The notes below the pieces were generated by a model that searched no databases, had not been told where the DNA came from, and saw only the letters and a list, made by a program, of their open reading frames with translations. A stretch of 64,000 nucleotides of DNA from Bryobacteraceae bacterium (GTDB lineage: Bacteria > Acidobacteriota > Terriglobia > Bryobacterales > Bryobacteraceae). Location: contig JANWVO010000058.1 of assembly GCA_025056865.1 (NCBI GenBank), positions 1 to 64,000 of the forward strand, in the 5' to 3' direction. The translations under genes and the position numbers were made by a program. Numbering within the stretch: position 1 is the stretch's first letter; each line of letters starts with the position of its first letter. Positions 1-64,000 of this stretch are shown here, piece after piece.

Positions 1-54
1 GCGCGCCTTCTTTTCACCCCGCTTTCATCTGCGCCGGATACAATCGGGAGTGCG

Positions 55-921
55 ATGCCACTGATCGCTCCTCAGGGTCTTTCCCGCCGTTCCTTTTCGC
101 TTGCGCTGGCTGCGTCGGCGGCGGTGCTGCGCGCCAACGAGCCGGAGATGCGTTGGGCGCTGCTGTCCGACACGCACATCCCCGAGAATCCCGAAGACGC
201 CTACCGCGGCTTCCGGCCCGTGGAGAACCTGCGCAAGGCCGTGCCGATGGTGCTTGAAGCGAAGCCGCAGGGCGCGCTGCTATGCGGCGATGCGGCGCGG
301 CTGCTGGGCACGCCCGGCGACTACCGTGCGCTTCAGTCGCTGCTGGAGCCAGTGGCGACGCGAATGCCCGTGGCCATCGCCCTCGGCAATCACGACGACC
401 GGAAGAATTTCCTTGCGGTATTCGGCGCGTCCCAGAAAGGCGTGCAGCCGGTGAAGAACCGCCACGTACTGGTGATCGAAGGTCCGGCGGTGCGCTTCAT
501 CGTGCTCGACTCGCTCATTCAGCCGAATTTCACGCCGGGGCTGCTGGGCAAAGACCAACGGACGTGGCTCGCGCAATACCTGGATGCCGCCGCCCCGCTG
601 CCGACCGTGCTGTTCATGCACCACACGCCGGATGACGGCGACACGGCGCTGCTCGATATGCCGCGGCTGATGGACATCATCCGCGGCAGGACGATGGTCA
701 AGGCGGTCGTCTTCGGCCACTCGCACCGGTATCTGCATCTCGCCTGGGAAGGGATCCACATGATCAACCTTCCGGCGCTGGGCTACAACTTCAGCGACGA
801 AGAGCCGGTGGGCTGGGTGGATGCGGTGTTCACGGCGCGGGGCGCGAGCCTGACGCTGCGCGCCATCGGCGGCAACACGGAGCGGGACGGCAAGACGGTG
901 GTGCTGAGCTGGCGCGCCTGA
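55..921 (+). CDS. Exported calcineurin-like metallophosphoesterase
   Basis: Predicted exported phosphoesterase of the calcineurin-like superfamily, 288 aa. The N-terminus has a twin-arginine-like signal (SRRSF at 10-14, then a hydrophobic Ala/Leu stretch to about 26). The metal-binding blocks follow in the usual order: DTH at 39-41, GD at 78-79, GNHDD at 111-115, HH at 189-190 and GHSH at 221-224. This is the full set for a dinuclear metal site, so the enzyme should be active in the periplasm or at the cell surface; the substrate cannot be told. A GGGAG lies just before the start and a -10-like TACAAT at 39-44. The symporter gene follows on the same strand after 46 bases and may be co-transcribed. 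Confidence 0.85.
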   Translation: MPLIAPQGLSRRSFSLALAASAAVLRANEPEMRWALLSDTHIPENPEDAYRGFRPVENLRKAVPMVLEAKPQGALLCGDAARLLGTPGDYRALQSLLEPVATRMPVAIALGNHDDRKNFLAVFGASQKGVQPVKNRHVLVIEGPAVRFIVLDSLIQPNFTPGLLGKDQRTWLAQYLDAAAPLPTVLFMHHTPDDGDTALLDMPRLMDIIRGRTMVKAVVFGHSHRYLHLAWEGIHMINLPALGYNFSDEEPVGWVDAVFTARGASLTLRAIGGNTERDGKTVVLSWRA

Positions 922-967
922 GGCGGGACCGCGATATGATGGCTGCCCGGAACCGCCGGGAGCCGCC

Positions 968-2659
968 ATGCACCGTTTCTCCGCATTCTCCGCCCTGGAC
1001 TGGCTGATCCTGGCCGCCTATCTGGCGGGCATTGCCGCGCTGGGCCTGTGGATCGGGCGCCGCGTCGGCAGGACGGACCAGTATTTTCTGGGCGCGCGCC
1101 GCTTCAACCGCTGGGTGATGATTGCGCAGAGCTTCGCCAGCGGGACGCATGCCGACATGCCGGTGTCGCTGGCCGGGGCCGTTTATGCGCGCGGCTTCAG
1201 CGCCATCTGGTTTCAGTGGAAAAACATGTTCGCCACGCCTTTCTACTGGCTGCTGGCGCCGCTGTACCGCCGCATGCGCCGCACCACCATCGCCGAGTTT
1301 TTCGAAGACCGGTACGGGGCGTGGATGGGCGCGGCGTACATGGTGTTCGCGCTCGCGTTCCTGACGATCAACATGGCGAGCATGCTGAAGGGCGCGGCGA
1401 AAGTGATCAGCCAGGCGGCGGGCGGGGAGATTCCGGTGAACGGGATCGTAGTGGCAATGACGGCGGCGTTCCTGCTGTACAGCTTCATCGGCGGACAGGT
1501 GGCCACGGCGTGGACGGAGCTGGTGCAGGGATTCCTCATCATCGTGCTGTCGTTCCTGCTGATCCCACTCGGCTGGGGGCTGGTTGGCGGCATGGCGGGC
1601 ATTCGCGAAGCGCTGGGTCCGGAGCGGATGACGCTGACCGCGCCCGAGGGCATCGGCCCGTGGTTCATCCTGATGCTCACGATCAATGGACTGATCGGCA
1701 TCACCAGCCAGCCGCACATCATGGGGATGGTGGCGACGGGCCGGGACGAGGCGGCGTGCCGCGAGGGTTTTCTGTACGGCACTTTCGTCAAGCGCTTCTG
1801 CACGCTGGGATGGGCGCTCACCGGGCTGGTGGCGGCAGCGCTGCTGGCAAAGGGCGTTTTCGGGACGGCGGCGCTGGCGGATGCGGAAGAGGCGTTCGGC
1901 TTCGCCTGCCGGCACCTGCTGTTTCCCGGAGGCAAGGGCCTGCTGGTGGCCTGCCTGCTGGCGGCCAACATGGCGGCCTGCTCCGCTTACATGGTGAGCG
2001 CCGGGGCGCTGTTCACGAGGAACCTCTATGGGCGGTACTTCGCCCCCGGCCGCAGCGACCGGCACTATCTGTGGGTGGGGCGCGCAAGCGGCGTGCTGAT
2101 CACGCTGCTCGGCGTGGCGTATGCCGTGTTCCTCATTGAACGGGTGCTGAACACGTTCCTGCTGACGGAAACGCTGGCCACCTATGTGGGCATTGCCGTG
2201 CTGGGCGGCATTTTCTGGCGGCGCGCCAACCGCTGGGGCGCGCTGGCGGGCATCAGCGCCGCCATGGCCGCCAACTTTGCCATCTACTCGTGGATCGGAC
2301 AGAGATTCGACCACTGGGATCCGAACGTCTTCCTCGCGGCGCTTGTGACGGGGATGGCGGTATTCGTTGGCGTGAGCCTGCTGACGCCGCCCGAACCGCC
2401 GTCTGCCGTGGACGACTTTTTCCGGCGGCTCCGCACGCCGAGCCACATGGATCCGCAGGCAGCTACTCCGATGGAAGAAGTGGAGCGCGAGGCGGCGCGC
2501 CGCGGCGAGCAGCTTCTGCTGCTGCACCTGCTCCATCCAGGGCGCGGCGCTGCGGGGGAGCCGTTCTGGCGCGCCTACCGGATCGACCTAGAGGGTTTCC
2601 TTCTGGGCTGGGGGATTGCAGCGGGGATGGTGGCGCTGGCGTGGCTGGTGGTGCGGTGA
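968..2659 (+). CDS. Sodium:solute symporter (SSS family)
   Basis: Inner-membrane secondary transporter of the SSS family, 563 aa, with about 13 hydrophobic helices. The first is at about 10-30 (LDWLILAAYLAGIAALGLWI). The region SFASGTHADMPVSLAGA after helix 2 and the polar RRMRRTTIAEFFEDRYG segment match the conserved N-terminal part of sodium/solute symporters. A roughly 70-residue cytoplasmic segment (PPEPPSAVDDFFRRL onwards) precedes the last helix. The substrate is not evident; sugars, organic acids and amino acids all occur in this family. The start has GGGAG about 6 bases upstream, and TATGAT at 935-940 could be a -10. The gene is convergent with the kinase gene, with a 21-base gap. Confidence 0.88.
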   Translation: MHRFSAFSALDWLILAAYLAGIAALGLWIGRRVGRTDQYFLGARRFNRWVMIAQSFASGTHADMPVSLAGAVYARGFSAIWFQWKNMFATPFYWLLAPLYRRMRRTTIAEFFEDRYGAWMGAAYMVFALAFLTINMASMLKGAAKVISQAAGGEIPVNGIVVAMTAAFLLYSFIGGQVATAWTELVQGFLIIVLSFLLIPLGWGLVGGMAGIREALGPERMTLTAPEGIGPWFILMLTINGLIGITSQPHIMGMVATGRDEAACREGFLYGTFVKRFCTLGWALTGLVAAALLAKGVFGTAALADAEEAFGFACRHLLFPGGKGLLVACLLAANMAACSAYMVSAGALFTRNLYGRYFAPGRSDRHYLWVGRASGVLITLLGVAYAVFLIERVLNTFLLTETLATYVGIAVLGGIFWRRANRWGALAGISAAMAANFAIYSWIGQRFDHWDPNVFLAALVTGMAVFVGVSLLTPPEPPSAVDDFFRRLRTPSHMDPQAATPMEEVEREAARRGEQLLLLHLLHPGRGAAGEPFWRAYRIDLEGFLLGWGIAAGMVALAWLVVR

Positions 2660-2680
2660 GCGGCTCCAGCCGGCCGGAGG

Positions 2681-3652
2681 TCAGGCCATGCGGGAGACGC
2701 TGTCGAGCAGCTCTTCGGGCTTCACGGTGGCGGTGCCGAGCTTGCCGACGGCGACACCGCTGGCGTGGTTGGCGAGCTCGGCGGCTTCGGCGGGCGCCGC
2801 GCCGGCGGCCAGGGCGAGGGTAAAGACGGCGATGGCCGTGTCGCCGGCGCCGCTGACGTCGAACACCTCGCGGGCGCGCGTCGGCGTGTGATAGGGCTGG
2901 CCGCCGCGTTCGAGCAGCAGCATGCCGTGTTCGCCCATCGTGATGAGCACCATCCGCGTGTCCCACAATTCCAGCAGCCGCGCGGCGGCCTCTTCGGGCG
3001 GCGCGTCCGGCAGCAGCCCGGCGGCGGCGCGCGCCTCGCGCAGGTTCGGTTTCACGGCCGTCACGCCATGCCACGGGAGCGGATTCAGCGGGCTCGGATC
3101 GACCGTGATGATGCGGTGCCGCGCGAGGCGGCAGAGGCCTTCGACGAGAGAGGGCGTCAGGAAGCCCTTGGCGTAATCCGAGAAAATGACCGCGTCCCAG
3201 CCGTCGCGCTGCGCGGCCAGCCTTGCGAGCACGAGCGCTTCGATTTCCGGGCTGAGGCGGCGCCGCTGCTCGCGGTCGATGCGCACCACCTGCTGGTGCC
3301 GGGCGATGACGCGCGTCTTGATGATGGTGGGGCAGTCCGGCGAGGCCACCACGGCGCTGTCGTCGATGCCGGCCGCGCGCAGCAGCTCCGCGAGCCGCCC
3401 GCCGGCGGCATCGGCGCCGCGCACGCCGGCCATGGCGGCGCGCGCGCCCATCTCGCGGAGGTTGCGGGCCACGTTGGCGGCGCCGCCGGCGAAAAAGGAC
3501 TCGCCGGTCACTTCCACCACCGGGACCGGGGCCTCCGGCGAGATGCGGCTGACGTCGCCCCAGACGAACTCGTCCAGCATCAGGTCTCCCGCGACCAGGA
3601 TGCGGAGTCCCGGGAATCTCGAGAGGATTTCCTGCGCCCGTTCGACACGCAT
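2681..3652 (-). CDS. rfaE1: D-glycero-beta-D-manno-heptose-7-phosphate kinase (PfkB family)
   Basis: ADP-heptose pathway kinase for lipopolysaccharide core synthesis; it phosphorylates heptose-7-phosphate at C1. The 323 aa match the kinase half of HldE. An N-terminal GDLMLDEFVWGDVSRISPE block and FAGGAANVARNL are typical of RfaE1. VKPNLREA is in the middle, and the PfkB signature with the catalytic Asp (VSGAGDTA) is near the C-terminus. No nucleotidyltransferase domain is attached, so the second activity must be encoded elsewhere. The ATG at 3652 is preferred over a longer frame because homology begins at MRVERAQEIL. A -10-like TACACT (3674-3669) lies 16 bases upstream. Confidence 0.88.
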   Translation of the reverse strand: MRVERAQEILSRFPGLRILVAGDLMLDEFVWGDVSRISPEAPVPVVEVTGESFFAGGAANVARNLREMGARAAMAGVRGADAAGGRLAELLRAAGIDDSAVVASPDCPTIIKTRVIARHQQVVRIDREQRRRLSPEIEALVLARLAAQRDGWDAVIFSDYAKGFLTPSLVEGLCRLARHRIITVDPSPLNPLPWHGVTAVKPNLREARAAAGLLPDAPPEEAAARLLELWDTRMVLITMGEHGMLLLERGGQPYHTPTRAREVFDVSGAGDTAIAVFTLALAAGAAPAEAAELANHASGVAVGKLGTATVKPEELLDSVSRMA

Positions 3653-3687
3653 GATCCGCGCCCTTGCGAGTGTAGCAGAGGCGGGCC

Positions 3688-5961
3688 TCACAATTCCGGC
3701 CAGGAATGTTTCGGGTAGCGGCGCATCAGCTCGCGGCGCACCTGCGGGTAGAGCCGCTGCCAGAATCCGGCCAGGTCCTGCGTCACCTGCACGGGGCGCT
3801 GATTGGGCGCGAGCAGGTGCACGACCAGCGGCGTCTGCTGCGGGCCGATGCGCGGCGTTTCGCGCATCCCGAAGAAATCCTGGAGCCGCGCCGCGACGAA
3901 GGGCGGCGCCCCGGCGGGATAGCGGATGCGCGCCCTGCGGCCGGAAGGCAGGCGAAGGTAGCCGGGAGCGAGCCGCTCCAGTTCGGCCGCCTGCGGGCCG
4001 AGCGCAGACTTCAGCGCCGCTTCCAGGCCGCCGCCGGACGCGGCGCGCCGGAGCTCGTCGAACGAGCGCAGCCCGCGGCAGAGCGCCCGCAGCGCGGCTT
4101 CGACATCCGGCTCCGGCAGTCCCGCAAAGCGGATCCGTTGCCGGAGTTCCTCGAGGGCCTCTCCATCGGCGAAGCGCTCCAGCCCGGCCTCGAGCGCTTT
4201 CTGCGCCAGAAGCTCCGCAGCCTGCTCCGGATCCGGCGCGTGGCTGCGCGATTCCTCGATGACAAGGCCGTCATAGGAAAGCCGCCAGACCTCCTCCACG
4301 CGCCCGGCCTCGCGGTTCCACTCGAGCGCCCGCGCCTCGCGGAGCCTTTCCGGGAAGACATCGAGGAGGAGCTCCGGCTCGATGGGCACGGCGCGGCGCA
4401 CCACGGGCAGGCCGCGCTCCGGCCGCTCCTCGGTTTCGAGCGCGACGAGGAACTCGGCCTTCCCGAGGCCCGCCTCATCGGCCAGCAGCGCGGAGGAGCC
4501 GTTGGAGAGCTGAAGTTCGCGCCCGCGGCGGCGGCGCGCCACGCGGTCCGGGAACGCCCGCAGGACGCATTCTTCGAACGGCGCCGCGGGGCGCGGCGGA
4601 GCCAGGGTGCGCAACTGGTTCTCGATGGCCTCCGCCTGCGCCGGATGCGCCGCGGAAAGCTCCGCCGCAAGGCGGCAGGCGGGCGCGCCGCCGCGTTCCA
4701 CCAGCGCCGCCAGCCGCGGATGGAGCGGCAGGCGCGACAGGCGGGCGCCAAACTCCGTCAGCCGTCCGTTGGCATCGAGGGCCCCCAGGCGACGCAACAG
4801 CTCTTCGGCAGCCGCCACCGCCTCCGGCGGAGGCGGTGTCATCCACTCCAGGGCCAAGGGGTCGCGGACGCCCGCGGCGTGCAGGTGCAGGCAGAGCTGC
4901 GAGAGCTCGCGGCGGAGAATTTCCGGCGTGTCGTGTTCGGGACGGCGCAGGAAGTCCTCCTGAGGATAGAGGCGGAGGGCGAGGCCGGGTCCGAGGCGGG
5001 CGGCGCGACCGGCGCGCTGCGTGGCGGAGGCGCGGCTGATGCGCCGCACTTCCAGCCGCGGCAGCCCGCTCCAGGGAGAGTCCGAGGGGATGCGGGCGAG
5101 GCCCGAGTCGACGACGGCGCGCACGCCGGGGATGGTGACGCTGGATTCGGCGAGGTTGGTGGAGAGCACGACGCGGCGCCGCGGCCCGGGCTGCACGGCG
5201 CGGTCCTGCTGTTCGGGGGGCAGGTCGCCGTGCAGCGGGAGGATGTCGGCCTCGTGGGCGATTCGCCGGGCGAGCAGCCGCTCCATCGCGCGCCGGATCT
5301 CGGCGGCCCCGGGCAGGAAAACGAGAATGTCGCCTTCTGTTTCCGTCCAGCAGGCCTCCACCGCCTCCTGCACGAGCTCTTCGAGCCGCTGCGCCGAATG
5401 CGGCGTGTAGCGGACCTCGAGCGGATGGAGGCGGCCTTCGCTCCGCAGCAGCGGGCAGCCGCCGAGGAACTGCGCCACGGCGGCGCCGTCGAGCGTGGCC
5501 GACATGACGAGCAGCCGCAGATCCGGCCGCGCAGCGAGCTGGAGCCGGCGGAGGAGCGCAAGCGCAAGGTCGCCCTCGAGGTGGCGCTCGTGGAACTCGT
5601 CGAGCACGACGGCGCTGACGCCTTCGAGCCCTGGGTCGACGAGCAGCCGGCGCGCGAGAAGCCCTTCGGTGAGGTAGAGCAGGCGCGTGCGCGCGCCCGC
5701 CACGCGCTGGAAGCGGACCTGCCAGCCAACGGTTTCTCCCGGCCGCTCGCCGCGCTCCCGCGCCACGCGCTCCGCAGCAAGCCGCGCGGCGAGGCGGCGG
5801 GGCTCGAGCACGAGGATCTGGCCGGGCAATACGTCGAGCAGCGCCGCCGGCACGCGCGTCGTCTTGCCCGCGCCCGGCGGGGCTTCCAGCACCAGACAGG
5901 GTCCGCGCCGCAGCGCGGCGCGCACGTCCTCGAGGATCGCGTCGACGGGCAGCCGCTCCAC
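3688..5961 (-). CDS. hrpB: ATP-dependent helicase HrpB (DEAH-like)
   Basis: DExH-box RNA helicase of the HrpB family, 757 aa from a GTG start. Helicase motifs appear in order: GAGKTT at 30-35, LEPRRLAARLAAERVA, the Walker B variant DEFH at 121-124, MSATL, FLPGAAEIRRAM, STNLAESSVTIPGV and QRAGRAARLG. The C-terminus ends with the family-specific YPKHSWPE. DEFH in place of DEAH is normal for HrpB. The open frame continues upstream but only antisense to the aminotransferase gene. Homology begins at LPVDAILEDV, so the GTG at 5961 is chosen. It is preceded by TACAGT and exactly six bases, with no Shine-Dalgarno sequence, suggesting a leaderless mRNA. Confidence 0.9.
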   Translation of the reverse strand: MERLPVDAILEDVRAALRRGPCLVLEAPPGAGKTTRVPAALLDVLPGQILVLEPRRLAARLAAERVARERGERPGETVGWQVRFQRVAGARTRLLYLTEGLLARRLLVDPGLEGVSAVVLDEFHERHLEGDLALALLRRLQLAARPDLRLLVMSATLDGAAVAQFLGGCPLLRSEGRLHPLEVRYTPHSAQRLEELVQEAVEACWTETEGDILVFLPGAAEIRRAMERLLARRIAHEADILPLHGDLPPEQQDRAVQPGPRRRVVLSTNLAESSVTIPGVRAVVDSGLARIPSDSPWSGLPRLEVRRISRASATQRAGRAARLGPGLALRLYPQEDFLRRPEHDTPEILRRELSQLCLHLHAAGVRDPLALEWMTPPPPEAVAAAEELLRRLGALDANGRLTEFGARLSRLPLHPRLAALVERGGAPACRLAAELSAAHPAQAEAIENQLRTLAPPRPAAPFEECVLRAFPDRVARRRRGRELQLSNGSSALLADEAGLGKAEFLVALETEERPERGLPVVRRAVPIEPELLLDVFPERLREARALEWNREAGRVEEVWRLSYDGLVIEESRSHAPDPEQAAELLAQKALEAGLERFADGEALEELRQRIRFAGLPEPDVEAALRALCRGLRSFDELRRAASGGGLEAALKSALGPQAAELERLAPGYLRLPSGRRARIRYPAGAPPFVAARLQDFFGMRETPRIGPQQTPLVVHLLAPNQRPVQVTQDLAGFWQRLYPQVRRELMRRYPKHSWPEL

Positions 5962-5973
5962 ATATACACTGTA
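5942..5973. promoter_or_regulatory. Overlapping divergent -10 boxes for hrpB and the class V aminotransferase
   Basis: Only 15 bases separate the two divergent start codons. On the plus strand TACACT (5965-5970) is followed by six bases and then the ATG at 5977; TCGACG at 5942-5947 is a fair -35 with a 17-base spacer. On the minus strand TACAGT (5973-5968) is followed by six bases and then the GTG at 5961. With standard -10 to +1 spacing both transcripts would begin at the start codon. The two -10 boxes overlap, so the promoters should compete. This is a pattern seen in sequence, not a mapped promoter. Confidence 0.5.
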
Positions 5974-5976
5974 GCT

Positions 5977-7095
5977 ATGGCTGTCACCGTCCAACCGCCC
6001 CGCCGGCTCCTGTTCGGCCCCGGGCCGTCTCCCGTCCATCCCCGGATTTACGAGGCGATGAGCCGCCCGATCGTGGGCCATCTGGATCCGTATTTCTTTC
6101 AGATCAACGAGGAAATCCGGGCCGGATTGCAGGCCTGTTTCGGGACAAAAAACGAATTCACCATGGTCATTTCCGGCACGGGAAGCGCCGGCATGGAGTG
6201 CGCCGTGGCGAATTTCGTCGAACCCGGATCCACGGTGGCCGTTTTCGCCAACGGCTATTTCAGCGACCGCATCACGGAGATGGCCCGCCGCCACGGCGCC
6301 CGCGTGGAGCGGCTCGAGAAGCCGTGGGGAGAGATCTACACCGACGCCGAGGCGCGCGAGTTCCTCCGCGCGGTGCGCCCGCAGGTGGCGGCGTTCGTCC
6401 ATGCGGAGACGAGCACGGGGGCGCATCAGCCCGGAGATGGCATCTGCCGCGCGGCGCACGAGGTTGGAGCGCTGGTCATCGCCGACTGCGTGACCAGCCT
6501 CGGCGGCATGCCGGTGCGCGTGGACGAGACGGGCATCGACATCGCCTACAGCGGCACGCAGAAGGCTCTGGGCGCGCCGCCGGGCCTGGCGCCCATTACC
6601 TGCTCGCCGCGCGCGGTGGAGTATCTGCGGCAGCGGAAATCCCCGCCCGCAAGCTGGTATCTCGACCTGAAACTGCTGCTGGATTATTACGAAAGCGCCC
6701 ACCGTTATCACCACACGGCGCCGGTCTCGATGTTCTATGCGCTGCGCGAGGCGCTGGCCATCATCGAAGAGGAAGGGCTGGAGAACCGCTGGGCGCGGCA
6801 CCGCCGCAACCACGAGCGGTTTGTCGCGGGCCTTGCCGAGATGGGCATCCGCATGCACGTCCGGGAAGGCGAAAGGCTGTGGACGCTCAACACGCCCTGC
6901 GTGCCCGAAGGCGTGGATGACGCCGCCGTGCGCCGGCGCCTGATGGAAGCCTACGGCATCGAGATTGCCGGAGGGTTCGGCCCGCTGGCCGGCAAGGTGT
7001 GGCGGATTGGCACGATGGGCTACGGCTCGACCGAGGAGAACGTCGACCTGCTGTTGCGGGCGCTCAGCGAGGTGCTGGCAGCGGTGTTGAAGTAA
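5977..7095 (+). CDS. Class V aminotransferase (alanine/serine-glyoxylate aminotransferase family)
   Basis: PLP-dependent aminotransferase of the alanine-glyoxylate/serine-glyoxylate group, 372 aa, cytoplasmic. The N-terminus has the family block LLFGPGPSPVHPRIYEAM, then HLDPYFF and SGTGSAGMECA for cofactor phosphate binding. The probable PLP lysine is K196 in SGTQKALGAPPGL. The family transfers an amino group from alanine or serine to glyoxylate, or acts on related 2-oxo acids; the exact donor is not resolved. Start choice: the ATG at 5977 begins MAVTVQPPRRL, directly before the conserved block. There is no Shine-Dalgarno sequence and the putative -10 lies six bases upstream, so a leaderless transcript is likely. 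Confidence 0.87.
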   Translation: MAVTVQPPRRLLFGPGPSPVHPRIYEAMSRPIVGHLDPYFFQINEEIRAGLQACFGTKNEFTMVISGTGSAGMECAVANFVEPGSTVAVFANGYFSDRITEMARRHGARVERLEKPWGEIYTDAEAREFLRAVRPQVAAFVHAETSTGAHQPGDGICRAAHEVGALVIADCVTSLGGMPVRVDETGIDIAYSGTQKALGAPPGLAPITCSPRAVEYLRQRKSPPASWYLDLKLLLDYYESAHRYHHTAPVSMFYALREALAIIEEEGLENRWARHRRNHERFVAGLAEMGIRMHVREGERLWTLNTPCVPEGVDDAAVRRRLMEAYGIEIAGGFGPLAGKVWRIGTMGYGSTEENVDLLLRALSEVLAAVLK

Positions 7096-7323
7096 GCAAG
7101 GACGCTGCCCTGCCCTGCTGGCCGGGGGAGGGCGGCGCGTTGAAAGCGGGGTTCAGTGGGAGCGGCCGAGGCGCGGGCAAACGGCCGGTCTCCGGCCGGC
7201 GGCTGATGGCGGCATCCGTCCGGCTGCCGGGGGGCCGATGATCCCGCTGCCTGCGCCGCGCGCTTGCAGCCCGTTGCAGCGCGCCCTTCCCACCCGCGGA
7301 GCGATCCGGGAGTTCCGGCAGGC

Positions 7324-8310
7324 TCAGAATGCCCAACGCCAGACGTTGGCACCCACAGTAAATCCGGCTCCAACGGCGGCGAACAGCACAATGTCGCCCT
7401 TTTTCAGCCGCCCCTGCTGCCACGCCTCGGCCGTGGCGATGGGGATCGTGCCCGAGGTCGTGTTGCCGTAGCGTTCGATGTTGATCAGAACATTTTCCTC
7501 TGGAATGCCGAGGCGGTTGGCGGCGGCAAGGATGATGCGCTTGTTGGCCTGGTGCGGCACCATGAGCTTGACCTCGGAGGGCTGGATGCCGAGCTCTTCG
7601 AGCAGCTCTGCGGAGATGTCGCCCATCTTCTTGACCGCGTACTTGAACACCGCCTGCCCTTCCTGATGGACGAAGTGGAGCCGCCTGTCCACGGTTTCGT
7701 GCGACGGGGGCATGCGCGAGCCGCCGGCAGGCATGATGAGCATGTCGCCGCCGGAGCCGTCGATCTCGTTTCTGAAGCCGAGGAAGCCTTCCTCGCCATC
7801 AGCGGCCGGCTCGACGAGAAATGCGCCCGCGCCGTCGCCGAACAGCACGCAGGTGGCGCGGTCCGTATAGTCGACGATGCGGCTCATGGTGTCCGAGCCG
7901 ATGACCAGGACCTTGCGGTGGGTTCCGCAGCCGACGAGGTGGGCGGCGGTGGTAAGCCCGTAGACGAAGCTGGAGCAGGCTGCGATCAGATCGAAGCCCC
8001 AGGCGCGCTTCACCCCGAGCCGGTGCTGCACGAGGCACGCCGTGGAGGGGAACATATGGTCGGGCGTGACCGTGCAGAGGATGATTGCGTCCACGTCCTC
8101 GGCGGTTGTGCCGCGGTGGGCGAGAGCTGCCCTGGCAGCCTCGACAGCCATGTCAGACGTGGCGATTTCCGGATCTGCGATGTGGCGTTCGCGGATGCCA
8201 GTCCTCTCCAGGATCCATTCGTTGGAAGTGTCCACCATCCGAGCCAGATCGTCGTTGGTGAGAACCCGCGGCGGCACCCATGCGCCCACCGCGCTGATTT
8301 TCGCTTTCAA
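7324..8310 (-). CDS. fabH: 3-oxoacyl-[acyl-carrier-protein] synthase III (FabH) with a TTG start
   Basis: Starts fatty acid elongation by condensing acetyl-CoA (or another acyl-CoA) with malonyl-ACP. From the TTG at 8310 the protein is 328 aa and begins KAKISAVGAWVPPRVLTN, as FabH proteins do. The catalytic triad is complete: C112 in AACSSF, H253 in VPHQANKR and N283 in RYGNTTSG. C112 falls at exactly the number used for E. coli FabH, which supports this start. A GGGAGG lies about 7 bases upstream of the TTG; the first ATG in the frame is 48 bases further out and has no such site. No other fab genes adjoin. The gene is divergent from the SprT-like gene. Confidence 0.92.
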   Translation of the reverse strand: MKAKISAVGAWVPPRVLTNDDLARMVDTSNEWILERTGIRERHIADPEIATSDMAVEAARAALAHRGTTAEDVDAIILCTVTPDHMFPSTACLVQHRLGVKRAWGFDLIAACSSFVYGLTTAAHLVGCGTHRKVLVIGSDTMSRIVDYTDRATCVLFGDGAGAFLVEPAADGEEGFLGFRNEIDGSGGDMLIMPAGGSRMPPSHETVDRRLHFVHQEGQAVFKYAVKKMGDISAELLEELGIQPSEVKLMVPHQANKRIILAAANRLGIPEENVLINIERYGNTTSGTIPIATAEAWQQGRLKKGDIVLFAAVGAGFTVGANVWRWAF

Positions 8311-8448
8311 CAAGGAACCTCCCTTTGCCGCCGGGCCGCAGCCGAACATGCAGGCCATAACGGAGACGCCCGTGCGGGCGGCGCCGGCGAAGCAGGCCGT
8401 CCGTGCAACAGACGGGAAACTCTAAAATTATGCTATCCAGAGAGAGGG

Positions 8449-9168
8449 ATGCAACTGCTGGCTTCCGAACTGCTGCCGCAGCCGGAATCGACCGAGGCGA
8501 TTTTCCAGCGGGTTTATTCGGCCGTCGCGCGCACGGGCGAGGCCCCGCCGGTGCGGCTCCATGTGCGGCCATACGTGGCGACGATCGGCAGACTGCGGCT
8601 CGCGCAGGGCGTGCTTGAGCTGCGGCTGAGCGAGGCGATGGCAGCCGCGCCGGCCACGGTGCGGGAAGCGCTGGCATGGATCCTCGTTTCACGGCTGTTC
8701 CGCTCCGCCCCGCCGGCGCATTGGGTGCGCCACTACCGGCAGTACATGAACCGCAAGGACGTGCGGCGCGTGCATCAGGCAGTGCGCGCGGCGCGGAGCC
8801 GGAAGCACATCTCCGGCCCGCAGGGCGTTGTCTACGACCTTGCCGAAATCTTCCGTTCGCTGCGCGACCGCTATTTCGGCCCGCTGCTGCCGGAGCCGCA
8901 GCTTGGCTGGAGCCGCCGGCCTTCGCGCACGCTGCTGGGCCACTTCGACCACGTCCACAATGCGATCGTTCTGAGCTCGTGGCTGGACCGGCCGGAAGTG
9001 CCGCGCTTCGTGGTCGAATACGTCATGTACCACGAAATGCTGCACATGAAGCACCCGGTGGAACACCGCCGCCACCGGCGATCCATCCACCCGCCAGCGT
9101 TCCGCGAGGAGGAGAAGCGGTTCGAGCGTCTGGCGGAGGCGAGGTCGTGGCTGAAGACGGCGCGGTAA
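8449..9168 (+). CDS. SprT-like zinc metalloprotease-domain protein
   Basis: Protein of 239 aa with a zincin signature, HEMLH at 195-199, within the hydrophobic context FVVEYVMYHEMLHMKHP and a further His-rich segment (HRRSIHPPAF) downstream as possible third ligand. The core DLAEIFRSLRDRYFGPLLP then LGWSRRPSRTLLGHFD resembles SprT/YgjP-type domains. No signal peptide is seen, so it is probably cytoplasmic. The N-terminal 100 residues (SELLPQPESTEAIF onwards) carry no recognised domain. The start has GAGAGAGGG directly upstream, and TAAAAT at 8423-8428 may be the -10. The substrate is unknown; bacterial SprT-like proteins are mostly uncharacterised. Confidence 0.7.
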   Translation: MQLLASELLPQPESTEAIFQRVYSAVARTGEAPPVRLHVRPYVATIGRLRLAQGVLELRLSEAMAAAPATVREALAWILVSRLFRSAPPAHWVRHYRQYMNRKDVRRVHQAVRAARSRKHISGPQGVVYDLAEIFRSLRDRYFGPLLPEPQLGWSRRPSRTLLGHFDHVHNAIVLSSWLDRPEVPRFVVEYVMYHEMLHMKHPVEHRRHRRSIHPPAFREEEKRFERLAEARSWLKTAR

Positions 9169-9177
9169 GGCCGGCGC

Positions 9178-9720
9178 TCACGAGGCCGGGGCGAAGGCTG
9201 AATGCACAGCCGCCGCGGAAGCCCGCATCGACTCCAGCAGCCGCTCGGCATCCACGCATCCGATGCCGATCTGCCACAACCACACCTGGACGCGCACGCG
9301 CCACCAGGAGCGGGTGAAACGGACGCGCTGCCGGAAGAGCTCTTCCTGAAAGCCGGCCTCGCAGCGGCCCGCGACGACGAGCGCCTGCCCCAGTGCCTGC
9401 AACCGCTCGAAATCCGAGCGCATCTCGGAAAGGAATTCTCTCGCGATCCGCGCCCGCTGCGCGCGGAAATGCCGCAGGAGGCCCCGGTTTCCGCCGCACT
9501 GCTCTTTCAGAAAAGCGAATTCCGACGCATCGAGCAGGTGCGCAAGGGGCGCATACTTCTCCGCGCTGAAATGGTCCCACCATCCGGCATCGATCCCGGC
9601 TGGACGGACTGCCCTGCTCAATTTCCAGAGAACGCCCGCACAAGCAGCGAGCGTGAAACAGACGGCTGCGATGACGGCAATCGGCAGAAGCATAGGGAAA
9701 CCCATAAGCCCGAATTGCAC
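9178..9720 (-). CDS. Small membrane-anchored protein of unknown function
   Basis: 180 aa, not recognised. One hydrophobic helix near the N-terminus (about 9-35, LLPIAVIAAVCFTLAACAGV) is followed by a mostly helical, Arg-rich cytoplasmic or periplasmic part (HFRAQRARIAREFLSEM, FRQRVRFTRSWWRVRVQVW) without catalytic motifs. The frame opens with GTG at 9720; an ATG five codons on (MGFPML) is an alternative start. The gene lies downstream of the CpaE-like gene on the same strand, but a terminator-like hairpin sits between them. It is convergent with the SprT-like gene after 9 bases. Confidence 0.55.
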   Translation of the reverse strand: MQFGLMGFPMLLPIAVIAAVCFTLAACAGVLWKLSRAVRPAGIDAGWWDHFSAEKYAPLAHLLDASEFAFLKEQCGGNRGLLRHFRAQRARIAREFLSEMRSDFERLQALGQALVVAGRCEAGFQEELFRQRVRFTRSWWRVRVQVWLWQIGIGCVDAERLLESMRASAAAVHSAFAPAS

Positions 9721-9754
9721 TTATCCTATCCTGATTCCGGCGCGCTTGCAAAGG

Positions 9755-9793
9755 AAAAAATGGATGGGCCCCAGGGCGACGGTCCGCTGGGCC
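9755..9793 (-). terminator. Probable intrinsic terminator after the CpaE-like gene
   Basis: On the minus strand GGCCCAG (9793-9787) can pair with CTGGGGCC (9774-9767, one bulged G) across a 12-base loop. Six bases later there is a run of six T (9760-9755). It lies about 120 bases past the stop of the CpaE-like gene. The gap between stem and T-run is longer than ideal. Confidence 0.4.
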
Positions 9794-9910
9794 GGGCTTT
9801 CCGCACTGCTGGCAGGCGTCCGCCGGGCGGTCCGCCGCTCCGGGGCACACCGGCTGCGAAGAAACCCGCGGCCGGCCCGTGGCCCCAGGTTGGGCTGTCC
9901 GACACCGGGA

Positions 9911-11167
9911 TCAGGAGCGCAGCATGGGCTGGGAGACCGCGTGCGCCCTGGGTCTCCTTTGCAGGCCGAGAGCCGCCAGGAATGCAGCCGCCGCTCTTCT
10001 CTCGCCGACGCGTTCCCACGTTTCAGGGGCAGGGAGTTTGCCCGCGGTCCGCAGCAGAGAGACGACCAGATCCCTGACCGCCTCGCAGTACCCGGAGTGA
10101 TCCGGCACCAGATAATGTTGCGGAATGGCGCGCTGGAGTTCGCCGAAGCAGTTCGGAAGGCAGGCGGCCAGCTTCAGCCCGGTCAGCCGCTCCGCCTGCC
10201 CGGCGGGGGTGGAAAAGCGCGCAGAATTCCGGTTCAACACCAGCCGTACGCCCGGAAGGACGCCCGCGTCCTCCATGAGAGTGCGGGCGAGATTGGCCTG
10301 CGTGAGAGACAAATAATCACTGCCTGCCACGCAGTAAATCATGTCCGAGGCCTGCATGGTCTCCACCGAGAACCGCTCCCAATTTCCGGAATGGTCTGCC
10401 ACTACCAGGGCGTAAGTGCCGCGCACGGACTGTAGAAAATTGGCGAAAAGCCCGGAATCAATCCTGACGGCGCGGCACCGCCGCAAAGCGGCAAAGATAT
10501 GCACGCGGCCGAATTTCGGGATGTGAGTCGGCTCCGGGAGCCTTCCCGTGTGGTCCACGACCGAAATCACGTCGAACAGGTTCATGCCCGTCTGCGCCGC
10601 GCCGAACAGGCTTTGCACCCCGCAGTTCAGGTCGAGGTCGAGCAGCGCCACATCGGCCTGGAGAATTCCGGAGGCGATGTTGGCGAAGTGCCAGGCCAGC
10701 GTGCTGGCGCCGCTGCCCGGCTTGGCCGGCAGGAAGCTGGCCATCGGCGCGACGACGGCCGGCGGCGGCAGCGGCTCGGCGGCGCGTTGATAGAGGCTTT
10801 CCAGCATGTTCTTCACCTGCTCGGTGGTCGAGGGCAGGTGCAGGAGCCTGTCGGCCAGTCCCATGCGGTGCAGCTCGAGGTGCGCGTGGTTGTCCAGGCG
10901 GCGCGTGAAAATCAGCACCGGCAGCAGCGGCTCGGCCTTTTTCAGCGGCTCGAGCACTTCGGCGAGTTCATGGAAACCGCGCACCTCGACAAGGACGACA
11001 AAGGGCCGGCCATTTTTCAGGGAACGCAGGAACAGCGGCAGCCAGTCTTCGGCAAGGGTGTCGACGATTTCGATGTCATGGAAGGGGTGGCTTCTGGCCA
11101 GGAGATCCCGGACCTCGCTAGCCGCTTCGAGGTCCCTTGCCAGCACGACGATCCGGTCGGAAAACAC
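9911..11167 (-). CDS. CpaE/TadZ-like ATPase (MinD/ParA superfamily), orphan
   Basis: 418 aa in two parts. Residues 1-120 form a receiver-like alpha/beta domain (DRIVVLARDLEAASEVRDLL, RPFVVLVEVRGF, PLLPVLIFTRR) as in CpaE. After a Pro-rich linker comes a MinD/ParA-type ATPase with a deviant Walker A (FLPAKPGSGASTLAWHFA), LLDLDLNCG and YALVVADHS. CpaE/TadZ proteins localise Flp/Tad pilus assembly, but no other tad/cpa gene is in the window, so its partner system is unknown. The GTG start at 11167 has GGAGG 7 bases upstream. It is third in a minus-strand series after uspA and the small UGA-containing ORF. Confidence 0.75.
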   Translation of the reverse strand: MFSDRIVVLARDLEAASEVRDLLARSHPFHDIEIVDTLAEDWLPLFLRSLKNGRPFVVLVEVRGFHELAEVLEPLKKAEPLLPVLIFTRRLDNHAHLELHRMGLADRLLHLPSTTEQVKNMLESLYQRAAEPLPPPAVVAPMASFLPAKPGSGASTLAWHFANIASGILQADVALLDLDLNCGVQSLFGAAQTGMNLFDVISVVDHTGRLPEPTHIPKFGRVHIFAALRRCRAVRIDSGLFANFLQSVRGTYALVVADHSGNWERFSVETMQASDMIYCVAGSDYLSLTQANLARTLMEDAGVLPGVRLVLNRNSARFSTPAGQAERLTGLKLAACLPNCFGELQRAIPQHYLVPDHSGYCEAVRDLVVSLLRTAGKLPAPETWERVGERRAAAAFLAALGLQRRPRAHAVSQPMLRS

Positions 11168-11273
11168 GGCGCACCTCCGGCCCTTCAGGGCGTAGACGAC
11201 TCCTTATCCGCTAGCCCCGATGATCCGCGAACTTGCGCAGGAAGAGTATCGGGTGAACTTCCGAGAGGATTGC

Positions 11274-11453
11274 TCAATTTTCCTGCCGGGAAGATCGGTC
11301 GGACACCTGATCTTCCTCCGGCCGGGCGGGACGCCGGAACCCGACGTCGCAGGAGCTGCTCAGTCAGGTGGGCACGCCGAGCCGGGGCAGAACCCACTTC
11401 ATCAGGGCGATGTAAGCGCCCGCCACGAGCAGTGTTGTCAGCCAGTCTGTCAT
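11274..11453 (-). CDS. Candidate small membrane selenoprotein (in-frame UGA read as Sec30)
   Basis: Read from the ATG at 11453, six bases after the uspA stop, this frame gives 29 residues: a single transmembrane helix (WLTTLLVAGAYIALMKWVLP, 4-23) ending in RLGVPT. TGA (11366-11364) follows, then LSSSC and a polar tail to a second TGA, 59 residues in all. The pattern U-x4-C right after a helix would suit a membrane-edge redox pair. A hairpin begins 16 bases after the TGA with a loop starting in G, matching the general layout of bacterial SECIS elements. The selenocysteine synthase gene selA is present at 34421-35776. Without readthrough the product is a 29-residue peptide. No family was identified; Sec insertion is an inference. 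Confidence 0.5.
11330..11348 (-). promoter_or_regulatory. SECIS-like hairpin downstream of the in-frame UGA
   Basis: GACGTCGG (11348-11341) pairs with CCGGCGTC (11337-11330) in eight consecutive pairs, one of them U-G, around a GUU loop. The stem starts 15 bases after the UGA and the loop G is base 24 after it. Bacterial SECIS elements typically place a small stem-loop with a G at the start of the apical loop at about this distance. In a GC-rich genome such a hairpin can arise by chance. Confidence 0.4.
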
Positions 11454-11459
11454 CAGCGC

Positions 11460-11924
11460 CTACCGCGGGCAGATCGTCTTGTCGGGCGGGATCGCCAGCA
11501 CAGGCACCTTGGCCTGCTCGATCGTGCGGGTGGTGACCGATCCCAGCCAGACGCTGCGCCAGCCGGTGCGCCCGTGCGTGCCCATCACGACCCAGGCATT
11601 GGCCCGGTGCGCGGCGGCGATGATCGCCTCCACGGGTGGCGCGTCGGAAATCTCGTAGTGCACCTCGATGCCTTCCGGCAGGTGGGGCCTTGCCCACTCT
11701 TTCAGGTGCGCCTCGGCGTGCCTGCGCACCTCGTTCCATTCCTCCAGGATGCGCTCCCGCCGCTCCGGCGTGATGTAGGAGGGCGTGTCCACATGCACCG
11801 CGTGCAGCAGACGGAGCGGCTTGCCCGAAGCCTGAGCGAGCCAGGCCGCCCAACGCAGGGCGTTGGCAGAACACTCGCTGAAGTCTATGGGGCACACCAC
11901 CGATTCAAAGGGGGGCGGAATCAT
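11460..11924 (-). CDS. Universal stress protein (UspA family)
   Basis: Single-domain UspA-fold protein, 154 aa from the ATG at 11924. It starts with the strand FESVVCPIDFSECSANALRWA and ends with the nucleotide-binding signature GTHGRTGWRSVWLGSVTTRTI (G-2x-G-9x-G-S/T), so it should bind ATP; the last strand is VPVLAIPP. Such proteins are stress-linked and cytoplasmic. An upstream ATG would add 11 residues, but GGAGG about 10 bases before the ATG at 11924 favours the shorter form. The small UGA-containing membrane ORF starts six bases after its stop and is probably translationally coupled. Confidence 0.85.
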   Translation of the reverse strand: MIPPPFESVVCPIDFSECSANALRWAAWLAQASGKPLRLLHAVHVDTPSYITPERRERILEEWNEVRRHAEAHLKEWARPHLPEGIEVHYEISDAPPVEAIIAAAHRANAWVVMGTHGRTGWRSVWLGSVTTRTIEQAKVPVLAIPPDKTICPR

Positions 11925-12052
11925 CTCCTCGGTGCCTCCACCTCGAAGATGCACCAAAGGACCGCCCGTGACAAGGGTTCTGTCGGAAGGAACCGGCCGG
12001 GGCAGCGCCTGCCGGCAGGCTCCGCTGGTTCCCTGCCGCCCGCGGTGGCATC

Positions 12053-12081
12053 TTGACGAGAAGGCAGAGCTTGGCTATATT
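12053..12081 (+). promoter_or_regulatory. Near-consensus sigma-70 promoter of the Oar-like receptor gene
   Basis: TTGACG (12053-12058), a 17-base spacer and TATATT (12076-12081). Transcription would start near 12088, giving a leader of about 47 bases that contains GGGAGG just upstream of the ATG at 12135. This is among the best promoter matches in the window. Confidence 0.65.
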
Positions 12082-12134
12082 ACAAGCCGTCCCACCTTCA
12101 GGGGCTGTACTGAATCGGTTCAGGGAGGACGCAG

Positions 12135-15100
12135 ATGCTGGTCCGCACGATCGCACTTGCCGCGCTGCTGCCGCTGGCAGCCCTGACACAGACACTGGGC
12201 GACCTCTCCGGCGAGGTGCGCGATCCTTCCGGCGCGCTGGTTCCGGCGGTTCGCATCACGCTGACCAATGCGGCCACGAACGCGACCCGGCAGACGACGA
12301 CAAACGAAGCGGGCTTTTATGCATTTCCCGCCGTCCAGCCGGGCATCTACACGATCCGGGCCGAGAAGGAAGGCTTCCGGACCTATGTCCGTTCGGGGCT
12401 GGAGATTCAGGTGCAGCTCAGCACGAGAGTGGACATCGAGCTGCAAGTGGGAGCGGTCACCGAGTCGGTGGAAGTACGGGCCGAGGGAGCGTTGTTGCAG
12501 ACCGAGAACGCAACCGTCGGCACGGTGATCGAGAACAAGCGGATTGTCGAACTTCCGCTGAACGGCCGCAACGCGCTGCAACTGGTGTCGCTGGCGCCGA
12601 ACGTGAGCTTCGGGTTTCCTGCGGCCGGCCAGGCAGGAGCGCGGCAGGGCGGCATCCGCGCCGAGCAGTCGATCGCCGTGGCAGGCCACCGGGCGCAGTT
12701 CAACCGCTTTTCGCTCGATGGCGTCGAAAATACCGACCCCAATTTCAACACGATTGTCGTGATGCCCTCGGTGGACGCGCTTCAGGAATTCAAGGTGCAG
12801 ACGGGGATTTATCCGGCCGAATTCGGCCGGGCCGCCACGCAGATCAACATGTCCACAAAGCCCGGCGGAAACGAGTATCACGGCACGCTGTTCTATTTCC
12901 TGCGCAATGAGAAGCTGGATGCGAAGAACTACGCCTTCACCGCGGCGCGGCCGCCGAAGGATCCGTTCAAATGGAATCAGTTCGGCTTTACGCTGGGCGG
13001 CCCGGTGAGCGTGCCGAAGCTGTTCGACGGCCGCAACCGGCTGTTCTTCATGACGAATTACGAGTGGTTCCGGCAGCGCCGGCAGGTGCAGGCCGTGTAC
13101 AGCCTGCCGTCGCCGGCGATGCGGAACGGCAACTTCAATGACGTGATCACCACGCCCAATGCCTCGCTGCGCACGCAGGGGATCTTCGATCCGCTGACGC
13201 GCACCGTCGTCAATGGTGTGAACACGGCGCAGCCCTTCCCGAACAACACGATTCCCGCCTCGCGCATCCACCCGATTTCCAGGGCGCTGCTCGAGTTTTA
13301 CCCAGAGCCGAACCTGCCCAATCCGGAGCTGCGAAACAACCGGGTGCAGGCGCTGGGACAACCGATCAACCGCGACCAGTTCGTGAGCCGCTTCGACTGG
13401 GTGGAAAGCGCCAACTCGCAATGGTTCGGCCGCTACAGTTGGGGGGATGAAAACCAGACGGCCGAGGCGCTGAAGCTGAACGGCAGCAAGATCGTCACCA
13501 ATTTCGAGCAGTACATGGTGACAAACACGCGCGTTCTTTCCCCGTCGATGGTCAACGAGGCGCGCGTGGCGTTCAGCCGCTTCTACAACACCAACGGGCC
13601 CGAGCTGGCCTTCACGCGCGACGTGGTGGGCGAGCTCAAGATCCCGGGCCTCGCCAGCGGCCCGCCGGTGCAGTGGGGCATTCCGAACATCTCCCTCCAG
13701 GGGGTGTATTCGGGCTTCGGCAATGATTCGGAAGGCCCGTACGAAATCAACAACTCCGTGCTGCAGCTTGTCAACAACTTCTCGCTGATCCGCGGCCGCC
13801 ACAGCTTCAAGTTTGGCGGAGAGGCGCGGCGGGACGGGTACAACCAGGTGGGCAACCAGTTCGCGCGCGGCCAGTTCACCTTCACCAACAACGCCACGCG
13901 CAACCTCGCCGCCAGCGGCCGCACGGGCGACAACTTCGCCGATTTTCTGCTTGGGGAGACGGCGCAGGCGGAAGCCGCCGTGTCCATCGCCCGGGCCCGG
14001 TTCCGGACGTGGAGCATGTCGCTCTACTTCGATGACACGTGGCGCGTCACTTCGAAGCTGACGGTGAACTACGGCCTTCGCTATGAGCTGACGCCGCCGT
14101 GGGAGGATCAGACGGGCAACCTGTTCAACGGCATTGTGCCGCTGGACGCCCACCTCACGCTGGACAATCCCAACGTCACTGACCGGAGCCTGTACCCGTA
14201 TTTCCTGCGGCAGGCGCCGGCGCGGCAGAACTGCTATGAGGGCGTCAACATCCGCTGGCCAGACATCGATGTCCGCTGCGACGGGCGCCTGGGGCGCCGG
14301 CTGGTGGGCATCGACCGGAACGATTTCGCGCCGCGCGTGGGCATCACCTGGGCGCCAGACGCGCGCTGGGTGATCCGCGCCGGCTTCGGCACCTTCTATT
14401 CGCAGGACACCGGCAACCCGCGCTTTGACATGGCGCGCAATCTTGCGGGCCGGCTGCGCGACAATTCCCGCACGGACTTTCCGCACCTCAACTGGAACAA
14501 CGCGCTCGCGTCGATCGCCGGCGGCGTGGCCAACGTGTTCCGGCCCTACACGTTCGCCAATCCCTACGACCGCCGCACGCCGTATTCCAACCAGTGGACC
14601 TTCAACATTCAGCGCGAACTGGGCGGCAACATGGTTTTCGAAGCCGGCTACATGGGCAATTCGAGCCACCGCCTCGAGTCGCTGCGCGCCGTCAACGAGG
14701 CCAGGCCGGCCAACCCGGCTGTCGACAGGCGCACGATCGCCGAGAGGTCTCCATTTCCGAACTTCGGCCGCATCCAGCTTGTCGACAACGGCGGCAATGG
14801 CACTTACCACTCGCTCGGCCTGAAGCTCACCCGCCGTTACAGCGCAGGCCTGACGTTCATGAACAGCTACACATGGGCCAAGGCGATCGATACGGCCACG
14901 GCGATCCGCAACCACGGCGGCGACACGCTGTTCCCGCAGAACAGCTACTGCCGGAACTGCGAGAAAGCCCGCTCGAGCCACGACACGCGCCACCGCTTTG
15001 TCACTTCGCTTCTCTATGACCTGCCCTTCGGCCGGGGCCGCAAAGTAAGCATTGAAAACCCGGTGCTGAACGCTGTGGCGGGCGGCTGGCAGATCAGCTC

Positions 15101-15530
15101 GATCCTCACCTTGCAGACGGGCTTCCCGGTGACCGTCACCAACGGGCAGGACGCCTCCAACACGGGCGCGTTCTTCGACCGGCCCAACTCGACCGGCAAG
15201 CGGGCGGAGCTGCCGCGCGGACAACAGGATCCGCAACGGTTCTTCGACACATCCGCCTTCTTCCCCAATGCCCCAGGGACGCACGGCAATGTCGGCCGCA
15301 ACACCCTGACCGGCCCGGGCATCATCGGGTGGGATTTTTCGGCCCTCAAGAACTTCCCACTGTGGAGCGAACGCCGGTCCTTCCAGCTCCGCTTCGAATG
15401 GTTCAATTTCCCGAACCATCCGAACTGGGGGCTGCCGAACACCAACATCGCCTCCGGCGGCTTCGGCCAGATCACGAGCACGCGGACGAACATGCGGCAG
15501 CTCCAACTGGCCGGCAAGATCATTTTCTGA
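12135..15530 (+). CDS. Oar-like TonB-dependent outer-membrane receptor with CarboxypepD-reg domain
   Basis: Large outer-membrane protein, 1131 aa. It has a Sec signal peptide (about 1-19), then a carboxypeptidase-regulatory-like beta-sandwich domain (GDLSGEVRDPSGALVPAVRI to about 105), then a plug-like region (IVELPLNGRNALQLVSLAPN; FSLDGVENTDPNFN) and a long TonB-type beta-barrel (YPAEFGRAATQINMSTKPGG, TWRVTSKLTVNYGLRYELTP) ending in FQLRFEWFNFPNHPNWG and a C-terminal phenylalanine (GKIIF). Acidobacteria carry many paralogues, presumed to take up oligosaccharides or other large nutrients; the ligand here is unknown. GGGAGG precedes the ATG, and a strong promoter lies 50-80 bases upstream. The gene stands alone. 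Confidence 0.9.
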   Translation: MLVRTIALAALLPLAALTQTLGDLSGEVRDPSGALVPAVRITLTNAATNATRQTTTNEAGFYAFPAVQPGIYTIRAEKEGFRTYVRSGLEIQVQLSTRVDIELQVGAVTESVEVRAEGALLQTENATVGTVIENKRIVELPLNGRNALQLVSLAPNVSFGFPAAGQAGARQGGIRAEQSIAVAGHRAQFNRFSLDGVENTDPNFNTIVVMPSVDALQEFKVQTGIYPAEFGRAATQINMSTKPGGNEYHGTLFYFLRNEKLDAKNYAFTAARPPKDPFKWNQFGFTLGGPVSVPKLFDGRNRLFFMTNYEWFRQRRQVQAVYSLPSPAMRNGNFNDVITTPNASLRTQGIFDPLTRTVVNGVNTAQPFPNNTIPASRIHPISRALLEFYPEPNLPNPELRNNRVQALGQPINRDQFVSRFDWVESANSQWFGRYSWGDENQTAEALKLNGSKIVTNFEQYMVTNTRVLSPSMVNEARVAFSRFYNTNGPELAFTRDVVGELKIPGLASGPPVQWGIPNISLQGVYSGFGNDSEGPYEINNSVLQLVNNFSLIRGRHSFKFGGEARRDGYNQVGNQFARGQFTFTNNATRNLAASGRTGDNFADFLLGETAQAEAAVSIARARFRTWSMSLYFDDTWRVTSKLTVNYGLRYELTPPWEDQTGNLFNGIVPLDAHLTLDNPNVTDRSLYPYFLRQAPARQNCYEGVNIRWPDIDVRCDGRLGRRLVGIDRNDFAPRVGITWAPDARWVIRAGFGTFYSQDTGNPRFDMARNLAGRLRDNSRTDFPHLNWNNALASIAGGVANVFRPYTFANPYDRRTPYSNQWTFNIQRELGGNMVFEAGYMGNSSHRLESLRAVNEARPANPAVDRRTIAERSPFPNFGRIQLVDNGGNGTYHSLGLKLTRRYSAGLTFMNSYTWAKAIDTATAIRNHGGDTLFPQNSYCRNCEKARSSHDTRHRFVTSLLYDLPFGRGRKVSIENPVLNAVAGGWQISSILTLQTGFPVTVTNGQDASNTGAFFDRPNSTGKRAELPRGQQDPQRFFDTSAFFPNAPGTHGNVGRNTLTGPGIIGWDFSALKNFPLWSERRSFQLRFEWFNFPNHPNWGLPNTNIASGGFGQITSTRTNMRQLQLAGKIIF

Positions 15531-15923
15531 CCGCGAGGCAGACGCGGCCGGCAGCCCCGGCCACACGGCCGGGCGCCGGCCGGCTGCACGCCTGTTGCGG
15601 CACTCCTCGCGTGCCGCCGGCGCAGCGCGCGCGCAGCCTGCCGGTTGCCGCAGCCTGGCAGCCATGCGAAGGACGCGTTTGCAGCGCTCCCCGTGGCGCC
15701 TGCCGCCGCGCCGCTCCTGGCCCCCTGCCCCGCTTCGAAGTTTGTCGGAAGCCAGACCGCACACGCAGCGCTGTGGCGCGCTACGAGCTGGTATCAGTGC
15801 GCCGCAGGTAGCACGAACTCCGCCGCGGCACCGTGCCCGCGCCTCGGTGCGATGCGGCAGCAAGCCGCGCTGCCGGGGCGCGGGAGGATGCATGCGCCGG
15901 CGCGGCCCGGCGCCCATGCCCGG
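15531..15923. other. Convergent intergenic region, 393 bases
   Basis: Between the Oar-like gene (+) and the VWFA gene (-). Apart from the hairpin near its left end I see no gene, tRNA or repeat. The short frames here have no Shine-Dalgarno site or recognisable protein. Confidence 0.5.
15547..15580. terminator. GC-rich hairpin after the Oar-like receptor gene
   Basis: GCCGGC (15547-15552) pairs with GCCGGC (15575-15580), and inside it CCCGGCC pairs with GGCCGGG around an ACAC loop. It starts 17 bases after the stop codon and lies between convergent genes. There is no T-run, so it may be an mRNA end-protecting structure rather than a classical terminator. Confidence 0.35.
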
Positions 15924-16931
15924 CTACGAACCGGCAGGGCGCGGCCGGTATCCGGGCCGGGCGCTCACGCGGTAGCGCCGGGCGACGTCGCTGACGATCT
16001 CCACGGTGATGCGGCGGAAGCCTTCATTGGGGTTCGGGGCCGGATAGTAGGTCACCGTGTAGGAGTTGCCCAGGTCTTCGCGGATCGCCTCGAAGGCCTC
16101 CACCTGCTTCTGCCACGTGCGGGCGAAGAAGCTCTTGCCGCCGGTACGGGCGGCGAGGCGGCGGAACACGCCGGCGGAGATGGGATCCTTGTTGGCGTCG
16201 CTGGTGGAAATGACGTAGATGGGGATGCCTTCGTCTTCGGCAACGGCGCGCACGTCGTCCGGGGCGACCATCGAAGCCGAGTCGGGGCCATTGGAGAAGA
16301 CGATGACCACCTTGCGGCCGGGCACTTTGGCGGCGTCGCGCAAAGTCAGCAGAAGCGAATTGTAGAGGGCCGCCTCATCGCCGGCCACGGCCTTGCGCAA
16401 CCCCTGGAGGGCGGCATTGCGGTCGCGGGTGAGCGGGGCGGCGCGGGTGAGGTTGCGCGAGAAGGTGTAGACGGCCACCGAATCGGCGCGGTCGAGGCCG
16501 CGGAGGAAGTCGGCGATCGCGTCGGAGGCGTAGACGAAGCCGCGGTACATGTAATTGGACGTGTCGAACAGGACGAAGACGTTGGTGCCGACGAAGGCGT
16601 CGGTGGCGATGCCGCCGCGCTCGGGGTCGGCCTGCGCGGTGACGAGCGGGCGCGTGGAGCCGTCGTCGAGCACCTGCAACGGCGGCTTGTTGCCTTCGGC
16701 GAAGGTGTTGATCTTCTGCGGAATGCCGTCTTCGAGGATGCGGAAGTCCTGCGGCTTGAGGCCATTGACGTAGCGGCCCTTGGAGTCGGTGACGGTGAAG
16801 CTGAGCACCACCATGTCGACCTTGACCCGGAACGTGGGCCGATCCTGGCCCCGCGCCGACAGCGCTGGCGCGAGTGCGAGCGCCTTGAGAAGGAATTCCC
16901 TGCGGTTGCTGTGAATGACCCCCTGACTCAT
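15924..16931 (-). CDS. Exported VWFA-domain protein of the acidobacterial type
   Basis: 335 aa. The N-terminus has a Tat-like signal (NRREFLLKALALAPALS, about 9-26). The next part, VDMVVLSFTVTDSKGRYVNGL to LKPQDFRILEDGIPQ, is the strand-rich segment that precedes the VWFA fold in the VWFA-related proteins common in Acidobacteria. The A-domain has a MIDAS-like LFDTSNYMYR, where the canonical DxSxS is altered to DTSNY, followed by GRKVVIVFSNGPDS. The C-terminus (SYTVTYYPAPNP, EGFRRITVEI) is typical. Probably a periplasmic protein-binding module; the partner is unknown. It starts 18 bases after the TPR gene, presumably in the same operon. Confidence 0.8.
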   Translation of the reverse strand: MSQGVIHSNRREFLLKALALAPALSARGQDRPTFRVKVDMVVLSFTVTDSKGRYVNGLKPQDFRILEDGIPQKINTFAEGNKPPLQVLDDGSTRPLVTAQADPERGGIATDAFVGTNVFVLFDTSNYMYRGFVYASDAIADFLRGLDRADSVAVYTFSRNLTRAAPLTRDRNAALQGLRKAVAGDEAALYNSLLLTLRDAAKVPGRKVVIVFSNGPDSASMVAPDDVRAVAEDEGIPIYVISTSDANKDPISAGVFRRLAARTGGKSFFARTWQKQVEAFEAIREDLGNSYTVTYYPAPNPNEGFRRITVEIVSDVARRYRVSARPGYRPRPAGS

Positions 16932-16949
16932 GCCTGCATTACCCCCTGT

Positions 16950-19900
16950 CTAGAGTCCGGCGCCGGCTTCCATCGCCTGGCTGCGGCGCGCCTCGGCGCG
17001 CACCTGTTCAGCGACCCGGCGCATCGCCCGGAGCACCGCCGGCCAGTCCTCCAGGTGCGTGGCGAAGATGGCCTCCACCGTCTTGACGGTCCACTCCGGC
17101 AGCGCGATGTTCAACTGCGAAGGCCTCAGCCCCAGTTCGTCGGCCAGCGCGGCGAAGAACAGGTTGTGCGACTCCCAGCTTTCGGCGAGGATGCGGCTCG
17201 AGTAACCCATCAGCGTGGGAAAAGTGCGCAACTGAAGCAGCTCGGGATGATGCGAGTTGGCCAGCGTCGGCTTCGGCGTGCCGAAAAGTTCCGAAACCGC
17301 CCTCGCGTTGCACTGGTCGGGCGCGGAAGCGGCCAGCAGCCGGATTTTTTCGGCGAAGCCGGCGCTGATGGGCCACCGCTCGGCCGCCGCCCGCGAGCCG
17401 AGGAAGTGCATCTCGGCGGGCGTCACCATCTCAAACACCTCGGCGACGCGCCCGGCCGCCAGAAGCCGGCTGACGATCTCGACGCGCGCGGGCGGAGCCA
17501 GCCGCTCGAGCTCCCGCATGGCGCGCTGGCGCAGCTCGGCGCTGAGCGCCGCCTCGGCCAGCACCGTTTCGCCGAGCCGCAGGTGCAGCCCGACGTAGTG
17601 CAGTTGCAGCGGCGTCACGCGCCAGAAGCGCGGCAGGCGCGCGCTGACGAGCAGTTGCGGCACCAGGTCGCCCCAGATGAGCGCCTGTTCGCGCGAAGGA
17701 ACCAGGAAATTCTGTTCTGCCTCGGCCAGCGCGTACGGAAGATTGGAGAGCGAGCCCACCAGGCGGCCGCCGGCGCTGGAGGGCCAGCCCATGCCGAGGA
17801 CTTCCGTCGGCTTCCAGGTCTGGTTGGAGCCCTGGATGCCGATGAAGTCGTGGCTGCGCGCGAACAGCGGGTTCGTGTACAGGAGCTGCGCGCCAGGCGG
17901 GGCGTAGTGGATATAAAGCAGCCCGACGAGCGTGTCCCGCAGCAGCGGAGCAAGCAGCCCGCGCGCCTCCTTCAGCTTGTCCGCCTGGCCAGCGGCACGG
18001 GACACGACGGCGCGCAGGTTCAGCTTGCGCTGCTGGTCGATGTGGCGTTCGGCGTAATAGCCGAAGGCCATCGAGTTGCGCTCGGCAGTGGTGAGCGACG
18101 CCTTGGGCAGGTTGAGGTCGCTGACCCGCGCGGCCAGCCGCGCCAGCAGTTGGGCGTTCAGCGGCTCGCCCTTCGACAGCGCTTCGAGGTGGTCGTCGAG
18201 ATCGAAGAGCAGCTTCAGCGAGACGAGCCGCTGCGCCTCGAACGCGCGCAGCATGTCGGCCAGCAGCGTCTGGTGCGTCTCCTCGTCGGAGGGCTTCAGC
18301 GCGCCGGCCAGCAGGTCGAGCATGCGGTCCTGCGGATCGGACAGGTCGCTGACGCCGGCGGCGCGCAGGAGCTGCTCGACGCCGGCGCGGCCCGCATCAA
18401 ACAGCGTCTCGTTGTTGCTGACCGAGGCGAATGGCTTGAGAACTGCCGCCAGCGCGGCGTCGGCGCGGTCCTCGGGGATCAGCTTCTGGCGCACCAGCAC
18501 CTGCCACAGCCCGGCGAGCGCCTGCATCGTGCCCGCCACGTTGGCCTTCAGCTCGTTGCTGCCCGTGCGGGAGATGCGGTCGGCGGTGTCGAGGAAGAGA
18601 AGGATGGTGGCGTCGCTGAGAGCGCCGGTTTCGCTGAACAGAGGGTACTGCGCGCCGTAGGTCTTCCAGCGGAAGGCGAGCTGCTGCACCGTGGCCGGCT
18701 CGAGCGGCTTCGCGCGGCGGCGCTCGAGGTCGCTGACGGCGAGGAAGATGCGCAGCGGCTCGTTTTCCACGGCCTTGCGCGAGAGCCCGAAGAGCGCCTC
18801 GATCAGGTCGTCGGGCTCCTTCCATGTGGCGGCGGCGCGCGTCAGCTTGCCATCATATTTGCCGCTCGGGTGCTCGGTGAACAGCCGCTTCCAGACGTCC
18901 AGCCCGCCGGGGATCACCGGGCGTCCGTTCTCCACGCGGAGGCGCGTGGTCAGCAGCATGAGATCGGTGTTGGAGCGGAAGACGGGGCGCGCGGGGCCGG
19001 GCGAGGTGACGCGCCCGCGCAGCGCCGCATAGAAGCGCTTCAGGCGGGCGGGCTCTGTGAGGTATTCGAGCGTCGGCCCGTCGATGCGCGACAGGGCATC
19101 GAAGTAGCTGGCCAGCCAGCCGTCGTCCTTGGCCACCAGCCTGTCCAGGAATTCCACGCCCTTGTCCGGCGGCGCGCCGACCAGCTCGGCCCAGGCGGCC
19201 GCCGCGCGGCTGCCGCCCGGCACGGCGACGCGGCCGTTGCGGATCTGGAACATGCCGCCGAAGAAATCGAAGACGTGCGCGAAGGCGCGCACGCGCGCCG
19301 CGGGCAGCGTCTTGCGGATCTCCTCGGCGGTCTCCGGGTCCAGCTTCGCAAGGCCGAGATAGAGCCGGCACAGCGACGGGTCGTTGAGGAACATGTCGAT
19401 GAACTCGCCGGACTGCTTCTCGCGCGCCGAAAGCCAGTATTCTGCCGAGTACAGCACCGGAATGGTGGCGGGCCGGTAGTCGTGCACAAACGGGCGGTTG
19501 GTGCGGAGCGCCTGTTCCAGTTCCGCCAGCGGGAATCCGGAGTCCATGGAGAGGAACGCCCGCGTGGCGTTGACCGTTTCCAGCACGACGTCGCTGCCGC
19601 AGCCGCCGCGCATCCGGAAGCCGAGGACCCGGAGCAGCTCGGCCGTCTGTGGCGATTCGCACTGCTCGATGCGGATCACCTTCTCCGGTCCGGCCAGCCT
19701 CTCGAGCTCGCGCGCCTGCGAAAGGTAGCGGATCACGAGCTTGAGATATTCAGTCTGCTCCATGCCGCCCTCGCTGCCGGTGAGGGCCTGGTAGCCGTTG
19801 GTGACGACGTTGCGGGCGAGCGCCAGCAGGATCTCCTGCGGCGGCATTTCGGGCGAGAACGCCGCCATCCGCGCGAAACTCTCCAGCGGCCCGGGAATGG

Positions 19901-20327
19901 TGACCGTGCCCATCGGCAGCGCCGGCGCCGGAGCGCCCTCGCGCAGCTCCCAGCCGGAGCCGCCCGCGCGCCGGTGCTCTTCCAGGCTGCGGCGCGCCTC
20001 CGCCTCGCGCCCGTGAATCAGATTGAGGACGACGATGCGCGCCAGCGCGCGCGAGCGTTCCGCGCTGCCCTGCGGCGCCAGCGCGGCGATCTTTTCGTAC
20101 ACCGGAAGCGCCTGCGGATCCCGGCGCTCATCCAGGAAGGCTGCGTAGAGGCCCAGCGCCTCCAGATTGCGCGGCTGCGCCTTGACAGCCGCTTCGAGCG
20201 CCTGCCTCGCCTCCTGGAATTGCCCGCGAAGTTCCAGCTCGCGGACCTGTCTCGCCAGATCCTCCGCCGCGTTTGCGGCGATGCCGGCTCCGATAAGGAT
20301 GCCCCAGACAATCCCTTTCAGCCTCAT
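16950..20327 (-). CDS. Large exported helical protein with N-terminal TPR repeats
   Basis: 1125 aa from the ATG at 20327. There is a signal peptide (KGIVWGILIGAGIAANA, about 3-21), then TPR-like helices (ELELRGQFQEARQALEAAV, NLEALGLYAAFLDERRDPQA) over roughly 25-140. The remaining 950 residues are mostly helical and Leu/Ala-rich, with no family I recognise and no catalytic motif. GAGGTGG lies just before the ATG. A longer frame exists but adds residues upstream of the signal peptide. Downstream, after 18 bases, is the VWFA gene. Together they look like an exported two-protein unit, by inference. Confidence 0.75.
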   Translation of the reverse strand: MRLKGIVWGILIGAGIAANAAEDLARQVRELELRGQFQEARQALEAAVKAQPRNLEALGLYAAFLDERRDPQALPVYEKIAALAPQGSAERSRALARIVVLNLIHGREAEARRSLEEHRRAGGSGWELREGAPAPALPMGTVTIPGPLESFARMAAFSPEMPPQEILLALARNVVTNGYQALTGSEGGMEQTEYLKLVIRYLSQARELERLAGPEKVIRIEQCESPQTAELLRVLGFRMRGGCGSDVVLETVNATRAFLSMDSGFPLAELEQALRTNRPFVHDYRPATIPVLYSAEYWLSAREKQSGEFIDMFLNDPSLCRLYLGLAKLDPETAEEIRKTLPAARVRAFAHVFDFFGGMFQIRNGRVAVPGGSRAAAAWAELVGAPPDKGVEFLDRLVAKDDGWLASYFDALSRIDGPTLEYLTEPARLKRFYAALRGRVTSPGPARPVFRSNTDLMLLTTRLRVENGRPVIPGGLDVWKRLFTEHPSGKYDGKLTRAAATWKEPDDLIEALFGLSRKAVENEPLRIFLAVSDLERRRAKPLEPATVQQLAFRWKTYGAQYPLFSETGALSDATILLFLDTADRISRTGSNELKANVAGTMQALAGLWQVLVRQKLIPEDRADAALAAVLKPFASVSNNETLFDAGRAGVEQLLRAAGVSDLSDPQDRMLDLLAGALKPSDEETHQTLLADMLRAFEAQRLVSLKLLFDLDDHLEALSKGEPLNAQLLARLAARVSDLNLPKASLTTAERNSMAFGYYAERHIDQQRKLNLRAVVSRAAGQADKLKEARGLLAPLLRDTLVGLLYIHYAPPGAQLLYTNPLFARSHDFIGIQGSNQTWKPTEVLGMGWPSSAGGRLVGSLSNLPYALAEAEQNFLVPSREQALIWGDLVPQLLVSARLPRFWRVTPLQLHYVGLHLRLGETVLAEAALSAELRQRAMRELERLAPPARVEIVSRLLAAGRVAEVFEMVTPAEMHFLGSRAAAERWPISAGFAEKIRLLAASAPDQCNARAVSELFGTPKPTLANSHHPELLQLRTFPTLMGYSSRILAESWESHNLFFAALADELGLRPSQLNIALPEWTVKTVEAIFATHLEDWPAVLRAMRRVAEQVRAEARRSQAMEAGAGL

Positions 20328-20382
20328 GGCCCACCTCGGATTGGATTCCCAGCCCGGTGCCGCTGCGCTGGATTGGTGCAAT

Positions 20383-20413
20383 ACTGTATCACACCTCCGG
20401 CAGCGGCTTGCAA
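20383..20413 (-). promoter_or_regulatory. Possible promoter of the TPR-VWFA operon
   Basis: On the minus strand TTGCAA (20413-20408), a 19-base spacer and TACAGT (20388-20383). The start codon at 20327 is about 50 bases downstream, with GAGGTGG in between. The spacer is longer than optimal. Confidence 0.4.
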
Positions 20414-20539
20414 AGATCCTGCAAACATCGCCCTCCCACCTTGCGCCCCTGCTATTCATTCACAGATGCCGCAGGCGGGCCCTGGATGCAAGGGGGTGCG
20501 GGAGGCGTATGCTGATTCGAGGAGGTTCATTCCGTTCTC

Positions 20540-21601
20540 ATGCGAACAGCGCTTTGCCTGGTTCCTTTTCTTCTGTCCGCTTCCGCATTTGCCGGCGAGC
20601 ACACCATTGCCGTCATCGGCCTCGTGCACTCGCACGTCTGGGGCCACCTGGGCAAGATGGTGCAGGGCAAGCCGGCGAAGCTGGTGGGCGTGGCCGAGAC
20701 CGCGCCGGAGCTGGTCGCCGAAGCCAAGAAGCGCGGCGTGGCCGACGAGCTGTTCCACTCCGACTGGCGGAAGATGATCGACACGGTGAAGCCGGAGATC
20801 GTCTGGGCGTTCGTCGAAAACAACCGCCACCTGGAAATCGTGCAGTACTGCGCGCCGCGGAAGATCCATGTGATGTTCGAGAAGCCGCTGGCGTCCAATT
20901 ACAGAGACTCCGTGGCCATCCGGGATCTGGCCCGCAAGCACGGCATTTCCGTGATGTGCAACTACCAGATGGCATGGTGGCCCACGAGTTACGCCGCCCG
21001 CGAGGCCGTCGCCGCGGGCGAGGTGGGCGATGTATGGCGCATCCGCGGCATCGTCGGCCACGGCGGGCCGGGCGGTCCCACGGGGCTCAACAAGTATTTC
21101 TTTGAGTGGCTGACCGACCCGGTGAAGAACGGCGGGGGCGCGCTGGTCGACTTCGGCTGCTACAACGCGCTGTGGAGCCTGATGTATCTCGGCCGGCCCA
21201 GCACGGTTTATGCCGTCTCCCACCGCCTCCGGCCCGACGAATTCCCGAAAGTCGAGGACACCGCCCTGCTGGTTCTTTCCTATCCGAAGGGAGTGGCCCT
21301 GCTGGAAGCCAGTTGGGACCTGCCGCGCAGCTTCCAGGATCTGGAGATCTTCGGCCGCAAGGGAAGCGTGTACATGACCAGCCGGCAGGTGGAGCTGCGC
21401 CAGGGCCGCGAGACCCGCGAGGTGACGCCCAAGCCGCTGCCGCCAGAGCGCGCCGAGCCGATCGCCTACATGATCCACTGCATCGAATCGAAGACCGAAC
21501 CCGAAGGGATGACGTCTCTTGACCTGAACGTCGGCGTGATGGAGATCATCGACGCCGCCAAGGAAAGCATCCGCACGGGCCGCGCCGTTGCCCTGAAGTG
21601 A
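20540..21601 (+). CDS. Exported Gfo/Idh/MocA-family oxidoreductase
   Basis: 353 aa NAD(P)-dependent oxidoreductase fold with a Sec signal peptide (ALCLVPFLLSASAFA, about 4-18). The Rossmann strand is HTIAVIGLVHSHVWGHLG; the usual GxGxxG is replaced by GLVHSHVWG, as in some exported members. The conserved MFEKPLASNY and a C-terminal dehydrogenase-like domain follow (GGGALVDFGCYNALWSL). The substrate is probably a sugar or cyclitol derivative. GAGGAGG lies about 15 bases before the ATG, and TATGCT at 20508-20513 is a possible -10. It is divergent from the TPR operon. Confidence 0.82.
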   Translation: MRTALCLVPFLLSASAFAGEHTIAVIGLVHSHVWGHLGKMVQGKPAKLVGVAETAPELVAEAKKRGVADELFHSDWRKMIDTVKPEIVWAFVENNRHLEIVQYCAPRKIHVMFEKPLASNYRDSVAIRDLARKHGISVMCNYQMAWWPTSYAAREAVAAGEVGDVWRIRGIVGHGGPGGPTGLNKYFFEWLTDPVKNGGGALVDFGCYNALWSLMYLGRPSTVYAVSHRLRPDEFPKVEDTALLVLSYPKGVALLEASWDLPRSFQDLEIFGRKGSVYMTSRQVELRQGRETREVTPKPLPPERAEPIAYMIHCIESKTEPEGMTSLDLNVGVMEIIDAAKESIRTGRAVALK

Positions 21602-21751
21602 AATAAGACAGGCGGGGCGTCCTACGGTGCTGCGGGCGCCGTCTGGCGCCCATCGCGCCCGGCCGCTGGCGCAGAGGATGGACGCCGGCAGGACGGGCGG
21701 AGAAACGGCGGATGGCAGCCGGGGAGTGCCGGACGGGGAGGTCCCGGGCGC

Positions 21752-22072
21752 TCAACGGCCGTCGGCGGTGGACTCCGCCGGGCTGGACGGTTCCGGCAGG
21801 ATGATGGTCGTCTCGCCCGGCAGCGCCTTGTTCATGTGCTGGCGCACGGCGCGCTTGCGCTCCTCCGGATCCGTGCGGAGCCTTTCGACGTGCTTGCGCT
21901 TGCGGGCCACCATGTCGCGGATGCTTTGCACCTGCTGGTCCAGCTCTCTCGTGTCGCGGATTGCCTTGCGGGCCGCGGGAAGGCCGCCCGGCTGCATCAG
22001 GGCCCATCCGAGAGAGCCAAGAAATGCGCCGAAGGCGAGAATCACAAGCAGGAAGCCGACGCCCTTTTTCAT
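21752..22072 (-). CDS. FtsB/DivIC-like septum formation initiator family protein
   Basis: 106 aa. Architecture: short cytoplasmic start MKKGVG, one transmembrane helix (FLLVILAFGAFLGSLGWALM, 7-26), a coiled coil (DTRELDQQVQSIRDMVARKRKHVERL) and a short motif DPEERKRAVRQHMNKALPGE that resembles the terminal motif of FtsB/DivIC proteins. These act in the divisome with FtsL/FtsQ in the periplasm. The C-terminal tail (ILPEPSSPAESTADGR) is variable. No cell-division neighbours are present, so the call rests on architecture. It is divergent from cutA over a shared 70-base promoter region. Confidence 0.6.
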   Translation of the reverse strand: MKKGVGFLLVILAFGAFLGSLGWALMQPGGLPAARKAIRDTRELDQQVQSIRDMVARKRKHVERLRTDPEERKRAVRQHMNKALPGETTIILPEPSSPAESTADGR

Positions 22073-22098
22073 AGCCAGAACAAATCGCCTATCTTTCG

Positions 22099-22106
22099 TT
22101 TATAAT
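22099..22106. promoter_or_regulatory. Shared -10 region for the FtsB-like gene and cutA
   Basis: The plus strand has a perfect TATAAT at 22101-22106 for cutA. The minus strand has TATAAA at 22104-22099 for the FtsB-like gene. The two boxes overlap within an AT-rich island in otherwise GC-rich DNA. No good -35 was seen on either side. Confidence 0.5.
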
Positions 22107-22142
22107 CCCCTTGGCTCCGCATGTCCATACCCCGGAGGCGGA

Positions 22143-22493
22143 ATGACCGACAAAATCATCGTCCTCACCACGTGTTCCAGCGAAGAAGAGGCCGGACGGC
22201 TGGCGCGGCTGCTCGTGGAGGAGCGCCTGGCCGCCTGCGTGCAGATCCTCGCGCCGATGCGCAGCGTCTACCGCTGGCGCGGCGCGCTGGAAGAAAGCGA
22301 GGAGCGGCTGCTGGTCATCAAGAGCCGCCGCGGCCTCTTCGGCACGCTGTCGCGCCGCCTGCGCGCTGCCCATTCCTACGAGGTGCCCGAGATCCTCGCC
22401 GTGCCGGTGATTGACGGCAGCGAGGATTATCTTTTGTGGATGGACTCCGAACTGCGCCCGGGAGAGCCGTTGCAGGACGCGCCGGCCGTGTGA
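22143..22493 (+). CDS. cutA: CutA-type divalent cation tolerance protein
   Basis: 116 aa, the usual size for the trimeric CutA1 family. Family blocks: IIVLTTCSSEEEAGRLARLL, VEERLAACVQI, SVYRWRGALEESEE, LVIKSRRGLF and YEVPEILAVPVIDGSEDYL. It binds divalent metals such as copper; its physiological role is not settled. Cytoplasmic. GGAGG at 22134-22138 precedes the ATG. The MFS gene follows after 14 bases. Confidence 0.9.
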   Translation: MTDKIIVLTTCSSEEEAGRLARLLVEERLAACVQILAPMRSVYRWRGALEESEERLLVIKSRRGLFGTLSRRLRAAHSYEVPEILAVPVIDGSEDYLLWMDSELRPGEPLQDAPAV

Positions 22494-22507
22494 TGGGATA
22501 GTGGCTC

Positions 22508-23773
22508 ATGACCGCGCCGCAAGCCCCGACGCGCGCCCGCCACTGGGTGGTGGTTTTCGCCGTCACGCTCGCCATCCTTGCCTACATCGACCGGGTCGCC
22601 ATCTCGCAGGCGGCGCCGCTGATCTCGAAGGATCTCGGCTTCAGCAAGCAGCAGATGGGCTATATCTTTTCGGCCTTCGCGCTCGCCTATGCGCTGTTCG
22701 AGATCCCCGGCGGCTGGATGGGCGACTGGATGGGTCCGCGCCGCGTGCTGATGCGCATCGTGCTGTGGTGGTCGTTTTTCACCGCCGCCACCGGCTGGGC
22801 GTGGAATTTCGTCTCGATGTGGATTGTCCGCTTCCTGTTCGGGGCGGGCGAGGCAGGCTGCTTTCCCAACCTGACGAAAGCCTTCACCACGTGGCTGCCG
22901 CAGCATGAGCGCGTGCGCGCGCAGGGCATCATGTGGTCCTTCGCCCGCTGGGGCGGCGCCTTTACGCCGCCGCTGTTCGCCCTGCTGTTCCGCTTCATGG
23001 GCTGGCGCGACGTCTTCCACGTCTTCGGCCTCATTGGCCTGATCTGGGCGTTCTTCTTCTACCGCTGGTACCGCGACAATCCGAAGGACCACCCGGCGGT
23101 GAACGCCGCCGAGCTGGCGCTGCTGGAGGGCGCCGAGAAGACCGCCGCGGGCCACGGCGACGTGCCCTGGGGCAAGATGGTCCGGCGGGGCACGGTGTGG
23201 CTGCTTTGGGCGCAATACTTCCTGCTCACGTACCCGTGGTATTTCTACATTACTTGGCTTCCGACCTACCTTCAGGAGGCCCGCCACATGGGCATGGAGC
23301 AGAGCGCGCGCTACGCCATCCTGCCGCTGCTGTTCGGCGGCATCGGGTCGATGTTCGCGGGGTTCGTGGCCCGGTATGTCGCCCTGTGGCTCGGGTCGGT
23401 GAACCGGGCGCGCAAGTGGATGGGCGCGGCAGGCTTCCTGGGCGCCAGCTTTTTCCTGCTGGTGGCCACGGTGACGAAAGATCCGCTGCCGGCGATGCTG
23501 GCGATGGGCATGGCCTCCTTCTGCAACGACCTCGTGATGCCCGGAGCCTGGGGCGCCTGCATGGACATCGGCGGCAAGTACGCGGGCACGCTGTCCGGCT
23601 CGATGAACATGATGGGCAACTTCGCCGGCATTCTTGCGCCGTCAATCGGCGGTTTCATCCTCGCGCACACGGGCAACGACTGGAACCTCTTCCTGTTCAC
23701 CATGTGCGGCGCCTACTTCCTCGGCGCATTCTGCTGGCCGTTCATCGACTCGACGCGTCCGCTCGAGGACTGA
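22508..23773 (+). CDS. MFS transporter (anion:cation symporter-like)
   Basis: 421 aa, 12 predicted transmembrane helices. It opens RHWVVVFAVTLAILAYIDRV, and the loop 2-3 signature is GGWMGDWMGPRRVL. DRVAIS in helix 1 and the pattern of the second half (AGTLSGSMNMMGNFAGILAP) suggest the ACS subfamily, which takes up hexuronates, glucarate and similar organic anions with protons. Substrate assignment is tentative. The sialidase-like gene follows after 6 bases, so the two probably work on the same sugar-derived compounds. Confidence 0.85.
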   Translation: MTAPQAPTRARHWVVVFAVTLAILAYIDRVAISQAAPLISKDLGFSKQQMGYIFSAFALAYALFEIPGGWMGDWMGPRRVLMRIVLWWSFFTAATGWAWNFVSMWIVRFLFGAGEAGCFPNLTKAFTTWLPQHERVRAQGIMWSFARWGGAFTPPLFALLFRFMGWRDVFHVFGLIGLIWAFFFYRWYRDNPKDHPAVNAAELALLEGAEKTAAGHGDVPWGKMVRRGTVWLLWAQYFLLTYPWYFYITWLPTYLQEARHMGMEQSARYAILPLLFGGIGSMFAGFVARYVALWLGSVNRARKWMGAAGFLGASFFLLVATVTKDPLPAMLAMGMASFCNDLVMPGAWGACMDIGGKYAGTLSGSMNMMGNFAGILAPSIGGFILAHTGNDWNLFLFTMCGAYFLGAFCWPFIDSTRPLED

Positions 23774-23779
23774 AGCACG

Positions 23780-24835
23780 ATGCGCCTTGCCGCCGCCCTG
23801 CTGCTGCCGCTTCTCGCAAACGCCGAGATTCTGACCGAGCGGATCTTCGGCCCGGAAGTGAAGACCGGACCCTACAAGCACCCCGCCTCCCTCTGCGCGC
23901 TGGACAACGGCGACCTGCTGCTTGTCTACTACGGCGGCGAAGGCGAGTATGCCCGCTCGACCGCCGTGTTTCTGTCGCGGCTGCGCCCCGGCGCGCCGCG
24001 GTGGACCGAGCCCCGCGCCATTGCCCGCGATCCGTTCCGGTCCACCGGCAACGGCGTCTGCTGGCAGGATCCCTCGGGCCGCGTCTGGCTCTTTTATGTG
24101 ATCCGGTTCGGCGACACGTGGGCCACGTCGCGCATCGCCGTCAAGGTGAGCGACGACCGGGGCGAGACGTGGTCGGACGCGTCGCTGCTCCGGCTGGAGG
24201 AAGGATGGATGGTGCGCGGCAGGCCGATTGTGCTGGCCAGCGGACGGTGGCTGCTGCCGATTTACCACGAAGTCGCAACCAGCCGCGAACGCGTCGAGCC
24301 GGAGACCAGCTCGCTGTTCCTCATCCACGATCCGGCCACCGGCCAGTGGACGCCCGGCGGAAGGATTCGTTCGAGAAACGGGAACCTTCAGCCCGCGCCC
24401 GTGGAGCTCGCCCCCGGCCATCTGCTGGCCTACTGCCGCCGCGGCGGAGGCTACGGGCCAGAGGAGCGCGGCTTTATCATCGCCGCGGAGAGCTTCGACG
24501 GCGGCCTCACATGGACCGAAGGGCGCGACACGGACTGGCCCAATCCAAACTCCGCCGTGGAACTGATCCGGCTGCGCAGCGGCCGGCTGCTGCTCGTCTG
24601 CAATCCCGTCCACCACGGCCGCACGCCCCTCACGGCGGCGCTCAGCGCCGACGGCGGCAGGACGTGGCCGTGGCGGCGCAACCTGGCCGAAGGAAAGGAT
24701 TCGTTCGCTTACCCGAGCGCCGTGCAGACTCCCGACGGCCGCATCCACGTTGTCTACACCAGCGACGAGCGCAAGGTGATCCGCCGCGCCGTCTTCCGCG
24801 AGGAGGATCTCCTCGCCGGGGAGCGAAAGCGTTGA
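23780..24835 (+). CDS. Sialidase-like (BNR/Asp-box) exo-glycosidase
   Basis: 351 aa with a short signal peptide (RLAAALLLPLLANA, about 2-15). Three Asp-box repeats are visible: VSDDRGETWSD, SFDGGLTWTEG and SADGGRTWPW, consistent with a six-bladed beta-propeller. Other blocks are HPASLCALDNGDLLLVYYGG and VRGRPIVLASGRWLLPIYHE. Exported enzymes of this kind cleave terminal sialic acid or related sugars, but many BNR proteins have other substrates. It follows the MFS gene by 6 bases, suggesting breakdown plus uptake. The infC promoter -35 overlaps its stop codon. Confidence 0.75.
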   Translation: MRLAAALLLPLLANAEILTERIFGPEVKTGPYKHPASLCALDNGDLLLVYYGGEGEYARSTAVFLSRLRPGAPRWTEPRAIARDPFRSTGNGVCWQDPSGRVWLFYVIRFGDTWATSRIAVKVSDDRGETWSDASLLRLEEGWMVRGRPIVLASGRWLLPIYHEVATSRERVEPETSSLFLIHDPATGQWTPGGRIRSRNGNLQPAPVELAPGHLLAYCRRGGGYGPEERGFIIAAESFDGGLTWTEGRDTDWPNPNSAVELIRLRSGRLLLVCNPVHHGRTPLTAALSADGGRTWPWRRNLAEGKDSFAYPSAVQTPDGRIHVVYTSDERKVIRRAVFREEDLLAGERKR

Positions 24836-24862
24836 CTCCCGTTTGCGCCCCCAGTGTATATT
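24832..24862 (+). promoter_or_regulatory. Probable infC promoter
   Basis: TTGACT (24832-24837), which overlaps the sialidase-like stop codon, a 19-base spacer and TATATT (24857-24862) preceded by TG. Transcription would begin near 24869 and give a leader of about 140 bases. Confidence 0.45.
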
Positions 24863-24916
24863 GGGAGAGTACGGAGCAGAGTCTGAAGCTTCCCCGCACT
24901 GGCCATCAACTCCAGC

Positions 24917-24957
24917 AACGGGCGCGCGCCGGCAGCCGCCGGCAAGGCACGCCCGTT
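24917..24957 (+). promoter_or_regulatory. Attenuator-like hairpin in the infC leader
   Basis: AACGGGCG (24917-24924) pairs with CGCCCGTT (24950-24957). Inside it GCCGGC (24928-24933) pairs with GCCGGC (24938-24943) around an AGCC loop. TTTTCCGTTT follows at 24956-24965. The shape is that of an intrinsic terminator in the leader of a translation-factor gene, so attenuation or autoregulation is plausible. Confidence 0.5.
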
Positions 24958-24987
24958 TTCCGTTTCAGGAGAACGGAAACCCATCGA

Positions 24988-25023
24988 ATGAATTTCCCCA
25001 AGAACAGACCGCATGCAGCCTAG
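24988..25023 (+). other. Short upstream ORF overlapping the infC start
   Basis: An 11-codon frame (ATG at 24988, product [11 protein letters not shown]) ends in TAG at 25021-25023, eleven bases past the A of the infC ATG at 25013. It could couple translation into infC or be chance. AGGAG at 24967-24971 is somewhat far (16 bases) from its start. Confidence 0.3.
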
Positions 25024-25657
25024 ATTCCCCCGCCCGCGCGTCAAAGTCAGAGAGAACGTCAATGAGGCCATCCGGGCGCGAGAGGTGCGCGCCGTGTTCC
25101 CGGACGGCGTCGTGGAAATCATGCCGACGCAACAGGCCATCCGGCGCGCCCGCGAGATGGGGCTTGACCTCATTCTCGTGGCTCCCACAGCCGAGCCGCC
25201 TGTGGCCAAGGCGATGGACTACGGGCAGTGGCAGTACGAGCAGAAAAAGAAGCAGCAGGAAGCGAAGAAGAAGCAGCATGTGATCCAGGTGAAGGAGCTG
25301 AAATTCCGCCCCAACACCGACGATCACGACTACAATTTCAAGCTGAAGCACGCCATCCGCTTCCTCACCGAGGGCAACCGGGTGAAGGCCGTCGTCCAGT
25401 TCCGCGGCCGCGAAATCAGCCACGCCGAGCTAGGAAAGAACCTGCTGCTGCGGCTTGCTTCGGACCTCGCCCAGTACGGAACCATCGAAGGCCAGCCGCG
25501 GCTGGAAGGCCGCTTCGCGCACATCATCATCACGCCGAAGAAGGAAGCGGCGGCCAGGAAAGAAAAGCCCGCCGAAGCGAAGCCATCGGCCGCGCCGCAG
25601 GCTGAGACGCGCACGGCGCCGGCTCCGGAAGCCGGAGAAGCGGAAAGCGCCGGCTGA
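25013..25657 (+). CDS. infC: Translation initiation factor IF-3
   Basis: Binds the 30S subunit and checks start codon and initiator tRNA. 214 aa. N-domain: [20 protein letters not shown] and [20 protein letters not shown]. Lys-rich linker: [15 protein letters not shown]-domain: [20 protein letters not shown] and [15 protein letters not shown]. An Ala/Glu/Lys-rich tail of about 35 residues extends beyond the usual end. Start: the ATG at 25013 is taken, but no clear Shine-Dalgarno precedes it; an in-frame ATT at 24992 is possible, since infC often uses rare starts. Unusually, rpmI and rplT do not follow. Confidence 0.92.
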
Positions 25658-25754
25658 TCCGGGCGCAGCCCGCGTCGCAGGACGCGCGGGATGGAATGCG
25701 CCCCGAGCCGCGGGCGCAGAAGGGCCGCTGCCGCTGCCGAAGCGCTGCTGCCGC

Positions 25755-26930
25755 TCAGACGGCCAGCCGCAGCAGCTCCCGCTGCACCTCGCCGGTGACC
25801 TCGGCGCCCGTCTCGGAGCGGTAGACGTTCACTTCGCTGCGGATGCCGAACTCCGGCAGATAGACGCCCGGCTCCACCGAGAAGCACAGCCCTGGCACGA
25901 TGGGCCGTTCGTCGTGGGTCTCAAAGTTGTCCATGTTGGCGCCGGTGCCGTGCACTTCCTCGCCGATGGAATGCCCGGTGCGGTGGATGAAGTAGGCGGC
26001 CAGGCCCCGCTCGCGCAGATGCCCGCGGGCGGCGTCGTCCACCTGCCAGCCGCAGAGCGGCTCGCCGCGCGCGGCTGCCTCGGCCACGAGCCGCACGGCC
26101 GCATCGCGCGCCCCGGCGACGGCCTCAAACACCTCAAGCATCCGGGCGGGCGGCGTGGCGCCGCAGTAAGCGGTCCAGGTGATGTCGTAATAGACGGAGC
26201 CCGGCTCGCGCAGCTTCGCCCACAGGTCGATGAGCAGCAGGTCGCCCCGGCGGATCTCCGCGGAAGATTCCGGCTGCGGCTCATAGTGCGGGTCCGAGGC
26301 ATGCGCGTTCACGGCCACGATGGGGCCGTGATCGGTAAACAGCCCTTCTGTTTCAAACGCATTCAGGATGAATTGTTTGATGTCGGATTCGGTGACGCGC
26401 TCCGCGCGCGCCAGCCGCTCTTCGGCCAGGCGGAAGGCGGCGGCGCGGATGGCGTCCACTCTGGCCTGCGCCCGCCTGTGGCTCGCGTACTGCTGCGGCG
26501 TCCACAGCGCCTCGAACTGCTGCACGAGCGCCGCCGAGGAGGCCACTTCCACGCCCAGCGCGCGCACCAGCTCCACCGTGCCCGCGTCCACCATCGCGAT
26601 GTAGGGCACGGCGCACCGCGGCGAATACTGCATGGCAACGCGCCCCCCGCGCGGCAGCATCTCCGCCAGCCGCTGCTCCTGCTCCTGCCAGCCGGCGTAC
26701 AGCCGCTTTTCGCCCGGCAGCGCGTCGAGCATGCCCGGCTCGATCCGGTGCACCAGCTTCACCGGCTCGCCCTCCGCGGGAACGAAGTAATACCAGCGCC
26801 GCGTGGGCGTCCGCGGCGCCGCAAAGCCGAGGATCCGGTAGGCCAGCGGGTCGCGGCCGTGATGGTCAAAAAACAGCCATCCATCCAGTCCCTGCCCGCG
26901 CAGGGCCGCCTGCATCGCTTCCAGACGCAT
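25755..26930 (-). CDS. M24-family Xaa-Pro peptidase
   Basis: 391 aa metallopeptidase of the pita-bread fold (aminopeptidase P/prolidase type), cytoplasmic. The N-terminal domain covers about 1-170. In the catalytic domain the five metal ligands are visible: D in [10 protein letters not shown] in [10 protein letters not shown] in [11 protein letters not shown] in [10 protein letters not shown] and E in IRSEVNVYR. It removes residues next to proline, or acts on related dipeptides. A TACACT box lies six bases before the ATG at 26930 and overlaps an alternative ATG two codons upstream (26936), so a leaderless start at 26930 is favoured. It is divergent from valS. Confidence 0.87.
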
Positions 26931-26936
26931 GCCCAT

Positions 26937-26965
26937 AGTGTACGGGAACAGCCCCCTGTTAGACT
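26937..26965. promoter_or_regulatory. Divergent -10 boxes between the M24 peptidase gene and valS
   Basis: On the minus strand TACACT (26942-26937) is followed by six bases and the peptidase ATG at 26930. On the plus strand TAGACT (26960-26965) precedes the valS ATG (26979) by 13 bases, giving a leader of about 7 bases without a Shine-Dalgarno sequence. No good -35 was found for either. Confidence 0.4.
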
Positions 26966-26978
26966 GGAATTTCATCCC

Positions 26979-29657
26979 ATGACATTGGAGAAGGTCTACG
27001 AACCGCAGCGGTTTGAGCCGCGCTGGGCCGAAGCCTGGATCGAGGGCGGCTACTTCACGCCTCCTGACACAAAACAGGATGGCAGGGAAGTGTTTTCGCT
27101 CGTCATCCCGCCGCCCAACGTCACCGGCAGCCTCCACATCGGGCACATGCTCGAGCACACCGAGATCGACGTCACCGTGCGCTGGCACCGCATGAAGGGC
27201 GACCAGACGCTCTGGCTGCCGGGCCAGGACCACGCCGGCATCGCCACGCAGATGGTGGTGGAGCGCGACCTCTGGGAGAGGGAAAAGCTCACCCGCCACG
27301 ACCTTGGCCGCGAGGAGTTCGTCCGCCGCGTCTGGCAATGGAAGGAGCAGTATGGCGGGACCATCATCGCGCAGATGAAGCGGATCGGCGACTCCTGCGA
27401 CTGGACGCGCAACCGCTTCACGCTCGATCCGGGCCTGTCGCGCGCGGTGCGCGAGACCTTCGTGCGGCTGTACGAGAAGGGGCTCATCTACCGCGGCGAC
27501 TACATGGTGAACTGGTGCCCGCGCTGCCACACGGCGCTGAGCGACCTCGAGGTGGTCCACGAGGAGACGCAGGGCAACCTCTGGCACATCCGCTACCCGG
27601 TGAAGGACATGCCGGGCCGCTTCGTCACCGTGGCGACGACGCGCCCGGAAACCATGCTGGGCGACACCGCCGTCTGCGTCCATCCCGAGGATGAGCGCTA
27701 CCGCGACCTGCATGGAAGGACCGTGGTGCTGCCGCTGATGAACCGCGAAATCCCGGTCATCACCGATCCGCTGGCCGATCCGCAGTTCGGCACCGGCGTC
27801 GTCAAGGTGACGCCGGCGCACGACCCCAACGACTTCGAAGCCGGGCGACGCCACGACCTGCCGCACGTGGTCGTCATCGGCCTTGATGCGCGAATGACCG
27901 ATGCCGCCGGGCCCTACGCGGGGCTGGACCGCTTCGAAGCCCGCAAGCGCGTGCTGGCCGATCTGGAAGCGCTCGGGCTGCTTGAGAAGACCGAGGCCTA
28001 TGCGCTCAGCGCCGGCAAGTGCCAGCGTTGCAAGACGGTGGTGGAGCCGCTGGTTTCCACGCAGTGGTTCTGCCGCATGAAGCCGCTGGCCGAACCCGCC
28101 ATCCGCGCGGTGGAGGACGGCCGCATCCGCATCATTCCGGAGAGCTACGCCAAGACGTACTTCGAGTGGATGTACAACATCCGCGACTGGTGCATCTCGC
28201 GTCAGCTCTGGTGGGGGCACCGCATCCCCGCCTGGCACTGCGCCGACTGCCGGCAGGTGACGGTGTCGCGCGAGGATCCTGCGGCCTGCGCCCACTGCGG
28301 CTCGGCTCGTATCGGGCAGGACCCGGACGTGCTCGACACCTGGTTTTCGAGCGGCCTCTGGCCCTTTTCGACGCTGGGCTGGCCGGACGAGACGAACGAT
28401 TTCCGGACCTACTACCCAACCACGCTGCTCATCACCGGCTTCGACATCCTGTTCTTCTGGGTCGCGCGGATGATCATGCTCGGCCTGGAGTGCACCGGCG
28501 ACGTGCCCTTCCGCACGGTGTACATCCACGGGCTGGTGCGCGACGCGCACCGCCAGAAGATGTCGAAGACGAAGGGCAACACGATCGATCCGCTCGAGGT
28601 GATCGAACAGTACGGCACCGACGCGGTGCGCTTCGCGCTGCTGCGCGGCGCCGCGCCCGGCATGGACATCGCGCTGAGCGAAGAGCGCATGGCGAGTTCG
28701 CGCGCCTTCGCCAACAAGATCTGGAACGCGGCGCGTTTCCTGTTCCTTCAGATGGAGCGGGTCGGCATGGACGGGCTTGCGCTGGAAAGCCCGCCTGACG
28801 CCGTCGGCAGGCCGCGGCCGATTGCGGGCGCCACGCCGCTGGAAGACCGCTGGATCCGCCACCGCCTGCACGAGGCCGCCGCGCGCATGGACGCGGCGCA
28901 GCGCAACTACCGGTATCACGAAGCCGCCGACATCGTCTGGACCTTCCTCTGGGATGACTTCTGCGACTGGTATGTGGAGATCAAGAAGCTGCGCATCCAG
29001 CAGGGCGTGGAGGCGCGCGCGCACGTGGAGACGATGGCGGAGACCTTCGAAATGGCGCTGCGCCTGCTGCATCCGCTGATGCCCTTCCTGAGCGAAGAGC
29101 TCTGGCAGAGACTGGTGCGGAAGGGCGCAGGCACGCCTTCTTCGATCTGCATTGCGCCGTATCCGCAGGCGGGCGACGCCGCCGACGAAGAAGCAGAGCG
29201 GCAGTTTTCGCTGCTTCAGTCGATCGTCACCGCCGCCCGCGCGCTGCGAGCCGACAACAAGGTGGATCCGGGGGCGCGCGTGGAGGGATGGATCGAGTCC
29301 GCGTCAGCCGATGTGGCGGGCCTCGCCCGCGCCGAGCTCGCCGTCATCGAGGCGCTCGCGGGCGGCGCGTTCGAGATCAATCCGGCGGCGCGCCCAACGG
29401 GGGTGCGGCGCGCGGCGGCCGATTTCGCCGTGGGCCTGAAGCTCACTGGCGCGCAGGTGGATGCGATCCGCGCGCGCGTCGAGAAGCGCATGGCGGAGCT
29501 CGAGAAGGTCATCGCCTCCAGCCGGAAGCAGCTTGCCAGCGACAGCTTCGTCTCCAGGGCCCCGGCGCACGTGGTGGAAGGGATCCGGGAGAAGCTGGCC
29601 GCCTACGAGAAAGAGCTGGCCGGGCAGCAGGCGCTGCTGGAGGAGCTGGCGCAATGA
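26979..29657 (+). CDS. valS: Valine--tRNA ligase
   Basis: Class I aminoacyl-tRNA synthetase, 892 aa, cytoplasmic. HIGH motif in [14 protein letters not shown] near the N-terminus; KMSKS-type motif [19 protein letters not shown] about two-thirds along. The editing (CP1) domain contains [15 protein letters not shown] and [16 protein letters not shown]. The anticodon-binding helices and a C-terminal coiled-coil tRNA arm ([20 protein letters not shown]) complete the protein. Nothing is missing. nadC begins within its stop codon (ATGA overlap), so valS, nadC and birA probably share a transcript. The start lacks a Shine-Dalgarno sequence. Confidence 0.95.
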
Positions 29658-30505
29658 ATGATGCCGGATGGCGCCATCCGGAGGCGCTCGAGCTGATCCG
29701 CCGCGCGCTTGCCGAAGACATCGGCCCAGGAGACGTGACGACGGAGCGGATCGTGCCCGCCGATGCCCGCGCGGCGGGAGCCTTCTACGCCCGCGAGCCG
29801 CTCACCGTGGCAGGCATCGAGCTGATCGAGTGCGTCTATGACGAGGCCGGCGGCGGCGTGGCGGTGGAAGTGCTGGCGCCCAGCGGAACGGACGTTGCCG
29901 CCGGGGCATGCCTGGCCCGCGCGCGCGGCAACGCGCGCCGCCTGCTCACCTGCGAGCGCACGGCGCTGAACCTGCTCCAGAGGCTGAGCGGCGTGGCGAC
30001 GCTGGCGCGGCAGTTCGCGCGCGCCGTCGAGGGCACGCCGTGCCGCGTGCTGGACACGCGCAAGACGACGCCCGGCATGAGGCGGCTGGAAAAGATGGCG
30101 GCTGCCTGCGGCGGCGTCGTGAACCACCGCATGGGCCTGTGGGACGCCGTGCTGATCAAGAACAACCACATTGCCGCTGCGGGCGGCGTGCGCGCGGCGC
30201 TGCAAGCCGTGCGCGGCTGCGGGCTGCCGGTGGAAATCGAAGTGCGGACGCTGGAAGAGCTCGACGAGGCGCTCGCCTGCGGCGCGCAGCGGCTGCTGCT
30301 CGACAACCTGACGCCGGACGAGGCGCGCGAATGGATCCGGCGCATCGGCGGGCGCGCCAGCGTCGAGCTGAGCGGCGGCATCACCCTGGCCAACGTCCGC
30401 GATTATGCGCTCGCCGGCGCCGATTTCGTCTCGAGCGGCGCCATCACGCATTCGGCGCGCGCCGTCGACATCCACTTCCGGCTCGAGCTCCATGCGCACG
30501 ATTGA
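29654..30505 (+). CDS. nadC: Nicotinate-nucleotide diphosphorylase (quinolinate phosphoribosyltransferase)
   Basis: Converts quinolinate and PRPP to nicotinate mononucleotide in de novo NAD synthesis. 283 aa. Blocks: [17 protein letters not shown] near the N-terminus, [35 protein letters not shown] with the substrate-binding Arg/Lys, [20 protein letters not shown] and a C-terminal [19 protein letters not shown]. The start overlaps the valS stop by four bases and its end overlaps birA by 14. nadA and nadB are not in the window. Confidence 0.93.
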
Positions 30506-31208
30506 GTGGCACGAAACGATCGACACGACCATGCGGCGCGCCGCCGAGCTGGCGCGCGCCGGATGCGCAGCGGGCACGGTGGTGGCCGCGCGCAGCCAGA
30601 CCGCGGGCATCGGCCGCATGGGACGCACATGGGATTCGCGCCCCGGGGGCCTCTACTTCACGCTGGTGCTGCGTCCGCGGCTCGAGCCCGCGCAGCTTCC
30701 GCTGACCACGCTGGCCCTGGGCCTCGGCGTGGCCGACGCATTGCAGCTCTTCGCCGGCGTCGCCGCCGATCTGCGCTGGCCCAACGACGTGCTGGTGGCG
30801 GACCGCAAGCTCGCCGGCATCCTCGCGCAGTTTCAGGAAGGCGCGCTGCTGGCGGGCGTCGGGCTGAACGTCAACCAGACGGAGTTTCCGCGGGAGCTGT
30901 CCGGCATTGCCACCTCGTTGCGGATCGAGACCGGAAAAGAACAGGATCCGGAGATTCTGTTGCGGGCGCTGGTGCGCTCGATCGAGTCCCACGTGGAGAT
31001 CCTCGAAACCAGCGGCGCGTCGGCCATTCTGCGGCTCTTCGAGAATGCGTCCTCTTACGCCAACGGGCGGCGCGTGACCGTCGAGCTGCCGGGAGGCGAA
31101 ATCCGCGGCATCACCGCCGGGCTGACGCCGGAGGGTTTCCTGCGCGTGCGGCGCGATGACGGCCAGATGGTCACGGTGACCGCCGGCGGCGTGCGTCCGG
31201 CGCCGTAA
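30492..31208 (+). CDS. birA: Biotin--[acetyl-CoA-carboxylase] ligase, catalytic form without HTH
   Basis: Activates biotin with ATP and attaches it to carrier proteins such as AccB. 238 aa. The biotinyl-AMP loop is GIGRMGRTWDS (usual form GRGRxGRxWxS), followed by GGLYFTLVLRP, LRWPNDVLVADRKLAGIL and GVGLNVNQTEFP. The C-terminal SH3-like domain runs from about residue 190. There is no N-terminal winged helix, so it should not act as a repressor. The start lies within the last codons of nadC, indicating coupled translation. Confidence 0.92.
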   Translation: MRTIEWHETIDTTMRRAAELARAGCAAGTVVAARSQTAGIGRMGRTWDSRPGGLYFTLVLRPRLEPAQLPLTTLALGLGVADALQLFAGVAADLRWPNDVLVADRKLAGILAQFQEGALLAGVGLNVNQTEFPRELSGIATSLRIETGKEQDPEILLRALVRSIESHVEILETSGASAILRLFENASSYANGRRVTVELPGGEIRGITAGLTPEGFLRVRRDDGQMVTVTAGGVRPAP

Positions 31209-31249
31209 TTCCAACGGCGCGCCCCGCCCGGCATCTATCATGAAGAGGA

Positions 31250-32293
31250 ATGGGGATGAGTGCTCCCTCGGAGGCTGGCGGGCGGCGGTTCCCTCCCTGG
31301 CTGGGAACGGTGGCCGTCTATGCGCTCTCGCTCGGCTGCCTGCTGTGGGTCTACCACGACTTTGACTGGCGCACGGAGCTGCCCAAGCTCCGCCAGATCC
31401 ATCCCGCCTGGGTGGTGCTGGCGGTTGCCGCCGATGTGCTCGTCTACGTCTCGCAGGCGTGGCGCTGGAACATCCTGCTGGCGCCCGTGCGCCGGCTGCC
31501 GCTGTGGAAGAGCGTGCAGGCGATCTACATCGGGCTGTTCGCCAACGAGCTGCTGCCGCTGCGCAGCGGCGAGCTGATCCGCTGCTACCTGATGTCAGTC
31601 TGGCACCGCATCCCGTTCCCGCTGGTGCTGAGTTCGGCGCTGATCGAACGGCTGATCGACGGCATGTGGCTGATCTTCGGCTTCGCCGCCGTATCGCGCT
31701 TTGTCGAGTTGCCCGCAGACCTGGTGGCCGGCGTCTGGATCCTGGCGGGCGTGGTGGGCGCCATCGGGGCGCTGGTCGTCTTCGCCGTTCTGAACCGCCG
31801 CTTCTCCCACCATGTGACGACGCGCCACCGCTGGTCCGAGGTGCTGCGCACCGCGGTGGAGGGACTGCACGCGATGGGGCGTTCGCGCTCCTTCCCGATG
31901 GCGGTGGGTGCGAGCATCGTCTATCTGGCCCTCCAGGTGATCCCGATCCACGCGATGATGGAGGGCTACGGGCTGAACCTGCCTTGGGGCGCCGCCGCCG
32001 TGGTGCTGGTGGTTCTGCGATTGGGCACGGTGCTTCCCTCGGCGCCTGGCAACGTGGGGCTCTTCCACCTGTTCGCCTACCTGGGGCTGCACCGCGTGCT
32101 CGGCGTCGACGCCCAGACGGCGAAGTCGGTCGCCGGGGTGATGTTCTTCATCGTCACCGTGCCCCTGCTGGCGGCGGGCGCGGTGGCGCTCGCCTTCACC
32201 GGCAGCGAGATCCGCGAGATCTACCACCGCGCGCACCAGCACCACCGCGAGCACCGCCGCAAGCCCGTCCACGGCCGCGAAGCCCTGCGATAG
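31250..32293 (+). CDS. Flippase-like membrane protein (YbhN/UPF0104, LPG synthase TM-like)
   Basis: 347 aa integral membrane protein with about eight helices. Conserved features include YISQAWRWNILLAPV-type text (VYVSQAWRWNILLAPVRR), IGLFANELLPLRSGELIRCY and SAPGNVGLFHLFAYLGL, all typical of the lysylphosphatidylglycerol synthetase transmembrane/YbhN family. Members are thought to move lipid-linked compounds or affect envelope homeostasis; no catalytic domain is fused here. TATCAT at 31236-31241 sits eight bases before the ATG at 31250. A second ATG two codons later is also possible. Confidence 0.8.
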   Translation: MGMSAPSEAGGRRFPPWLGTVAVYALSLGCLLWVYHDFDWRTELPKLRQIHPAWVVLAVAADVLVYVSQAWRWNILLAPVRRLPLWKSVQAIYIGLFANELLPLRSGELIRCYLMSVWHRIPFPLVLSSALIERLIDGMWLIFGFAAVSRFVELPADLVAGVWILAGVVGAIGALVVFAVLNRRFSHHVTTRHRWSEVLRTAVEGLHAMGRSRSFPMAVGASIVYLALQVIPIHAMMEGYGLNLPWGAAAVVLVVLRLGTVLPSAPGNVGLFHLFAYLGLHRVLGVDAQTAKSVAGVMFFIVTVPLLAAGAVALAFTGSEIREIYHRAHQHHREHRRKPVHGREALR

Positions 32294-32316
32294 AATTGGG
32301 CGGCAGGGTTTCCACT

Positions 32317-33468
32317 ATGTCCCACACGCCAGATCGTGCTGTCTCGCGCCGGGCGCTGCTCTCCGCCGCCGGCGCCTTCACCATCGTGTCTCCGCAGGCG
32401 GTGCGCGGCACGCAGGCCAACTCCCAGGTCTCCATCGGCCTGATCGGAAGCGGCGGGCGCGGCACCTATGACGCGCGCATCGCCCACAACGACCCGCGCG
32501 GACGGGTGACCGCCCTCTGCGATCTCTTCGACGACCGCATCGAGCAGGCGAAGACCGCGCTGAAGCTCGAAAAAGTGGACGAGTACAAGGATTACCAGAA
32601 GCTGCTGGCCAACCCCTCGATTGACGCCGTTATCATCGCCACGCCGCCCTACCAGCACCCCGAGCAGCTCGAAGCGGCGGTGGAAGCGAAGAAGCATATC
32701 TACTGCGAAAAGCCCGCAGGCGTCGACGTGGCGGGCTGCCAGAGAGTCATCCGCGCCGGAAGGAAGGCCGATCCGAAGAAGGTGATCTCTTTCGGCTTCC
32801 AGCAGCGCTACGGGCCGGTCTATCTGGAGGCGTTCAAACGCGTGAAGGAAGGCGCCATCGGGCCGCTGGCGGCTGCGCGCGGCTACTGGATCGGCGGCGA
32901 TCCGTTCACGCGGCGCGACTATCCGGGGCTGGATCCGAAACTGGCCGAGGTCCGCAACTGGTTCTGTTACGCAAAGTATTCGGGAGACATCATCGTCGAG
33001 CAGGACTGCCACAACTTCGACGTCCTGCACTGGTTCCTCGAAGGCCTGCCGGTCCGCGCCGTCGGCTACTCGACGCGCAAGGTGCGGCTGTCGATGGATA
33101 TCGTCGACAACCTGACGCTGTCGTTCGAATGGCCCGACAACATGCTGGTCAACTACGAGGCCAACCAGCTCACGCCGCGCGGCTTCGCCAAGGTCGGCGA
33201 GGAGTTCACCGGCACGAAGGGCACGATCACGACGTCGCGCGGCGCGATGGTCCACTACAAGGGCCCGAATGACGTGGAGCGGATGGAGTCGAAGCGCGAC
33301 ATCACGCACGACGCGCTCGAGCAGTTCCTCGACCGGATCCTGACGGGCAATGTCGAGAACGTCGCCGAACGCTCCGCGCTGTCGACGATGATCGCGCTGC
33401 TCGGCCGCGAGGCCATGTACACGAGGAAGGAACAGACCTGGAAAGGGCTCTTCGGGAACATCGCATGA
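32317..33468 (+). CDS. Tat-exported Gfo/Idh/MocA-family oxidoreductase
   Basis: 383 aa. A twin-arginine signal (SRRALLSAAGAFTIVSPQAV, about 10-29) precedes a Rossmann domain starting VSIGLIGSGGRGTYDARI, with the full GxGxxG. Conserved HIYCEKPAGVDVA and a C-terminal domain with YSGDIIVEQDCHNFDVLHW follow. This type folds with its NAD(P) before export and acts on sugars or glycosides in the periplasm. TAGAAT at 32291-32296 may be the -10. The PIG-L gene starts four bases inside its stop, indicating one transcript. Confidence 0.87.
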   Translation: MSHTPDRAVSRRALLSAAGAFTIVSPQAVRGTQANSQVSIGLIGSGGRGTYDARIAHNDPRGRVTALCDLFDDRIEQAKTALKLEKVDEYKDYQKLLANPSIDAVIIATPPYQHPEQLEAAVEAKKHIYCEKPAGVDVAGCQRVIRAGRKADPKKVISFGFQQRYGPVYLEAFKRVKEGAIGPLAAARGYWIGGDPFTRRDYPGLDPKLAEVRNWFCYAKYSGDIIVEQDCHNFDVLHWFLEGLPVRAVGYSTRKVRLSMDIVDNLTLSFEWPDNMLVNYEANQLTPRGFAKVGEEFTGTKGTITTSRGAMVHYKGPNDVERMESKRDITHDALEQFLDRILTGNVENVAERSALSTMIALLGREAMYTRKEQTWKGLFGNIA

Positions 33469-34352
33469 AACGGCTTGCCTTTCTCCTCGCCATTGCCGGC
33501 GCGGCCGCCCTTCTGCCCGGCCAGGGCGGCGCGCCGCAGCCCCCGCGGAAGCTGCGGGTGCTCGCCATCGGCGCGCATCCGGACGACTGCGACATCAAGT
33601 TCGGCGGCACTGCGGCCAAGATGGCCCGTGCCGGGCACGCGGTGAAGTTCCTTTCGGTCACCAACGGCGACGCCGGCCATCAGACGATGGGCGGCGCGGC
33701 GCTCGCCAAACGCCGCTATCTGGAGACGCAGGAATCGGCCCGGCGCCTGGGCATCGCCGAATACGAAGTGCTCGACAACCACGACGGCGAGCTGATGCCG
33801 ACGCTCGAGGTGCGCCGCCAGATCATCCGCGCCATCCGCCGCTGGCAGGCGGACCTTGTGATCGCGCCGCGGCCCAACGACTACCACCCCGATCACCGCT
33901 ACACCGGCGTGCTGGTGCAGGACGCCGCATACATGGTGGTGGTGCCCAACATCGTGGCCGACACGCCCGCGCTCGAGCGCAACCCGGTGTTCCTCTACTA
34001 CCAGGACAATTTCCAGAAGCCGGCTCCGTTCCGGCCCGACGTGGTGGTGCCGATCGACGATGTCTTCGAAGTCAAGATCAGCGCCCTCGATGCGCATGTG
34101 TCGCAATTCTACGAGTGGCTGCCCTGGGTGGACCGGCGGCTGGACCAGGTGCCCAAGGATCCGAAAGAGCGCCGCGCGATGCTGGCGAAAATGCGCGTGC
34201 AGCCGATCACCGAGGAGGTCCGCAAGGTGCTGGTGGAAGAGCTGGGCGCGGAGGCGGCAGCGAAGGTGCAGCACGTCGAGTCGTTCGAGCTGTGCGAATA
34301 CGGCCGCCGTCCCAAGCTGGACGAGCTGCGCGCGATGTTTCCGCTGAAGTAG
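33465..34352 (+). CDS. Exported PIG-L family deacetylase
   Basis: 295 aa with a signal peptide (RLAFLLAIAGAAALLPG, about 3-19). Zinc site: AHPDD in VLAIGAHPDDCDIKFGGTAA and a later histidine in YHPDHRYTG. The fold matches LmbE/PIG-L enzymes that remove N-acetyl from sugar derivatives. Substrate unknown. It overlaps the upstream Gfo/Idh/MocA gene by four bases (ATGA), so the two may act on the same amino-sugar compound. Confidence 0.87.
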   Translation: MKRLAFLLAIAGAAALLPGQGGAPQPPRKLRVLAIGAHPDDCDIKFGGTAAKMARAGHAVKFLSVTNGDAGHQTMGGAALAKRRYLETQESARRLGIAEYEVLDNHDGELMPTLEVRRQIIRAIRRWQADLVIAPRPNDYHPDHRYTGVLVQDAAYMVVVPNIVADTPALERNPVFLYYQDNFQKPAPFRPDVVVPIDDVFEVKISALDAHVSQFYEWLPWVDRRLDQVPKDPKERRAMLAKMRVQPITEEVRKVLVEELGAEAAAKVQHVESFELCEYGRRPKLDELRAMFPLK

Positions 34353-34420
34353 GGGACGTCGGAAGCGGGCTGCCGGGCCCCATCTCCGGCGGCATGGCGC
34401 AAAATGGAGTCTGACGTCCC

Positions 34421-35776
34421 ATGGATCCGCTTCGCGCGAAAAACCAGCTCCGCTCGCTGCCCGGCGTCGACGAGCTTGCCCGCAGCATCGCGCTGCCGCT
34501 GCCGCACGGGCTGGTGGTGGCGGAGGCCCGCGCCGTGCTCGAGGAGTGCCGCGAGCGGATCCGCCGCGGAGAGACGCTGGCGGAAGAGCCCCGCGAGGCG
34601 CTCGAGCGCCGGCTGCGCGGCCTGCTGGCGCCCTCGCTGCGGCGGGTGATCAACGCCACGGGCGTCATTCTGCACACGAATCTGGGCCGCGCCCCGCTGC
34701 CCGCCTTCCCTCCCCCGCAGGGCTACTCGAATCTCGAATACGATCTCGACACGGGACGGCGCGGCCGGCGCGACGTGCACGCGGCTCCGCTGCTCGAGCG
34801 CCTGCTTGGCGCGCCGGGCATCGTCGTCAACAACAACGCTGCCGCCGTTTTCCTTGCCCTGCACGAGCTGGCCGCCGGGGGCGAAGTGATTGTCAGCCGC
34901 GGCGAGCTGATCGAGATCGGCGACGGCTTCCGCATCCCTGAGATCATGCAGCGCAGCGGCGCGCGGCTCGTCGAGGTGGGCACCACCAACCGCACGCGCA
35001 TCGAAGACTACCGCCACGCCATCACGTCCGAGACCCGGCTGCTGCTGCGCGTGCATCCGTCGAATTTCGTCATCCACGGCTTCGCCGGACGGCCCTCGAT
35101 CGAAGAGCTCTGCGCGCTGGGACGCGAGCGCGGCATCCCGGTGTACGAGGACCTCGGCAGCGGATGCCTGGCCGACCTGTCTCCTTACGGCGTCCACGAG
35201 CCGCTGCCGCAGGCAAGCCTGCGCGCCGGCGCAAGCCTCGTCTCGTTTTCCGGCGACAAGCTGCTGGGCGGGCCGCAGGCGGGAATCCTGGCGGGCAGGC
35301 CGGAGATCGTCCAGCGGCTGCGGCGGAATCCGATGTTCCGCGCCCTGCGCGTGGACAAGCTGGTCTATTCGGCGCTGGAGACGACGCTGCGCCTGACGCT
35401 GCTCGAGCGGTGGGACGAGATCCCCGTGCTGCGCATGGTCCGGCTGTCTCCGGAGGAGATCGCCGCCCGCGCGCGCCAGATGGCCGGGGAAATCAACGGC
35501 GCGGGCCTGGGCGTCCATGCCGATGTCATCCGCGGCGAATCGCTGCTCGGCGGCGGATCGACGCCGGGCCAGTCGCTGCCCACGTATCTGTTGGCGATTG
35601 CCCCGCAGGCCTCGGCGCTGGAACGCAGCCTGCGCGCGGGGGAGCCGCCGGTGATCGCGCGCATCGACGAGGACCGGCTGCTCGTCGACCTGCGCACCGT
35701 GGATCCGGCCGATGACGCAGCGCTGCTCCAGGCGGTGCTGCGCGCCTGCGGTTCGCTATCTCCATCCGCCCGTTAG
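34421..35776 (+). CDS. selA: L-seryl-tRNA(Sec) selenium transferase
   Basis: PLP enzyme that converts seryl-tRNA(Sec) to selenocysteyl-tRNA(Sec) using selenophosphate. 451 aa, close to the bacterial norm of about 460. N-terminal domain: LRSLPGVDELARS. Core: VINATGVILHTNLGRAPLP, VNNNAAAVFLALHELAAGG and VEVGTTNRTRIEDY. PLP lysine K280 is in SFSGDKLLGGPQAGI. The presence of a full-length SelA means the cell can make selenocysteine. selB, selD and tRNA-Sec are not in the window. The gene follows the PIG-L gene after 68 bases. Confidence 0.93.
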   Translation: MDPLRAKNQLRSLPGVDELARSIALPLPHGLVVAEARAVLEECRERIRRGETLAEEPREALERRLRGLLAPSLRRVINATGVILHTNLGRAPLPAFPPPQGYSNLEYDLDTGRRGRRDVHAAPLLERLLGAPGIVVNNNAAAVFLALHELAAGGEVIVSRGELIEIGDGFRIPEIMQRSGARLVEVGTTNRTRIEDYRHAITSETRLLLRVHPSNFVIHGFAGRPSIEELCALGRERGIPVYEDLGSGCLADLSPYGVHEPLPQASLRAGASLVSFSGDKLLGGPQAGILAGRPEIVQRLRRNPMFRALRVDKLVYSALETTLRLTLLERWDEIPVLRMVRLSPEEIAARARQMAGEINGAGLGVHADVIRGESLLGGGSTPGQSLPTYLLAIAPQASALERSLRAGEPPVIARIDEDRLLVDLRTVDPADDAALLQAVLRACGSLSPSAR

Positions 35777-36100
35777 AAAGCCCCGATGCAGCGGGCGCGG
35801 GCCGGCCCGCGGTCCGCCGCGCCCCGTGGCGCGCCTTGCCGCAGCCCCGCACGGCAACCCGGGAACCACGAAGAAACCTTCATCGAATACCAGACCTTCC
35901 GATCCGATGAGCGCGTTGGGGGGCGGCCACACAAGCGATGGTGCCGCCCCCGGCGGCCCGCGGCTCTGCCGGCCTGCTCCCCGGCGGCCGCAGGCGCTCG
36001 AGCACGGCAGGCTCTGTGCGGGCCGGGAGCACTTCGGCACGCCCGCTGTCGCAGCCGCCGCGGCGCTGTCCGAATTCCGCATGGAAAGGGCACGATTCCG
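35777..36100. other. Intergenic region upstream of the chemoreceptor gene, 324 bases
   Basis: No gene or tRNA seen; in particular no tRNA-Sec-like TTCAAATC or GGTTCGA block. It contains one long hairpin (35919-35951). GAAAGGGC just upstream of the ATG at 36101 is a probable ribosome site. Confidence 0.5.
35919..35951 (+). repeat. Nine-base perfect inverted repeat in the chemoreceptor leader
   Basis: GGGGGCGGC (35919-35927) pairs exactly with GCCGCCCCC (35943-35951) across a 15-base loop. It may be an RNA hairpin in the 5' leader of the chemoreceptor gene or the end of the selA transcript. No T-run follows. Confidence 0.4.
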
Positions 36101-37654
36101 ATGACACTTCAAAAGAAACTGTATGCAGGCGCCGGAGGGCTGGCTCTGGCAGGCCTCGCATTGGCCGCCTCCAGCGTGTACTCATCGCATCGCCTGGGCA
36201 GCAGGCTGGAAGAGGCGACCGCGCGAACCGCCGTCCGGCTCGATCTGGTCAACGCCGCCCGCGCCCGCTACTGGGAGGCGCTGGCGGCCCTGCGCGGGGT
36301 TTTCGTCTTCCGCCACCTGAGTGATCCGGCGCTCGAGCAGGCCTGCGGGCAGCAGGCGCGTGCCGCCCTGACGCGGCTCCGCGAACAGATGGCCGAGCTT
36401 CGGCCTTTGATGGATTCCGGGGCGGGCCTGCGGGAACTGGACATGGTGGACCGCACAGCCGGCGAGCTGCTCCCCCTCGCGGAGAAGTACATCCAGCTCT
36501 GCCGCGAAGGCAGGGACGAGGAGCTGCGCCTGGAAGTCGCTCCCCGGGTGCGCGAACTGACGGCCCGTGCCGAATCGTCCCTGGAAGCGCTCAAGACGCA
36601 GCAGCGCGAACTGCTGAAAGACGAGCAGTCCGAGGCGGCCTCCCTGCGCTCGCGTGCCGTTGGCCTCAGCGCGGCAATGATGTTGCTCATGGCCTGCGCC
36701 GGCGCGTCGGTGGTCGCTGCCGTCCGCCAGACGGCGCGGCGCCTTGTGAGCGCCGTCGCCCGGCTCACCGAAGGCGCCGCGCAGGTTGCCAGCGCTGCAA
36801 GCCAGGTCTCCGCCACGAGCCAGGCCCTGGCGCGCGGAGCCTCGGAGCAGGCCGCGGCCCTGGAGCAGACATCTGCGGCCGGCGAAGAGGTCCGCGCCCT
36901 GTCGCAACAGAACAGCGAACACGCGCAGACGGCTGCCGAGGTGGTTGCCGCCTCCGGGCGCAAGTTCGCCGAGGCCAATCAGGCGCTGGACGGGGCCGTG
37001 CAGGCCATGGCCGAAATTGACGCGCAAAGTGAGCGGATCTCCCGGATCATGAGAACGATCGACCAAATCGCCTTCCAGACGAACCTCCTCGCGCTGAACG
37101 CTGCGGTGGAAGCCGCCCGCGCCGGCGAGGCCGGCATGGGCTTTGCCATCGTCGCCGACGAGGTGCGCGGGCTCGCGCAGCGCACCACGCAGGCGGCCCG
37201 GGACACGGCGGCGCTGATCGAGGAATCGATCCAGAAGTCTTCCGCCGGCAAGGCAAGAGTGGACCGCGTGGCCATCCTCATCCGCGACATCATGGGCGAG
37301 GCGCTCCGCGTGAAGGACCGGGTGGAACAGGTCAGCGCGGGCGCCCAGCAGCAGTTGCGGGGCCTCGAACAGATCCATGCCGCCATCTCGCAACTGCAAC
37401 AGGTGACGCAGCAGGCAGCCGCCGGCGCGGAGGAAGGCGCCTCAGCGGCCGAAGAGCTGCACGCTCAGGCGGCATCGCTCGACCTTGTCGTGGGTTCGCT
37501 GGCGGAGATGATGGGCGTTCGTTCTGGCGGGGCGGCTCAGCCGGCGGAAAGAGGAACCCACTGCGTGGCCGGTCTGCCCGCCCGGAGCCGCACCCTCGGC
37601 TCCTGCTCTGCAACTGCGGCGTTCCCCCGCGGCACCGCGGGGGGCCGGTCCTGA
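36101..37654 (+). CDS. Methyl-accepting chemotaxis protein without a HAMP domain
   Basis: 517 aa. TM1 at about 8-27, a helical periplasmic sensor (28-180) rich in Arg/Glu/Leu as in four-helix-bundle domains, TM2 at about 187-208 ([20 protein letters not shown]). Only a short link ([14 protein letters not shown]) leads into the signalling coiled coil; no HAMP consensus is visible. The hairpin tip is canonical: [20 protein letters not shown] and [16 protein letters not shown]. No C-terminal pentapeptide for CheR/CheB is present, and the last 45 residues look unstructured. Probably couples to CheA/CheW for the flagellum encoded next to it. Confidence 0.88.
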
Positions 37655-38065
37655 GGCGCATGGACAGGCACCGGGCGCCCCATAAACGGAAAGCGTGGTC
37701 AGGTGCGGCGAGAAGACGCAACCACAGCCGCCGGGACCTCCCTGCTTTCCGGGCGGCCGGCCGAAGCGGCCGGGCGGCTTGCTGCTGGGGGCCGGCTTCT
37801 CCCTGCTGGCCCGCGCGGGCGCAATGCGCAGTTCCTTCCGCGGGATGCCCGCCTCGCACAGCCCCAGACCGGAAAGACAGCCGCTCCGACGGCCGCTTGG
37901 GTTCAACGCCAAAGAGAGCGGCCCGGCCGAAGCTGCCCACATGGTCGATTCGACGACGCGGGGAGCCGGCCACACATGTTCAAAAAGGAGCTGCCGTGCG
38001 CTCCCTGGCCCGGCAGCGCACCATGGCGGCACTCGGACCTGCGCTCCGCCCTGCTGCCGGGCGCC
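37655..38065. other. Convergent intergenic region, 411 bases
   Basis: Between the chemoreceptor gene (+) and fliJ (-). No gene, RNA or strong terminator with a T-run was recognised. The frames here are short, Arg/Pro/Gly-rich and typical of non-coding high-GC DNA. Confidence 0.5.
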
Positions 38066-38509
38066 TCAACTGCTGCCGTTCGCACGCCAGCGGGCAATGA
38101 CGAGTTCGGCCACCTGCGTCTCCATCTCGCGGTCAAGCTCGCGGCGCCAGTCTTCGCGTTTCCGTTCGCGCAGCCGCTCCAGAACCTCGACCTCGCGCCG
38201 CGCCGCCACGAGCGCCTCCCGTTGCCTTTCCAGCCGCGAGGCCAGCTCGCCTTCCGCTGACAGCAGGCGCACCGTCTCAGCTTCAGCGAAGCGGCGGAAG
38301 GCAGCCGCTGCTTCCAGTTCGACGGAAGTGAGAACGGGCAGATGGAGAAGGGATTCCCGGATCATGCGGTCTTCGCGTTCCAGCGCGGCGCGGCGCTCTC
38401 GCAGGGCGCGCTGCTCGGCGAGGATCTTTTCGAGCTTCGCCTGCTCGGCGGCGAGCCGGGCGCGGCGGTAGTTCAACAACCGGTCGAGCGGAAAACGGAA
38501 TTTTTTCAT
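38066..38509 (-). CDS. fliJ: Flagellar export chaperone FliJ
   Basis: 147 aa, almost entirely a charged antiparallel coiled coil, starting MKKFRFPLDRLLNYRRARL as FliJ proteins do. FliJ binds FliI and FlhA and helps couple ATPase and proton-driven export at the cytoplasmic face. Highly divergent in sequence; the call relies on the N-terminus, size and position after fliI. The ATG at 38509 is chosen because the conserved start begins there. Last gene of the flagellar operon. Confidence 0.85.
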   Translation of the reverse strand: MKKFRFPLDRLLNYRRARLAAEQAKLEKILAEQRALRERRAALEREDRMIRESLLHLPVLTSVELEAAAAFRRFAEAETVRLLSAEGELASRLERQREALVAARREVEVLERLRERKREDWRRELDREMETQVAELVIARWRANGSS

Positions 38510-38573
38510 CGCCTGTTCCCCAAAGACAGATACCTTCGGGCGCGCTTCGGGCGGCGCCGCCCGGCAGACCCGC

Positions 38574-39902
38574 TCATGTTGCCTCAGCAAGGCGGGCCAT
38601 GCGCGCCTCGAGTTCTTCGTACCGGGTGCGTTCGTCGGGCCGCTGCCGCAACAGCGCTTTCAGATCCTTTTCGAGCCGCAGCGCCGCGTCGAGCTGCGGG
38701 TTCGACCCGGCGGCATAGGCTCCAATGCGGATCAGGTCCTCGCTGGCGTGCAGCACGGCGAGCGCCTCGCGCAGCTTCGCCGCTGCCTCCCGCTGCCGCG
38801 GGCTGGCCAGCCGCGGCGCCAGACGCGACACCGAGTGCAGAACATCGATGGCAGGGTAGTGGCCGGCGTTGGCAAGCGCTCGGGACAGCACAATGTGCCC
38901 ATCGAGAATGCCGCGCACCGCGTCGGTCACCGGCTCGTTGAGGTCGTCGCCCTCGACGAGGACAGTAAAGAAGCCGGTGATGGAGCCGCGGCGGAAGTTG
39001 CCTGCCCGCTCGAAGACGCGCGGCAGCATCTGGAAGACGCTCGGCGTATAGCCCTTCTGGCTGGGCGGCTCGCCGGCGGCGAGTCCGATCTCACGTTGCG
39101 CCATGGCCAGGCGGGTGACCGAGTCGGCCACCAGCAGCACATGGCGGCCCTGGTCGCGGAAGTACTCAGCCACGGCGAGCGCGACGAAGCAGGCGCGCAC
39201 GCGGAGCGGAGAGGGGCGGTCCGAGGTGGCGACCACGAGCACGCTGCGCCGCATTCCCTCCGGCCCGAGCTCATGCTCGATGAAATCCCGCACTTCGCGG
39301 TTGCGCTCCCCCACCAGCGCCAGCACGCAGACCTCGGCATCGGAATTCTTCACCAGGCTGCCGAGCAGCGTGCTCTTGCCGACACCGCTGCCGCCGAAGA
39401 TGCCGACGCGTTGCCCCCGGCCCACAGTGAGGAAGCCATCGATCACACGGATGCCGGTCTCGAGGCGCTCGCGGATCGGCTCGCGCTCCAGCGGCCCGGG
39501 CGGTGCGGCGTAAAGCTCGTAGAAGGCTTCCGTCTCCACGGGCGGGCCGCCGTCCATCGGCTGCCCGAAGCCGTCCAGCACGCGTCCGAGCAGCGCCTCC
39601 GAGACGGCCACACGGGCCGCCTGCGGCCGCGCAATGATTGGGTCGCCGGGTTGCAGACCCGAGGTCTCCTCGAGCGGCATGGACAGGATGAGTCCGTCCC
39701 GGAAGCCGATGACCTGCGTGCGGATGACAGCTCCGCCGCGGGTGCGGATCTCGCAGAAGTCGCCCACGCCGGCCGCAGGCCCGCGGGATTCGATCAGCAG
39801 CCCGGCCGTCCGGACGACGGTGCCGCAGGTCCGCACCGGGTCGCAGCGCTCCAGCGCGCGAAGGAAGCGGCCCGCGTCCAGCCACGCCTGCGCCGGGTTC
39901 AT
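38574..39902 (-). CDS. fliI: Flagellar export ATPase FliI
   Basis: 442 aa F1-beta-like ATPase that powers flagellar protein export. Walker A GGSGVGKSTLLGSL, the type-III-specific GERNREVRDFIEHEL, Walker B region VLLVADSVTRLAMAQREIGL and PPSQKGYTPSVFQMLPRVFE are all present. The N-terminal domain begins LRALERCDPVRTCGTVVR. The ATG at 39902 overlaps the fliH stop (TGATG), so translation is coupled. The preceding GTG could add one residue. Confidence 0.95.
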   Translation of the reverse strand: MNPAQAWLDAGRFLRALERCDPVRTCGTVVRTAGLLIESRGPAAGVGDFCEIRTRGGAVIRTQVIGFRDGLILSMPLEETSGLQPGDPIIARPQAARVAVSEALLGRVLDGFGQPMDGGPPVETEAFYELYAAPPGPLEREPIRERLETGIRVIDGFLTVGRGQRVGIFGGSGVGKSTLLGSLVKNSDAEVCVLALVGERNREVRDFIEHELGPEGMRRSVLVVATSDRPSPLRVRACFVALAVAEYFRDQGRHVLLVADSVTRLAMAQREIGLAAGEPPSQKGYTPSVFQMLPRVFERAGNFRRGSITGFFTVLVEGDDLNEPVTDAVRGILDGHIVLSRALANAGHYPAIDVLHSVSRLAPRLASPRQREAAAKLREALAVLHASEDLIRIGAYAAGSNPQLDAALRLEKDLKALLRQRPDERTRYEELEARMARLAEAT

Positions 39903-40576
39903 CACGAGGGCCTCCTGTGCAGCGCGTCCGCGAGCGCGCGGCCGATTTCATCGAGCTGGGTCTCGATGGAGGCATCCACGAGGCCCCGGGCCGTTTCCAG
40001 CACGACGGCGCCAGGCTCGAGCGCGGCATCGGCCCTTACTTCGAGCGCCTCCGGCGCGCCGATCCGCGCCAGGTGCGCCCGCACCAGCTCCGCATGGCCC
40101 GGATGCACTCGGATCTCGGTGATCTCCCGCTGTGCCGCCTTTTCCATGGCGGCTTTCACCAGCCCGAGCACCGCTTCCGGATCGATGTGCAGCTCGCGGC
40201 GGAGGATGCGCCGGGCAATCGCGAGCGCCAGCTCGACGACTTCCCGCTCCGCCTCCAGCCGGAGCCGAGGCTTGTAGCCGGCGATTTCCTCGAGCGAGCG
40301 AGCCAGCCTTTGCAGGGCGGCGTCCCATTGCGCGGCCGCCTGTCGCCTGCCCTCCTCGAGGCCCTGCTGGTAGGCATCGCGCCGTGCCGCCTCCGACTCG
40401 GCTCTCCATTTCGCTTCCTGCTCGGCGAGCGCCTGCTGAAGGAGCTGCGCGGCCTCGGCCGGCTGAGGCTCCGAAGCCCGCGCCTGCCGCTCCGCGCGTG
40501 GCGCCGGCTGGCCGAACTGGGGCCAGACGAACGGAGCGGCGGAGCCGGGCGGGTCGCGGAGGATGCGGGAGCTCAT
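39902..40576 (-). CDS. fliH: Flagellar assembly protein FliH
   Basis: 224 aa regulator that binds two per FliI and tethers the ATPase to FliN. Pro-rich N-terminus, a central coiled region with small-residue spacing (AYQQGLEEGRRQAAAQWDAA), then a V-ATPase E-subunit-like C-terminal domain (EREVVELALAIARRILRREL; LETARGLVDASIETQLDEI). The call is supported by its position between fliG and fliI. Confidence 0.88.
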   Translation of the reverse strand: MSSRILRDPPGSAAPFVWPQFGQPAPRAERQARASEPQPAEAAQLLQQALAEQEAKWRAESEAARRDAYQQGLEEGRRQAAAQWDAALQRLARSLEEIAGYKPRLRLEAEREVVELALAIARRILRRELHIDPEAVLGLVKAAMEKAAQREITEIRVHPGHAELVRAHLARIGAPEALEVRADAALEPGAVVLETARGLVDASIETQLDEIGRALADALHRRPS

Positions 40577-40580
40577 GGCG

Positions 40581-41621
40581 TCACACCACGTACTGCTCGC
40601 CCACCGCGCCCTTCAGGCTGAGCACGCCTTCGGCCTCGAGCTGGCGGACGACGGCGATGATCTGCTGCTGGGCGGCCTCGACTTCCTTGATCTTGACCGG
40701 CCCGAGCGCCTCCATGTCCTCGCGCAGCATCTCGGCGCCGCGCTGGGACATGCACTGCATGAAGTGGTTCTTCAACTGTTCGCTGGTGCCCTTCAGGGCG
40801 ACGGTGAGCAGCTTGCGGTCGATGCGCGCCAGGATCTCCTTGATCCCGTTCTGGTCGATCAGCAGCAGGTCCTCGAAGACGAACATCAGATGGCGGATGG
40901 TTTCGGCAAGGTTGGGGTCGCGGGCCTCGATCGTGTCGAGGATCTCCTTGCTGGTGGCCGAGTCAAGGCGGTTGAACATCTCGGCGACCGCCCGGACGCC
41001 GCCGTAGCTTTCGCGGCTGAGCTCGCCGAGCGCCTTCAGCTTCTGCCCGATGATGCTCGCGATCTTGGAAATGATGTCCGGCGAGATCTGCTCGAGATTG
41101 GCCATGCGCAGCGCGACGTCGGCGCGGATCTCCGGCGGGAGCGAGAACAGCAGCCCGGCGGCCTGCGACGGCCCGAGGTGGCTCAGGATGAGCGCGATGG
41201 TCTGCGGGTGTTCGCTGTGGATGAACTTGGCGAGCTGCTGCGGATCCGCCTTCTGAAGCGCATCGAAGCTGGCCGTGTCGTGGCCGAGGAGCTTCACGAG
41301 GCGGTCCAGGATGCGGGTGGCCATCTCGGGGCCGAAGGCGTTGATCAGCATCTTCCGGGCGTATTCGATGCCGCCCTTCATCACGTAGTCCTGCGCCATC
41401 GACATCTGGTAAAACTCGTCGAGGATGCCTTCGGCCTCGACGGCGGTGACAGCGGAGATCCGTGCGACCTCCTTGCCGATGGCGGCGACCTCGTCCTCCT
41501 CGAGGTGCTTGAGCACCATGGCGCTGAGCTCCTCGCCAAGCGTTACCATGAGCACGGCCGCCTTCTGGAGGCCGGAGTAGCGCTGGATGGATTCTTTTTC
41601 CGGGAGCGTGTTGGTGATCAT
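40581..41621 (-). CDS. fliG: Flagellar motor switch protein FliG
   Basis: 346 aa, C-ring protein that interacts with FliF and with the stator. The N-domain begins SIQRYSGLQKAAVLMVTLG; the middle domain holds the EHPQ motif (SEHPQTIALILSHLGPSQAA); the C-domain includes MFVFEDLLLIDQNGIKEIL with charged residues used in torque generation (RIDRKLLTVALKG). Normal length. Its ATG overlaps the fliF stop by one base. Confidence 0.96.
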   Translation of the reverse strand: MITNTLPEKESIQRYSGLQKAAVLMVTLGEELSAMVLKHLEEDEVAAIGKEVARISAVTAVEAEGILDEFYQMSMAQDYVMKGGIEYARKMLINAFGPEMATRILDRLVKLLGHDTASFDALQKADPQQLAKFIHSEHPQTIALILSHLGPSQAAGLLFSLPPEIRADVALRMANLEQISPDIISKIASIIGQKLKALGELSRESYGGVRAVAEMFNRLDSATSKEILDTIEARDPNLAETIRHLMFVFEDLLLIDQNGIKEILARIDRKLLTVALKGTSEQLKNHFMQCMSQRGAEMLREDMEALGPVKIKEVEAAQQQIIAVVRQLEAEGVLSLKGAVGEQYVV

Positions 41622-43339
41622 CAGCGGTTCTCCGTGATCCAGGTGCGGACGAGCTGAGCGACGGCGGCCGGATCCTTGCGGACCTGCTCCGCGATGACCT
41701 TCCGGAGGACTTCAGCCTTTTTCGTCTGTGGCGGCAACTGCAACTGCAGCGATTGCAGCGCCTCTTTCTCCAGCTTTTCCTTTTCTGCCCGGTTGTGGTC
41801 GAGCACAGCGAGAGCCTGCTGTTCGAAGTCGCCTGCCTCGCCGGCCGGGATCTGTCCGGGCGAAGTTCCTGCGGCGATGGCGGCAGGTCCGGATTCCACC
41901 GTGGCTGCGGGCCGTGCCCGGCGCAGCAGCCGGCGGAGCAGCAGCCATGCGGCGAGCGCGAGAACGGCCAGAAGGGCGGCGCCGGCTCCAAGCCAGACCG
42001 GCAGCGGAGCCTTCTCCAGCAGCGGGCGGGCCCAGGCGGGCGGCGTGAAGCGCGAGGGCGCGGCGGGAGCAGGGGAAGCCGGCTCCGGAGGAGGCGCAGA
42101 CTGAAGAGTGCTCTCAAAAGGAAGGCTTTCGACAAGGATCTGATCGCCGCGTTCCTGCTGGAAGCCGACCACGCCCGCAAGGACGTCCCGCACCACTTTC
42201 AACGTCTCCGGGGCCGGCGGCTCGAGCACGCGGCGGGCGCGGGCGCCAGCGCCCTCCCACCGCAACCGCTGATCGATCAGCACGGCGACGGAAAGGCGCC
42301 GGACCGTCCCCTGCGGCAGCTTCAGGTGACGCACGACACGGCTGGTCTGATAGGTGATGTTCTCCGTCTTCCGGGAAACGCCGCCCGAACTGCCGGGCAC
42401 GCGTGGCGCAGGCCGGGGCAGGTTGGACGCCGTGCCAGGGACGCCGGCGGCTGCCGCCGCGCCCGAGACGTCCTCCGTGCGGGCTGACGTCACCATGACG
42501 GATTTCGAAGGGTCGAAGGTCTCCTCGCTCTGCTCCCCGGAGCTGAAATCGCATTCCACGCTCACGCCCGCCCGGTAGCGCTCGGGCCCAAGCAGCGGGT
42601 CAAGCGTGGAGCGGATTTTGGCCAGGTATTCCTTCTCGAGGCTCTGGCGGAATTCGAGCATTGCCGACGTCATCCGCCCTTCCTCGTCCAGCGCCAGGGC
42701 GGGCCGGCTGAGAAGGTTGCCCGACATGTCCAGCACCGAAACGGCCGCCGGGTCGAGCCCTTCGACGGCGCTGGCAGTCAGGTGCTGGATGGCGGCGACA
42801 TTCTGCGGCGACAGGCGCGCCCCCGGACGAAGCTTCACCATGACGCTGGCCTTGGCCGGCTGGCGGTTTTCGGTGAAGAGCGAGTCTTTGGCGAAGGTGA
42901 CATGGACGCGCGCGCGCTCGACCTCGCTGAGGGCCATGACGCTGCGCTCCAGTTCGCCTTCGAGGGCGCGCCGGTAGTTGACCTGCTCAGCGAATTCGGT
43001 GACGCCGAGATTGGACTGGTCGAACAGCTCGAACCCGATGCGTCCGGTGCGCGGCAGGCCGGCGGCGGCCATTTCGATGCGCAGCTCGGCAACCCGGCCC
43101 GAGGGCACCAGAATGGTGCCGTTGTCGGAGACCTGGTAAGGAACGTTCGACTGCCGCAGCTTCTCCACGATGGCGCCGGCATCCTCGGCGGCCATGTTCG
43201 TGAACAGCGGCCGCAGGTCCCGCTGACGGTTCCACCGCACCCCGCCCCACACGGCGGCCATGGCCACGATCAGCGCGGCGGCGATCGACGCGCGCTGCTT
43301 CCAGGAGAGGCTGTTCCAGAGGCGGGTGAGCTGTTCCAT
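41621..43339 (-). CDS. fliF: Flagellar MS-ring protein FliF
   Basis: 572 aa. Two transmembrane helices flank a periplasmic part: TM1 at about 15-37 (RASIAAALIVAMAAVWGGV) and TM2 near 440-465 (VWLGAGAALLAVLALAAWLL). Ring-building motifs include YQVSDNGTILVPSGRVAELR and FAEQVNYRRALEGELERSVM. The C-terminal tail (KAEVLRKVIAEQVRKDP, VAQLVRTWITENR) is the FliG-binding segment. First large component of the basal body. Confidence 0.95.
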   Translation of the reverse strand: MEQLTRLWNSLSWKQRASIAAALIVAMAAVWGGVRWNRQRDLRPLFTNMAAEDAGAIVEKLRQSNVPYQVSDNGTILVPSGRVAELRIEMAAAGLPRTGRIGFELFDQSNLGVTEFAEQVNYRRALEGELERSVMALSEVERARVHVTFAKDSLFTENRQPAKASVMVKLRPGARLSPQNVAAIQHLTASAVEGLDPAAVSVLDMSGNLLSRPALALDEEGRMTSAMLEFRQSLEKEYLAKIRSTLDPLLGPERYRAGVSVECDFSSGEQSEETFDPSKSVMVTSARTEDVSGAAAAAGVPGTASNLPRPAPRVPGSSGGVSRKTENITYQTSRVVRHLKLPQGTVRRLSVAVLIDQRLRWEGAGARARRVLEPPAPETLKVVRDVLAGVVGFQQERGDQILVESLPFESTLQSAPPPEPASPAPAAPSRFTPPAWARPLLEKAPLPVWLGAGAALLAVLALAAWLLLRRLLRRARPAATVESGPAAIAAGTSPGQIPAGEAGDFEQQALAVLDHNRAEKEKLEKEALQSLQLQLPPQTKKAEVLRKVIAEQVRKDPAAVAQLVRTWITENR

Positions 43340-43365
43340 GGCGATTCAGCTTCTCGGCAGCGTGG

Positions 43366-43659
43366 TCAGATCTGCATGCGCATGATCTCCTGATAGGCCT
43401 GCACGACCTTGTTGCGCATCTGAAGGAAAAGCTCGAAACTCAGTTGCGCCTGTTGCTGGGCGAGGGCCACCTGATGGATATCGACACCCTCTCCATTGAG
43501 AAAACGGCGGATTTCGGCTTCCGCCGACTTCTGGCCGGCGTCGACCGTGTTCACGGCGGCGGCAACAGCCGACGAGAAGGATTCGGCCGGGCCGGATGGG
43601 CGCGCCACGCCAGGCAGCTCGGGGGCGCGCACGGGCGAGGATGGTTCGAAGCGGATCAT
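43366..43659 (-). CDS. fliE: Flagellar hook-basal body protein FliE
   Basis: 97 aa. FliE joins the MS ring to the rod. The C-terminal half is conserved: GEGVDIHQVALAQQQAQLSF and LFLQMRNKVVQAYQEIMRM. The N-terminus is Pro/Ser-rich. Overlaps flgC by four bases; fliF starts 26 bases after its stop. Confidence 0.92.
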   Translation of the reverse strand: MIRFEPSSPVRAPELPGVARPSGPAESFSSAVAAAVNTVDAGQKSAEAEIRRFLNGEGVDIHQVALAQQQAQLSFELFLQMRNKVVQAYQEIMRMQI

Positions 43660-44093
43660 TTCAGCAGGTCAATCGACTTGGAAAGCATGTCCTTCACTGC
43701 CGTCATCGCGGCCACATTGGCCTGGTAGCCGCGCGCGGCCCCAATCAGGTCGACCATTTCTTCCGCCGGATTGATGCGTGGGTAGGCGACATAGCCGTTG
43801 GCATCGGCATGGGGATGGCCCGGCTGGTAGCGGAAATCCGGCTCGCGCGCATCTTCAACAATGCCCGCCACGGCCACGCCCGTGGCCCCGGCTTCCAGCT
43901 CGGTCTGGAAGACGGCCGAGAACGGCGAAGGCTGCACGCGCGGCTCGAACAGCACATCGCGGCGGCGGTAAGGGCCGCCCTCGGGCGTGCGGGTCGTTTC
44001 CGCGTTGGCAAGGTTTTCGACGATCACTTCGGCGCGGGCGCGCTGTGCGGCGAGCCCGCTGGCGCTGACAGACAGAAGATGAAACAGGCTCAT
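43656..44093 (-). CDS. flgC: Flagellar proximal rod protein FlgC
   Basis: 145 aa rod protein. The N-terminal helix SLFHLLSVSASGLAAQRARA carries the rod/hook SASGL-type motif, followed by ENLANAETTRTPEGGPYRRR. The C-terminal DLIGAARGYQANVAAMTAVK is typical. Overlaps flgB and fliE by four bases on each side. Confidence 0.94.
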   Translation of the reverse strand: MSLFHLLSVSASGLAAQRARAEVIVENLANAETTRTPEGGPYRRRDVLFEPRVQPSPFSAVFQTELEAGATGVAVAGIVEDAREPDFRYQPGHPHADANGYVAYPRINPAEEMVDLIGAARGYQANVAAMTAVKDMLSKSIDLLK

Positions 44094-44428
44094 GCCGAGC
44101 GTCCCTCCTCAATGGCCATGCGAAGCTTGCGGATCTCGGCGCGGGCGAGCTGCGACGCCACATTGAAGCGCAGGGCGTTTTCCGCCAGGAGCCGCGTTTC
44201 CCGGTCCAGGCTGACGTTGTTGCCATCGTTCTTGACCACGAGATCGGCCGGTTCGATAACGTGCGGCCTCCCCCCCGGCGCCAGCGACAGAAACTCGAAC
44301 TGAAAGTCGATGTCCTTGGTCAGGTAGCCGGGCGTGTCAATATTGGCGAGGTTGGCGGCGACAAGACGCTGCCTCTCCGCCAGCAGATCCATGTACCGGC
44401 CCAGATCGCGGGACAGCGGAGTCAGCAT
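44090..44428 (-). CDS. flgB: Flagellar proximal rod protein FlgB
   Basis: 112 aa, slightly short for FlgB. N-terminal LAERQRLVAANLANIDTPGY is the conserved rod motif; the C-terminal helix LRFNVASQLARAEIRKLRMA matches the rod family. First gene of the minus-strand operon flgB-flgC-fliE-fliF-fliG-fliH-fliI-fliJ. AAGGGAAA lies about 8 bases before the ATG. Confidence 0.92.
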   Translation of the reverse strand: MLTPLSRDLGRYMDLLAERQRLVAANLANIDTPGYLTKDIDFQFEFLSLAPGGRPHVIEPADLVVKNDGNNVSLDRETRLLAENALRFNVASQLARAEIRKLRMAIEEGRSA

Positions 44429-44443
44429 GGCGCTGATTTCCCT

Positions 44444-44459
44444 TGCAGGAAGCGTGCCG
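44444..44459 (-). promoter_or_regulatory. Sigma-54-like element upstream of flgB
   Basis: On the minus strand CGGCACGCTTCCTGCA fits the -24/-12 layout GGCACG-N4-nTGCA with correct spacing. The predicted start would be near 44433, only 5 bases before flgB and downstream of the Shine-Dalgarno sequence, which weakens the case. Confidence 0.3.
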
Positions 44460-44521
44460 GGAGAAGAATCTTTTCGGCAGAGGCGGGCGGAAGTTGAGCA
44501 AAGTTGCGATGCAGGCTCGGG

Positions 44522-44959
44522 TTAGCGCCTTCTGCGGGCGCCCGCCCCGCGACCGTAGAGCCCCGGGTAAGCCTGTTTCATTTCGGAAGCCGTCTCCAGC
44601 GCTGTTCCAATCTGGATCAGCGGCCCCTGTCCGATACCCGGGCACAGGCGCGCTGTCTGTTGCCAGGCGCGGCGGGACTCGACAAGCTCAGGCCAGAAGG
44701 GAAACAGGCGGCACTGCGTGGGCTTGGCCGGATGGATGGCACAGCCGTCTTCCAGCAGGAAGTGGCACTGCCGCCCGCGCGGTTTGCGCAGCCGCAGCAG
44801 GTGGCGGGTGCGATAGACGAACTGGCGTTCGAACTGCTGCGGCGTGAGGCCGAGAAACCAGGCGGCGCGGCGCAGGTCCTCCTCCGTGAGGTACACGAAA
44901 CCCTGCTGGTTGCAGCAGCGGGTGCATCCGGGCTGGCAGGCAAACCGGAGCTCGTCCAT
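44522..44959 (-). CDS. YkgJ-type cysteine-cluster protein
   Basis: 145 aa protein of the zinc/iron-chelating YkgJ family. Cys clusters: CQPGCTRCC near the N-terminus, and CHFLLEDGC then QCRLFPFWPEL further on, with GFVYLTEEDLRRAA between them. Members have been linked to metal binding, possibly Fe-S; the cellular role is unknown. The ATG at 44959 (MDELRFACQPGC) is preferred: GATAAT at 44972-44967 lies seven bases upstream with no Shine-Dalgarno sequence between, suggesting a leaderless mRNA. An ATG three codons earlier (44968) overlaps that box. Not obviously flagellar although it lies just upstream of flgB. Confidence 0.75.
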   Translation of the reverse strand: MDELRFACQPGCTRCCNQQGFVYLTEEDLRRAAWFLGLTPQQFERQFVYRTRHLLRLRKPRGRQCHFLLEDGCAIHPAKPTQCRLFPFWPELVESRRAWQQTARLCPGIGQGPLIQIGTALETASEMKQAYPGLYGRGAGARRRR

Positions 44960-44966
44960 CAGGGCC

Positions 44967-44972
44967 ATTATC
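44967..44972 (-). promoter_or_regulatory. -10-like box seven bases before the YkgJ-type start
   Basis: GATAAT on the minus strand, seven bases before the ATG at 44959. No convincing -35 was found. Confidence 0.3.
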
Positions 44973-45309
44973 CCAGCAGGGAGAAGCCGGAACGCGCGCC
45001 ATGAGGAGCGGATCCGGAGGCCGGGCGGCATGAACAGGGGCCAGCGCGGACCGCGACGATCCGCTTCCCGGGGTGGAGGCTGCATCTGCGCGCGCCGCCC
45101 CGGAGCGCCTGCGTGAGGAACGCATTGACGACGCGGCTCAGCCGATGCGCGGCGTCTGCGAGGCTCCGGGCTGCTGCCGCGCCTGCGCGGATTCCGCGGG
45201 ATGGAGCGGGAAAGCGGCCCGGCGCCGCAACCGGGCTTACCGATTGTCGCAGAATAGAAAGAAGCCTACTCTGGCGGCCGAGGGTCGAGGCCGCGGGCAG
45301 GAGCGCCGG
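44973..45309. other. Divergent intergenic region holding the dehydrogenase promoter, 337 bases
   Basis: Between the YkgJ-type gene (-) and the aldehyde dehydrogenase gene (+). It contains the dehydrogenase promoter near its right end. No riboswitch consensus (for example a B12 box) or gene was recognised. Confidence 0.45.
45244..45272 (+). promoter_or_regulatory. Promoter of the dehydrogenase-aldolase pair
   Basis: TTGTCG (45244-45249), a 17-base spacer and TACTCT (45267-45272). Expected start near 45279, with AGGAG at about 45299-45303 before the ATG at 45310. Confidence 0.5.
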
Positions 45310-46788
45310 ATGAGAAGCGAATACGAACAGCTGGTGGCGGAAATCGCGCGCGAGGTGCTGGAGCGGCTGGAGAAGAGCGGCGCAGCGCGTGCGGATGGAG
45401 CCCAGAGCAGCCCTGCGGGCAAGTCTCCCGCCACGGAGCCGGAGGCCGCGCAGGCCGGCGACGGCGTGTTTGGGACGGTCGATGAAGCGGTGGCGGCCGC
45501 CGCCGAGGCGCAGAAGCGCGTGGCGGCGATGAGCCTGGAGGAGCGCGGCCGGCTGGTGGGGATCATCAAGGATCTGTGCTGGCGGCACGCCGAAGAGTGG
45601 GGGCGGCTGGAGCTGGAGGAAACGGGGCTTGGCCGGCTGGACCACAAGATCGAGAAGCTGAAGATCATCCGCAACGTGCCGGGCGTGGAGATGATGCAGC
45701 CGCAGGCGCGCACCGACTCGAGCGGCCTCTGCCTGATCGAGCGCGCGCCGTGGGGCGTGGTTGGCATGGTGCTGCCGGCGACGCATTCGGCGCCGACGCT
45801 CGCTTCCAACGCGATCAACGTTCTGGCGGCCGGCAACACGGCCGTTTTCAGCCCGCATCCGGCGGGGGCGCGCATCGCGAGGCGCGCGCTCGAGCACTTC
45901 AACCGCGCCTTCGAGCGCGAGCTGGGCCTGCGGAATGCGCTAACGATGTGCGCCACGGCCAGCATCCGCACCGCCGAGGAGGTCTTCCGCCACCCCGGCG
46001 TGGCGCTGCTGTGCGTGACGGGCGGCCCCGGTGTCGTCCGCGCCGCGATGAAGCACGGCAAGCGCGTGATCGCCGCCGGGCCGGGCAATCCCCCGGTGGT
46101 CGTGGACGAAACGGCGGATCTCGAGCTGGCGGCAAGGTCGGTGGTGCAGGGTGCAAGCTTCGACAACAACCTGCTGTGCATCGGCGAGAAGGAGGTATTC
46201 GTCGTCGACCGGGTCTTCGACGGATTCCTGGCCGCAATGCGCCGCGCCGGGGCGTTCGAGCTGAAGCCTGACGCGATCGAGCGGCTCACCGCGGCGGCGT
46301 TCGACATCGAGCACGACGGCCGCGGCTGCGCGCACGGCCACCTGAAGAAGGATCTGATCGGCAAGGACGCAAGCGTGCTGGCCCGCGCGGCGGGAGTCGA
46401 GGCGCCGCACGGCACGGAACTGCTCATCGGCGTCACCGGCGAGGACCACGTCTTCGTGCTGGAAGAGCAGATGATGCCCTTCGTGCCCATCGTGAAAGTG
46501 CGCGACTTCGACGACGCCGTGCGCGCGGCGGTCAAAGCCGAGCGCGGCTTCCGCCACACGGCCATCATCCACACCCGCAACATGGATCACGCCACCGAAA
46601 TGGCGCGTGCGATGAACACGACGCTGTTCGTCGTCAACGGCCCCTGCGTGGCCGCGCTGGGCGCGGGCGGGGCGGGTTATCTGAGCTACTCGATCGCGAC
46701 GCCGACCGGCGAGGGCGTGACGACGCCGCTCACCTTCACGCGCGAGCGGCAGGTGGCGCTGGCCGCGGGCGCTTTGCGGATCCTCTGA
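45310..46788 (+). CDS. PduP-like CoA-acylating aldehyde dehydrogenase with microcompartment targeting helix
   Basis: 492 aa. Oxidises an aldehyde such as lactaldehyde or propionaldehyde to acyl-CoA with NAD+. Residues 1-24 (SEYEQLVAEIAREVLERLEK) form a short amphipathic helix followed by a flexible Ala/Gly/Pro linker (25-52), the layout of a bacterial microcompartment encapsulation peptide. The dehydrogenase core follows: LIERAPWGVVGMVLPATHSA, TGGPGVVRAAMKHGKRVIAA and the catalytic C290 in SFDNNLLCIGEKEVFV. Lack of the Glu used by non-acylating ALDHs also fits. AGGAG precedes the start. The class II aldolase gene follows by 57 bases. Confidence 0.88.
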   Translation: MRSEYEQLVAEIAREVLERLEKSGAARADGAQSSPAGKSPATEPEAAQAGDGVFGTVDEAVAAAAEAQKRVAAMSLEERGRLVGIIKDLCWRHAEEWGRLELEETGLGRLDHKIEKLKIIRNVPGVEMMQPQARTDSSGLCLIERAPWGVVGMVLPATHSAPTLASNAINVLAAGNTAVFSPHPAGARIARRALEHFNRAFERELGLRNALTMCATASIRTAEEVFRHPGVALLCVTGGPGVVRAAMKHGKRVIAAGPGNPPVVVDETADLELAARSVVQGASFDNNLLCIGEKEVFVVDRVFDGFLAAMRRAGAFELKPDAIERLTAAAFDIEHDGRGCAHGHLKKDLIGKDASVLARAAGVEAPHGTELLIGVTGEDHVFVLEEQMMPFVPIVKVRDFDDAVRAAVKAERGFRHTAIIHTRNMDHATEMARAMNTTLFVVNGPCVAALGAGGAGYLSYSIATPTGEGVTTPLTFTRERQVALAAGALRIL

Positions 46789-46845
46789 AGGAAAGGTCAT
46801 TCGGACGACGATGAGTGCCTGTCAAAAAGGACGCGGAGGCGGACG

Positions 46846-47865
46846 ATGAGCCGCCGGGACCTGAGCCGCCACCGGATCATCACGGCGCAGGACGTCGAAG
46901 ATGCCGCGCGCGCCGGCGTTGTCGAGCTGTTGCTGCAACCTGGCGCGATGCTCACGCCCGAGGCCGCCGAAGCGGTGGCGCGCCACGGCCTGAAGCTGTG
47001 CGGCCGCGACGGCGCCGACAATGAATGGGAGCGGCTGCTGAATTCCGCCGAAGCGCAGCCTTTCAAGGAGGAGATCTGCGCCGTGGGGCGCAAGCTCTGG
47101 CAGCGGATGTACGTCGATGGCAACGGAGGCAACATCAGCTACCGGCTGCGCGACGACGCCGTGCTGTGCACGCCGACGCTGCTCAGCAAGGCAGACCTGA
47201 CGCCGGCCGATCTCTGCCTGGTGGACCTTGACGGCAAGCAGCTCGCGGGTGGCAAGGCACGGACGAGCGAGATCCTGCTGCACCTGGAGATCTACAAGGC
47301 GGTGCCGGAGGCGCGCGCCGTCGTGCACTGCCATCCCCCGCACGCAACGGCATACGCCATTACGGGCCGGGTGCCGCCCACCTGCATCATCCCCGAATAT
47401 GAGGTGTTCATCGGCCGGGTGGCGCTGTCGCCGTACGAAACGCCGGGCACAAAGAAGTTCGCCGAGACGGTGCTTCCGTATGTGAGGACGCACAACACAG
47501 TGCTGCTGGCCAATCACGGCATCGTCTGCTGGGCTGACACGGTGACTCATGCCGAGTGGTATGCCGAGGTCGTGGACACCTACTGCTGGACGCTGATGCT
47601 GGCGCAGCAGCTTGGCGCGCCGCTGTCTCACATCCCGGCGGAGAAGGCCGAAGACCTGCTGGCCATCAAGCAGCGGCTGGGGCTGCCGGACGCGCGCCTG
47701 GCCGGAGACAACTGTCCGGTATGCGACATGCCGGAGCGGCCCGGAGCAATCACGACGCTGCCTGCGGGGGCGGCTCCCAAACTGCCCCCGGCGGAGATGG
47801 ACGCGCTGATCGAGGCCGTCACGGAAGCCGTGCTGAAGGCCCTCGAACAGAAGCGGCAGAGCTGA
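46846..47865 (+). CDS. Class II aldolase (fuculose/rhamnulose-1-phosphate type) with N- and C-terminal microcompartment-style extensions
   Basis: 339 aa. The aldolase core (about 60-270) has GNGGNISYRL, zinc ligands in VVHCHPPHATAYA and LLANHGIVCWADT, as in L-fuculose-1-phosphate and rhamnulose-1-phosphate aldolases, which yield DHAP and L-lactaldehyde. The N-terminal 55 residues (HRIITAQDVEDAARAGVVEL) resemble the TAxDV-type segment seen on microcompartment proteins. After a linker with NCPVCDMPERPG, the C-terminus is an amphipathic helix (PPAEMDALIEAVTEAVLKAL), a likely encapsulation peptide. It therefore pairs with the upstream lactaldehyde dehydrogenase. GGAGG precedes the ATG. Confidence 0.85.
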   Translation: MSRRDLSRHRIITAQDVEDAARAGVVELLLQPGAMLTPEAAEAVARHGLKLCGRDGADNEWERLLNSAEAQPFKEEICAVGRKLWQRMYVDGNGGNISYRLRDDAVLCTPTLLSKADLTPADLCLVDLDGKQLAGGKARTSEILLHLEIYKAVPEARAVVHCHPPHATAYAITGRVPPTCIIPEYEVFIGRVALSPYETPGTKKFAETVLPYVRTHNTVLLANHGIVCWADTVTHAEWYAEVVDTYCWTLMLAQQLGAPLSHIPAEKAEDLLAIKQRLGLPDARLAGDNCPVCDMPERPGAITTLPAGAAPKLPPAEMDALIEAVTEAVLKALEQKRQS

Positions 47866-48199
47866 GCCGGGACGCTTTCCGAACGCGGACCGGCCCGCGC
47901 CATGCCGAAGCACGGCTCGCCCGGCACCCGCTGCGCAGAATGCGGACCAAGCTCTCCCGCAGAAGCCCCAGAGCGGAGATCGCTCCCGTCAGGAAAAAGC
48001 TCACGCAGCAGCGTTCCGTTCCGGCTCGGGCGGAGGGACTCGGCGGCGGACTGCGGCGGCTCCATAAGCCGTGGATCCGGGCCACGCCCGCAGCGCGGTT
48101 CCGGCCCTCGACGGACGGCTGAGGGAGCGCAATGGACCTGGGTCCCTGCCTCCGGAAATGGTGTCTGTCCGCAATTGCTGATATGCTGATGGTCGGGTC
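47866..48199. other. Intergenic region upstream of the copper operon, 334 bases
   Basis: No gene or RNA recognised. TATGCT at 48182-48187 is a possible -10 for the copper operon, 12 bases before its first ATG; no -35 was seen. No metal-sensor operator could be identified by eye. Confidence 0.45.
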
Positions 48200-48559
48200 A
48201 TGATTCGGAGCCGGGCACAGTTGCTGGGCATCCTTGCGCTCGCCGTGGCGATGCTGGGCGCTCCGTGCAGGGACTGCTTCCCGCGCGAGGAGGCGAAACC
48301 GAAAGCGCCGTGCGGGCACGACTGCTGCCCGAAGCCGAAGCCGGCGAAAGAATCCAAGCCCTGCTGCTGGCAGCCGGCGGGCTTTGACGCGCTGGAAAGC
48401 GCCAGGCAGACCGTGGCGCCGGAGTGGCAGGCGGCCGAGCTGCCCGCGGCCCCGGCGCAGAGCCTTCTCCCGATGCCCCCCGCGGAAAGGATCCGCGCCG
48501 ACTGGCATGCGCCGCCTCCGGCGGCGCCGCCCGCTTCCCTGCCCCCGCTGAGAATCTGA
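48200..48559 (+). CDS. Small exported Cys-rich protein, first gene of the Cu/Ag efflux operon
   Basis: 119 aa, no family recognised. Signal peptide (AQLLGILALAVAMLGA, about 6-21), then a Lys/Pro-rich segment with seven cysteines: CRDC (23-26), CGHDCC (38-43) and CC (55-56). The rest is Pro/Ala-rich. Paired cysteines and His suggest binding of Cu(I) or another soft metal in the periplasm, possibly delivering it to the efflux pump. This role is inferred from composition and position: TolC-type, CusB-type and CusA-type genes follow directly. Confidence 0.7.
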   Translation: MIRSRAQLLGILALAVAMLGAPCRDCFPREEAKPKAPCGHDCCPKPKPAKESKPCCWQPAGFDALESARQTVAPEWQAAELPAAPAQSLLPMPPAERIRADWHAPPPAAPPASLPPLRI

Positions 48560-48623
48560 TCCGCCTTCCCGGGCCGCACTGCGGCGGCGCGCGCTGAGTG
48601 TGTCTTTTCAGGAGGCGGATCTT

Positions 48624-49859
48624 ATGTTTGAAACATTTCTGCTCTGTTTTCTCGCATCCGGCCAGGCCGGCGGAGAGCTGGCCCGGCTGGTGGAAGAAGC
48701 GCTGGAGCGCAACCCGGAGATCCAGGCGGCGCGAAGGAAGCTGGAGGCCGCGCGGCAGAGGCCGGCCGCGGCGGCGAGCCTGCCGGAGCCGATGGTGTCC
48801 ATCGGGTATGCGAGCATCGGCGGGCCGCTGCCCGGCCAGGGCCTGGGCCGCGAGCCGATGGCGCGCGCCGGCTTCATGGCGTCGCAGACGCTGCCCGCGC
48901 CCGGAAAGCGGAGCCTGAGGCGGCGGATCGCGCTCGAGGAAGCGGGTGCGGCCGGCCAGGAGTACGCGATGGTGGAGCGGCGCGTGGTGGCGCGGCTGAA
49001 GGCCGCCTGGTACGAGCTGCACCACGCCTGGGAGATGCTCGATGTGGCCGCGCGGAACCGGGCGCTGCTCGAGCGGCTGTTCCGTCTCGCGTCGGCGCGC
49101 TATCAGGCCGGGCAGGGATCGCAGAAGGAACTGCTGGATGCCCAGATGCGGCTGACGCTGCTGGAGGCGAAGGCCGAGGGGCTGGAGCAGATGCGCCGCC
49201 GCAGCGAGGCCGAAATCAACGCGCTGCGGGCGAGGCCGCTGGAGGAGCCCGTGGCGCGGCCTTCCGTGGGCGAGCCGCGCGAGGCGTTGGTCCGGCTGGA
49301 GGAGCTGTACGAGAGGGCGAGGCTGGAGTCTCCGGCGCTGGCGGCGCTGCGCCACCAGGTGCGGCGCGCGGAGCTGGGGCTCGAACTGGCCCGCAGAGAA
49401 AGCCTCCCGGACGTGACCTTCGCGGCGGGCTACTACAACATGGGCGGAATGCCGCCCATGTTCGAGGCCAAAGTGGACATCCCGCTGCCGCTGCTGCGGC
49501 GCACGAAGCTGCGCGCCGAGGCCGCCGGGCAGGCGCACGAGGCCGAGGCGGCGCGGCGCAGCTATCAGGCCACGGGCAACGAGCTGCTGTTCCGCATCAA
49601 GGACGAATGGCTGGCGGGCAGCGCCGCGTGGCGGCTGCTGCGGATCTATTCGACGACGCTGGTTCCGCAGACGGCGCTGGCGCTGGAGGCGGCGATGGCG
49701 GCCTATGAAGCAGGCCGCGGAACCTTCGCCGACGTGCTGGCGCAGGCGGCGGCCATGCTGGACGCCGAGGAGAACTACCACGCCGCGCTGCGCGACTATC
49801 ATCTGACGCTGGTGCGGCTGGAGGAGATGACCGGCGCGGACCTGTCCGGGGAGGACTGA
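48624..49859 (+). CDS. TolC-family outer-membrane channel of the Cu/Ag efflux system
   Basis: 411 aa. Signal-like hydrophobic start (MFETFLLCFLASGQAGG), then helix repeats of the OEP/TolC type: LVEEALERNPEIQAARRKLE and the second-half counterpart (LEELYERARLESPALAALRH), plus FAAGYYNMGGMPPMFEAKVD and VDIPLPLLRRTKLRAEA. It forms the outer-membrane exit duct for the tripartite pump. AGGAGG at 48610-48615 fixes the ATG at 48624. The adaptor gene follows after two bases. Confidence 0.88.
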   Translation: MFETFLLCFLASGQAGGELARLVEEALERNPEIQAARRKLEAARQRPAAAASLPEPMVSIGYASIGGPLPGQGLGREPMARAGFMASQTLPAPGKRSLRRRIALEEAGAAGQEYAMVERRVVARLKAAWYELHHAWEMLDVAARNRALLERLFRLASARYQAGQGSQKELLDAQMRLTLLEAKAEGLEQMRRRSEAEINALRARPLEEPVARPSVGEPREALVRLEELYERARLESPALAALRHQVRRAELGLELARRESLPDVTFAAGYYNMGGMPPMFEAKVDIPLPLLRRTKLRAEAAGQAHEAEAARRSYQATGNELLFRIKDEWLAGSAAWRLLRIYSTTLVPQTALALEAAMAAYEAGRGTFADVLAQAAAMLDAEENYHAALRDYHLTLVRLEEMTGADLSGED

Positions 49860-49861
49860 CC

Positions 49862-51205
49862 ATGCGGCGCGCAGCGATTTCCGTTCTTCTCCTCGCCGCG
49901 GGATTCGCGGCTGGCTACCTTGCGCGGGAAGGGAAGCTCCCCGTGTGGCCCGGGCGGCGGCAGGAAGCGGCCGCGAGGAAGGGGTATCACTGCCCGATGC
50001 ATCCGCAGGTGCGCTCGGACCGCCCGGGCGATTGTCCGATCTGCGGAATGAAGCTCGTGCCGGACGAGGAGCCACAGCAGGCCCCGAAACAATCAGGCAG
50101 GATTCTGTACTACCGGGATCCGCAGCGGCCCGACTACCGCAGCGAACGTCCGGGTTTCAACCCGGAGACGGGCAACGAGCTCGAGCCGGTCTACGAGGCG
50201 GAGCCCGCCGGCCTGGTGATGGCCGCGCCAGAGAAGCTGCGCCTGCTGGGCGTCGCCACCGTGGAAGCGGGTCCGCGCCTGCTGGGCGAGCCGTTGCGCG
50301 TGACGGGCCGCGTGGCTGCCGACGAGCGGCGGATCGTGCGCGTGGAGACGCGGCTCGAAGGGTGGCTGGAAGAAGTGCGGGCGGATTTCACCGGACATCA
50401 GGTGCGCGCCGGCGAGACCCTGGCCACCATCTACAGCCCGGAGCTCGTGGCCACGCAGAAGGAGTACCTGCTGGCGCGCAAGGCGCGGAAAGAGCTGGAA
50501 GGCGCCACCGCGGCGGGCGCGCGGAACGCGGCGGAGGAGATGATCCGGGCGGCGCGCCTGCGGCTGGAGGGGCATTTCGCGCTGCCGCCGGCGCTGATCG
50601 AACAGATCGAGCGCACGGGCGAGCCGCTGCGCGCCGTGCCCGTGCAGGCGCCCTCGGACGGTTACGTGCTGGAGCGGAAGGCCTACGCGGGACAGATGGT
50701 GCGCCCCGGCATGGAGCTGTACGTGCTGGCGGACCTGAGCCGCGTGTGGGTGCTGGCATCGGTGCCGGAGGCGGAGCTTGGCGCGGTGCGCGCCGGAAGC
50801 CGCGCGAGGATCACGGCAGCGTTCGCGCCGCGCTGGGCGCGCGAAGCGCGCGTCGTGCAGTTGCAGCCGCAGGCGGACCCGGAGTCGCGCACGCTTGACG
50901 TGCGGCTGGAGCTGGACAATGCGGACCGGACGCTGCGGCCGGGCCTGTTCGTGGAGGTGGAATTTGCGCGGCCGCGCCGGGCGCGCGTGGCGGTGCCCGA
51001 GGAGGCGCTGATCGACAGGGGCTTCGAGCAGGTGGTCTACGTGCAGCGCAGCGAGGGCATTTTTGTGCCGCGGCGCGTCCGGGCCGGAGAGCGCGCCGGC
51101 GGATGGGCGGAGATCCTCGAAGGCCTGGAGGCGGGCGAGCGGGTGGCGGCGAGCGGGGTCTTCCTGCTGGACAGCGAGAGCCGGATGAGGAGCGGCGCGC
51201 AATGA
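49862..51205 (+). CDS. cusB: CusB-like periplasmic adaptor with heavy-metal-binding domain
   Basis: 447 aa membrane-fusion protein. N-terminal signal/anchor (AISVLLLAAGFAAGYLA), then a heavy-metal-binding motif YHCPMHPQVRSDRPGDCPI(CGM) at about 40-62, with Cys/Met/His ligands typical of Cu/Ag systems. A lipoyl/hairpin region (LEEVRADFTGHQVRAGETL) and adaptor beta-barrel (VLASVPEAELGAVRAGSRAR) follow. It links the inner-membrane pump to the outer channel and passes metal. Its stop overlaps the cusA start by four bases. Confidence 0.92.
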   Translation: MRRAAISVLLLAAGFAAGYLAREGKLPVWPGRRQEAAARKGYHCPMHPQVRSDRPGDCPICGMKLVPDEEPQQAPKQSGRILYYRDPQRPDYRSERPGFNPETGNELEPVYEAEPAGLVMAAPEKLRLLGVATVEAGPRLLGEPLRVTGRVAADERRIVRVETRLEGWLEEVRADFTGHQVRAGETLATIYSPELVATQKEYLLARKARKELEGATAAGARNAAEEMIRAARLRLEGHFALPPALIEQIERTGEPLRAVPVQAPSDGYVLERKAYAGQMVRPGMELYVLADLSRVWVLASVPEAELGAVRAGSRARITAAFAPRWAREARVVQLQPQADPESRTLDVRLELDNADRTLRPGLFVEVEFARPRRARVAVPEEALIDRGFEQVVYVQRSEGIFVPRRVRAGERAGGWAEILEGLEAGERVAASGVFLLDSESRMRSGAQ

Positions 51206-54200
51206 TCGACGCGATCATCGAGTTTTCGGCCCGAAACCGGTTCCTTGTGGTGCTGGGCGCGGCGGCCCTGGCGGCGCTGGGATGGCATTCGATGCAGACG
51301 GTGGCACTCGATGCCATTCCTGACCTCAGCGACACGCAGGTGATCATCGCCAGCCGCTGGGACCGCTCGCCGGACATCCTCGAAGACCAGGTCACGTATC
51401 CGATCGTGGCGGCGATGCTGGGCGCGCCGAAGGTGCGCAGCGTGCGCGGCTTCTCAGACTTCGGCTACAGCTACGTCTATGTCATTTTCGAAGACGGCAC
51501 CGACATCTACTGGGCGCGCTCGCGGGTGCTGGAGCTGCTGTCGGCGGTGCTGCCGCGGCTGCCGCAGGGCGTGCAGACCGAACTGGGGCCGGATGCGACG
51601 GGGCTCGGCTGGGTGTTCCAGTATGCGCTGGTGGACCGGACGGGGCGGCACTCGCTGGCCGAGCTGCGCAGCCTTCAGGACTGGACGCTGCGCTACGCGC
51701 TGAAAAGCGTGCCCGGCGTGGCCGAGGTGGCATCGCTGGGCGGCTTCGTCCGGCAGTATCAGGTGCAGGTGGATCCGCAGCGGCTGCGCGCTTTCGGCAT
51801 CCCGATCGGGCAGGTGGTGGAGGCGGTGCGGCGGTCCAACGGGGACACGGGCGGACGCCTGATCGAGATGGCGGGGGCCGAATACATGATCCGCGGGCGC
51901 GGGTATGCGCGCTCCAAGGAGGACCTCGAGAGGACGGTGCTGAAAGTCAGCGCCAACGGCGTTCCGGTGCGCGTGAGCGACGTGGGGCGCGTGACGCTGG
52001 GGCCCGACCTGCGGCGCGGCGTGGCGGACCTGAACGGCGAAGGAGAGGTGGCCGCCGGCATCGTCGTCATGCGCGACGGCGAAAACGCCCTGCGGGTGAT
52101 CGGGCGGGTGAAGCAGCGGCTCGAAGAGCTGAAACGCGCGCTGCCGGAGGGCGTGGAAATCGTCACGACCTACGACCGGAGCGAGCTGATCCTGCGCTCG
52201 ATCGGCACGCTGAAGCGGGCGCTTGCCGAGGAGCTGGCCGTGGTCTCGCTGGTGATCCTCGTCTTCCTCTGGCACCTGCCCAGCGCGATCATTCCGATCC
52301 TCACGATCCCCATGGCCGTGCTGATCACGTTCGTGCCGATGAAGGCGATGGGGATCACGGCGAACATCATGTCGCTGGGCGGCATTGCCATCGCGATCGG
52401 CGCGATGGTGGACGCGGCGATCGTGGTTGTCGAGCAGACGCACAAGAAGCTCGAGCAATGGGAGCGCGAGGGACGGCCCGGGGATGCGCGCGACGTGGTG
52501 ATCGCGGCAGTCAAGGAGGTGGGCGGCCCCAGCTTCTATGCGCTGCTGGTGATTGCCGTCTCGTTCCTGCCCGTGCTGGCGCTGGAAGCGCAGGAAGGAC
52601 GGCTGTTCCGGCCGCTGGCGTGGACCAAGAACCTGTCGATGATCGCGGCGGCGCTGCTGGCGATCACGCTGGATCCGGCCGTGAGGCTGCTGTTCACGCA
52701 CATGGGCGAGTTCCGCTTCCGGCCGCGCTGGCTGGCGCGCGCCGCCACGGCCGTGCTGGTCGGCAGGATCCGGCCCGAGGAGAGCCACCCGGTGAGCCGC
52801 CTGCTGATTGCCGCCTACGAGCCGGCGTGCCGGGCGGCCTTGCGGCACCGTTATGCCGTCATCATCGGGGCCGTGGCGCTGGTGGTGGCGACCGTCCCGG
52901 TGTTCCGACGGCTGGGCAGCGAGTTCATGCCGCCGCTGGACGAAGGCGCGCTGTTTTACATGCCGGTGACGATGCCCGGGCTGGGCATCACCGAGGCTGG
53001 GCGCCTGTTGCAGATGCAGGACCGGCTGCTGAAGGAGTTCCCGGAGGTCGAGCTGGTTTTCGGCAAGGCAGGGCGCGCGGAGACGGCGACGGATCCGGCG
53101 CCCCTGTCGATGTTTGAGACCGTGATCCTGCTGAAGCCGCCTTCCCGGTGGCGGCCCGGCATGACGCGGGACCGCCTGGTGGAGGAGATGCACGGGAAGC
53201 TGTCGCTGCCGGGCGTGTCCAACGCGTGGACGATGCCGATCAAGGCGCGGATCGACATGCTGACGACCGGCATCCGCACGCCGGCGGGCATCAAGATCTA
53301 CGGCCGCGACCTCGGCGAGATCGAGCGGATCGGACTGCGCATCGAAGAGCTGCTGAAGCGGGTGGAGGGCACGCGGAGCGTCTACGCGGAACGCGTCACC
53401 GGCGGCTACTTTGTCGACTTCGCATGGAAGCGCGATGCGCTGGCGCGCTACGGGCTGACCGTCGACGAGGCGCAGATGCTGGTGATGAACGCGATCGGCG
53501 GCGACAGCGTGACCACGACCGTCGAAGGGCGCGAGCGCTATCCGGTGAACGTGCGCTACTACCGCGGCTACCGGGAGGACCTCGCCGCGCTGCGCGAGGC
53601 GCTCGTGCCGGCCCTGGGCGGACGCGCGTTCGTGCCCGTGAAGGAGCTGGCCGAGGTGCGCGTGGCGAGCGGGCCCGGCATGATCCGCAACGAGAACGGC
53701 ATGCTGGCGGGCTATGTGTTCATCGACATCGAGGGCTCCGATATCGGCTCTTACGTCGAGCGCGCCCGGCGGGCGCTGGCCGAAAAGCTGAAGACGGCTC
53801 CGGGCTACTGGCTCGAATGGAGCGGGCAGTACGAGGCGATGGAGCGGGTGCGCGAGAAGCTGAAGCTGGTGCTGCCGCTGACGCTCGTGCTGATCGTCGC
53901 GCTGCTGTACCTGAACACGCGCTCGGCGGTCAAGACGATGATCGTCCTGCTGGCCGTGCCGTTTTCGGCCGTGGGCGCGGTGTGGCTGCTCGACTGGCTT
54001 GGCTACAACCTGAGCATCGGGGTCTGGGTGGGGCTGATCGCCCTGCTGGGCGTCGATGCCGAGACTGGCGTCTTCATGCTGCTCTATCTGGACCTTTCCT
54101 ATGAGGAAGCGAAGCGCGCGGGACGCCTGACGAATGCGGCGGAGCTGCGCGAAGCAGTGGTGCATGGCGCGGTGAAACGGATCCGGCCGAAGTTCATGAC

Positions 54201-54393
54201 GGTGGCGACGATGCTGGCCGGGCTGATGCCGCTGATGTGGGCGGCGGGGGCGGGCGCGGACGTGATGAAACGGATCGGCGCTCCGATGGTGGGCGGCGTG
54301 GTGACTTCGTTCGTGCTGGAGCTGCTGGTGTATCCGGCGATCTACGAGGTGTGGAAATGGCACGCGGAAGTGAAAAAACAGGTTTCCTGCTGA
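51202..54393 (+). CDS. cusA: CusA-like Cu(I)/Ag(I) RND efflux pump
   Basis: 1063 aa proton-driven inner-membrane transporter of the HME-RND family, with 12 transmembrane helices and two large periplasmic loops. Start MIDAIIEFSARNRFLVVLG is typical. DAIPDLSDTQVII and AGKVRS-type text (GAPKVRSVRGFSDFGYSYVY) match HME pumps. FMPPLDEGALFYMPVTMPG, TDPAPLSMFETVILLKP and AWTMPIKARIDMLTTGI match Cu/Ag-type CusA, which uses methionines for Cu(I)/Ag(I). Completes a CBA pump with the two genes upstream. Confidence 0.94.
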   Translation: MIDAIIEFSARNRFLVVLGAAALAALGWHSMQTVALDAIPDLSDTQVIIASRWDRSPDILEDQVTYPIVAAMLGAPKVRSVRGFSDFGYSYVYVIFEDGTDIYWARSRVLELLSAVLPRLPQGVQTELGPDATGLGWVFQYALVDRTGRHSLAELRSLQDWTLRYALKSVPGVAEVASLGGFVRQYQVQVDPQRLRAFGIPIGQVVEAVRRSNGDTGGRLIEMAGAEYMIRGRGYARSKEDLERTVLKVSANGVPVRVSDVGRVTLGPDLRRGVADLNGEGEVAAGIVVMRDGENALRVIGRVKQRLEELKRALPEGVEIVTTYDRSELILRSIGTLKRALAEELAVVSLVILVFLWHLPSAIIPILTIPMAVLITFVPMKAMGITANIMSLGGIAIAIGAMVDAAIVVVEQTHKKLEQWEREGRPGDARDVVIAAVKEVGGPSFYALLVIAVSFLPVLALEAQEGRLFRPLAWTKNLSMIAAALLAITLDPAVRLLFTHMGEFRFRPRWLARAATAVLVGRIRPEESHPVSRLLIAAYEPACRAALRHRYAVIIGAVALVVATVPVFRRLGSEFMPPLDEGALFYMPVTMPGLGITEAGRLLQMQDRLLKEFPEVELVFGKAGRAETATDPAPLSMFETVILLKPPSRWRPGMTRDRLVEEMHGKLSLPGVSNAWTMPIKARIDMLTTGIRTPAGIKIYGRDLGEIERIGLRIEELLKRVEGTRSVYAERVTGGYFVDFAWKRDALARYGLTVDEAQMLVMNAIGGDSVTTTVEGRERYPVNVRYYRGYREDLAALREALVPALGGRAFVPVKELAEVRVASGPGMIRNENGMLAGYVFIDIEGSDIGSYVERARRALAEKLKTAPGYWLEWSGQYEAMERVREKLKLVLPLTLVLIVALLYLNTRSAVKTMIVLLAVPFSAVGAVWLLDWLGYNLSIGVWVGLIALLGVDAETGVFMLLYLDLSYEEAKRAGRLTNAAELREAVVHGAVKRIRPKFMTVATMLAGLMPLMWAAGAGADVMKRIGAPMVGGVVTSFVLELLVYPAIYEVWKWHAEVKKQVSC

Positions 54394-55082
54394 TTGTTCT
54401 GGCGATGGCAGGCGGGCCGGCGGCGGCGCTGGACTTCCCTGCCCGCCACGGCCACTGGCGCGGCGGCTGCGCCGGGATCCTCTCCATGACGGCGGACGGC
54501 GTGTCGTTCCGCCAGGTGGGCGCGAAGAAAGAGCCGCATGCGTGGAGCTGGAGCTGGGACGACATCCAGCAACTGGAGCTCGGCGACGACCGGCGGGTCC
54601 GCGTGCTCAGCTACCGGGACCGCGCCCTCGCCCTGGGCAGGGACCATGCGTTCGAATTCCGCCTGGACGGGGCGCCCGATCTCCTGCCGGCTTACGAGCT
54701 GCTCAGCCGCGTGATGGACGAGCGGCTGGTGGCCCGCCTCGCTGCCGCGGGCGGGCGTCTGGAGTGGGAGGCGCCGGTAAAGAGACTGCGCGGACGCGGC
54801 GGCGTGCAGGGCGTGCTGCGGGTGTATACAGACCGTGTCGTCTTCGCGGCGGCGAAGGCAGGAGAATCCAGAACCTGGCGGGACGAAGACATCGAGCTGG
54901 TTTCGATGGACGGGCCGTTCGCCATTTCGTTTGTCACGCACGAAAAAGGAGGGCGGTTCGATTTCCAGGCGCGCCGCAGGCTCGAACCGGCGCGCTATGA
55001 GGCTTTGTGGCTGCGGCTGGAGTCCCGCAGGGGGCTGCGGCTGCTCAGTGAGAAGAACAACAACCAGGAGGCGGAACAATGA
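54357..55082 (+). CDS. Exported protein of unknown function in the Cu/Ag efflux operon
   Basis: 241 aa, unrecognised. A hydrophobic N-terminus (TGFLLIVLAMAGGPAAALDF, about 8-27) looks like a signal peptide. The mature part is Arg- and Trp-rich with strands such as VRVLSYRDRALALGRDHAFE, followed by RLRGRGGVQGVLRVYTDRVV, suggesting two related beta-rich halves (PH-like folds are possible). No cysteine pairs or metal motifs stand out. It overlaps cusA by 37 bases and the next gene by four, so it is surely co-transcribed. Confidence 0.7.
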   Translation: MARGSEKTGFLLIVLAMAGGPAAALDFPARHGHWRGGCAGILSMTADGVSFRQVGAKKEPHAWSWSWDDIQQLELGDDRRVRVLSYRDRALALGRDHAFEFRLDGAPDLLPAYELLSRVMDERLVARLAAAGGRLEWEAPVKRLRGRGGVQGVLRVYTDRVVFAAAKAGESRTWRDEDIELVSMDGPFAISFVTHEKGGRFDFQARRRLEPARYEALWLRLESRRGLRLLSEKNNNQEAEQ

Positions 55083-55399
55083 AGAAGCTGATGATGATGG
55101 CGGCGCCCGCGCTGCTGCTGGCGCAGAGCCCGGCCCGCGTGTACACGGGCGTGATCACCGACACGATGTGCGGCGCCGATCACGCCCACATGGGGATTCA
55201 GCCGGACGAGAAGTGCGTCCGCGAGTGCGTGAAGAGCGGGAAGTGGAAGTACGCGCTGATCGACGAGAAGGGCCGGATGATGGTGTTGAGCGACCAGCAG
55301 ACCCCGGAAAAATACGCCGCAAAAAGAGTGAAAATCCGCGGCGTATATTACGAGAAAACGGGCATTTTGCGCGTCGATTCCATCGAGCCGGCCCGCTGA
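55079..55399 (+). CDS. Small exported Cys/His protein (DUF5818-like), last gene of the Cu operon
   Basis: 106 aa. Short signal peptide (KLMMMAAPALLLAQS, about 3-17). The mature part opens VYTGVITDTMCGADHAHMGI and continues with DEKCVRECVKSG. C31, H35, H37, C46 and C50 form a possible metal site. The rest (YALIDEKGRMMVLSDQQTPE, KRVKIRGVYYEKTG) is a small beta-barrel-like domain. It resembles DUF5818-type proteins common in Acidobacteria; function unknown. Its location suggests copper binding or sensing in the periplasm. Confidence 0.72.
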   Translation: MKKLMMMAAPALLLAQSPARVYTGVITDTMCGADHAHMGIQPDEKCVRECVKSGKWKYALIDEKGRMMVLSDQQTPEKYAAKRVKIRGVYYEKTGILRVDSIEPAR

Positions 55400-55435
55400 A
55401 GGCGGCGCCGGGCGGGGGCCGCGCCCTGCTCCCTG

Positions 55436-56656
55436 CTACTCGTAGCGCAGGGCTTCGGTGGGGTTCAGGCGCGCGGCCCGGTTGGCGGGAAGGATGCCGA
55501 AGGCCACTCCGACGACGGCGGACACGACGAATGCCACGACGATGGAGAGCTTCGAGACGGGGATGTAGACCTCGTTCTGGAGCATGTTGGCGGCCACCGG
55601 AACGCTGATGCCGGCGAGAATTCCGACGAAGCCGCCGCCGATGCTGATCAGCAGCGCTTCGAAGAGGAATTGCAGCAGGATCACGCGGCGCGACGCGCCC
55701 AGCGACATGCGGATGCCGATCTCGCGGGTGCGTTCGGTGACCGTCACCAGCATGATGTTCATGATGCCGATGCCGCTGATGATGAGGGCGATGGCCGAGA
55801 TCAGGATGAGCACGATGGTGAGCACCGTGGCGATGGCGGAAGCGGCTTCGAGAATCGCCGTCAGGTTCTGCACCGTGTAGCGGGCGCCGGGCCTGTGGCG
55901 CGAGGCGAGGATCGTGGCGATCTCTTCGGTCACCGCCGGCACATCTTCGGCCAGCCGCACCTGCACATACATCGGGTCGACGCGCTCGATCTCGGTGAAG
56001 TAGCGCTGGACCGAGTAAGGAATCAGCGCCGCTCCGTGGTCGCCGAGCTCGGACTGGCCGAAAGTGGACGTGCGTTCGCGGAACACGCCGACCACGATGA
56101 ACTCAAGCGAGCGGATCTTCACGATGCGGCCGATGGCGGGCGCCGCGCCACCAAACAGGACGCGGGCGAGCTTGTCGTCAAGCAGCGCGACTTTCTGCCG
56201 CAGCGCAATATCGGAGGGATCGAAGAAACGGCCGCCGAGCAGCAGGAGATTGCGCACCTGGGCGTAGTATTCATCCGTGCCGATGATGCGGACATCGCGC
56301 TGCTGGCCGTCGATGATGATCGTGTCGGTGGAATTCAGCACCGCGGAGGCGGCCACGATCCGGTTGCCGAGCAGCCGGCGCACGGCCTCCACGTCGGCGA
56401 GCTTCACATAGTCTGCCGCAGCCCGCGTCATTTCCTGGCCGCCCGCATCGTAATAGGCCATGACCAGATTCGAGCCGATGCCGCGGATCCTGTCGAGAAT
56501 GATGTCGCGGCTGGTCAGCGAGATCGTCACCACCAGGATGACGCTGGCATTGCCGATGACCAGACCGAGCGCCGTAAGCCCGGTCCGGATGCGGTTGGCG
56601 TGAAGCGCCTGGAAGGCGAACCGGAGGCACTCGCGGAGCAGGAACAGCGGCGGCAT
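55436..56656 (-). CDS. ABC transporter permease, MacB/FtsX type
   Basis: 406 aa. A first transmembrane helix near 20-45 (GLTALGLVIGNASVILVVTI), a periplasmic MacB-like core (about 50-270) and three C-terminal helices with the FtsX signature (IALIISGIGIMNIMLVTVTE; TREIGIRMSLGASRR). MacB permeases work by mechanotransmission for export of peptides, lipoproteins or drugs. The cognate ATPase and adaptor are not adjacent. The ATG at 56656 is chosen over a GTG at 56668 because AGGTGG lies 8 bases upstream. It starts 12 bases after the TPR gene. Confidence 0.87.
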   Translation of the reverse strand: MPPLFLLRECLRFAFQALHANRIRTGLTALGLVIGNASVILVVTISLTSRDIILDRIRGIGSNLVMAYYDAGGQEMTRAAADYVKLADVEAVRRLLGNRIVAASAVLNSTDTIIIDGQQRDVRIIGTDEYYAQVRNLLLLGGRFFDPSDIALRQKVALLDDKLARVLFGGAAPAIGRIVKIRSLEFIVVGVFRERTSTFGQSELGDHGAALIPYSVQRYFTEIERVDPMYVQVRLAEDVPAVTEEIATILASRHRPGARYTVQNLTAILEAASAIATVLTIVLILISAIALIISGIGIMNIMLVTVTERTREIGIRMSLGASRRVILLQFLFEALLISIGGGFVGILAGISVPVAANMLQNEVYIPVSKLSIVVAFVVSAVVGVAFGILPANRAARLNPTEALRYE

Positions 56657-56668
56657 GCGCGGCGCCAC

Positions 56669-57523
56669 CTAGCTGCCGATGCGCTCGAGCAGCTTCAGCG
56701 CCTCCTCGCGGGGCGGGTCATCGGGCGTGATGGGCGCCTTCAGGTACTGCTCCAGCAGCCGGCGGGCTTCCGTCTTCCTGCCGGCTTTCAGATAAGATTC
56801 CGCCTTTGCGAACAGCACTTTGGGAGATTCCGGGGCGATCGCTTCGGCCTGCTCGAAGGTCTTCTCGGCCTCCTGCATGCGGCCGCGGCGCACGAGGAAA
56901 CGGGCCAGATCCACGAGGCGGCCCACCTGGCGCGGCGCCAGCTCGATGGCGCGGCGCAGATGGGCTTCCGCGCTGTCATAATGCCTGCGCTTTTCGGCGA
57001 GCTGCGCGAGGGCGTATTCCGCTTCCGCGGGATCGAGGGCGCGGATCCGCTCGATGAGAGCCTCGGCCTTTTCCATGCCGCCCCCGAGGAAGCCTGGCGC
57101 CTCGAGATAGTAGCTGAACAGGTCGTTCAACGCCTCCGCGTTCCGGGGATTCAACTGGACCGCCTTCTCAAAACATTGGCGCGACTTCGAGGCGTACGAA
57201 GGCGCGACGAGGACGTTTGACGTCTCCGCCCGCCGGCCCCAGGCCCGGCCAAGCCAGAGCCAGACATCGGCATCGTTCGGGCGCGCCTCCGCCAGTTTTT
57301 CCAGCGCCTCGACCGCCTTCCTGTAATCTCCAAGCTGATACCAGGCGCGGCCCGCGATCCAGAGGCCTTCGGGCGTCCGTCCCTCGGGCGAATTCCTCAG
57401 CAGCTCGATGGCCTGGCGGTATTCGGCGCGCTCATAAAGAGCACGGGCCCTGTCGAGGCCGGAACCCCATGCAAGAGCTCCGCCCAGAAGAAAAACCAGG
57501 CCATGGAGCAGGAACTTCTTCAT
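56669..57523 (-). CDS. Exported TPR-repeat protein
   Basis: 284 aa. Signal peptide (LLHGLVFLLGGALAWGSG, about 5-22). At least six TPR-like helix pairs follow: RARALYERAEYRQAIELL, LWIAGRAWYQLGDYRKAVEA, ALEKLAEARPNDADVWLWLG and onwards to KAESYLKAGRKTEARRLL. A periplasmic scaffold or protein-binding protein. The downstream permease starts 12 bases on, so the two may form a complex. AGAGGGAT is upstream of the ATG. Confidence 0.8.
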   Translation of the reverse strand: MKKFLLHGLVFLLGGALAWGSGLDRARALYERAEYRQAIELLRNSPEGRTPEGLWIAGRAWYQLGDYRKAVEALEKLAEARPNDADVWLWLGRAWGRRAETSNVLVAPSYASKSRQCFEKAVQLNPRNAEALNDLFSYYLEAPGFLGGGMEKAEALIERIRALDPAEAEYALAQLAEKRRHYDSAEAHLRRAIELAPRQVGRLVDLARFLVRRGRMQEAEKTFEQAEAIAPESPKVLFAKAESYLKAGRKTEARRLLEQYLKAPITPDDPPREEALKLLERIGS

Positions 57524-57547
57524 CCGGTGCGATCCCTCTTCATCTTA

Positions 57548-57594
57548 CCCGGCCTCTGCCGGGCTCGCCACTACAAAAGACGCAGCCAGCGTCT
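57548..57594 (-). repeat. Two small hairpins upstream of the TPR gene
   Basis: CCCGGC pairs with GCCGGG at 57548-57563 (4-base loop), and AGACGC pairs with GCGTCT at 57578-57594 (5-base loop). On the minus strand the second is followed by TTTTG. They lie 25-70 bases before the TPR gene and may form a structured leader or an attenuator. Confidence 0.35.
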
Positions 57595-57737
57595 CTCTCG
57601 TGACAAGTTCCATTTCTGTCCGGTAATGTGCGACTTCAGACCCCGCTCCGGGCCAGCCTGCCGCGTGACCCGAAAAGAGCCCGGAACAGGCCCGCCCGCC
57701 TTGGGGCACCCGGCTCTCTCCGCAGGCGAGGCCCGGA

Positions 57738-57766
57738 TTGCCCGAAACCAGGGCAATTGCTATGCT
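57738..57766 (+). promoter_or_regulatory. Leaderless-type promoter of the alpha-L-fucosidase gene
   Basis: TTGCCC (57738-57743), a 17-base spacer and TATGCT (57761-57766), then six bases and the ATG at 57773. The predicted transcription start coincides with the start codon. No Shine-Dalgarno sequence is available. Confidence 0.5.
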
Positions 57767-57772
57767 GCCCGC

Positions 57773-59011
57773 ATGATGCGCCATGTGATTTTCCTGACCG
57801 CACTCTGCGCCTGGGCACAGAATTTTGCCGACATCCGCCCCAGCCCGCAACAGTTGGCCTGGCAGGAGATGGAAATCGGAGTCCTGGTCCACTTTGGCCC
57901 GAACACTTTCATGGACCGCGAATGGGGCGACGGCACAGCCGACCCGGCGGTTTTCCAGCCCACTCAGCTCGACGCCGATCAGTGGGTGCGCGCCGCGAAG
58001 GCTGCGGGCGCGCGCTACCTCATCATGGTGGCCAAGCATCATGACGGCTTCTGCCTGTGGCCCTCGCGCCACACCGACTACAGCGTCAGGCGAAGCCCGT
58101 GGAAACAGGGCAAAGGCGACGTTGTCCGCGAAGTGGAGCAGGCCTGCCGCCGCCATGGCCTCGCCTTCGGGATTTACCTCTCGCCGTGGGACCGCCACGA
58201 CCCCCGCTATGCGGACAACAGGAAGTACGACGACTATTACGTGGCCCAGATGACGGAGCTGGCCACACAGTACGGGCCGCTGGTGGAATTCTGGCTCGAC
58301 GGTGCAGGCAGCGAAGGGCACGTCTACGATTTTGTGCGCTACGTCCGCACGATGCGCACCTACCAGCCGAACGCCCTGCTGTTTGCGAGCCTCGATTTCA
58401 TGCCGTATGGCGACATCCGGTGGGTGGGCAACGAGGAGGGCTTCGCGCAGGAAGAGAACTGGAACGTCGTGGACAACTACGGCATCGTCCGCTGGCGCCC
58501 TGCCGAGGCCGACACTCCCCTGCGGCACGGACACTGGTTCTGGCATCCGGACGCGGAGAAGCGGCTCAAGAGTCTCGAGGAACTGATGGAGACCTATCAC
58601 AAGACTGTGGGCCGTGGCGCGCAGCTCGTGCTCGGCATCGCGCCGGACTCGCGCGGCCTGCTGCCGGAAGCGGACGTGAGGCGGCTGGAAGAGTTCGGCG
58701 CGGAGATCCAGCGGATCTACGGACGCCCGGTGGCGGAAGGCGACCCGTCTTTTCTGCCGATCCCGGAAGGCCGGCGCATCGACCGGGTGGTGCTTGCCGA
58801 GGACCTCGCCCACGGCCAGATGGTGCGGCGATTCCGCGTGGAGGCGCGCGTCGGCAACCAGTGGAAAGAGGTGGCCAGGGGCACGACGATCGGCCACAAG
58901 CGGATTCTGATCTTTGATCCCATCGAGACGCCCGCCCTGCAACTGGTGGTCGAGGCCAGCCTCGGTCCCATGCATCTGAAGCCGATGGCGGCCTTTTACG
59001 GCGGGCGGTGA
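57773..59011 (+). CDS. Exported alpha-L-fucosidase (GH29)
   Basis: Hydrolyses terminal alpha-L-fucose from glycans. 412 aa. Signal peptide MMRHVIFLTALCAWA. Catalytic barrel: EMEIGVLVHFGPNTFMDREW, YLIMVAKHHDGFCLWPS, AFGIYLSPWDRHDPRY and the nucleophile D176 in VEFWLDGAGS. The acid/base is not conserved enough to point to. A C-terminal beta-rich domain (GQMVRRFRVEARVGNQWKE) completes the protein. Start chosen at 57773 because the promoter ends six bases earlier. It would supply fucose to the aldolase/dehydrogenase pair at 45-48 kb, by inference. Confidence 0.88.
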   Translation: MMRHVIFLTALCAWAQNFADIRPSPQQLAWQEMEIGVLVHFGPNTFMDREWGDGTADPAVFQPTQLDADQWVRAAKAAGARYLIMVAKHHDGFCLWPSRHTDYSVRRSPWKQGKGDVVREVEQACRRHGLAFGIYLSPWDRHDPRYADNRKYDDYYVAQMTELATQYGPLVEFWLDGAGSEGHVYDFVRYVRTMRTYQPNALLFASLDFMPYGDIRWVGNEEGFAQEENWNVVDNYGIVRWRPAEADTPLRHGHWFWHPDAEKRLKSLEELMETYHKTVGRGAQLVLGIAPDSRGLLPEADVRRLEEFGAEIQRIYGRPVAEGDPSFLPIPEGRRIDRVVLAEDLAHGQMVRRFRVEARVGNQWKEVARGTTIGHKRILIFDPIETPALQLVVEASLGPMHLKPMAAFYGGR

Positions 59012-59275
59012 GGTTCTGCCTGAGAAGGCCGCCGCACTCCCCCGTCCGCGCCTTTCCCGGAAATCTTCCCTGGCGCAGCGTCCAGGCCGCGAGCCAGGCA
59101 GCCGGCCGGCGGGGCGGGGGTGAACCAGAGCGGCCCCTGCGGACCACTTGGGCTGCGCCGGCCGCCGGCCGCCAGGCGCACGATCAGGCAAGACTCCTGA
59201 AGGATCCAGCAAATCGATTCCCTCCGCCGGGAGTAACATGGAAGTGCCTCAAATCGCCGTTACAGGTCGGAAACT

Positions 59276-60415
59276 ATGAAACACGAATCCTCCCGGCGCA
59301 ATTTCCTCGCAGCCGGCCTCGCCGCCCCGGCCGCGACGATCCCCCTTTCGCAGAAGACGGCTCCTGCGCCCGCCGCTCCTGCGCTCTCCTACCGGACGCT
59401 GGGGAAGACAGGGATCAAAGTGACTACCGTCGGCTTCGGCTGCATGGTCACCAGCGATGCCAGCGTCATCGAGCGGGCCGCCGAGATGGGCATCAATTAC
59501 TTCGATACGGCCCGCGTTTACAGCCGCGGCAACAACGAACGCATGGTGGCCAGCGCGCTGAAGGGCCGCCGCCAGCGCGTGATCCTGTCCACGAAATCCG
59601 TGGCGAAGACCGGCGCACAGGCGAAGGAAGATCTGGAAACCAGCCTGCGCGAGCTGGGCACCGACTACATCGACATCTGGTACATGCATTTCCGCGACGA
59701 TCCGGCGGCCATCACTGACGAGCTGCTCCGCACCTGGGAGGACGCGAAGAAGGAAGGCAAGATCCGCCACATCGGCGTGAGCACGCACAACCCGACAGCG
59801 ATCGCTGACCGCGTGCTGGAAGCCGGGCGGATCGAAGTAGTGCTCAGCGTCTACAACTTCGCCATCGGCTCGCAGCACGATGCCGCCTTCGACAAGCTGC
59901 ACAAAGCCGGCATCGGACTCGTGGCGATGAAGGTGATGGCCCCCGCAGCGCGCGCCTTCGGCTTCCGCAGCAGCGGCAAGCATATGGAGCAGCCCGGCGG
60001 CGCCCTGGCGGCGCTGAAGTGGGTGCTGAAGGATCCGCGCTTCGCCACCACCATCCCGAGCATGACCGACATGGAGCAGCTCGAAGAGAACTTCCGCGCC
60101 ATGGCGGAGCCCTTCGGCCCGAGGGACGAGAAGCTTCTGGTGGCGATGAACGAGGAAATCCGGCCTCTTTATTGCCGCATGTGCTACCGCTGCACGGGAC
60201 AGTGCCCGAAAGGCGCCGCCGTGCCCGAGACACTGCGCTATCTCTCCTACGCGGACTTCTACGGGCAGTTCGCGCTCGGACGCGAGCACTTCCTCGCGCT
60301 GCCGGAAGAGGCCCGCAATGTCCGGTGCCGCGACTGCGCGGCCTGCGCCGTCCGGTGCCCCAATGGCGTGCGCGTGGCGGAGCGCATGATCCGCGCCCAG
60401 GAGCTGTTCGCCTGA
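59276..60415 (+). CDS. Tat-exported aldo/keto reductase with C-terminal 2[4Fe-4S] ferredoxin domain
   Basis: 379 aa. Twin-arginine signal SRRNFLAAGLAAPAATI (6-22). An aldo/keto reductase barrel follows: TLGKTGIKVTTVGFGCM, INYFDTARVYSRG and the LGTDYIDIWYMHF strand. The last 90 residues hold two ferredoxin-like clusters, CRMCYRCTGQCPKG and CRDCAACAVRCPNG. This pairing of an NAD(P)H-type barrel with Fe-S clusters is known in other aldo/keto reductases; Tat export fits a protein that must fold with clusters first. The electron partner and substrate are unknown. TACAGG at 59261-59266 may be the -10. Confidence 0.85.
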   Translation: MKHESSRRNFLAAGLAAPAATIPLSQKTAPAPAAPALSYRTLGKTGIKVTTVGFGCMVTSDASVIERAAEMGINYFDTARVYSRGNNERMVASALKGRRQRVILSTKSVAKTGAQAKEDLETSLRELGTDYIDIWYMHFRDDPAAITDELLRTWEDAKKEGKIRHIGVSTHNPTAIADRVLEAGRIEVVLSVYNFAIGSQHDAAFDKLHKAGIGLVAMKVMAPAARAFGFRSSGKHMEQPGGALAALKWVLKDPRFATTIPSMTDMEQLEENFRAMAEPFGPRDEKLLVAMNEEIRPLYCRMCYRCTGQCPKGAAVPETLRYLSYADFYGQFALGREHFLALPEEARNVRCRDCAACAVRCPNGVRVAERMIRAQELFA

Positions 60416-60760
60416 GCCGGGCGGGAACTGCAATCGAGGAATACTCGTTCCGGCAGTCCCGGCGCGAGACGCCAAAGCAGGAAGCCGTGCGCCGTCCGGG
60501 GTCCGCCGGCCGCGGCGCGTTCATACTGATGCCTTTGTCCCTCCAGGCCGCCCGGCAGCATGAGGCGGTGGTCACACGGCCTTGTTGCCCGCAGGATCCG
60601 GCTGTGCCCTGGCGAAAATCGCAGTGGGCACTCCGTCCGCACAAGGGGGGACCGTAGCGGAAGCAGTGCAGAAAAGAGGCTGCGGAGGGCAGCCCTGAAG
60701 AACGCGGCGCGCCCCGCGGGCCGGTGGATCCGGCTGTGGGAAACGCCCCGCGCGCCCCGC
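60416..60760. other. Convergent intergenic region, 345 bases
   Basis: Between the aldo/keto reductase gene (+) and the small unknown gene (-). No gene or RNA recognised; the short frames are arginine-rich high-GC noise. No T-run terminator seen. Confidence 0.5.
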
Positions 60761-61195
60761 TCAGCGCTGCCAGGGCCGGGGCGCAGCGCCCGCGTCGCGT
60801 CCCGCCACGCGGTCGTACAGGTGTTTCTCGTTCACCGTCCCAAGGCTTTCGTTGTACAGGCTCTCCAGCCCGAGCAGCTCCACCAGATCCTCGCGGAAAT
60901 CGTGCAGCGCGTGCAAGTGCTCGGCCAGAGCAGCGGCACGGCGGCCGCTGGGAGCAAGGAAGATCTTCTGGAAACCGACGTCGGTGAGCACGGCGAGCTC
61001 GTTGCCGAGTACAATGCCCGTATCGACGACCTGCGGCCGCCCGTCAGCGCCCTCTCTGAGCAGCGCGCCCAGCCGGTTGCGGGTCACCAGCGTGGTTCCC
61101 TGCGGCCCGGGTTGGACCTGGAAGCCAGCCGATTTCAGATTCTCGAGGTGCTCGGCGAACGTCAACACGCGGGGTTTGGGTCGCTTGAAGAACAT
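60761..61195 (-). CDS. Conserved-looking cytoplasmic protein of unknown function
   Basis: 144 aa, no family recognised. From the ATG at 61195 it reads MFFKRPKPRVLTFAEHLENL, then QPGPQGTTLVTRNRLGALLR, LGNELAVLTDVGFQKIFLAP and HDFREDLVELLGLESLYNES. There is no signal peptide, membrane helix or Cys pair. The balanced composition and TGGAG upstream of the start argue for a real gene. Divergent from the CoA-binding protein gene. Confidence 0.65.
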   Translation of the reverse strand: MFFKRPKPRVLTFAEHLENLKSAGFQVQPGPQGTTLVTRNRLGALLREGADGRPQVVDTGIVLGNELAVLTDVGFQKIFLAPSGRRAAALAEHLHALHDFREDLVELLGLESLYNESLGTVNEKHLYDRVAGRDAGAAPRPWQR

Positions 61196-61413
61196 CGGAT
61201 GCTCCAGTCTTGGGCCTGCTCTTATTGTGCCAGAGGCGGCGCGGCCCCGCACCGCGCTGGCTCGCCGAAAGCCCTCCTTCCACCTCCACACGAGGCCAAG
61301 GGCGCAGGAAGCGGGCATGTGCGCAAAAGACCCTTCCTGGATCATCGCGGCGCGGCCTTGTCACCGCAAGGCCGCAGTGGCCATGATGCCGCTGCTGGTT
61401 TTCTCGGGAAGCC

Positions 61414-61437
61414 GCCCGTGATAGCGTATCCACGGGC
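61414..61437 (+). repeat. Inverted repeat just before the CoA-binding protein gene
   Basis: GCCCGTG (61414-61420) and CACGGGC (61431-61437), separated by ATAGCGTATC, five bases upstream of the ATG at 61442. Could be an operator over a -10-like segment (TAGCGT) or a leader hairpin that hides the start. Confidence 0.4.
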
Positions 61438-61441
61438 AGCC

Positions 61442-61870
61442 ATGACGACCCGGCGAGACATTGAAGCCTTCCTGGCGCTGAAGCGGATCGCCGTCGTGGG
61501 CGTGTCGCGGCAGGCGGCCAGTTACAGCCGCATGGTCTTTCGCGAGCTGCGCAGCCGCGGCTACGACGTCGTGCCCGTCCACCCGCAGGCCGCGCAGATC
61601 GAAGGCATCCCCTGCGCCAGGACGCTCGCGGACGTAAACCCGCCGCCGGAAGCGGCGCTCATCCTGACGAACCCAGGCCTGTACGGCAGGCTTGCGGAAG
61701 AGGCGAAGGCCGCGGGCGCCGCCGCCCTCTGGTTCCGCCAGAAGGCCCCGCCGGTGGAGGGCGTGGCCGTGGTCAGCGGCGAGTGTCCGATGATGTGGCT
61801 GCGCGGCGCGGGCTGGATCCACCGTTTCCACCGCTCCCTGCGCCGCTGGGCCGGCACGCTGCCCGGGTAA
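61442..61870 (+). CDS. CoA-binding protein (YccU-like, Rossmann fold)
   Basis: 142 aa single-domain CoA-binding Rossmann protein. DIEAFLALKRIAVVGVSRQA, YSRMVFRELRSRGYDVVPVH, GIPCARTLADVNPPPEAALI and ECPMMWLRGAGWIHRFHR match the YccU/succinyl-CoA ligase-like family. Probably regulatory through acyl-CoA binding; biological role unknown. Cytoplasmic. An inverted repeat sits directly upstream. Confidence 0.82.
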   Translation: MTTRRDIEAFLALKRIAVVGVSRQAASYSRMVFRELRSRGYDVVPVHPQAAQIEGIPCARTLADVNPPPEAALILTNPGLYGRLAEEAKAAGAAALWFRQKAPPVEGVAVVSGECPMMWLRGAGWIHRFHRSLRRWAGTLPG

Positions 61871-61886
61871 TCCAAGGAGACACGCC

Positions 61887-63203
61887 ATGCTGTGGACCCG
61901 CAGATCGTTCCTGGCGGCGCCGGCGGCACTCGCGCTCGACGGCGGTTCGCCCGTCCGCTCCACCCCGTTGCGCGCCCGGCATTTCGGCCCGCTCTATTAC
62001 GACGATTCCGAGTGGACTCTGCTGAAGGAGGTGTGGCAGACGCGGAGTCCGTTCCGGTTCTGGAATTTCGAGAATCGGTTGCCTGACAAAACCGCCACGC
62101 TCGAACGCGAATTTGCGGCGAAGATGGGCGTGAAATACGCGCTGGCCGTCAATTCCGGCACCTCTGCGCTCGAGGCAGCGCTGGCCGCGCTCGAGGTCGG
62201 CCCCGGCGACGAGGTGGTGATCCCGGCCTGGACGTGGCACTCCTGCTTCCATGCCGTCATCCGCCACGGCGCGCTGCCGGTGTGCGCGGAGATCGACGAG
62301 AGCTTCAATCTCGATCCTGCGCGCGTCGAAGAAGCCATCAGCCCGCGCACGAAGGTCCTCATGATCGTCCATCTTCAGGGCAATCCGGCCGACATGGACC
62401 GTCTGCTGCCCATTGCGAGGAAGCGCGGCCTCCGCGTGCTCGAGGACGTCTCGCAGGCCGTGGGCGCATCGTACAAGGGCCGGCGGCTCGGCTCGATGGG
62501 CGACATCGCCGCGGCGAGCCTCCAGGTGAACAAGACGATCAGCGCCGGCGAGGGCGGCATGGTGTACACGAACGACCCCCTGCTGTTCGAGCGCGCCGTG
62601 CGCTTCCACGACGTCGGCACGCTGCGCAACGTGCATCAGGAATGGCTGGGCGCGGCCAGGCTCGAACCGGTGCCAGGTTCGAACTTCCGCATGACGGAGT
62701 TTACGGCGGCGGTGCTGCTGTCCCAGGTGAGGAAGCTGGACCGCATTGTGGCTGACATCCGAGCCGTGGCGCGGCGCGTCTACGAGGGCATCGCCGATCT
62801 GCCGGGGCTGAAGACGCGCCTGCTGCCAGATCCGGCGGGCGAGCTGGGCGTGGGCGTGTATCTGGACCTCGGCTCCCGGCAGGCGCGCGACGTGTTCCTG
62901 AAGGCGATGCGCGCGGAGAACGTTCCGGCGTCGGCGCCTTCCGGCTCCGTCATCCTGCCCATTCAGAACTACGCCGAGAAGAAGCTCGCCGTGCACCCGG
63001 AATGGCCGAGCTTCCGCGCCGGGCGCGGCCCCGAAATCCGTTACGGCGCGGCCTCCTGCCCGCGCACGATCGCAATCCTGGACCGCTTTGGCGGCGTGCT
63101 GCTCGACCCGAAACTCAGCGAGCGCGACACGCAGGACATCGTCGCCGCCATCCGCAAGGTGTATCCGCAGGTCCGGGAGACCGCGCAAAGCGCGCGGGCC
63201 TGA
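61887..63203 (+). CDS. DegT/DnrJ/EryC1/StrS-family aminotransferase (sugar aminotransferase type)
   Basis: 438 aa PLP enzyme of the DegT family, which transaminates keto-sugar nucleotides or related compounds. Core blocks: YALAVNSGTSALEAALAAL, DEVVIPAWTWHSCFHAVIRH, VLMIVHLQGNPADMDRL, RVLEDVSQAVGASYKGRRL and the PLP lysine K216 in SLQVNKTISAGEGGMVYTND. The start (WTRRSFLAAPAALALDGG) resembles a Tat signal, which is odd for this family and may mark an exported form. AAGGAG lies 9 bases before the ATG. Confidence 0.82.
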   Translation: MLWTRRSFLAAPAALALDGGSPVRSTPLRARHFGPLYYDDSEWTLLKEVWQTRSPFRFWNFENRLPDKTATLEREFAAKMGVKYALAVNSGTSALEAALAALEVGPGDEVVIPAWTWHSCFHAVIRHGALPVCAEIDESFNLDPARVEEAISPRTKVLMIVHLQGNPADMDRLLPIARKRGLRVLEDVSQAVGASYKGRRLGSMGDIAAASLQVNKTISAGEGGMVYTNDPLLFERAVRFHDVGTLRNVHQEWLGAARLEPVPGSNFRMTEFTAAVLLSQVRKLDRIVADIRAVARRVYEGIADLPGLKTRLLPDPAGELGVGVYLDLGSRQARDVFLKAMRAENVPASAPSGSVILPIQNYAEKKLAVHPEWPSFRAGRGPEIRYGAASCPRTIAILDRFGGVLLDPKLSERDTQDIVAAIRKVYPQVRETAQSARA

Positions 63204-63222
63204 CGCGCCGCCCTGCCGGCGG

Positions 63223-64000
63223 TCATTCGAGCGCACGCAGCCGCGCCGCGTCCCGCGGGCGGATCCGCACGACAGTGCCGTGGCGGTGGCCCGGCGGGAA
63301 GCGCAATTCCGCGGTGACGTCTTCGAAGCGCTTCCAGTCCCGGGTGCGGTAGGCGCCGTAGTGCTGCGGCTTGCCGTAGTGGTCGAAATAGACGAACCAG
63401 TCGCGCCCGATGCGGATCACGGAAGGCCCTTCGATCCAGGATTTCGTGAACGTCTCCGGCTCGGCGCGCCACGGTCCTGCCGGATCTTCAGCCCAGGCCA
63501 GCCGCAGGTTTTTCTTCAGCGGCTCGCGGCGCTCGTCCTTGAAGACCATCAGCCAGCGGCGGCCGGTGCGCACGATGGTCGAGTCGATCACATTGAAGCC
63601 GGGGTCGAAGAACAGCTCCGGCGCGGTGAATGTCTGGAAATCCCGCGTGCGCATGGCCCAGATGCGGTGGTTGTAGCCCTGGTCGCCGCTGGCTTCCCCT
63701 TCGGGAAAGCGGCCCGGAATGGTGCTGGCCCAGAACACGATCCACACTTTCTGTTTCGGGTGCCAGACCGCCTCCGGGGCCCACGCGTTGCGCGCGCCGT
63801 CGAGAGGGATCGGGATCAGGCGCTGCGGGGACCACTGCACGAGGTCCGGCGAGGAGGCATGGCCGATGGTCAGCGATCCGTCCTGCTTCGAGCGCGTCCA
63901 GCCGGTGGTCCACAGCATGTGCCAGCGGCCGTCGGGTCCGCGCGCGAGGAAGGGATCGCGCATCAGCATCCCGCTGATTTCGGGCCGGAGCACCGGCTGG
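63223..64000 (-). CDS. Glycoside hydrolase-like five-bladed propeller protein (GH43-type), 5' partial
   Basis: The frame runs off the right edge, so the N-terminus is missing; about 258 residues are visible. Blocks MRDPFLARGPDGRWHMLWTT, HASSPDLVQWSPQRLIPIPL, NAWAPEAVWHPKQKVWIVFW, IDSTIVRTGRRWLMVFKDE and WIEGPSVIRIGRDWFVYFDH match the repeated blades of GH43/GH117-like enzymes, with acidic residues in RDPF, EGPS and APE. Target is probably arabinose- or xylose-containing glycans, or galactans. Convergent with the aminotransferase gene after 19 bases. Confidence 0.75.
   Translation of the reverse strand, partial: QPVLRPEISGMLMRDPFLARGPDGRWHMLWTTGWTRSKQDGSLTIGHASSPDLVQWSPQRLIPIPLDGARNAWAPEAVWHPKQKVWIVFWASTIPGRFPEGEASGDQGYNHRIWAMRTRDFQTFTAPELFFDPGFNVIDSTIVRTGRRWLMVFKDERREPLKKNLRLAWAEDPAGPWRAEPETFTKSWIEGPSVIRIGRDWFVYFDHYGKPQHYGAYRTRDWKRFEDVTAELRFPPGHRHGTVVRIRPRDAARLRALE

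Follow-up and report, generated by a model that had tools for sequence, protein, structure and literature searches.

Results

A small gene with an in-frame UGA adjacent to uspA

We analysed a stretch of 64,000 nucleotides (the window) of the Bryobacteraceae bacterium contig JANWVO010000058.1 (assembly GCA_025056865.1), in which an earlier note had proposed a candidate new small membrane selenoprotein. The gene was located on the minus strand, which the note had left unstated, and the frame of 59 codons, with a single hydrophobic segment followed by LGVPT-UGA-LSSSC and a polar tail, was confirmed in all its parts (Table 1). The predicted protein is MTDWLTTLLVAGAYIALMKWVLPRLGVPT-U-LSSSCDVGFRRPARPEEDQVSDRSSRQEN. 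Exactly six bases separate the end of uspA (11460) from the ATG, as described previously, and the uspA assignment was verified by the PF00582 match. The Cys five residues past the UGA was likewise found (U30 to C35), giving the spacing UxxxxC.

The window genome contains selA, selB, tRNA-Sec and selD, so that Sec can be made, as the note had suggested from selA in the window; it had named a lack of selB and tRNA-Sec as an argument against Sec, and both are present. The selD gene of this genome (G000:C47:5348-6253, locus L296) holds one in-frame TGA, and SelD is therefore probably a selenoprotein itself.

Table 1. Features of the window related to the predicted small selenoprotein gene
Feature	Position	Strand	Remarks
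Predicted small membrane selenoprotein gene	11274..11453	minus	59 codons including the internal UGA, codon 30, predicted to be read as Sec; ATG 11453-11451, stop UGA 11276-11274
Single predicted membrane helix	11388..11444	minus	about residues 4-22; the tail behind it is Lys/Arg-rich
In-frame UGA, predicted Sec codon (U30)	11364..11366	minus	11366-11364, within LGVPT-U; Cys in two selB-less relatives
Cys35 codon, putative partner of Sec30	11349..11351	minus	at least 90% conserved in the A1 alignment
Predicted SECIS hairpin GACGUCGG-GUU-CCGGCGUC	11330..11348	minus	starts 15 nt past the UGA; apical loop 23 nt past the UGA
uspA	11460..11957	minus	directly upstream; PF00582, E 2.4e-26; pairing kept in relatives
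selA (Sec synthase)	34646..35701	plus	PF03841, E 3.1e-123; separate operon from the small selenoprotein gene
Downstream gene	9911-11167	minus	weak CpaE/Ssd-like similarity, TIGR03815, E 3.8e-7, below cut-off

The uspA gene remains the neighbour in the clade of the window genome (69-93% identity across eight related loci by tblastn). A Pfam match was absent for the CpaE/Ssd-like downstream gene (9911-11167), which stays beside the selenoprotein gene across the genus.

Distribution and conservation of the family

The 59-residue protein, with UGA translated as Cys, was searched against 396 genomes of the phylum of the window genome. Matches were detected in 80 genomes, nearly all with exactly one internal TGA, and share a common plan: the N-terminus is short and acidic, a single helix comes next, then (V/I)LP(R/K)xG(V/I)xT-U, usually (M/L)-S-x-(S/A)-C, and a tail of charged residues. 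We scanned 84,980 genomes of bacteria and archaea with a degenerate DNA pattern containing TGA, and the same small protein is encoded by 118 of 118 stretches among the matches listed. The record titles of these listed matches represent more than 10 phyla; the groups among them include Geobacteraceae and other delta-proteobacterial groups, Planctomycetes (including Kuenenia), KSB1, Spirochaetes, Zixibacteria, Cyanobacteria, Armatimonadota, Anaerolineales, Krumholzibacteriota, Verrucomicrobia, Myxococcales, and others.

In the A1 alignment of 54 sequences, P23, G26, T29, and U30 are invariant, and L22 and C35 are conserved at 90% or above. The A1 profile has Cys at the Sec site and is thus blind to UGA. 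It matched 97 of the 396 genomes of the phylum of the window genome (about a quarter, a few of the matches being false), about 115 of 297 genomes of the phylum of Desulfocicer vacuolatum (about 40%; 124 rows, some of them weak) and 45 of the 120 genomes of an order sample. We left out the matches in seven genomes (G120, G294, G266, G351, G388, G094, and G163), which we considered spurious or doubtful. UGA-blind profile searches thus place the family in hundreds of genomes, with UGA at the site in nearly all members; no homologue was found in the plasmids searched. The reading frame is far beyond chance, since every listed pattern match encodes the same protein and profiles that do not see the UGA recover hundreds of members.

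Conservation continues past the UGA, the absence of which the note had listed against its proposal: in addition to C35 in A1, a Cys lies 5-7 residues past U in 133 of 153 members. The redox Sec/Cys pair itself remains putative, because a second Cys is absent from approximately 13% of members (about one in eight). In a subgroup (G373, G107, G362, G355, G326, and G374 type) TU-A-V-P-x-P replaces TU-M-S-x-S-C and the nearby Cys is absent; the chemistry of these proteins may differ from that of the Cys-bearing members. One genome has two copies of the gene (G029:C8 and G029:C24; L104 and L264).

The 54 members had no significant match in Pfam or NCBIfam, and a match among PDB sequences was not found, in accordance with the claim that no known family matches.

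Co-occurrence with selB and the Cys forms

In the phylum sample, selB above the curated cut-off was detected in 87 of 92 UGA carriers vs 167 of 304 non-carriers (Fisher p 3e-14), and it was present in 21 of 22 carriers from other groups, which cover many phyla. The order sample contained 43 UGA carriers, 41 of them with selB, and two Cys carriers, neither with selB (p 0.006). The expected restriction of homologues to genomes with selA/selB is therefore followed by most UGA carriers and not by seven (G055, G118, G127, G242, G373, G780, and G811), all draft assemblies, in which selB was not detected.

Cys is the sole sense codon that we observed at the UGA site, and the Cys versions that the note had suggested looking for do exist, in two genomes. 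G187 encodes ...GIGTCMSGAC... with TGT and G727 encodes ...GIPTCMSNSC... with TGC; both genomes are 99% complete and without selB. Among about 240 members detected by searches that did not require UGA, these are the only 2 Cys forms (approximately 1 in 100).

The predicted SECIS hairpin

In the published model of bacterial SECIS elements, a small apical loop lies 16-37 nt from the UGA and has a G close to its start (PMC13188914), and the window hairpin GACGUCGG-GUU-CCGGCGUC fits this model as a predicted structure. Across 186 unselected members the mean stem energy is -8.5 kcal/mol vs -4.05 in shuffles, the hairpin loop starts most often 23 nt past the UGA, and GG or GU stands at the loop start in 89% vs 23% of shuffles. 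In the main register the seven inner pairs form in 50-72% of these 186 members, with mostly lower values in neighbouring registers.

Covariation was scored in 58 ungapped sequences picked to share one hairpin register, which makes the test optimistic: 85% of cells pair, double changes occur at all seven pairs, and the score is 0.651 vs 0.242 for shuffles and 0.07-0.20 for slid positions. In the order sample, the UGA loci inspected keep a hairpin at 20-23 nt, and the register is lost in both Cys forms (G187 and G727). The 62-nt segment past the UGA of the window, folded alone, gave z -0.12, so the single-sequence fold is no evidence and the hairpin stands out solely by comparison. The Rfam gathering search of the window at 10-40 kb gave zero matches.

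Gene neighbourhood

We surveyed the neighbours of 194 loci for seven families: YgaP-like TM, DUF302, rhodanese, thioredoxin, ArsR, RND, and MFP. Their density is 54.6 per 100 kb in the nearest 500 bp vs 1.9 at 4.5-6.9 kb, an approximately 29-fold difference in which near matches are somewhat favoured, the HMMs having been built from clusters within 5 kb of the loci. The close module neighbours are on the same strand in 95% of cases. DUF302 matches are confined to within 500 bp of the selenoprotein gene, and YgaP-like TM genes are close neighbours at about 40 loci, often directly adjoining or overlapping by a few bases. Pfam scans of the direct neighbours agreed with the seven families and added TauE, OsmC, and C_GCAxxG_C_C. 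At least one module gene lies on the same strand within 1.5 kb at 81 of 194 loci, and none at 113. The window copy has uspA and the CpaE-like gene as its neighbours and no sulfur genes. The ArsR genes beside the family (for instance, in G141, G243, and G251) have a common C-terminal LCxxVC pair.

Topology and gene fusions

The mean number of Lys/Arg residues in 153 members is 0.18 before the helix vs 4.5 in the 28 residues from the LP motif on, and by the positive-inside rule the C-terminal, Sec-bearing side is probably cytosolic.

In L177 (537-1067) the selenoprotein frame continues into a complete thioredoxin domain with WCAPC, and the Cys past U is absent. This replacement of the missing Cys by a thioredoxin fusion suggests thioredoxin as the resolving partner of the Sec intermediate. 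In L192 (2799-4194) the frame runs stop-free into a protein most similar to type III sulfide:quinone reductase (SQR), below the model cut-off; L192 may be two genes, the SQR-like one starting at an internal Met. A gene related to this SQR-like protein was observed at L231, 159 bp downstream.

Discussion

We detected a large family of small genes in which Sec insertion at UGA 30 is strongly supported by comparative data; the proposal of a new small membrane selenoprotein is favoured by the conservation of the UGA, the predicted hairpin, the link to selB and the Cys forms. The presence of Sec at the site appears nearly certain, established as far as sequence allows. UGA readthrough as Trp occurs in bacteria, and near-cognate readthrough that inserts Trp or Cys instead of Sec could be considered; however, Trp was not observed there, Cys was the only replacement by a sense codon and was confined to genomes lacking selB, and tRNA-Sec, selB and the SECIS covariation are present, which makes this explanation very improbable. 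An ordinary stop is the least probable explanation of all. Gene callers would end the frame at the UGA, a free 29-residue single-helix membrane peptide is possible, and the hairpin could then be regulatory or a terminator, but residues and the Cys are conserved past the UGA, the frame runs through Cys in two selB-less genomes and runs in-frame past the UGA into thioredoxin in the fusion, the hairpin has the SelB-type GU/GG loop, and the family co-occurs with selB.

The family shares with known bacterial selenoproteins the in-frame UGA, a SECIS with a small G-containing apical loop, selB dependence and Cys homologues (PMC13188914). It differs from their usual pattern in that almost all members have Sec and very few have Cys. 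A 2026 review describes 119 bacterial selenoprotein families and subfamilies (PMC13188914), and the UxxxxC-after-membrane-helix architecture is absent from its table of these 119. The motif strings of the family were not found in the literature searched, which is mostly open-access; a prior description elsewhere is possible. The family would have been overlooked so far because Cys homologues are rare (2 among about 240), which would defeat Cys-based searches. Selenoproteins that lack Cys homologues may escape the deep-Sep method, and that study concluded that all known ones have such homologues (PMC12013277).

Among known small membrane proteins, the family resembles YgaP-like TM (PF11127, DUF2892, including E. 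coli YgaP), a small inner-membrane protein ending near an LG(V/I)-type motif. YgaP-like TM proteins are linked to rhodanese and ArsR-type regulators (PMC9774250), as is the neighbourhood of our family. The YgaP-like neighbours differ, however, in being longer two-helix proteins with a conserved CP and no Sec. Membership in PF11127 was considered and rejected: none of the 54 members matched it at E 1, and the profile comparison aligned 15 columns at 58.7% probability, which is not convincing. The eukaryotic SELENOK and SELENOS are small single-pass membrane proteins with Sec in an exposed tail that act at the endoplasmic reticulum, and they are comparable as analogues only.

The neighbouring genes (YgaP-like, rhodanese, DUF302, thioredoxin) and the thioredoxin fusion lead us to infer a role in sulfane-sulfur/thiol redox. 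The E. coli rhodanese gene ygaP shares a transcript with ygaV, which encodes a sulfide-responsive ArsR-type regulator (PMC9774250). The protein would be a single-pass inner-membrane selenoprotein, with Sec inserted at UGA 30 by SelB, tRNA-Sec, and the hairpin 15 nt downstream. The helix would serve as the membrane anchor, and the positive-inside rule would place Sec in the motif LG(V/I)xT-U-(M/L)-S-x-(S/A)-C at the cytosolic membrane face. The substrate attacked by the selenol at the membrane would be sulfur or an oxidised thiol; the likeliest candidates are sulfane sulfur/persulfide and protein disulfides, passed on by the rhodanese and YgaP-like partners. Cys35 would then form a selenenyl sulfide, which thioredoxin would reduce, as the neighbours and the thioredoxin fusion suggest. 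The pairing with uspA in the clade of the window genome suggests expression under stress. We estimate the probability of this whole explanation, Sec identity and sulfur/thiol redox function together, at roughly 0.6.

Two other functions were weighed. The selenoprotein could belong to an efflux or resistance module under ArsR control, reducing or binding metal(loid)s, organometals or electrophiles at the membrane for the adjacent RND pump. RND genes lie on the same strand within 1.5 kb at 20 loci, with MFP and ArsR near; RND and ArsR would also fit the export of metal(loid)s or toxicants, and tributyltin derepressed ygaVP in E. coli (PMC9774250). RND and MFP are, however, farther off than the directly adjoining YgaP-like TM, DUF302, rhodanese, and thioredoxin genes, the sole clear fusion is to thioredoxin, and L192 runs into an SQR-like protein; we consider this function unlikely. 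Slightly less likely again is a general role in membrane redox stress, by lipid peroxide or quinone/disulfide reduction, with the sulfur genes merely common neighbours. It would agree with uspA as the kept neighbour in the clade of the window genome and with the 113 of 194 loci without a close module gene, but not with the neighbour enrichment and shared strand, which recur in unrelated phyla.

Returning to the sulfane-sulfur/thiol redox role, we give about even odds to the broader proposal that this is among the most widespread selenoprotein families of bacteria, almost Sec-obligatory and overlooked as tiny and nearly without Cys homologues, and that it supplies the membrane selenol for sulfane-sulfur/thiol redox reactions in a module with a YgaP-like protein, rhodanese, DUF302, and thioredoxin. 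Since the family is present in roughly one in four of the genomes sampled from the window genome's phylum and about 40% of those from the Desulfocicer phylum, selenoproteome counts, and with them the models of why bacteria keep Sec, would need revision. The Cys/UGA homology criterion of current tools has a blind spot and fails on tiny, almost Sec-only proteins. Taken together, the family would connect selenium with sulfane-sulfur/thiol redox chemistry at the bacterial membrane in a concrete way that can be tested.
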